A DNA stretch of 22,913 nucleotides from positions 1 through 22,913 of IMG/VR virus record IMGVR_UViG_3300037222_000159; one strand, 5' to 3'. The DNA is from a virus. Numbering within the stretch: the first letter of the stretch is position 1; every line of letters starts with the position of its first letter. Shown in pieces: positions 1 through 22,913 of the stretch. The notes beneath the pieces are model-generated. The model was not told where the DNA came from. It saw only the letters and a list, made by a program, of their open reading frames with translations, and did not search any database. Position numbers and translations under genes: made by a program.

Positions 1-57
1 GCTCGCCTGATCCGTAAGATGAACAGGCTGGCCTTGAAAGAGATTGAGGCGCACTGA
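1..57 (+). CDS. C-terminal end of an unidentified protein (partial)
   Basis: The window opens inside a reading frame that ends with TGA at 55-57. Only 18 residues are visible (ARLIRKMN...EIEAH), a basic-amphipathic tail with no recognisable family. Its stop overlaps the next start by one base (TGATG), so the two are probably translationally coupled. The real start lies upstream of the window. Confidence 0.6.
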   Translation, partial: ARLIRKMNRLALKEIEAH

Positions 58-245
58 TGAAGCTCGGAGAAAAACTCGTAAGGCAGCTCATTGCAGAACT
101 TGATGAGAAGCTGAAGGCGGTTGAAGCTGGTCAAGCAGCCTGCAGACTCGGACCGCGAACCGTTAGAGCGCGGATGCGCTGGCTGCGGCAAGACTATGAC
201 AGACTTGTCGGCATTGCAAAGCGCTGGTGCTTCCAAGTCAAATAG
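57..245 (+). CDS. Small hypothetical protein, 62 aa
   Basis: A 62-residue charged, mostly helical protein with a basic C-terminal half (RTVRARMRWLRQDYDRL). The start is chosen because it overlaps the previous stop and a GAGG element lies about 8 bases upstream. No family is recognised. The Arg-rich helix could contact nucleic acid, but that is only a guess. Confidence 0.6.
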   Translation: MKLGEKLVRQLIAELDEKLKAVEAGQAACRLGPRTVRARMRWLRQDYDRLVGIAKRWCFQVK

Positions 246-248
246 CTC

Positions 249-277
249 TTGACAGGAGCAGCTCTGTGATATACTAT
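249..277 (+). promoter_or_regulatory. Sigma70-type promoter
   Basis: TTGACA (249-254), a 17-base spacer, then TACTAT (272-277). The predicted transcription start is about 284, which is exactly the ATG of the next gene. That mRNA would therefore begin leaderless or nearly so. The alternative -10 TATACT (270-275) gives only a 15-base spacer. Confidence 0.55.
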
Positions 278-283
278 TCAACT

Positions 284-598
284 ATGCCAATGCCAGCAGG
301 CACTGCACTGAAGTCTTGGACTGATGCGAAACTCCTCTACTTCCATTTCAACTCTGCAAACGGCGGTTTTGCCTCACTTCCAATGAGGCGTGTTGAGCAT
401 ATTTTTAAGCAGCCTTTCCGCGGCATTCCCGGCACCTACTATTCAGTCAGCGAAAAGAGAGACACATGGTGGCATGTTCCTGGCTTTCAGTGTGTCGCTT
501 GTGCCAAAGTCTTCTTCTCTCCGGACCGCGACGGACTCAAGCATGAATGCATGAAGAATGGAGGCATCATCAGTGAGTCTGCGTCGATGGGTGCTTAA
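284..598 (+). CDS. Zinc-binding hypothetical protein
   Basis: A 104-aa protein rich in aromatic residues with a likely metal site near the C-terminus: CVAC, then about 14 residues, then HEC. The frame opens earlier with GTG at 227, but a strong promoter lies between 249 and 277, so ATG 284 (MPMPAG) is preferred and would be leaderless. A further ATG at 290 is possible. The function is unknown. The next gene overlaps its 3' end by about 40 bases. Confidence 0.55.
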   Translation: MPMPAGTALKSWTDAKLLYFHFNSANGGFASLPMRRVEHIFKQPFRGIPGTYYSVSEKRDTWWHVPGFQCVACAKVFFSPDRDGLKHECMKNGGIISESASMGA

Positions 599-899
599 TC
601 ATCAGCAGTTGCTCCGCCGTATGCTGTCCTGGCCTGTCCTCTGGCAGGCAGCAAGCTATGCAATCATCAAGCACATTGAGCATGTCAACTCTTCAGACTG
701 CCTTGTGTGCGCGGCAAAAGAGAGAGCCAAGAAGTTCATGCACACTCCGGCCCTCAGTCTTGACCGGCTTGTGTACTGCCGCAAGTGCGGACAACCGCTC
801 AGTAAATGGATTTCGATTCCGCTGTGCAGCAATGAGCGGCCGCCAATACTGATTGCTGTGAAGAGCAGCCGGCCGATCGCAGTTCGCATAAACTGGTGA
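558..899 (+). CDS. Zinc-ribbon-like hypothetical protein
   Basis: A 113-aa protein with two cysteine pairs, DCLVC near residue 48 and YCRKCG near residue 73, and a further Cys in PLC. This is consistent with a small zinc ribbon. The start is uncertain: ATG 558 overlaps the preceding gene by 41 bases, and ATG 621 (MLSWPVLW) is an alternative that avoids part of the overlap. No family is recognised. Confidence 0.5.
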   Translation: MEASSVSLRRWVLNHQQLLRRMLSWPVLWQAASYAIIKHIEHVNSSDCLVCAAKERAKKFMHTPALSLDRLVYCRKCGQPLSKWISIPLCSNERPPILIAVKSSRPIAVRINW

Positions 900-914
900 C
901 ACGGAGGATTTTCA

Positions 915-1139
915 ATGTATCGTGGACAGATGTTCGCTGACGGACAGACGATTTCAATTGCAGACTTGCAGTGGCCAGCTGGCTGGGTGAAAGTGAAAGC
1001 GACTGTCACCAAAGATGCCGGTGATGACCGCTTCCATGTTGTGAAAGAAAACGGCGTCACTCTCTGGGGCGTCAATGCTGAAGAGATTCAGTGTCAGATA
1101 GACTCCTGTGATGCACTCTGCGGCAAACTGGTGAACTGA
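915..1139 (+). CDS. Small hypothetical protein, 74 aa
   Basis: The start ATG follows an excellent ribosome site (ACGGAGG, 8 bases upstream). The protein is predicted mostly beta, with alternating hydrophobic/polar stretches such as GWVKVKATV and VTLWGVNAEEI. Two to three Cys sit at the end (IQCQIDSCDALC). No family is recognised. Confidence 0.65.
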   Translation: MYRGQMFADGQTISIADLQWPAGWVKVKATVTKDAGDDRFHVVKENGVTLWGVNAEEIQCQIDSCDALCGKLVN

Positions 1140-1141
1140 CA

Positions 1142-1237
1142 ATGAGGAAAGCCGTTGTCATCTTCATCGGTTTCATTGTGCTCGCACTTGTGTTCCAGAC
1201 TATTGCCGCCATTCAGATAGCGGTGAGTCATGGGTGA
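1142..1237 (+). CDS. Tiny single-pass membrane protein, 31 aa
   Basis: The frame starts MRKAVVIFIGF and carries about 20 consecutive hydrophobic residues after a basic N-terminus, ending IAVSHG. This is a classic one-helix membrane miniprotein, N-terminus inside. It starts two bases after the previous stop and overlaps the next start, so it sits tightly in the operon. Function unknown; small membrane proteins of this type recur elsewhere in this window (10611, 15499). Confidence 0.5.
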   Translation: MRKAVVIFIGFIVLALVFQTIAAIQIAVSHG

Positions 1238-1535
1238 GGTCATTCCGTTCTACCGTCCAGTTCCGAAAGCTGTGCTGACGCTCGCAACTCCGGAGAACAA
1301 AGCAGCGTGGGAAGAGCAGTGCTCTGAAGAAGCACCTGAAGTTGCGGCTGCTGATGTTCTCAAGAAGTGCCTTGAGAATACGGAACTCGACCAAGTGCTT
1401 GTGCTGACTTGCACTAAAGACGGCACGTTCGGCTTTCAAACAAACTGTGAGGACCTTGCAGAGTCAGTGCTGTTTCTAGAGCTGGTGAAAGCACAGATGC
1501 TTTTTAGCCGCGAGGCTCCCGGAGGTATTGCATGA
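1230..1535 (+). CDS. Hypothetical protein, 101 aa
   Basis: An acidic, soluble protein (EEQCSEEAPEVAAADVLKKCLENTELD) with a central hydrophobic strand (QVLVLTC) and a helical C-terminus. Its stop overlaps the ATG of the ligase gene in an ATGA junction, pointing to coupled translation. No family is recognised. Confidence 0.6.
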   Translation: MGEVIPFYRPVPKAVLTLATPENKAAWEEQCSEEAPEVAAADVLKKCLENTELDQVLVLTCTKDGTFGFQTNCEDLAESVLFLELVKAQMLFSREAPGGIA

Positions 1536-2080
1536 CAGAGTTGATTTTTCCACCGATGCAGAAGATCGCACGCTATTCCCGTATCTGCACTATCACCGAG
1601 AAGATTGATGGCACGAATGCCAGCATCTTCATCAGTGAAGACTTGAGTGAATTCCGCACCGGCAGCAAAACACGCTGGATCACTCCGCAGCAAGACAACA
1701 ACGGATTTTCTCGTTGGGCACATGAGCACAAAGATGACCTCATGCAACTTGGTCCGGGGCAGCACTTCGGAGAGTGGTGGGGCTTGGGCATTCAGCGCAC
1801 ATACGGACAGACATGCAAGCGGTTCTCACTGTTCAACACTCGCCGCTGGAAAGATGTGCGGCTGAGCTGCTGCGATCTTGTGCCAGTGATTTACGAAGGG
1901 ATGTTCAAGCAGTCTGCGATAGAAGCAGCTCTTCAGGACTTGCAGCTTCAAGGCAGTTTTGCTGCTCCAGGATTTATGCAGCCGGAAGGTGTTGTCATCT
2001 ACCATCATGCTGCGAAGCAGTTCTTCAAGAAGACACTCATCGGTGATGAGAAGCCGAAAGGATCGAAAGAAGAAGCATGA
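1532..2080 (+). CDS. RNA ligase family protein (nucleotidyltransferase)
   Basis: A 182-aa covalent nucleotidyltransferase that would seal nucleic-acid ends using an enzyme-AMP intermediate. Visible motifs: motif I EKIDGTNA with nucleophile Lys24 (KxDGT), motif III FGEWWG (79-84), a IIIa-like RFSLFNTRRW (97-106), motif IV PEGVVIY (151-157) and motif V FFKKTL (164-169). This set fits the RNA_ligase/Rnl2-like group. There is no extra C-terminal domain, so the protein is a minimal catalytic core. A GGAGG site precedes the start and the gene is ATGA-coupled on both sides. DNA ligase activity cannot be excluded from sequence. Likely roles are repair of tRNA or other RNA cut by host defences. Confidence 0.85.
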   Translation: MTELIFPPMQKIARYSRICTITEKIDGTNASIFISEDLSEFRTGSKTRWITPQQDNNGFSRWAHEHKDDLMQLGPGQHFGEWWGLGIQRTYGQTCKRFSLFNTRRWKDVRLSCCDLVPVIYEGMFKQSAIEAALQDLQLQGSFAAPGFMQPEGVVIYHHAAKQFFKKTLIGDEKPKGSKEEA

Positions 2081-2634
2081 GAGACAATTTCAACGAAGAT
2101 GCTCTGCCAGTCGAACCGAACATGCATACAGTGCAGAAGAGCAGCGACCAGCTCGATTATGAGTCCGGCATTCCTTTGTGCGGCACAAGAAGCGGTCGCT
2201 TTGACTCTTCAAAGCCGAATCTGTCGAATCCGCCGCAGAGTGAGCGCCCGCTTTATTGCGCTGCTTCAGGTGCTTCACTCGGTAAAGCAATCAACGACCT
2301 TGCGCTGCTCTGCCGTCATCGCGCTGATGCTTGGTATTACGACCTGAAGACAGGTGAGCGGCTTGTGATGAATGACGGCGAGCGCATGATGCTGATGGTG
2401 TCAGAGATTGCAGAAGCCTTTGAGGGAAAGCGCAAAGACTTGATGGACAGTCATCTGACGCACCGCAAAGCTGTTGATGTTGAGCTGGCCGATCTTCTCA
2501 TCCGTGTGCTAGACTATGCTGGTGAGAACTGCCAAGACTTGGGCGGCGCGCTCATTGAAAAACTTGAATACAATCGCAATCGCGCAGACCACAAGAAAGA
2601 AGCGCGGCTCGGAGCAAACGGAAAGAGGTTCTGA
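2077..2634 (+). CDS. MazG-like nucleotide pyrophosphohydrolase
   Basis: 185 aa. The C-terminal half has the helical metal-binding pattern of all-alpha NTP pyrophosphatases: SEIAEAFEG with Glu110/Glu113/Glu116, and VELADLLIRVLDY with Glu136 and Asp139. The N-terminal ~65 residues are Ser/Pro rich and look disordered. Such phage enzymes hydrolyse NTPs or dNTPs and may adjust nucleotide or alarmone pools; the substrate cannot be read from sequence. ATGA overlap with the ligase gene upstream. Confidence 0.75.
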   Translation: MRDNFNEDALPVEPNMHTVQKSSDQLDYESGIPLCGTRSGRFDSSKPNLSNPPQSERPLYCAASGASLGKAINDLALLCRHRADAWYYDLKTGERLVMNDGERMMLMVSEIAEAFEGKRKDLMDSHLTHRKAVDVELADLLIRVLDYAGENCQDLGGALIEKLEYNRNRADHKKEARLGANGKRF

Positions 2635-2635
2635 C

Positions 2636-2890
2636 ATGAAGCTTTCACTCTACACAAAGCGAGTCAGTATTTACTGGCAGTTTCTCGACGCAGAGTTCAT
2701 GGACGGTGATGGTGCGCGCACTATCGGCCTTCACTTGAAGTTTTGGAAGTTCGAGCGTGGCTGGTTTCTGCGCTTCTGCGGCGACTTGCATTGGGCAAAA
2801 GTCCGCTATGACTACATCTGGAACGGCCGGCGGTCAAGCTGGACAGTTCAGAGTCCTGTGCATTACGAGAAATACAATCACGGCAACTAG
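2636..2890 (+). CDS. Hypothetical protein, 84 aa
   Basis: Starts at ATG 2636 (MKLSLYTKRV) one base after the previous stop, with GAAAGAGG just upstream; the longer open frame from 2516 overlaps the MazG-like gene and is not used. The protein is very aromatic (many Trp, Phe, Tyr), predicted beta-rich. Phage proteins of this general look exist, but no named family is assigned. Confidence 0.6.
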   Translation: MKLSLYTKRVSIYWQFLDAEFMDGDGARTIGLHLKFWKFERGWFLRFCGDLHWAKVRYDYIWNGRRSSWTVQSPVHYEKYNHGN

Positions 2891-2903
2891 CAAACTCAGA
2901 GAC

Positions 2904-3128
2904 ATGCTTGTGCAGAAGGCAGCGCACACTCTCGGAGAGACTGAGTGCGCTCTCGCTGCTCTTGTGCTGCTCCGCCGCCTGAATGTTGAAGGGAAGCTGT
3001 ACATCTCAAAAGAAATTCTCGATGATGTCCTGTTTGACTCGTGTTCACGACATATGCTATGTTCACGGTGTCGTGAACATGCTAGCTATTGTGAACATGA
3101 AAGCTCTTGGCGGTGCGGCTGTCTGTAA
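2904..3128 (+). CDS. Hypothetical protein, 74 aa
   Basis: Begins at ATG 2904 (MLVQKAAHTLGETECALAAL) with a helical N-terminal part and then LYISKEILDDVLFDS. The last ~30 residues are Cys/His rich (SRCREHASYCEHESSWRCGCL) but run across the palindromic promoter at 3034-3096, so this tail may simply reflect the DNA signal. No clear ribosome site. Function unknown. Confidence 0.45.
   Translation: MLVQKAAHTLGETECALAALVLLRRLNVEGKLYISKEILDDVLFDSCSRHMLCSRCREHASYCEHESSWRCGCL
3034..3063 (+). promoter_or_regulatory. Promoter of the exonuclease unit
   Basis: TTGACT (3034-3039), 18-base spacer ending TGC (extended -10), then TATGTT (3058-3063). Predicted transcription start about 3070. It lies inside the end of the preceding gene and is overlapped by the GTTCAC repeats described separately. 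Confidence 0.5.
3043..3096. promoter_or_regulatory. Palindromic operator candidate with four GTTCAC half-sites
   Basis: GTTCACG occurs at 3043-3049 and 3061-3067, and its complement CGTGAAC/GTGAAC at 3072-3078 and 3091-3096. The inner pair forms a perfect 7-bp palindrome with a 4-base centre; the outer pair extends symmetry to 54 bases. It overlaps the -10 and start region of the promoter, which is what a repressor operator would do. An RNA hairpin in the 5' leader is the alternative reading. Confidence 0.5.
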
Positions 3129-3168
3129 AAATCCTCCGAACTGCACTGGCAACTGTTACGAATATTGA
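3079..3168 (+). CDS. Short leader ORF, 29 aa, upstream of exonuclease
   Basis: Begins 9 bases after the predicted transcription start (MLAIVNMKALGG) and ends at TGA 3166-3168, one base before the exonuclease ATG. The C-terminus CKNPPNCTGNCYEY has three Cys. The exonuclease start has no ribosome site of its own, so this ORF probably delivers ribosomes by reinitiation. It might also be a real microprotein. The alternative start is ATG 3097. Confidence 0.45.
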   Translation: MLAIVNMKALGGAAVCKNPPNCTGNCYEY

Positions 3169-3169
3169 T

Positions 3170-3928
3170 ATGAACCAAACAACCTTCATCCTCGATGCCT
3201 CATCTTTCTGGTACCGTGCCTTCTACGCTTCAGAGCCGCGGCAGACTTACACGAAAGATGGTGTCCCGAACGGCGGAGTGAATCTCTTCCGCAAAATGGT
3301 GGCTGCTCTGAAGAAAGAGCACAACCCTGATTTCATCATTGCAGCATGTGACTGCCATGCACCGACTTTCCGCAATCAGCTCTATCCTGACTACAAAGCA
3401 AATCGCAGAGCACTGCCGCCAGTAGACTACACCGCCCAAGAGCCTGGCTTTCGTGAGGTGCTTGCGGAGTTCGGCATTCAGAGCTATGAGATGCTCGGCT
3501 TTGAGGCGGATGATGTCATCGGCACGCTCATTCAGCGTCTAGAAACTGATGTGGTGATTGCTGCCGGTGACAAAGACATGGCTCAGCTCGTCGAGTGGTC
3601 CGGCAGAGTGAAGATGCTGAACACGAACACTGGCAAGATTCTAGACACTGTTGGAGTCTTTGAGGAGTACGGAGTTTATCCGTCTCAGGTCATTGACTAT
3701 CTCGCGCTTGTCGGCGATGCATCTGACAATGTTCCTGGATGTGCTGGCATCGGTCCGAGCGGAGCATTGATGCTGCTCAAGATGTTCAGCAATGTTGAAG
3801 GGATTATCAGCCGCTGCGGAGAAATCTCTTCCAAGCGCTATCGTCATGCTATAATGTTTCATACGGCTGACATTCTGCTGAGCAAAAAGCTTGTAACGAT
3901 AGACTGTCACGTTCCTTTGACACTCTAG
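3170..3928 (+). CDS. 5'-3' exonuclease (PIN/FEN-like)
   Basis: 252 aa, the size of T4 RNase H/T5 D15-type or Pol I N-terminal exonucleases, which remove RNA primers and 5' flaps. Motifs: ILDASSFWYRA with Asp9, PTFRNQLYPDYKANR (the helical-arch region), FEADDVIGTL with Glu112/Asp114/Asp115, AAGDKDMAQL with Asp134/Asp136, and the H3TH DNA-binding segment LVGDASDNVPGCAGIGP with Asp183/Asp186. All expected metal ligands are seen. Open frame extends upstream to TTG 3107, but MNQTTFILDASS at 3170 matches the normal family N-terminus. One-base gap from the leader ORF suggests coupling. Confidence 0.92.
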   Translation: MNQTTFILDASSFWYRAFYASEPRQTYTKDGVPNGGVNLFRKMVAALKKEHNPDFIIAACDCHAPTFRNQLYPDYKANRRALPPVDYTAQEPGFREVLAEFGIQSYEMLGFEADDVIGTLIQRLETDVVIAAGDKDMAQLVEWSGRVKMLNTNTGKILDTVGVFEEYGVYPSQVIDYLALVGDASDNVPGCAGIGPSGALMLLKMFSNVEGIISRCGEISSKRYRHAIMFHTADILLSKKLVTIDCHVPLTL

Positions 3929-3936
3929 GGAGAAAC

Positions 3937-4725
3937 ATGAAAGTTGGAATTGTAGGATGCGGTGTAGTCGGCAGCTCAATGCTGAAGCTGTTCGAGAAAG
4001 TTCATGAAGTCCACTGCTACGACAAATACCAGACACAATTCAACTCTGAGAAAAACAAAGCGGCAATCAATGCCTGTGAGATCGTATTCATCGCAGTGAG
4101 CACACCAACTTCGGCTGACGGCCTTGCTTGCAACACTTCTGCTGTTGAGGCAAGCTGTGACTGGATCATTCCGCCAGCATGTATCCGCTCAACTGTGACC
4201 CCCGGCACGACTAGAAATCTGCAAAGCAAGAAGCGGCTGCTTGCTTTCTGCCCAGAACATCTCCGTGAGACAAAATGGGACGCTTTCCAGAATCAGTTCA
4301 TCATTGTCGGCGGTCCGCCGAGTGTGCGTGATTTAGTCATCCGTGCTTTTCAAGCAGCTCTCGGAGCAGGCACGAAGTATGTGCAGACTGATGACCCGAC
4401 AACTGCTGAGCTGTCGAAGTACATGCTGAACAATTTTCTCTCGGTCAAGGTCGCATTCTGCAATCAATACTACGACATCGCAGAGCGGTACGGTGTCAAC
4501 TACAATGAGCTGCGAGAGTTGTGGCTGCTTGATGAGCGCATCGGACGCACGCACACTGTCATCACTGAAGAGCGCGCATTCGGCGGCAAGTGCTTCCCGA
4601 AAGACATCCGCGCAATGATTGCGGTGCAGCCGGCCGCAACACTTCTGAGTGCAGCTTATGAATACAACAAGACGCTGGACAAAGAAGGCAATGACAAAGG
4701 CACCGCTGCGGACCACCGCATCTAG
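3937..4725 (+). CDS. UDP-glucose/GDP-mannose dehydrogenase-like protein, short form
   Basis: 262 aa. N-terminal Rossmann NAD site GCGVVG (7-12), STVTPGTT (85-92), PEHLRE (106-111), central helix ELSKYMLNNFLSVKVAF with Lys161 and Asn165, and GGKCFPKD with the catalytic Cys219. These are the catalytic landmarks of UGDH enzymes that oxidise UDP-glucose to UDP-glucuronate. Typical enzymes are 390-450 aa; the C-terminal UDP-binding domain is absent here, with a natural stop following. It may be a compact phage form or act on another substrate. Good SD (AGGGAG). Context with GalE and glycosyltransferases downstream suggests sugar-nucleotide supply. Confidence 0.8.
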   Translation: MKVGIVGCGVVGSSMLKLFEKVHEVHCYDKYQTQFNSEKNKAAINACEIVFIAVSTPTSADGLACNTSAVEASCDWIIPPACIRSTVTPGTTRNLQSKKRLLAFCPEHLRETKWDAFQNQFIIVGGPPSVRDLVIRAFQAALGAGTKYVQTDDPTTAELSKYMLNNFLSVKVAFCNQYYDIAERYGVNYNELRELWLLDERIGRTHTVITEERAFGGKCFPKDIRAMIAVQPAATLLSAAYEYNKTLDKEGNDKGTAADHRI

Positions 4726-4737
4726 AAAGAGGAACTG

Positions 4738-4884
4738 ATGGCTGGTTGTGGAAAACTGGCGAAGGGCACACATCCGAAAGATGATGCAGTGCCGTGCGGC
4801 ACGAAACTCTGGTTCGGACGAGACAAGAAGGCAATCATCGAAACAATTCACCTGTGCAAGCAGTGCAAAGAGGAGCAGAAGTAG
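4738..4884 (+). CDS. Small zinc-binding protein, 48 aa
   Basis: MAGCGKLAKG... with Cys4, Cys20 and a C-terminal LCKQCKEEQ pair: four cysteines spaced like a minimal zinc ribbon. AGAGGA precedes the ATG. It follows the dehydrogenase gene by 12 bases. Too short for family assignment. Confidence 0.5.
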   Translation: MAGCGKLAKGTHPKDDAVPCGTKLWFGRDKKAIIETIHLCKQCKEEQK

Positions 4885-4887
4885 CAC

Positions 4888-4917
4888 TTGCACTGCACAA
4901 CCTGATTCTGCTACAAT
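4888..4917 (+). promoter_or_regulatory. Sigma70 promoter with extended -10
   Basis: TTGCAC (4888-4893), 18-base spacer ending TGC, then TACAAT (4912-4917). The predicted start, about 4924, leaves a 29-base leader that carries the ribosome site ACGGAGG of the coiled-coil gene. It may also serve the sugar cassette downstream. Confidence 0.6.
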
Positions 4918-4952
4918 GATGTGGCACGGAACAAATCAAAACGGAGGCTGTA

Positions 4953-5399
4953 ATGGCAAATAAGGTACTGTTGGAACTTGAAGCTGTTGAGAAGATTGTG
5001 GTGGCTGATCTCCGGATCGCACTGCTAGTTGCTCAGAACAAAGTGACTGACATTGAGCGCACCGCTGAGTCTGAGTTCAAAGTTTTGCAGCAAAGGACTC
5101 AAGCACTGCATGCGGCTGCAACTGCTGAAGTGGAAGCTGCTGCTGTTGCTTTCCGCACCAAGCTGAAGTCTCTTGCTGTTGCTGCAAAGATCGACAGCGC
5201 AGACCTTCAGTTCGATGCTGAGAAGTATTTCTTTTACCTCAAGACTGAAGCGGCCACGAAAGTCGAAGATGCTGTGAAAGCAGTTGATGGCGTCATCAAT
5301 GCCGAAATCAAAGCAGTTGAAAGTGATGTCAAGGCTTCTTTCAACGCAGCGGAGCAGAAGGTCCTCGACGTTGCTGCCGAAATCAAGAAAGCGCTCTAG
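4953..5399 (+). CDS. Coiled-coil hypothetical protein, 148 aa
   Basis: Almost entirely helical: Ala/Glu/Lys/Val heptad-like repeats (LELEAVEKIVVADLRIALL, AVKAVDGVINAEIKAVESD), no Cys and no Trp. It has its own promoter and a strong SD (ACGGAGG), so it is probably well expressed. A structural, scaffold or DNA-binding coat role is possible but nothing specific is recognised. A hairpin (AGCACT/AGTGCT, about 5399-5428) follows without a U tract. Confidence 0.65.
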   Translation: MANKVLLELEAVEKIVVADLRIALLVAQNKVTDIERTAESEFKVLQQRTQALHAAATAEVEAAAVAFRTKLKSLAVAAKIDSADLQFDAEKYFFYLKTEAATKVEDAVKAVDGVINAEIKAVESDVKASFNAAEQKVLDVAAEIKKAL

Positions 5400-5477
5400 C
5401 ACTCAGCAGTCCTCTGCTTTGCAGTGCTCGGAGAGATTCGGGCACTGCATTCCAATTTCACACTTCGGAGAATCTTC

Positions 5478-5960
5478 GTGTCTGCTGCTCAATCATTTGA
5501 CTTTGTTCCGCCAACTGCTGCTACAGAAGTTGTCGGTGAAATAATCGACCGCGTGATCTACGTTCACTTCGAGAACAAAGAGGGGATCGACTCCTTTGCT
5601 TTTGAGATGGGACAGACTATCAATCACAGCACGCGTGATTTGTGGTACCCAGCATCTGATCGGAAGATGACTGTCAAGCTGCCGGATAATGCCTTTGAGA
5701 ACAAAAACCTAGAAGTGTCTTTGTGGGCGCAGTTCGACAAGAAGTGGTGGGAAGATGCTTGGCAGGGGATGCCTGAATTCATCTCTGAAGACCTTGCTCC
5801 GTGGCGCTCGATCAACGTTCACTTTGCAAAACAAGAAGACGTTGATGCGTTCGCTGTGCTTGTGGATCAGGGCATCACTGAGCTGACAAAGTGGATATGG
5901 TATCCTGAAGCGGAGATTCAGAAAGTCAATGACAAGCGGTGGGTGAGCACTCTCAAATGA
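5478..5960 (+). CDS. Two-repeat W-Y-P protein next to glycosyltransferases
   Basis: 160 aa, starting at GTG 5478 behind CGGAGA (the frame is open back to GTG 5424, but that lacks a ribosome site). Contains an internal duplication: IYVHFENKEGIDSFAFEMGQ...LWYP and INVHFAKQEDVDAFAVLVDQ...IWYP, each about 40 residues with a conserved F-x(n)-D-x-F core and terminal WYP. From memory, single-copy versions (VxF...eD...F..l.....tksiWyP) occur in phages beside the same glycosyltransferase family. Ends in ATGA overlap with the first glycosyltransferase, implying a shared function. Biochemical role unknown. Confidence 0.65.
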   Translation: MSAAQSFDFVPPTAATEVVGEIIDRVIYVHFENKEGIDSFAFEMGQTINHSTRDLWYPASDRKMTVKLPDNAFENKNLEVSLWAQFDKKWWEDAWQGMPEFISEDLAPWRSINVHFAKQEDVDAFAVLVDQGITELTKWIWYPEAEIQKVNDKRWVSTLK

Positions 5961-6793
5961 ATCCAGCTTTCCCAGTTTACGTCCCGACAAAAAGCCGCTT
6001 TGATTCACGGTTGACGATCCGCACACTTGAGGACCTCGGCATTCCGTACAAAGCAGTCGTTGAAGCGCAAGAGTTCGATGACTATGCGCGCGTCGGTGTG
6101 TTGCCTGAGAACATGCTTGTGCTGCCGCACAGAGGCAAAGGCCTTGTCGTAACTCGCAACTGGATTTGGGATCATGCACAAGCTTCCGGCACTCCATACT
6201 TCTGGACGTTTGATGACAACATCGACGGAATGTATCGGCTGAATAACAATCAGAAGATCAGGGTGAAAGACGGAGCAATTCTCAGAGCTGCCGAAGACTT
6301 CATGCAGCGGTATGAGAACGTCGCGATTTCTGGGTTTCATTACGAGTTCTTTGCTCTTCGCCGTGTTGAGCATCCGCCGTTCATGTGGAATCTCCGTGTC
6401 TACAGCAATATGCTGATCCGGACTGACATCCCTTACCGCAATGAAGGTTTCTACAATGATGACACTGACTTGTGCCTCCGTGTGATGAAGGACAAATGGT
6501 GCACAGTGCTCTTCTACGCTTTCCTCATCAAGAAGATGCCGACGATGATGTACTCCGGTGGTATGACGCCACATTACCTAGGAGAGGGTAGGCTGAAGAT
6601 GGCCGAAGAACTTGCTGCAAAGCATCCGGATGTCTGCCGCATCGTGCAGAAGTACGGGCGTGCTCAGCACGAAGTTGATTACAGTCGGTTTGAGAAAAAC
6701 TTTGCTGTGCTGAAGAAAGATGCTATCATTCCAGCTGGCATCAGTGAGTACGGCATGAAGATCGTGCAGTCACCGGAGTATGCAAAGAAATGA
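5957..6793 (+). CDS. TET-associated glycosyltransferase-like protein (copy 1)
   Basis: 278 aa. N-terminus NPAFPVYVPTKSRFDSRLT, then YKAVVEAQEFDDYA, VVTRNWIWDHA, the nucleotide-sugar/metal motif FWTFDDNIDG (DxD-like, Asp86/Asp87), VAISGFHYEF, YNDDTDLCLRVMKD (acidic cluster) and TPHYLGEGR. This pattern matches my memory of the TAGT family, which Aravind and co-workers predicted, and later work showed, to glycosylate modified cytosine in phage DNA. Start at ATG 5957 (ATGA overlap) rather than 5939. Downstream paralogue overlaps by ATGA. Substrate base and sugar cannot be read from sequence. Confidence 0.8.
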   Translation: MNPAFPVYVPTKSRFDSRLTIRTLEDLGIPYKAVVEAQEFDDYARVGVLPENMLVLPHRGKGLVVTRNWIWDHAQASGTPYFWTFDDNIDGMYRLNNNQKIRVKDGAILRAAEDFMQRYENVAISGFHYEFFALRRVEHPPFMWNLRVYSNMLIRTDIPYRNEGFYNDDTDLCLRVMKDKWCTVLFYAFLIKKMPTMMYSGGMTPHYLGEGRLKMAEELAAKHPDVCRIVQKYGRAQHEVDYSRFEKNFAVLKKDAIIPAGISEYGMKIVQSPEYAKK

Positions 6794-7722
6794 ATCCACA
6801 ATTCCCAGTTTATGTCCCTACGAAAGGCCGATGGGAAACTCGGCTGACTCTCAGCACTCTTGAACAGATCGGCGTTCCGTATAAAGCAGTTGTCGAAGCG
6901 CAAGAGTTCGACAACTATGCTCGTGCTGGTGTCAAGCCGGAGAACATGATCGTGCTTCCGCACCGCGACAAAGGCCTTGTTGTGACACGCAATTGGATTT
7001 GGGATCACGCGTGTGCGAGCGGCACTCCATACTTCTGGACATTCGACGACAACATCGACGGCTTCTACCGCCTGAATAACAATCTCAAGATCAAAGTGAA
7101 AGACGGCACGATTCTCCGCTGTGCTGAAGACTTCGTGCAGCGTTATGAGAACATTGCGATCGCCGGCTTCCACTATGCATTCTTCGCAAAGCGGAAAGTT
7201 GGACTGCCTCCGTTCATGTGGAATCGGCGTATCTACAGCAACATGTTTATCAAAGCGGATCTCAAAGAGAAAGACGACCGTCCGTTCCGCAATGAAGGCT
7301 TCTACAATGACGACACTGACCTCTGTATCAGAGTGATGAAGGACAAATGGAGCACGGTTCTGTTCTATGCCTTTCTGATCGGCAAGCGGCAAACAATGAC
7401 AGTCGGCGGTGGGATGACGCCGCATTATGTCGGAGACGGCCGCAGAAAAATGGCCGAAGAACTTGCTGCAAAGTTTCCTGGCCTTATTCGTGTTGAAAAG
7501 AAGTTTGCCAATCACGGAAGTCAGATGGATGCAGCACGCGCACCTGTTTATGCTGACGGACACATTGAGGAGAGCGATCGCGGCGCGCGCTGGCAGCACC
7601 AAGTCAAGTACACTCAGTTTGAAAAGAACTATCCGAAGCCGCGCACTGATGTTACAATTCAGCAAGGCATCAACAACTACGGAATGGTGCTTGAACAATC
7701 ACCGGAGTTTGAAAATCTATGA
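6790..7722 (+). CDS. TET-associated glycosyltransferase-like protein (copy 2)
   Basis: 310 aa, clearly a tandem paralogue of the preceding gene: the same VYVPTKGRW start, WTFDDNIDGFYRLNNN, and YNDDTDLCIRVMKDKW cluster, with long identical stretches. Differences: a short insertion (ADLKEKDDRP) before the RNEGFYNDD motif and a ~30-residue C-terminal insertion (SQMDAARAPVYADG). Conservation of all putative catalytic residues in both copies suggests two working enzymes. They could use different acceptors or add a second sugar. ATGA overlaps on both sides put it in one translational unit with GalE. Confidence 0.8.
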   Translation: MNPQFPVYVPTKGRWETRLTLSTLEQIGVPYKAVVEAQEFDNYARAGVKPENMIVLPHRDKGLVVTRNWIWDHACASGTPYFWTFDDNIDGFYRLNNNLKIKVKDGTILRCAEDFVQRYENIAIAGFHYAFFAKRKVGLPPFMWNRRIYSNMFIKADLKEKDDRPFRNEGFYNDDTDLCIRVMKDKWSTVLFYAFLIGKRQTMTVGGGMTPHYVGDGRRKMAEELAAKFPGLIRVEKKFANHGSQMDAARAPVYADGHIEESDRGARWQHQVKYTQFEKNYPKPRTDVTIQQGINNYGMVLEQSPEFENL

Positions 7723-8666
7723 GAGTCCTCGTGACAGGTGGTGCCGGATACATCGGAAGTCATGCCGCGCGTGCGCTGAAGAAAGCTGGCTTTGAAGTTG
7801 TCATTTACGACAACCTCTCAACAGGACACAGAAGCAATGCACGCGGCTTTGAGCTGTGCACAGGCGACATCAGTGACCGCTATACGCTCATGTCTGTGCT
7901 CAGTGATGTTGATGCTGTGATGCACTTTGCCGCCAGTGCTTATGTGGGTGAGTCTGTTACGAATCCGCGGAAGTATTTTGACAACAATGCGATTGCAGCA
8001 ATGACTTTGCTGAATGCTGTTACTGACAGCGGCATCAAGAAATTCGTGTTCTCATCGAGCTGCGCTGTGTACGGTGTGCCGCTGGCGTCAGAGCAGCCAA
8101 TCACTGAAGAGTGTCCGCGGATCCCAGTCAATCCGTACGGAGCATCAAAGCTGTTCTTTGAGAATGCTCTTGAAGCGTACAGCACAGCATACGGCTCGCG
8201 CTCTGTGAGTCTGCGATACTTCAATGCTGCCGGTGCTGACGAGAGCGGAGAGCTGCAAGAGAAGCACGATCCTGAAACACACCTGATTCCATTAGCATTC
8301 GCTGCTGCAAGAACAGGGCCGAGACTGCACGTGTACGGTGATGATTATCCGACACTAGATGGGACTTGCATCCGCGATTACGTTCATGTGAATGACATCG
8401 CTGATGCACATGTCCGTGCATTGCAGTATTTAGAAATCGGCGGTGAGACATCAGCAATGAACATCGGCTCAGGCCGTGCTACATCAGTTTTTGAAATCAT
8501 TCGAGCAGTTGCAGAGCACACACACCGCACTGTGCGGAGCACAATTGTTCCGCGTCGTAAAGGTGATCCACCGCAATTGATTGCGAGCTACGCGAAAGCG
8601 CGTACAATTCTTAGCTGGACACCGAAGCGAAATCTCAAAGACATCATAAGGACAGCAGCAGTATGA
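7719..8666 (+). CDS. galE: UDP-glucose 4-epimerase
   Basis: 315 aa, near full length for the family (about 320-340). Extended SDR features: GGAGYIGSH NAD-binding loop (7-15), CTGDISD, MHFAA, SSSCAVYG with the catalytic Ser (112-119), and YGASK with catalytic Tyr140 and Lys144. LRYFNAAGA, RDYVHVNDIADAH and NIGSGRATSV complete the pattern. The enzyme interconverts UDP-glucose and UDP-galactose (or the GlcNAc/GalNAc or uronic-acid forms). Directly after the two glycosyltransferases with an ATGA overlap, it probably supplies or tunes their donor. Confidence 0.9.
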   Translation: MRVLVTGGAGYIGSHAARALKKAGFEVVIYDNLSTGHRSNARGFELCTGDISDRYTLMSVLSDVDAVMHFAASAYVGESVTNPRKYFDNNAIAAMTLLNAVTDSGIKKFVFSSSCAVYGVPLASEQPITEECPRIPVNPYGASKLFFENALEAYSTAYGSRSVSLRYFNAAGADESGELQEKHDPETHLIPLAFAAARTGPRLHVYGDDYPTLDGTCIRDYVHVNDIADAHVRALQYLEIGGETSAMNIGSGRATSVFEIIRAVAEHTHRTVRSTIVPRRKGDPPQLIASYAKARTILSWTPKRNLKDIIRTAAV

Positions 8667-8953
8667 GCAATCACACTGACAGCACACTTGATTGGTATGT
8701 GGACTGGTTGAAAGAACGCAATCCTGAGTGGACTGATGCTCAGCGCCTCGAGGCTGCTACAGGCTTTGTTGCAGCTCAGCAGCCGCCGCAGAAGCCAGTA
8801 GAGATTGAAGAAGATGAAGAGCGCGGAGCAGTAGACGCTCGCAAAGCGGAAAGAGCAGAAGAGCGCCGCAACAGAAGCGTCTTGACTGGCGATGAACTGC
8901 TGAAGATTATCAACAGCACCGGTGAGGCATACCGCAAACTGAACGTGAGGTGA
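8663..8953 (+). CDS. Hypothetical protein, 96 aa
   Basis: Highly charged soluble protein: TLDWYVDWLKERNPEWTDAQRLEAATGF at the start, an acidic middle and an Arg/Glu-rich helix (ARKAERAEERRNR). ATGA overlap with galE. The helical N-terminal segment resembles small phage chaperone-like or regulatory proteins, but no family can be named. Confidence 0.6.
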   Translation: MSNHTDSTLDWYVDWLKERNPEWTDAQRLEAATGFVAAQQPPQKPVEIEEDEERGAVDARKAERAEERRNRSVLTGDELLKIINSTGEAYRKLNVR

Positions 8954-8957
8954 TGTG

Positions 8958-9509
8958 ATGGAAGACAATAGCGTATTTCAACCGTGGCTGACTACGATCT
9001 CACGGAAGATGCAGACAGTCATTGTCACCGGCCTTCGCGGATGTGACGGACTCACAAAGTTTGATCCGAGCAAGCACATCTCGCGCTCAATCAGAATGGC
9101 TGCATTGAAGAATGCGGACACAACGACAACGTACATGAAGCACGATCTTTTTGAAGAGCTGCTTGAAGCAAATAAGAAGTTCGTTGCGGACCTTGACCGC
9201 TATCCTGTGCACTTCGTTCTTCACATGATGCACGCGTGCGAGATTCTCGGATACAAGCATCCTGATCAGCACACACGCGATGTGTTCAGCGCTGTCTACT
9301 GCTCGCACTCCCAGTTGAAGGCAAAGTCCTCGACGGCCGCTTCACCAACATCGCATTCAAGCCGTACAAGACTTCTATTCTGTTCAAACCATCAGTCCTC
9401 TTCTGCGGCGATGTCACAGAGCAGTTCAACGGAAAGCTTGGCCCGCTTGTCATTACCTACCTCACGCAAGCATCCGGCAAGTATGATGGCATCGGCTGCC
9501 ATGAGCTAG
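8958..9509 (+). CDS. Phage conserved hypothetical protein, frameshifted 3' end
   Basis: Begins at ATG 8958 behind GAGGTGAT. The first ~112 residues (SRKMQTVIVTGLRGCDGLTK, LDRYPVHFVLHMMHACEILGYKHPD) match a recurrent phage protein I recall, which normally continues into an A-Y-x(n)-LHLxPE-x(n)-RL segment. Here the frame instead becomes Ser/Thr rich after about 9300 (SHSSRTRLLF...) and ends at 9509, the usual look of a wrong frame. The expected continuation, LALPVEGKVLDGRF, is found in the -1 frame. The annotated product is thus probably chimeric at its C-terminus. Family function unknown. Confidence 0.6.
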   Translation: MEDNSVFQPWLTTISRKMQTVIVTGLRGCDGLTKFDPSKHISRSIRMAALKNADTTTTYMKHDLFEELLEANKKFVADLDRYPVHFVLHMMHACEILGYKHPDQHTRDVFSAVYCSHSQLKAKSSTAASPTSHSSRTRLLFCSNHQSSSAAMSQSSSTESLARLSLPTSRKHPASMMASAAMS

Positions 9510-9538
9510 TCAGCGTCTTCAAAGTCTCTGCACGCTAG
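9266..9538 (+). pseudogene. -1 frame continuation of the broken gene
   Basis: After a TGA at 9263-9265 this frame is open to TAG 9536-9538 and reads LALPVEGKVLDGRFTNIAFKP...ELVSVFKVSAR. There is no ATG, GTG or TTG start in it, so it can only be made by frameshift from the 8958 frame or was detached by a mutation near 9297-9302. Loss of about 16 bases (or any 3n+1 deletion) would produce this geometry. The protein-like composition argues that it was coding until recently. Confidence 0.55.
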
Positions 9539-9546
9539 GAGTTGTG

Positions 9547-9780
9547 ATGCACTTCGCAAGTGTTCAAGACGGTACTGTCGCACTAGAGTGGTTGTTCGGC
9601 GGGATTGCTGTTGCTGGTGCATACTGCCTTGTCGTAGCGCCAGTGCTGTACATGCACCATCTGCATCGGCGCCCCAAGACACCGAAGCCAAACACACCGT
9701 CACCGTATGACCTTGCTGCTATGCGCAAAGAAAGCACTCGCCGCCGCTACAGTCTCCAATCACACCCTTTCAACAAATAA
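9547..9780 (+). CDS. Single-pass membrane protein, 77 aa
   Basis: TAGGAG precedes ATG 9547 (a GTG at 9544 is adjacent). One transmembrane segment at roughly residues 13-36 (ALEWLFGGIAVAGAYCLVVA), followed by a His/Arg/Lys/Pro-rich cytosolic tail (MHHLHRRPKTPKP). Function unknown. The first ATG is 8 bases after the stop of the frameshifted continuation at 9538. Confidence 0.6.
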   Translation: MHFASVQDGTVALEWLFGGIAVAGAYCLVVAPVLYMHHLHRRPKTPKPNTPSPYDLAAMRKESTRRRYSLQSHPFNK

Positions 9781-9788
9781 GGACAGCT

Positions 9789-9974
9789 ATGACATTCGAC
9801 AAACTGATTGAAGTCGCACTCGCAGCTCCTCCCGGAACTATCATGCACGCTACCGGATTCGGATGGCGTGAGAAGCTGGTGAAGACAGCAGACCTCAGCG
9901 ATGACACTTTTGATTTGCCGCGCGAGGAGTTTGAGCTAGTGACAGCTAACGGACTTCCACCGGCGGAGGCATAA
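9789..9974 (+). CDS. Small hypothetical protein, 61 aa
   Basis: AAGGAC precedes the ATG. MTFDKLIEVALAAPPGTIMHATGFGWREK...: small, acidic, mixed alpha/beta. Ends directly before the next ATG. No family is recognised. Confidence 0.55.
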   Translation: MTFDKLIEVALAAPPGTIMHATGFGWREKLVKTADLSDDTFDLPREEFELVTANGLPPAEA

Positions 9975-10220
9975 ATGCTAGTCGTGACTGCGGTGAACAC
10001 GACACACAAGCGGTGCAAGAATGGTACTGCGGCACTTGCTGACAAGGACGGACTGTCCGATTATGCAGTTGTTGCACGCATCAATGAGCGCATTTTCTGG
10101 AGTGGCGCAGTGAAGAAGCATCGTCGTGACTTTGGTGCTGCTGTGCTGCTGCGCCTCATCGCTGACAAAATGGAGAGCACACCGACTGACCAAGTGCAGC
10201 CGCTGACGCACATGCTATGA
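9975..10220 (+). CDS. Hypothetical protein, 81 aa
   Basis: GGCGGAGG lies 9 bases upstream, inside the previous gene. Beta-strand start (LVVTAVNTTHKR), then AVVARINERIFWSGAVKKHRRDFGAAVLLRLIADKM. Overlaps the next start in an ATGA-type junction. Function unknown. Confidence 0.6.
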   Translation: MLVVTAVNTTHKRCKNGTAALADKDGLSDYAVVARINERIFWSGAVKKHRRDFGAAVLLRLIADKMESTPTDQVQPLTHML

Positions 10221-10543
10221 GTGAAGAAGAGCAGCTTCTCGATGCACTGCACCGGATGAAGTTCCTGCAAGCTGATGCACAACGCTTGCACGATGCTGTG
10301 GTCGGTCAAGAGTTCCGCACAGAAGAGCAGTGCATTGAAATGGACATGCTGGCAAGCATCGGAGATGAGATTGGGGCAGAAGTTGAAAAGCTGACAACAC
10401 CGAAGCCGCCAGCTACAGTTTGCAGATACTGCGGAAAACCGTCACACCGCTCTCACGGATTGTGGTTGCATGTCAACAGTGAAGACTTTGCGAAATGTGG
10501 CTGCGCTGCAATCCCGCGTGGTGAACACTACGGACAAATATAA
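10217..10543 (+). CDS. Zinc-finger-like hypothetical protein, 108 aa
   Basis: The N-terminal 65 residues are helical and acidic (SEEEQLLDALHRMKFLQADAQR). The C-terminus holds VCRYCGKPSHRSHG and later KCGC, i.e. CxxC...CxC ligands of a small zinc module. The stop TAA shares its last A with the next ATG (TAATG). No family is recognised. Confidence 0.6.
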   Translation: MSEEEQLLDALHRMKFLQADAQRLHDAVVGQEFRTEEQCIEMDMLASIGDEIGAEVEKLTTPKPPATVCRYCGKPSHRSHGLWLHVNSEDFAKCGCAAIPRGEHYGQI

Positions 10544-10614
10544 TGGGACTCAAACCGCAGCGCATGGAGCACATCCTGTTCCGAAAATACTGGTCATGGG
10601 TGGTGAAGCGATGA
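10543..10614 (+). CDS. Very small coupled ORF, 23 aa
   Basis: Reads MGLKPQRMEHILFRKYWSWVVKR. Its start overlaps the previous stop by one base and its TGA overlaps the next ATG (ATGA), an arrangement that would carry ribosomes across the 68-base gap. The peptide is basic and aromatic. It may be a coupling ORF rather than a functional protein. Confidence 0.35.
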   Translation: MGLKPQRMEHILFRKYWSWVVKR

Positions 10615-10724
10615 GAGAATTTCTGCGAGGGATGTGGTACGGCATACTTGGAGCTGTCGGCGCTCTGCTGGCAATATATGCCGCCGGCGTCTGTGCACTG
10701 ATGCAGAAAGTCAAGCCGCTGTGA
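10611..10724 (+). CDS. Tiny single-pass membrane protein, 37 aa
   Basis: MREFLRGMWYGILGAVGALLAIYAAGVCALMQKVKPL: short basic N-terminus, about 22 hydrophobic residues, basic C-terminus. ATG 10611 is favoured by the ATGA overlap; ATG 10596 in the same frame is possible. The 3' end (10706-10724) is nearly identical to the end of the next gene. Confidence 0.45.
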   Translation: MREFLRGMWYGILGAVGALLAIYAAGVCALMQKVKPL

Positions 10725-10894
10725 GCACAGACAAAGAAGCATTTTTCTATTTCTTAGCGGTCCGAGTGCGGAACGGCGAAATCACTTTCAATCAAGGTGC
10801 AGAAATACTTGGTCACAGAATCAAACCGCGCCGCTTTTGCAGAGAATGCATCATGCACAGTCCGCACACTGAGCGGAAAGTCAAGTCGCTGTGA
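10706..10894 (+). repeat. Direct repeat of a gene end, 18/19 identical
   Basis: GAAAGTCAAGCCGCTGTGA at 10706-10724 recurs as GAAAGTCAAGTCGCTGTGA at 10876-10894. Each copy is the last few codons and stop of a small gene and also supplies the GTG start of the following one (CTGTGA). The copies bracket the 57-aa gene, consistent with tandem insertion or duplication by recombination at gene junctions. Confidence 0.5.
10721..10894 (+). CDS. Small hypothetical protein, 57 aa, GTG start
   Basis: Starts at GTG 10721 overlapping the previous TGA (GTGA). STDKEAFFYFLAVRVRNGEITFNQGAEILGH, then RRFCRECIMHSPHTERKVKSL. The early part could be a small helix-turn-helix-like fold and the CxxC a partial metal site; neither is firm. 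Stop overlaps the next GTG. Confidence 0.5.
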   Translation: MSTDKEAFFYFLAVRVRNGEITFNQGAEILGHRIKPRRFCRECIMHSPHTERKVKSL

Positions 10895-11085
10895 TAGTGC
10901 TCAATGTCATTGAAGCCGATCCGTCTTGCGGACTGTACTTGATGGGCGGACCGCGTACGCTGAAACTTTCTGACAGTGTAAAGTGCGAGAAATGGAGCGG
11001 CGGTCTTCAGCTCATTGACGGCAAGATGAAACACAGATTCAACAAAGTCGGTGACTACATCGGCAGCACGTTCTCCTCAAAGTGA
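10891..11085 (+). CDS. Small hypothetical protein, 64 aa, GTG start
   Basis: Starts at GTG 10891 in a GTGA overlap. MIVLNVIEADPSCGLYLMGGPRTLKLSDS... beta-rich, ends GDYIGSTFSSK. No family is recognised. The third consecutive gene in this run to use GTG at an overlapping stop follows. Confidence 0.55.
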   Translation: MIVLNVIEADPSCGLYLMGGPRTLKLSDSVKCEKWSGGLQLIDGKMKHRFNKVGDYIGSTFSSK

Positions 11086-11477
11086 TAAAACACGGCACAG
11101 CTCCGTTTCTGGAATGCAGCACAAAAGGTGACACGAGATTCAGTCCGTTTTTTGCTCACGTAAACGGCCGCAGTATTGAAGCGCAATATCAAGCCGCAAA
11201 AGTCTTCGAAAACGGTGACACAAATCTTCACTGGAAACTAGCAAAAGGCCGCAGAGCAATCAATCAAGAAGAAATCAGCATTCTGTATTCTAGAATGTGG
11301 AATCAGTACATCCTCGAAAATCCAGCACTTCTCACAGTGCTGACTTCTGCATCCGGATTATCTGACATTTTCGGACAAGCTGAAAGTCCGTGCCAGGCAA
11401 CTGAACTGTGGTGTATTCGTAATGCAGCTCTGCATATAGCGGACGCTGTAGCACAGCCGCTGCTCTTCACAAACTGA
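11082..11477 (+). CDS. Conserved hypothetical protein, 131 aa
   Basis: Starts at GTG 11082 (GTGA overlap). The sequence FLECSTKGDTRFSPFFAHVNGRSIEAQYQAAKVF, HWKLAKGRRAIN, LYSRMWNQYILENPALLTVL, LSDIFGQ and CQATELWCIRNA has the strong motif density of a conserved soluble family that I recall in phages and bacteria. The SIEAQYQAAK and AKGR segments are faintly like NADAR-type proteins (ADP-ribose chemistry), but I cannot confirm that relation. Last gene before a long non-coding interval. Confidence 0.65.
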   Translation: MIKHGTAPFLECSTKGDTRFSPFFAHVNGRSIEAQYQAAKVFENGDTNLHWKLAKGRRAINQEEISILYSRMWNQYILENPALLTVLTSASGLSDIFGQAESPCQATELWCIRNAALHIADAVAQPLLFTN

Positions 11478-11906
11478 ACAGCGTTACAGAGCACAGCGTC
11501 GGCAGAGCACCCCCAAAGGCGATAGAGCAAAGCGACAATACAAAAACAAGTAAACACACAAGCCAAGACTCAAGCAAGATCACAGCATTGACGCTAGTTC
11601 CGTGGCCCTCCTAGTTGTCCGTTATTTTGTCAATCCCAAGTTGTTGATAACACTGTGCCCAAGCGCCTTTGCGGCGAGCTGTTTGTCAGACTACCTGGCA
11701 CGGTGCGGTGAGCAGCAGCACTGCATTACCGCAGCTCATCCTGGCTCACCGCATGCTTCTACCACCCGGCTAATAGGACAGCACAGCAGCATGTCTGCAT
11801 AGGATCCTATTAGGCTGTGCAGATGTGCCACCCAAGTGCTGTAAAAAATACACTCTTCATTTACTGAATAGTAACTTTGTATTTTTTGCTGGTAAGCCCT
11901 TTTTGC
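11478..11906 (+). other. Long non-coding, hairpin-rich interval
   Basis: About 430 bases with no convincing ORF. It contains a possible promoter (TTGACG 11594, 18-base spacer), a perfect 10-bp stem TGCGGTGAGC (11704-11713)/GCTCACCGCA (11744-11753), a 9-bp stem CTAATAGGA (11770-11778)/TCCTATTAG (11805-11813) whose flanks GCACAGC (11781-11787) and GCTGTGC (11814-11820) can form a competing stem, and an A/T-rich repeat AAAAAATAC (11843-11851)/GTATTTTTT (11879-11887). This suggests a structured RNA and/or a transcription boundary before the HNH gene. Confidence 0.5.
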
Positions 11907-11935
11907 TTGACAATAGCGGCGATGCACTCTATCAT
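11907..11935 (+). promoter_or_regulatory. Strong sigma70 promoter of the HNH gene
   Basis: TTGACA (11907-11912), exactly 17 bases, TATCAT (11930-11935). Predicted start about 11942, one base before ATG 11943, so the HNH message should be leaderless. It is one of the closest matches to consensus in the window. Confidence 0.65.
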
Positions 11936-11942
11936 GTTGATT

Positions 11943-13457
11943 ATGCTTGAGCAGCCGTCACTTCCATTCATAAACTGTACAGAATCAACAGTTTCTGCGA
12001 ATATGTGCAGACACTGTCACATTCGTGCTACGGAAAATGGCTACAAAACTTGTCAGCATTGCAGAGATGCTGCTTATGCCGGGAAGTTACGGCTTCACGG
12101 CATACCTATACCGAAGCCAAAAGTTATACGTTCACTTTCTGAGCCGGTACTGTGCGCTTGCGGAAAACTGGCTAGTCAAAGAGCGCGGAAAAGGGCAAAC
12201 CAAGAAAAATATATAGTGTTTTCAACACAATGTTACAAGTGTAGCGGCCGCTGCTGCAAACAAAAGTCGTGTGCTTTCTGCGGAAACATATTCAATGGGC
12301 GCAAGAAAAAGCTGTACTGCTCACATAAGTGCAGACTTGCTGCTAGTGAACGAGATTCTGGGAAAATACGTTCACAAAACGGACGCTTGAGAAAACTGAC
12401 GGCTGTAAAATATTGCTCAGCTTGCGGTAAACAGATTTCAAGAGGCAGCAAATATTGCTCTGAGTGCGGACGTATTCACAAAATGAACGATACAGCAAAG
12501 AGACAGGCAGCGCCGAGAATCTGCAAGCTTTGCGGCCGGCCGTGGAAGCAAAAGACAAAAGCAGACTATAAGTTGCAACCGAACGGTCGCGCATGTTGTG
12601 GGCGGCAAGGAAAATACTGTCCTGCTTGCCTGCAAATTCAGAACGGCATTCTCAAGTACGGAAATGAGTGGGAACCGGTTGATAGGATTGCTGTTTTCGA
12701 GCGAGACAATTGGCATTGCGGTATTTGCGGCATTGAGACTCCGCGTTCACTTTGCGGAACAGGATTACCGAATGAGCCCACACTAGAGCATATTCTACCG
12801 CAAGTGCTCGGCGGCGCACACAGCTACAAGAACTGCGGACTATCTTGCAGAGACTGCAACAGCAAGAAGCGTGACAAGATAGAGCTAGAACCGCGTCTCA
12901 AAGGAGTGACAGACTACTCGCCGTACAAAGTAGCAAAGTTCAGAGCACAGCAGCAAGACCAGCAGCAAGCCTTGTGTGCTTGCGGCTGCGGTGAATACTT
13001 CATGCCGAAGCTCGGCAACAAGACGGGGTGCAAGCACGGACACTGGTACATGACAGAGGCGGGGCAACAGCACATAGCAGAGATGTCAGTAAGTGAACAG
13101 CACCGCCGCATTAGCATTAGCACAGTGACTATCCCTTTCGGGCGCTCTGGCAAGAGAATCAAAGACTTAACTGCTGAAGAGCATAAAGATTACATGTCTT
13201 GTTACAAGAAGCTGTATGTGCCGCTAGAGGTAGACCCAAACTCAAGACTAGGCAAGATACAGAAGGCTATGCATGACAGCCAGGAGCGGCTACAGAGCAA
13301 GGCGGTAGAGCAGAGCACTGCAAAGCATAGACAACCTATCAAGAGAGCTAGGACAGCCGCACAGATGAGAGTAGCAGACCACACAGCCCTATACCAGTCT
13401 GGCTTGTGTGCCTCTGAGTTCGTGAAACAATCATTGCTGTCCCCTCTGCCCTCATAG
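11943..13457 (+). CDS. HNH endonuclease with multiple zinc fingers
   Basis: 504 aa from ATG 11943; the frame is open to 11877 but that start lies upstream of the promoter. The N-terminal ~240 residues hold a series of Cys pairs (CRHC/CQHC, LCACG, CYKCSGRCC, CAFCG/CSHKC, CSACG/CSECG, CKLCG, CPAC). The nuclease core at about residues 250-315 reads VFERDNWHCGICG, EHILPQVLGGAHSYKNCGLSCRDCNSKKRD, a classic ββα-metal HNH with His-His/Asn. A CACGCGEYF module follows, then a basic tail. HNH genes beside small terminases can assist packaging in HK97-type phages; the size and zinc array instead suggest a homing-type enzyme. It is flanked by non-coding DNA on both sides. Confidence 0.85.
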   Translation: MLEQPSLPFINCTESTVSANMCRHCHIRATENGYKTCQHCRDAAYAGKLRLHGIPIPKPKVIRSLSEPVLCACGKLASQRARKRANQEKYIVFSTQCYKCSGRCCKQKSCAFCGNIFNGRKKKLYCSHKCRLAASERDSGKIRSQNGRLRKLTAVKYCSACGKQISRGSKYCSECGRIHKMNDTAKRQAAPRICKLCGRPWKQKTKADYKLQPNGRACCGRQGKYCPACLQIQNGILKYGNEWEPVDRIAVFERDNWHCGICGIETPRSLCGTGLPNEPTLEHILPQVLGGAHSYKNCGLSCRDCNSKKRDKIELEPRLKGVTDYSPYKVAKFRAQQQDQQQALCACGCGEYFMPKLGNKTGCKHGHWYMTEAGQQHIAEMSVSEQHRRISISTVTIPFGRSGKRIKDLTAEEHKDYMSCYKKLYVPLEVDPNSRLGKIQKAMHDSQERLQSKAVEQSTAKHRQPIKRARTAAQMRVADHTALYQSGLCASEFVKQSLLSPLPS

Positions 13458-13924
13458 ACTTGGGTGCCCGGAAAGACTCCCTTCTAACCGTATCATAGGA
13501 AAGGGGATAGGGGGTACTGCGTTGAAATCCAAAGAGCATGACAAGGGCCCGCCCGCCTTTTACACGCGGCAGCGAATCGGGTTTTAGATTTCTAGAGCTG
13601 TTTTCCTGTTACAAGTCCGCCACCTAGCGAAGAGAGCTGCCGGCCGAGGCAGTCTGTGTGACAGAGCAGCTCAAGCAGCAGCTCAGCTCACCGAACTTCT
13701 TGACTTCTGACAGCCGATTGATCTAGGATGAAGCAGCCTGAAAAATCCCAGGCAGGAAAATGAGGTCAAAAATGGCATCGGTTCCAGACGTGCAGTTTAC
13801 GTTGATAGAGACGCAACACGTGGGAAGACTAAGCTTTTAGCTTGACAGCGGAGCACTGCTGCTGATAGTGTAGTGACTGACAGCAATACCACTCATGAAG
13901 GGCAACAGGAGCAGAGGATAAATT
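13458..13924 (+). other. Non-coding interval, possible cos/pac and promoter region
   Basis: 467 bases without a convincing gene, between the HNH gene and the packaging genes. It has G/C-run blocks (GGGGATAGGGGG about 13504, GGGCCCGCCCGCC about 13545) and two promoter-like sites: TTGACT (13700)-18-TAGGAT (13724), and TTGACA (13842)-18-TAGTGT (13866). A 26-aa ORF (13760-13840, MRSKMASV...) lies between them; it has only a weak ribosome site. Small hairpin GCCTG/CAGGC near 13736. Position just before the small terminase is where a cos or pac site is common, but no end sequence can be proven. Confidence 0.4.
13842..13871 (+). promoter_or_regulatory. Sigma70-type promoter
   Basis: TTGACA (13842-13847), 18-base spacer, TAGTGT (13866-13871). 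Predicted start about 13878, giving a ~47-base leader with GCAGAGGAT before the ATG at 13925. The next terminator (about 14150) would make this a short monocistronic unit. Confidence 0.5.
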
Positions 13925-14116
13925 ATGGATACGAAGGCAATCAGCAAGGCCGCGAAGAAGTTAGCTTATGCGGAAACGCGACTCGCGCGACTCGTTGCGA
14001 ACGAAGATGCTGCTATTGAAAAGGCGAAGAGCAAGTACGCTGTGAAAATCACTACGGCTACGACTGCCGTGACTGACGCGAAGTCCGCTCTTCAGGAGTT
14101 GGTTGCAGTAGCATAG
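13925..14116 (+). CDS. Small helical protein, 63 aa
   Basis: MDTKAISKAAKKLAYAETRLARLVANEDAAIEKAKSKY...: a single long, basic/alanine-rich helix, likely coiled coil. It has its own promoter and terminator, so it is an independently expressed gene in front of the terminase. No family; a DNA-binding or regulatory role is only inferred from charge and position. Confidence 0.6.
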   Translation: MDTKAISKAAKKLAYAETRLARLVANEDAAIEKAKSKYAVKITTATTAVTDAKSALQELVAVA

Positions 14117-14150
14117 AACGCCCGCCTCCCGGCGACCGTGTAGACAGATG

Positions 14151-14183
14151 AGCTGCTCAAAACCTGGGCAGCTTTTCTTTTTG
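14151..14183 (+). terminator. Rho-independent terminator
   Basis: GAGCTGC, loop of about 12 bases (TCAAAACCTGGG), GCAGCT, then TTTTCTTTTT. The stem is 6-7 bp and the U tract is strong. It closes the transcript of the 63-aa gene. Confidence 0.75.
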
Positions 14184-14254
14184 CGTGCAAGTTCCGCACA
14201 CCCGTCACAGCTCACTGACATAGCGGCACAGTCGTGCCGGGGGAAGAAAGTTCT

Positions 14255-14785
14255 GTGAGCCGTAGACCCAAGCCGACATTTCTCAAAGAGATCGCAGGTA
14301 ATCCTGGAGGCAGGCCGCTCAATATGCAAGAGCCGAAGCCGCCGTCAGGTGTGCCTGAAATGCCGAAGGGAATGGGTGTTGCAGCAAAGCGACACTGGCG
14401 GAAGTGGACTCATCAGCTTCTCGAAGTCGGAGTGATGACAACCGTTGACGGTGTTGCTCTTGAGCAAGCATGCGTCAGCGCAGCTCTTGCAGAGAAGTAC
14501 CGCAACGTAGCTCTTGCAGAGCCAATGGTCAATGAGCCAGTCACAAGCAAAGACGGTGAGCTAGTCGGATTCAAAACAAAACCGAACCCAGCTTTCGCAG
14601 CATACATCGCAGCAAGCAAGAACGTAAAGGCGTACCTGATTGAGTTCGGGTTGACGCCGGCAAGCCGCGCAAAATTGAAGATCGACAAAGAGCCTGACGA
14701 AGATGACATGCCGTCGAAAGATCAGACGACACTTCCGGGTGAAGAAGTTGATTTGAGCACTATTAACCTAGAAGGAGTGCAATGA
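14255..14785 (+). CDS. terS: Terminase small subunit (P27-like)
   Basis: 176 aa. GTG 14255 is chosen because GGGGGAAG stands upstream and the product MSRRPKPTFLKEIAGNPGGRPLN matches the family N-terminus (R-x-P-KPT-L-L-x-GNPG-K/R-P). The longer frame to GTG 14234 is less likely. Middle helices (AAKRHWRKWTHQLLEVGVMTTVDGVALEQAC) and FAAYIAASKNVKAYLIEFGLTPASRAKL are typical P27 terminase-4 features. The subunit recognises the phage packaging site and loads the large terminase. The C-terminus is acidic. Stop overlaps the next ATG. Confidence 0.9.
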   Translation: MSRRPKPTFLKEIAGNPGGRPLNMQEPKPPSGVPEMPKGMGVAAKRHWRKWTHQLLEVGVMTTVDGVALEQACVSAALAEKYRNVALAEPMVNEPVTSKDGELVGFKTKPNPAFAAYIAASKNVKAYLIEFGLTPASRAKLKIDKEPDEDDMPSKDQTTLPGEEVDLSTINLEGVQ

Positions 14786-14937
14786 GCAGAAAGCTTTGTG
14801 AGTGCGGCTGCGGTAATCTAGCACCGGTTGCAACACATAACACTGCCTTCAGGCATGGGGATATAAGGCGTATTCCGCCGCAAGGCGGAAAGTGTTTGCA
14901 CTTCGCACAAAATCGTGATACTATTGTTGCATGGTGA
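14782..14937 (+). pseudogene. Interrupted zinc/HNH-associated ORF
   Basis: A very good ribosome site (AAGGAG) and ATGA overlap precede MSRKLCECGCGNLAPVAT. CxCGCG followed by a PxA segment is the start of a module common in phage HNH-type proteins; the 11943 gene carries the same module (LCACGCGEYF). After about residue 18 the frame runs into the left end of an IS605-like element and ends at TGA 14935-14937. The original gene was therefore cut by the insertion; its 3' part is not recognised downstream. Confidence 0.6.
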
Positions 14938-15100
14938 GGCGAAAACCAAGCCAAGCCTAAGCAAATGTTGCACCGAACTAAACCTCGCGGCGGGGCACGC
15001 CGAGAGGATAAACGCTTGCGGACAGTGTGTCAGTCTGGCGAAAGCCAGCAACGCTGGTTGAACCAAGAATCCCCCGCCTTTAGGCGTGGGGAGTGTCAAT
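14832..15100 (+). mobile_element. IS200/IS605-like element lacking tnpA and tnpB
   Basis: Left end near 14835-14865 has the subterminal hairpin TGCC-TTCA-GGCA followed by TGGGGATATAAGG; right end has the hairpin CCCCCGCC-TTTA-GGCGTGGGG (15071-15091) and terminates AGTGTCAA. These ends are what IS605/IS1341-type elements show: imperfect subterminal palindromes, no terminal inverted repeats. Only about 270 bases separate them and no transposase or TnpB frame is present, so this is a palindrome-associated mini-element that would need proteins in trans. Exact borders are uncertain by several bases. Confidence 0.65.
14896..14924 (+). promoter_or_regulatory. Promoter inside the IS605-like element
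   Basis: TTGCAC (14896-14901), 17-base spacer, TACTAT (14919-14924). Predicted start about 14931, directed into the guide-RNA-like region. It follows a perfect hairpin TTCCGCC-GCAA-GGCGGAA (14873-14890). Confidence 0.5.
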
Positions 15101-15118
15101 GTAGTCAAGTTTGAGTAC
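14931..15118 (+). ncRNA. Putative TnpB guide RNA (omega/reRNA) with 3' guide
   Basis: The predicted transcript carries three strong hairpins: CCTC-CGGCG/CGCCG-GAGG (14983-15007), CTGGC-GAAA-GCCAG (15035-15048), and the right-end stem (15071-15091), joined by GGTTGAACCAAGAATCCCCC. In known TnpB systems the guide RNA ends with exactly this right-end hairpin and the flanking DNA immediately 3' becomes the guide. Here the guide would begin about 15100 (GTAGTCAAGTTTGAGTAC). The protein partner is not in the window. Assignment rests on pattern memory and context. Confidence 0.5.
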
Positions 15119-15206
15119 TAGAAAAATGTTTATGCACGAGATGACATTTCATTGGCCCAGTGCGGGTGAGAATATTATTTCAATCATTGAACATAATGTC
15201 TAGTAC
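15115..15206 (+). ncRNA. Structured non-coding segment with closing stem
   Basis: GTACTAGA (15115-15122) and TCTAGTAC (15199-15206) are a perfect 8-bp inverted pair enclosing about 76 bases with smaller stems, e.g. TTCAA/TTGAA near 15179-15191. No ORF. It may be an independent small RNA or part of a longer element that begins at the IS605-like right end. Identity unknown. Confidence 0.3.
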
Positions 15207-15210
15207 CGGA

Positions 15211-15289
15211 GACGGAGATTCACGCAAACAAGCGGACAAGAGGAGAGTTGCGTCTCTGAAGGCTGCTTGGGATCTCCGTCATACTTTTT
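15211..15289 (+). ncRNA. Structured RNA candidate followed by a T run
   Basis: Outer stem GACGGAGAT (15211-15219)/ATCTCCGTC (15272-15280), inner stem ACGCAA (15222-15227)/TTGCGT (15248-15253), then ATACTTTTTG. Compensating nested pairs in a non-coding gap suggest a folded RNA; the T run makes its 3' end a weak intrinsic terminator that would isolate the tRNA unit. No known family is recognised. Confidence 0.35.
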
Positions 15290-15404
15290 GAGTTGTGGGC
15301 CTTGTTTCAATCTGTGCAGCGTAACGCTCTACACAGTGCGATAGGGATATACTGAAGCGGAATGCATCCCGTCCCGGATGAGAGTTCCCGCCCCCAAAGC
15401 TTTA

Positions 15405-15480
15405 GCCGGTATAGCTCAGCTGGTAGAGCTGCGGTCTTGTAAACCGCGGGTCGGGAGTTCGATTCTCTCTGCCGGCTCCA
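15405..15480 (+). tRNA. tRNA-Thr (anticodon UGU)
   Basis: Full cloverleaf: acceptor GCCGGTA/TGCCGGC with one G-U pair, D-arm TAGCTCAGCTGGTAGAGC, anticodon loop CTTGTAA giving TGT (reads ACA), T-arm with GTTCGATTC, discriminator T and an encoded CCA. Such phage tRNAs adjust decoding to phage codon use. A GC-rich hairpin (CATCC/GGATG inside GCGGAA/TTCCCGC, about 15357-15392) lies just upstream; TATACT at 15348 could be a -10, but no clear -35 is seen. Confidence 0.95.
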
Positions 15481-15498
15481 ATTTGAGGAGAAAGAATC

Positions 15499-15594
15499 AT
15501 GCGCCTGCTGCTGCAAGTTCTCGGAGCTGTGTTTGCAGCCGGACTTGTCATCGGCTTTCTTCTCGGCATCATTGCATCAGCACTTGCGACATAA
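15499..15594 (+). CDS. Tiny single-pass membrane protein, 31 aa
   Basis: TGAGGAGAAAGAATC leads into ATG, an excellent ribosome site. The product MRLLLQVLGAVFAAGLVIGF... is one hydrophobic helix with a GxxxG-like Gly pattern. It begins 19 bases after the tRNA and may be co-transcribed with it. Function unknown. Confidence 0.6.
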   Translation: MRLLLQVLGAVFAAGLVIGFLLGIIASALAT

Positions 15595-15603
15595 GGAGAA
15601 CCT

Positions 15604-15807
15604 GTGAATTATTTCATCTTGACAGCGCGTGCTCCGCACGGCGGCTTGACATACTACTGTGCGCAGAACATCACGCGCAACGTGTACCCTGCGACTGCTT
15701 CTGACAAGACTGTATTCTTGTGCTCCGGCCAGCTGACTGTGCTCGACACGAAGGATGTTGTCTGCATCACATCTTCGATACCGTGCAGCACGATTGAAGT
15801 GAAGTGA
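15604..15807 (+). CDS. Small hypothetical protein, 67 aa, GTG start
   Basis: TAAGGAGAACCT stands directly before GTG 15604. MNYFILTARAPHGGLTYYCAQ... is beta-rich with four Cys (TYYC, FLC, VVC, PC). No family. Followed by the next gene after one base. Confidence 0.65.
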   Translation: MNYFILTARAPHGGLTYYCAQNITRNVYPATASDKTVFLCSGQLTVLDTKDVVCITSSIPCSTIEVK

Positions 15808-15808
15808 C

Positions 15809-16075
15809 ATGCTGACACCTGAGCAGCAGCAGACAATTGACAGAATGACCGCGCTCTTTGAAGCAGCTAATGCGGAAGTTGCGCGGCGTGAGGCTCTTCT
15901 CAAGCCTGTTGTGAAGCTTCTGACTCCGCAAGAGCAGGCAGACAAAGCAGCAGCTCTGAGACTTGAAGACGGCCAGATTCCAGATGGTGTTATGGTAATG
16001 GAAAACGGGAAGTATGTGAGCAAGTCCCGTGAAGCCGCGATCATCGGCCTTGCTCAAGGGCTCTACACTCTATGA
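15809..16075 (+). CDS. Hypothetical protein, 88 aa
   Basis: A helical N-terminal part (TPEQQQTIDRMTALFEAANAEVARREALL) and a C-terminal QIPDGVMVMENGKYVSKSREAAIIGLAQGLY. Soluble; resembles small phage accessory proteins without a named family. ATGA overlap with the following gene. Confidence 0.6.
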   Translation: MLTPEQQQTIDRMTALFEAANAEVARREALLKPVVKLLTPQEQADKAAALRLEDGQIPDGVMVMENGKYVSKSREAAIIGLAQGLYTL

Positions 16076-16377
16076 GGTTCAACTTCTTCAAGAACGAGAT
16101 TGCGGTTGCTGCTGAGAACAGTGGCAACGGTGATGTGCTCGTCGTTTCCTCCGGTGTCTGCAAGAGCGGTAAGGATCCTGAGCACACAGATGCTCGGTGG
16201 CAGAACAATCCGTCCCGCTGGGATGCACCGCGCCTGAATCTGCACACTGCTCGGGCAGTTCGTCATGAAGAGATTCGTCTCGGCCGCGCTCTAACACCGG
16301 CTGAGCAGAAAGCCCACATCAGAAAGCTTCTTGATGAGGCAGCGGTACAGGAGCAGCAAGAGCAACAGAAAAAATAA
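16072..16377 (+). CDS. Hypothetical protein upstream of the large terminase, 101 aa
   Basis: MRFNFFKNEIAVAAENSGNGD... with DARWQNNPSRWDAPRLNLHTARAVRHEEIRLGRALTPAEQKAHIRKLLDEAA; C-terminus is Gln/Lys rich. The stop lies in a long A tract (CAGAAAAAATAAAAAAAAAATAAC), where slippage could alter the end of the protein. No family is recognised. Confidence 0.6.
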   Translation: MRFNFFKNEIAVAAENSGNGDVLVVSSGVCKSGKDPEHTDARWQNNPSRWDAPRLNLHTARAVRHEEIRLGRALTPAEQKAHIRKLLDEAAVQEQQEQQKK

Positions 16378-16466
16378 AAAAAAAATAACAAAGGTGCCTG
16401 AGACGAGCACGGCAGCAGTCGTCGGTAAGATTAGCGGAAAGCTTTGCAACACAACGGAACACGAAA

Positions 16467-18359
16467 ATGAAATCAGATGTGGTTTTACGCCCGCCTTCAG
16501 CACCGCGAATTGATGCCTACAATGTGGCTGTAAAGTACGCTGTTGATGTACTGAACGGCACGATAGTCGCTGGGAAGCTGCTCAAACTCACCGCAAAAAG
16601 ATTCATATCGGATCTAAAGGTCGGACCTGCGAGAGGCATAACTCTCGACAAGATTGCTGCTCAGCACGCAGTTGACTTCTTCGGAACTCTTCGCCATTCT
16701 CAGGGTGAATGGGGTCCGCGTGCAGGCAATCCGAAGGGCGATCCGTTCGTACTTTCTCCGTGGCAGACGTTCATTGTAGTCAACCTGTTCGGCTTCAAGC
16801 GCGCAGACGGCACTCGACGCTTCCGCAAGGCTCACATTGAAGTCGCCCGCAAGAATGGGAAGACAACCTTTATGGCCGGCATCGGTTTGTACATGCTTGT
16901 GGCTGATGATGAGCCAGGCGCTCAAGTATTTGTCATTGCTACGACAAGAGATCAGTCCAAAGAAGTGTTTGATGAAGCGGTGCGCATGCGGAACAAGTCT
17001 CCGTATCTTGCTGCGCGCGTCCGCTCAGTCCGCAACAACTTGCACGTGCTCAAGACTGCCTCGAAGTTTGAGCCGCAGTCTTCTGACTACGGGACTGCTG
17101 ACGGCAAGAACGTCCACTGTATGATTGCTGACGAGTTGCACCAGCATCCGACGCGCTTGCTCTATGACGCTTATGCACAAGCTACTGGCGCCCGCAGACA
17201 GCCGTTCATTATTGCGATCACAACTGCTGGCTATGACACACACGGAGTGTGCTACTCACAGCGCAACATTATTGAGAACATTCTGACTGACAACGCATCA
17301 GCAGTAGACGGCGACTCTTTCTTCGGCTTCATCGCCTGCATTGATGAAGAAGACAAAGCGGCAGGCACACCAGCTGACAATCCGATGGATGAAGCGTGCT
17401 GGCCGAAAGCTAACCCGAATCTCGGCATCAGTGTGAAGATGGACAACATGCGGGAAGAAGCAGCAATGGCCCGCATTGATGCAACTGCTCTGAACTCATT
17501 CCTCTGTAAGCGCCTGAACGTGTGGGTCAATCAAGAGATTCGGTGGATGGATCCTGCGAAGTGGGCACTGTGCAACTCAGCTGGTCCGCTCGTCGATCCG
17601 CATATACAGAGAATTGCTGCTGAGAAAACACTCGCTGGGCGCGTTGCAATTGCGGGGCTTGATTTGTCGAACAAGCATGACTTGACTGCATTCGCACTTG
17701 TGTTCCCGCCGTGCAAGCCAGTCACTGAGCTAGTACCGCGGCCGCAAACACGGCAAGAGATTCAGTGGAGAATTCCGCAAGTGTTTGATGAAGTCATTAC
17801 GACTCCCGCTGATCTCCGCTGGTCCGTGCTTGTGTGGTTCTGGGTTCCTGAAGGCTGCATTCAGCAGAGAGTCAAAGAGCATCGCGTGCCGTATGACGTG
17901 TGGAAGAAACAAGGATACTTGAGAACGTGCCCCGGCAACTCAATCGACCACGAGTACCTGTACAAAGACATCACGGAGCTGAGCAAGATTTTTCAATTCA
18001 AAGATATCGGCTTTGATGCATGGGATGCGAGCTGGATTGCGAAGAAGATGGTTGATGACGGCTTCAAGGCTGAGTCATGCCGCCCCAACTACTCTACGAT
18101 GAATGAGCCGATGAAAGAGTTGATGGGAATGGTGCTCGACAAGAAGCTTGAGCACTACGGTGACCCGATCCTGTCTTGGAATGCCGGCAACGTAGCCGCG
18201 ACGACTGACGCGAACGGGAGCATTCGCCCGGACAAAGACAAATCCAAAGAAAAGATAGACGGAATCGTTGCGGTGATTATGGCAATGAGTCGCATCTGCA
18301 AGGATCCGACACTGGCACAGAATTCTGTCTATTCGGAGAGAGGAATCATCTTCTTATGA
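16467..18359 (+). CDS. terL: Terminase large subunit (HK97-like)
   Basis: 630 aa packaging motor. The ATPase domain shows FVLSPWQTFIVVNLFGF (adenine-binding Q region), Walker A variant ARKNGKTTF (127-135), Walker B MIADELHQH (about 219-227) and coupling segment IAITTAGYD. The nuclease domain shows AGLDLSNKHDLTAFAL, IGFDAWDASWI and KEKIDGIVAVIMAMSR, carrying the acidic metal ligands. It uses ATP to pump DNA into the prohead and cuts at headful or cos sites. The start ATG 16467 has only a weak SD. ATGA-overlap with the next gene. Confidence 0.95.
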   Translation: MKSDVVLRPPSAPRIDAYNVAVKYAVDVLNGTIVAGKLLKLTAKRFISDLKVGPARGITLDKIAAQHAVDFFGTLRHSQGEWGPRAGNPKGDPFVLSPWQTFIVVNLFGFKRADGTRRFRKAHIEVARKNGKTTFMAGIGLYMLVADDEPGAQVFVIATTRDQSKEVFDEAVRMRNKSPYLAARVRSVRNNLHVLKTASKFEPQSSDYGTADGKNVHCMIADELHQHPTRLLYDAYAQATGARRQPFIIAITTAGYDTHGVCYSQRNIIENILTDNASAVDGDSFFGFIACIDEEDKAAGTPADNPMDEACWPKANPNLGISVKMDNMREEAAMARIDATALNSFLCKRLNVWVNQEIRWMDPAKWALCNSAGPLVDPHIQRIAAEKTLAGRVAIAGLDLSNKHDLTAFALVFPPCKPVTELVPRPQTRQEIQWRIPQVFDEVITTPADLRWSVLVWFWVPEGCIQQRVKEHRVPYDVWKKQGYLRTCPGNSIDHEYLYKDITELSKIFQFKDIGFDAWDASWIAKKMVDDGFKAESCRPNYSTMNEPMKELMGMVLDKKLEHYGDPILSWNAGNVAATTDANGSIRPDKDKSKEKIDGIVAVIMAMSRICKDPTLAQNSVYSERGIIFL

Positions 18360-18652
18360 AGCCCGTCACAGGCGCGAGGCAAGAACAAAAAGCTGTCCTG
18401 CAATCCGGGAAGAAGCAGTGCGGCTTCGATGACTGCATCTCTGTCCGCATTCTTGTTGAGTGCACGCACGGACATGTCGGCGACATGATGAACAAGTCAT
18501 CGTCAGTTGCCCGGAGCCTTGTTGAGCGGAAGATTGCAGAGTACGTGTTTCCGTATGAGAGCAAGATTGCGAATCATGTGCAGCAGCCGACTACTCCGAA
18601 AAGTGAATCACTCGTCAGCCTGCTCCGCACGAACGGGACGTTAGAGCCGTAG
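18356..18652 (+). CDS. Hypothetical protein, 98 aa
   Basis: MKPVTGARQEQKAVLQSGKKQ, then ISVRILVECTHGHVGDMMNKSSSVARSLVERKIAEYV: the second half resembles short beta-alpha phage modules with R-x-L-x(5)-HGHVGD-x(12)-L-V-x-x-G/K-x-A that accompany head genes. Overlaps terL by ATGA. Function unknown. Confidence 0.6.
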   Translation: MKPVTGARQEQKAVLQSGKKQCGFDDCISVRILVECTHGHVGDMMNKSSSVARSLVERKIAEYVFPYESKIANHVQQPTTPKSESLVSLLRTNGTLEP

Positions 18653-18682
18653 TTGCAATCAGTCACAGATTTGTGCTATATT
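18653..18682 (+). promoter_or_regulatory. Promoter with extended -10 upstream of the protease
   Basis: TTGCAA (18653-18658), 18-base spacer containing GTCACAG and ending TGTGC, then TATATT (18677-18682). Predicted start about 18689. The leader is about 90 bases and folds as described next. Confidence 0.6.
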
Positions 18683-18719
18683 GGAACTATTCCAAATGCT
18701 GAAATCTCCGTTACGTTAT

Positions 18720-18772
18720 CCAGCAAGGGTGCTTCGCCCGTCACACCTTGCTGAGACTAGAGACAGTCTCGG
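18720..18772 (+). promoter_or_regulatory. Two-hairpin 5' leader of the protease mRNA
   Basis: CAGCAAGGGTG (18721) pairs with CACCTTGCTG (ending about 18752) with one bulged G; next GAGACT-AGAGAC-AGTCTC forms a perfect 6-bp hairpin ending 8 bases before the ATG at 18779. There is no SD visible outside these structures, so they may control translation. Not a riboswitch class I recognise. Confidence 0.4.
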
Positions 18773-18778
18773 TGACTT

Positions 18779-19459
18779 ATGAAGCAGTTTGCTATCGCAG
18801 TTCTCTTTCTGTCCTTGTGTTTGCCTTTATCAGCAGCTCCACGCCACCCTGCAAAAAGTGAGCAGAGCAAGGCAGCTCACAGGATTGAATTCCTGATACC
18901 AGAAGCTGCTGCCAGTGAAGAGCAGTTGTTTCCAAGTGCTGCCAGTAAGGGTGCTTGCAGCTCTAGTGCGATCGGTCCGCATGCGTTATTGACAGCGCAG
19001 CACTGTGATGTCGGTGAAGAGTATTTGACTGTTGACCTTGACCTTGCACCACGAAAGATTGTTGGGCGGATCACTGACGGGGAAGATCACATAATTTTTC
19101 TCGTCGACGGACCAAAGTTCAAGAACACTATGGCTGCTGAGTATGATCCTGACACTTACACCGCGCCGACAGTTGGTGAAAAAGTGTTTTTGTTCGGCGA
19201 TGGCGCCGCAATGTTTCCCCCACAATACCGCACCGGCTATTACACCGGCTCAACAACAATTGAGGGTGCTGATGCTTCAAAGGATCCTGTTGTGATGCTG
19301 TTCGATCTCAACATCATTCCAGGTGACAGCGGTTCAGCAGTCTACGGTTCAAACGGAAAACTCGTAACTCTTGTCACTTATGGAGTTGAGGGCAAGTTTT
19401 GCGGCGCATACAGGATGATGTTCACAGCAGCACAAGTTGCTCACGCTGAGACGTTCTAG
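18779..19459 (+). CDS. Secreted trypsin-like serine protease
   Basis: 226 aa. Signal peptide MKQFAIAVLFLSLCLPLSAA with likely cleavage near residue 19-20. Then the chymotrypsin-fold landmarks: LLTAQHC with His75, DHIIFLV with probable Asp103, and PGDSGSAV with nucleophile Ser184. Cys60 and Cys76 are placed for the usual disulfide. All three catalytic residues are visible, so it is probably active, acting in the periplasm or outside the cell. It lies alone behind its own promoter and structured leader, between the large terminase and the portal. Unlike head-maturation proteases it is exported, suggesting a host-surface role or a cargo gene. Confidence 0.85.
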   Translation: MKQFAIAVLFLSLCLPLSAAPRHPAKSEQSKAAHRIEFLIPEAAASEEQLFPSAASKGACSSSAIGPHALLTAQHCDVGEEYLTVDLDLAPRKIVGRITDGEDHIIFLVDGPKFKNTMAAEYDPDTYTAPTVGEKVFLFGDGAAMFPPQYRTGYYTGSTTIEGADASKDPVVMLFDLNIIPGDSGSAVYGSNGKLVTLVTYGVEGKFCGAYRMMFTAAQVAHAETF

Positions 19460-19489
19460 ACGCTGCTCAGAAGCACTGCGTCACAGTTT
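19458..19489 (+). terminator. Possible terminator after the protease gene
   Basis: GACGC-TGCT-CAGA-AGCA-CT-GCGTC forms a stem of 9 pairs with a two-base bulge, followed by ACAGTTTTG. The U tract is short, so termination may be partial. Confidence 0.4.
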
Positions 19490-19500
19490 TGCTGCAGCCC

Positions 19501-19521
19501 GTCACAGCCGTGTGCTATAAT
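19501..19521 (+). promoter_or_regulatory. Extended -10 promoter of the portal region
   Basis: GTCACAG-CCG-TGTGC-TATAAT: a perfect -10 (19516-19521) with TGn extension. The -35 is weak. The same GTCACAG...TGTGCTATA block occurs in the promoter at 18653, suggesting a shared regulatory element. Confidence 0.5.
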
Positions 19522-19558
19522 AGGGCTGGGCATACGTGTGTTCATTTATCTGATTACA

Positions 19559-19696
19559 ATGTCCGGCTCTAAGAATCCGTTTTTCGGGCGGAAACACAAG
19601 CCGGAATCAATAGCAAAAGCGAATGCAGCACGAGCAGCAAGGCGTGCAGCAAAGAAGGAGGCTACTCTTGAACTGGCTCACACGCATGTTCAATAG
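19559..19696 (+). CDS. Small basic protein, 45 aa
   Basis: MSGSKNPFFGRKHKPESIAKANAARAARRAAKKEATLELAHTHVQ: Lys/Arg/Ala rich, helical. It is read from the portal promoter and its 3' end overlaps the portal start (TTG 19668) by 29 bases in another frame. The start lacks a clear SD. The internal AAGGAGG near its 3' end is the portal's ribosome site. Function unknown. Confidence 0.45.
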   Translation: MSGSKNPFFGRKHKPESIAKANAARAARRAAKKEATLELAHTHVQ

Positions 19697-19786
19697 CGCA
19701 ACCGCCGATCAACCTGAGAAGAGAACGAGTTTAGAAAACCCACAAACTCCTTTATCCTTCCCGGCTGAGTGGTTGCTCGACATCTT
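19668..19786 (+). CDS. Portal protein, exon 1
   Basis: TTG 19668 follows AAGGAGG by 7 bases and gives MNWLTRMF, the usual portal N-terminus (M-x-WL-x-R-L/M-F). It continues SLENPQTPLSFPAEWLLDI and reaches the split codon TT|C for Phe40. Genomic reading would hit TAG at 19794, eight bases past the splice site. Residues 1-39 plus two bases of codon 40 are encoded here; the rest is in exon 2. Confidence 0.75.
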
Positions 19787-20020
19787 TTCTGTATAGTTGG
19801 AGATGTATAAACCCTGTCTGATTGACTCGAACGCTGAAATGCCAACGAGGCGGAAGATTTAGAAATTGTGTACTACTTTTTCTTAATCACCGTGAGAGAC
19901 TAAGCGATGGGGCACCGAAAGGTGATGCAATAGTCCGAACATTACGGGAACAAGTAACCGTAAGAAGCTGACGGAAACGAGCAGCTCTGTGCACAGTGCA
20001 CAGTAACAAGAAGGCAACGG
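19787..20020 (+). ncRNA. Group I self-splicing intron in the portal gene (no ORF)
   Basis: About 234 bases. P1: exon CATCTTT (19781-19787) pairs with GGAGATG (19799-19805), giving the required U-G pair (U19786·G19800) at the 5' splice site. P3 CGCT (19832)/AGCG (19903). P7 GACTA (19898-19902)/TAGTC (19931-19935) within the R- and S-like blocks GAGACTAAG and CAATAGTCCGAAC. P8 CACC-GAAA-GGTG (19913-19924). P9 TTACGG/CCGTAA (19942-19963), P9.1 AGCTG/CAGCT (19966-19986), P9.2 CTGTGCA/TGCACAG (19987-20003). Terminal G at 20020. P10: exon CGG with 5'-TTG. Splicing restores an uninterrupted portal frame. Confidence 0.85.
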
Positions 20021-22382
20021 CGGACGGACTGATAGCGGGATACGCGTATCAGAAATGACGGCCCTTCAGGTGGGCACTGTGTTCTCTGCGGTGAACATCA
20101 TCTCTGACGGTGTGTCTTCACTGCCGGTGCACGTCTATCAGAAAGCAAAGATTGCAGGCCGTGCGAGCAAGAGCATTGCAACTGACAACGTACTGTACGA
20201 TCTCATCAACAAAGAACCGAATCCTGAAATGACCAGTGCAGTCTTCTTCAAGACGCTAATGGTTCATGACCTGCTCTGGGGCAATGCATACGCCGAGATT
20301 CAGTTGAACAATAGCGGAGCAGTCTGCGGCATCTGGCCGCGCAACCCCGCACGCACGCGCCCGATTCGTATTCTGAAGCCGTTGCTGTTCTCCGGTGACT
20401 TGCTGCCGGCAGGCACTCTGATGTTCGAGACTTCAGATCAGTTGATGGATTCTTCGAGTTACGTTGTAGACCAGAATCCTGATATGCAGAATGTCGGCAC
20501 AAAGCGCCTTGTGCTTGCTGAGAATATGATTCACATCCCCGGGCTTTCACTTGACGGCCGTCTGGGGCAGAGCACAGTGTGGCTTGCACGGCAAGCTTTC
20601 GGACTTGCTCTTGCAACTGAGAAGTACGGCGCGAAGTTCTTTGGTAACGGTGCGCGTCCTGCAGGCATCTTGACATTGCCGAGCAAGCTTGAAGACAAAG
20701 CGATCGACACACTGCGCCGCAGTTGGGCTGAAGCACACGGCGGAGAGAATCAATTCAAAGTCGCAGTGCTTGAGCAGGGTGTGAAGTACGAGAAGATTGC
20801 AGCAACACCTGAAGAGGGACAGATGCTTGAGACACGCCGTTATGAGCGTGAAGAAATCTGTGCGATCTTCGGTGTACCTGCTCACATGGTTTGTGCGCAA
20901 GAGAAGGGCGGCAAGTCGAACGTAGAGCAGAGCAGCATTGAATTCGTTCTCTACTGCTTGCATCCTTGGCTGAATCGCTATCAGCAAGAGTTCGGCCGCA
21001 AACTATTCTCTGGTATCGGACGCTCTGCCGGCAAGTATGAAGTGCGCTTCGATACACGCAAGCTGATGTATCCTGATGCTGCTGCACGCTCAACATTCTA
21101 CTCGCAAGGCAAGCAGTGGGGATTCTTGAACACGAACATGATTCTTGAACTTGAAGACATGAACCCTGTTGAAGACGAGAAAGTCGGAGAGACATTCTGG
21201 CAACCGATCAACATGCAAGATGCCGGCGATCCGCAGAAGCTGGGTGCAGAAGATCAAGCAGCGATCGACACGAAGAAAGCAACTGATGTCGCAGAGCACG
21301 CCGCGCAGATGGCACAAGAGACGGCGGCTGCTGCTACGAAGAACCAGATGAAAGCTGCTGAGCAGGGTCACGGGCACGCAATGGAAGCTGCTAAGGTCAA
21401 CAATGTCCACACACAGAAGATGGCAAAGCTTGCACCGCAGAGGGTTGCTGCTGCCGCGCCTGCTGCCGGTGCTCCTGGAGATGCCCCTGCTGCTCCGGCT
21501 ACTGCTGCGCCACCTGCTAAGCAGATTAAACGCTTTCTGAACCATACGGAAGTGCGCTCAGCAATGGCAGAAGCACTTTCTGAAGGCTTCTTCTTCATCA
21601 GTGCTGCAACTATCGGCAGTGAAATCAGTTATCGCTACGCTCGGCCGGATCATGCTGAGCTGTTCATCGTTCACGCGCCGTGCAAGACTTTAGAGCAGTG
21701 CTTCATTGAAGGTATTGCCCCAGAAGAGCGCGGTAGCAAAGCGAGGGCAATGACTAAAGATTATTCAAAGACATTGCTGGTCATGAGACACGGACAGACG
21801 GCACTTGATCCAGTTAAAATTTCTGATGGGTGGCTTGACTTTCCATTGAGTGATGAAGGTCGCGTCCGGCTCATTACCGCTCAACAGTATTTGAAGAATA
21901 TACCGCTGAAGAATATCTATGCTTCAAGCTTGAAGCGCACAGCAGAGACAGCAGCAATTGTTGAGTCCGGCAATGTTTCTAATCAGAGGCCGGTGATTCA
22001 TATTGTAGACGCAGCAAGAACATGGAACCTTGGTGAATTGTCTGGCACTTCAAAGAAGGAGTCTAGACCGATAGTCGAGGACTTTATGAAGAATCCGGAT
22101 AAGGTTCCTGTTGGAGGAGAATCTAGAAATGATTTTCTTGAAAGATTCCTTCCGTGGTTAGAAAGTATGAAAGCAGAAGTAAGCACCGGCGGAGGTCCGA
22201 CGTTGCTTGTTATGTCTGGCAGCAATTTGCGTGAGTTGTCTACATCAATGACTGGGGACATGGAGACTTGGGATTTATCTGAGGGTGGTCTTCTAGTTCT
22301 TACTTTTGCGAATGGAGTATGGCTCGGTAATGTAGTCTTCGGGCTTCGCGAGGCAGATGATGATACACAGCGAATTTCATAA
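20021..22382 (+). CDS. Portal protein, exon 2, fused to a histidine-phosphatase-like domain
   Basis: After splicing the protein is 826 aa: exon 2 resumes GRTDSGIRVSEMTALQ, the normal portal continuation; the first ATG in exon 2 (20055) is internal. Portal region to about residue 430 (VFSAVNIISDGVSSLPVHVY, NPARTRPIR, HIPGLSLDGRLG, ARPAGIL, FGVPAHM) forms the ring through which DNA enters the head. Residues 430-545 are an Ala/Gln/Pro linker. A histidine phosphatase/phosphoglycerate mutase-like domain ends the protein: VMRHGQT (His630), YASSLKRTAETA, GGESRNDFLERF and VMSGSNLREL. The last motif usually has SHGG; here the second His is Ser772, so activity is doubtful. Confidence 0.88.
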
Positions 22383-22400
22383 GCAGAGTGAGAGAGACTG

Positions 22401-22913
22401 ATGTACACTGAACCGATACCGCATGTTGTCAGTAAAGAAGTGCCTCCGCTTTCTGAAGCACCGGAGTTCTTGAAGACTATTGCAGCTCCTGCTGTTATTG
22501 ACAGCTCCGTCGCGAGCGGTACGGATCGCGGAGTGTCGGAGTCGGTTGCTGAAGTGCCAGCGTCAGCTGAGCCGAGTGCGGATCCATATGAGAGCATCCG
22601 TGACTTCTTCACTGTTGCTGCTGATGATCCTGACTGGTACAAGGACCTCCGTGATAACATGATGGAGATGTTTAGAGACACATTCACCGACAATGAAGGT
22701 GAAGCAGTGCCGCAGCCGGCAGGGAAGCAGCCGCAAATCGGATACGGGCCGCTCGGACAGCAGCAATTCCCAGAAGCATGTTCTGCTTGTGAGACTGCAC
22801 TCGGTCCGCAGGGTGAGCCGATCTTCCGCTTCAATGAGAATCATGATGAGAAGGGTCAGTTCACTTCCGGCGTAACTGCTGTAGCTGAGCAAGGAGGACA
22901 TGCAGGTGGCGGT
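22401..22913 (+). CDS. Head-region protein, partial (runs off the window)
   Basis: Open from ATG 22401 (GAGAGAG upstream) to the window end, 171 residues seen. The N-terminal part is Pro/Ser/Glu-rich and acidic (low complexity); then YESIRDFFTVAADDPDWYKDLRDNM, a Cys pair (ACSACE), and FNENHDEKGQFTSG followed by Gly-rich sequence. The NHDxKGxFTSG motif is one I recall in phage head-associated proteins next to portals, often before a protease or ADP-ribosyltransferase domain. Its main domain lies beyond the window. Confidence 0.7.
   Translation, partial: MYTEPIPHVVSKEVPPLSEAPEFLKTIAAPAVIDSSVASGTDRGVSESVAEVPASAEPSADPYESIRDFFTVAADDPDWYKDLRDNMMEMFRDTFTDNEGEAVPQPAGKQPQIGYGPLGQQQFPEACSACETALGPQGEPIFRFNENHDEKGQFTSGVTAVAEQGGHAGGG

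Follow-up and report, generated by a model that had tools for sequence, protein, structure and literature searches.

A Phosphatase-Fold Domain Without Its Second Catalytic Histidine at the C-Terminus of a Viral Portal Protein: Putative Exchangeable Virion Cargo

The Portal Gene and Its Neighborhood

The window (the whole stretch of 22,913 nt analyzed here) is a linear virus record of 22.9 kb, with terminase subunit genes upstream of the portal gene. A single open frame (20055-22382) encodes both an HK97-type portal and a histidine-phosphatase domain, with Pfam matches well over cut-off at residues 8-368 (PF04860, E 5e-90) and 574-751 (PF00300, E 1.7e-22) of this ORF; the second comes from the His_Phos_1 search suggested in a first-pass annotation, which had proposed the fusion from the nucleotide sequence. 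That annotation gave the portal 826 residues, close to the about 828 found once a 228-nt insertion is removed (Table 1). Rfam gave no match for the insertion, though its removal restores the portal frame; in one relative (L015) the equivalent site is occupied by a 229-nt insertion, and portal N-termini are interrupted there in several relatives. The small domain at 21528-21677 is separate from the phosphatase domain, and no MuF family match was found in the portal ORF.

Other features of the window include a tRNA-Thr (TGT) between the terminase subunit genes (15405-15480) and, between the large terminase and portal genes (18779-19459), a trypsin-like protein with a signal-peptide-like start, below the Pfam cut-off. 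Further upstream, a UDP-glucose dehydrogenase-like gene, two similar glycosyltransferase genes and a nucleotide-sugar epimerase (3937-8666) are possibly a DNA hypermodification cluster; the one glycosyltransferase of the two that was tested is a TET-associated glycosyltransferase (PF20691).

Table 1. Portal gene features and the downstream linker in the window.
Feature	Position	Strand	Comments
Portal exon 1	19668..19786	+	Putative TTG start preceded by AAGGAGG; ...RTSLENPQTPLSFPAEWLLDIF; splices to uninterrupted N-terminus of relatives
228-nt insertion, group I intron-like by eye	19787..20014	+	Excision restores DIF-NGGRTDSG of intronless relatives
Portal exon 2 with C-terminal putative cargo domain	20015..22382	+	Open frame up to stop 22380-22382
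Phage_portal core, PF04860	20076..21158	+	E 5.2e-90; PHROG 12 portal 4.5e-101
Ala/Gln-rich portal C-terminal tail and linker	21222..21527	+	Common to relatives whether or not they carry the phosphatase domain
Small alpha-beta-beta-beta domain, 50 residues (KRF...YRYxxPD)	21528..21677	+	Portal end in L003, L007, L010, L015
Histidine-phosphatase-fold domain, second catalytic His absent	about 21765..22346	+	PF00300 E 1.7e-22; Z 22.9 to 4ij5, 21.9 to 1h2e
RHG motif with usual nucleophile His	21786..21794	+	Invariant among fused domains
Second pocket Arg (SSLKR)	21936..21938	+	Invariant
Acid Glu (GGES)	22119..22121	+	10/11 rows of alignment A4
SGSN replacing SHGG	22215..22226	+	Second His replaced by Ser, then Ser-Asn; Ser 10/11, SN 11/11 rows of A4
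ENHDEKGQFTS linker in next ORF (22401 to contig end)	22836..22868	+	Linker type preceding effector modules in relatives

Fold and Catalytic Residues

The predicted fold is clearly that of a branch-1 histidine phosphatase: an AlphaFold2 model built with 15 aligned sequences (mean pLDDT 84) aligns over 190 residues with phosphoserine phosphatase 4ij5 (Z 22.9, rmsd 2.5) and nearly as well with PhoE (1h2e; Z 21.9). The structure prediction called for by the first-pass annotation thus gives a strong match to histidine phosphatases, not the lack of one that it had named as evidence against its reading.

Within this fold the RHG histidine, the second pocket Arg and the acid Glu are present. The canonical position of the second catalytic His is occupied by Ser (TCT 22215-22217) within VMSGSNLR, as had been claimed from the sequence. 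The Ser was assigned by PDB profile alignment (1h2e) and ungapped alignment to cellular homologues; anchoring instead on the “SN” of a related stand-alone gene (L030, below) puts Gly (22218-22220) at this position, and the segment is without His under both alignments. Because of this absence, the window domain is treated here as a homologue by fold and descent rather than as a catalytic member. It is like the known branch-1 enzymes (PhoE 1h2e, 4ij5, CobC, dPGM) in fold (~190 residues), RHG, second Arg and GGES Glu, and unlike them in its Ser at the second His, in SGSN for SHGG, and in being fused to a portal.

Fused Domains in Related Portals

In relatives collected by portal searches of IMG/VR and GTDB contigs, the same in-frame, single-ORF fusion recurs in ten distinct cases (L008, L009, L012, L017, L018, L019, L026, L150, L151, L215), for 11 distinct fused domains with that of the window; L013 and L032 are near-copies of L012 and are not counted as distinct. 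Portals in this group of uncultured phages often bear the domain. This recurrence, from the survey of other portals that the annotation had recommended, disposes of a sequencing error joining two genes. The phosphatase domain alone as query yielded no new members in viral_contigs, and only weak matches in the phages collection.

Counting sequences rather than independent events, the second His is missing in 9 of the 11 distinct fused domains, vs. one of 38 cellular homologues drawn from proteobacterial genomes. It is retained in L008 (VFHTSN) and L215 (ITHSSA), so that its loss is no family rule, and also in L030 (CHSN), where a related domain is encoded by a separate gene directly after the portal. 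An 11-row alignment (A4), which predates L215 and counts L012 and L013 separately, has R9, H10 and R59 invariant and E120 in 10 rows, at an identity to the window of merely 25-32%. One of these rows has the second His, vs. 37 of the 38 cellular homologues, and all 11 have SN, found in none of the 38; the HSSA of L215 makes SN common, not universal, in the fused family. The residue after the Ser is Arg in 8/11 rows, and Gly in the window.

Some further observations concern individual relatives. The extreme end of the domain, D[TS]LAG[ST], is conserved in eight of them (L009, L012, L013, L017, L018, L019, L150, L151) and missing from the window, L008, L026 and L215. L150 and L151 are phage-like contigs in a Methanoregulaceae bin (MAG); an archaeal host was considered and is not supported, since the only match among 150 genomes of the order is that bin itself, making misbinning likely. 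L059 (2499-3893) encodes an AbiEii nucleotidyltransferase fused to a histidine phosphatase that looks complete, the gene lying upstream of a distant portal, and in L148 (3866-5809) the portal is, by eye, apparently fused to a ClpP-like protease.

Descent and Exchange of the Domain

With motif columns excluded, the fused domains group together in one clade, apart from the cellular ones (support 99/95), which persists when the L030 stand-alone gene and L215 are added (96/95), and these trees show common ancestry of the fused domains. Independent capture of the window domain from a host is not supported: it falls within this clade, on a long branch, grouping with L030 (98/95). Loss of the second His takes at the fewest two changes on the tree, suggesting that it was lost to Ser at least twice, tentatively, because the window and L030 are both long branches. 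The His in L008, L215 and the L030 gene suggests that the ancestor of the family was probably an enzyme.

The portal and domain have diverged to very different extents. Between the window and L008, L009 or L012, identity is 82-85% in the portal and 32-36% in the domain (for L009, 85 vs. 32%). The portals nearest to that of the window, those of L003, L004 and L007 (up to 90% identical), have no phosphatase domain; that of L004 carries a JAB-like domain (below the Pfam cut-off) instead. Mapped onto the portal tree, presence of the domain changes seven times, and well-supported branches force a minimum of five of these changes. Comparison of these portals thus shows gain, loss or replacement of the domain between nearly identical proteins. 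We read the pattern as cargo exchange or replacement, the alternative being fast divergence. Tree conflict was rejected as clean proof of exchange, since it is significant on one side only: the grouping seen in the phosphatase tree is rejected by the portal data (AU p 1.2e-5), but that of the portal tree is not significantly rejected by the phosphatase data (p 0.079). The first two trees, built without outgroups, gave no conflict.

The Interval Between Portal and Prohead Protease

In relatives, the gene for an S78 prohead protease lies near that of the portal, and the interval between them holds effector-type sequences: an ADP-ribosyltransferase in L008 (E 1.7e-9), ParB-like sequences in L010 (weak Pfam match) and in L013 and L032 (by eye), JAB-like domains in L003 and L004 that share 48% identity with the one fused to the L004 portal, HExxH metalloprotease-like sequences in L007 and L015 (by eye), and a 2H domain in L015 (E 9.5e-9). 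Many of these are preceded by a recurring linker, EDQPRDPDGKFASG or similar. Of 280 long ORFs, 24 contained the linker pattern, against none of the shuffled ones, the pattern having been derived from those same sequences; the portal matches of L012, L013 and L032 (ENFRTLNVGDF) are part of the phosphatase domain rather than linkers, which brings the true number to about 21. In the window the contig ends just after the linker of the ORF following the portal. No linker directly precedes the phosphatase domain, and the connection between the two is therefore positional only.

Discussion

Domains of the 2H, PBECR, Nudix and ART types are known fused to portals or MuF proteins, with packaging and injection proposed (PMC5512222, PMC9503650, PMC5576092). 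The window ORF resembles these portal-fused effectors and polyvalent proteins (PMC5512222, PMC9503650) in carrying an effector-type domain on the portal C-terminus, in one chain, variable or absent among close portals, and in sharing its interval with ART, ParB-like, JAB-like, metalloprotease-like and 2H domains; by architecture the domain fits this class. It differs in its histidine-phosphatase fold, unmentioned there (“histidine phosphatase” is absent from the text of PMC9503650, and “phosphatase” from PMC5512222 and PMC5576092), and in that most members here are without one catalytic residue. The first-pass view that this is not a standard arrangement therefore stands for the histidine-phosphatase domain and not for portal-fused effectors as such, which had already been described (PMC5512222, PMC9503650). 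Literature searches found no portal-histidine phosphatase fusion, which is not proof that none exists. MuF polymorphic toxins (PMC5576092) likewise have swapped C-terminal domains beside the portal and a proposed DNA-coupled delivery; the window ORF differs in having its domain on the portal itself, with no MuF detected. Stand-alone histidine phosphatases of phages and giant viruses (e.g., Tenacibaculum phage PTm1) have the same fold and, among the matches listed, are not portal-fused.

The reading we favor, with confidence and doubt about equally balanced, is that the portal C-terminus is an exchangeable, virion-borne cargo of histidine-phosphatase fold that binds, or slowly turns over, a phosphorylated ligand. 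Because portal C-termini face the capsid interior (P22; PMC12005531), about 12 copies of the domain would be built into the head, accompanying the other effectors of the portal-to-protease interval. A pocket that retains RHG, Arg and Glu should be able to bind a phosphoryl group, and may form a phosphohistidine; with the second His lost, turnover would be slow or nil, leaving a phosphatase-derived binder or trap. It is this combination, an invariant nucleophile side of the pocket and a missing second His, that favors a binder or slow enzyme. The domain might act on its ligand during assembly or, were it cleaved off and ejected, as infection begins; that portals normally remain in the particle counts against this reading. 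The sequence gives no hint of the ligand. Conversion of a phosphatase to a binder does happen, as in flea acid-phosphatase-like proteins (PMC10728186) that lost catalytic His (one has Ser at the second) and became ligand binders; these differ in belonging to the acid-phosphatase branch, in being secreted animal proteins, and in having lost the first His too.

Another possibility, which we consider rather unlikely, is that the cargo is a working phosphatase, in which the Ser, a neighboring residue or another group substitutes for the second His, and which hydrolyzes a phosphorylated metabolite, nucleotide signal or protein. The nucleophile His, both Args and the acid Glu are retained, fused L008 and L215 and the L030 neighbor gene have the second His, and the Arg after the Ser in most rows could provide charge, although the window has Gly there. 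In rat fructose-2,6-bisphosphatase, replacement of a catalytic His by Ala reportedly costs less than tenfold activity (as cited in PMC10728186), so that Ser need not abolish it. Against this reading, Ser cannot stabilize a phosphohistidine in the same way, and the His is retained in 37 of the 38 cellular homologues.

Alternatively, the domain may be a structural or assembly part, its fold decorating the portal inside the capsid, where it would bind scaffold, protease or DNA, and its pocket a relic. Its place in the portal chain is consistent with this, as is the C-terminal portal barrel of P22, located where ejection proteins gather (PMC12005531). We think it unlikely: portals up to 90% identical do without the domain or have another, and the pocket residues are invariant despite divergence of most of the domain. 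Invariance of the pocket while very similar portals lack or swap the domain favors cargo over a purely structural part. The first-pass annotation had offered a structural role, binding of phosphorylated ligands, or an enzyme; the evidence speaks for exchangeable cargo with a preserved phosphate pocket rather than for the purely structural role, with binding and weak catalysis not separable here.

It is improbable that the frame yields two products, a portal and a free phosphatase-like domain, by an internal start or putative proteolytic cleavage. A GAGGGCA followed by ATG (21750-21752) lies just ahead of the domain, the S78 protease is encoded nearby in relatives, and the L030 domain is a separate gene; but the GAGG-to-ATG spacing is short, and relatives inspected have no conserved start at that place. 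That the domain is a decaying, functionless remnant of a captured phosphatase is barely credible, despite the lost catalytic residue and a branch very long compared with that of its portal, given the frame intact in ten distinct relatives, the conservation of RHG, Arg and (in 10/11) Glu, and a dN of 0.32 vs. a dS of about 2.5, near saturation, between L009 and L012.

A more specific form of the cargo reading, which we regard as distinctly unlikely, is that the portal ring presents some twelve trapped phosphoryl acceptors, a stoichiometric sponge (e.g., for a defense signal or phosphoprotein), His having changed to Ser at least twice; if true, this would be a virion-borne binder made by breaking an enzyme. 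More generally, the putative cargo domain would add to the known repertoire of portal-fused effectors a phosphate-binding fold in which a catalytic residue has mostly been lost and the pocket kept. Members with and without the second His offer a natural contrast for the question of enzyme, binder or structure.
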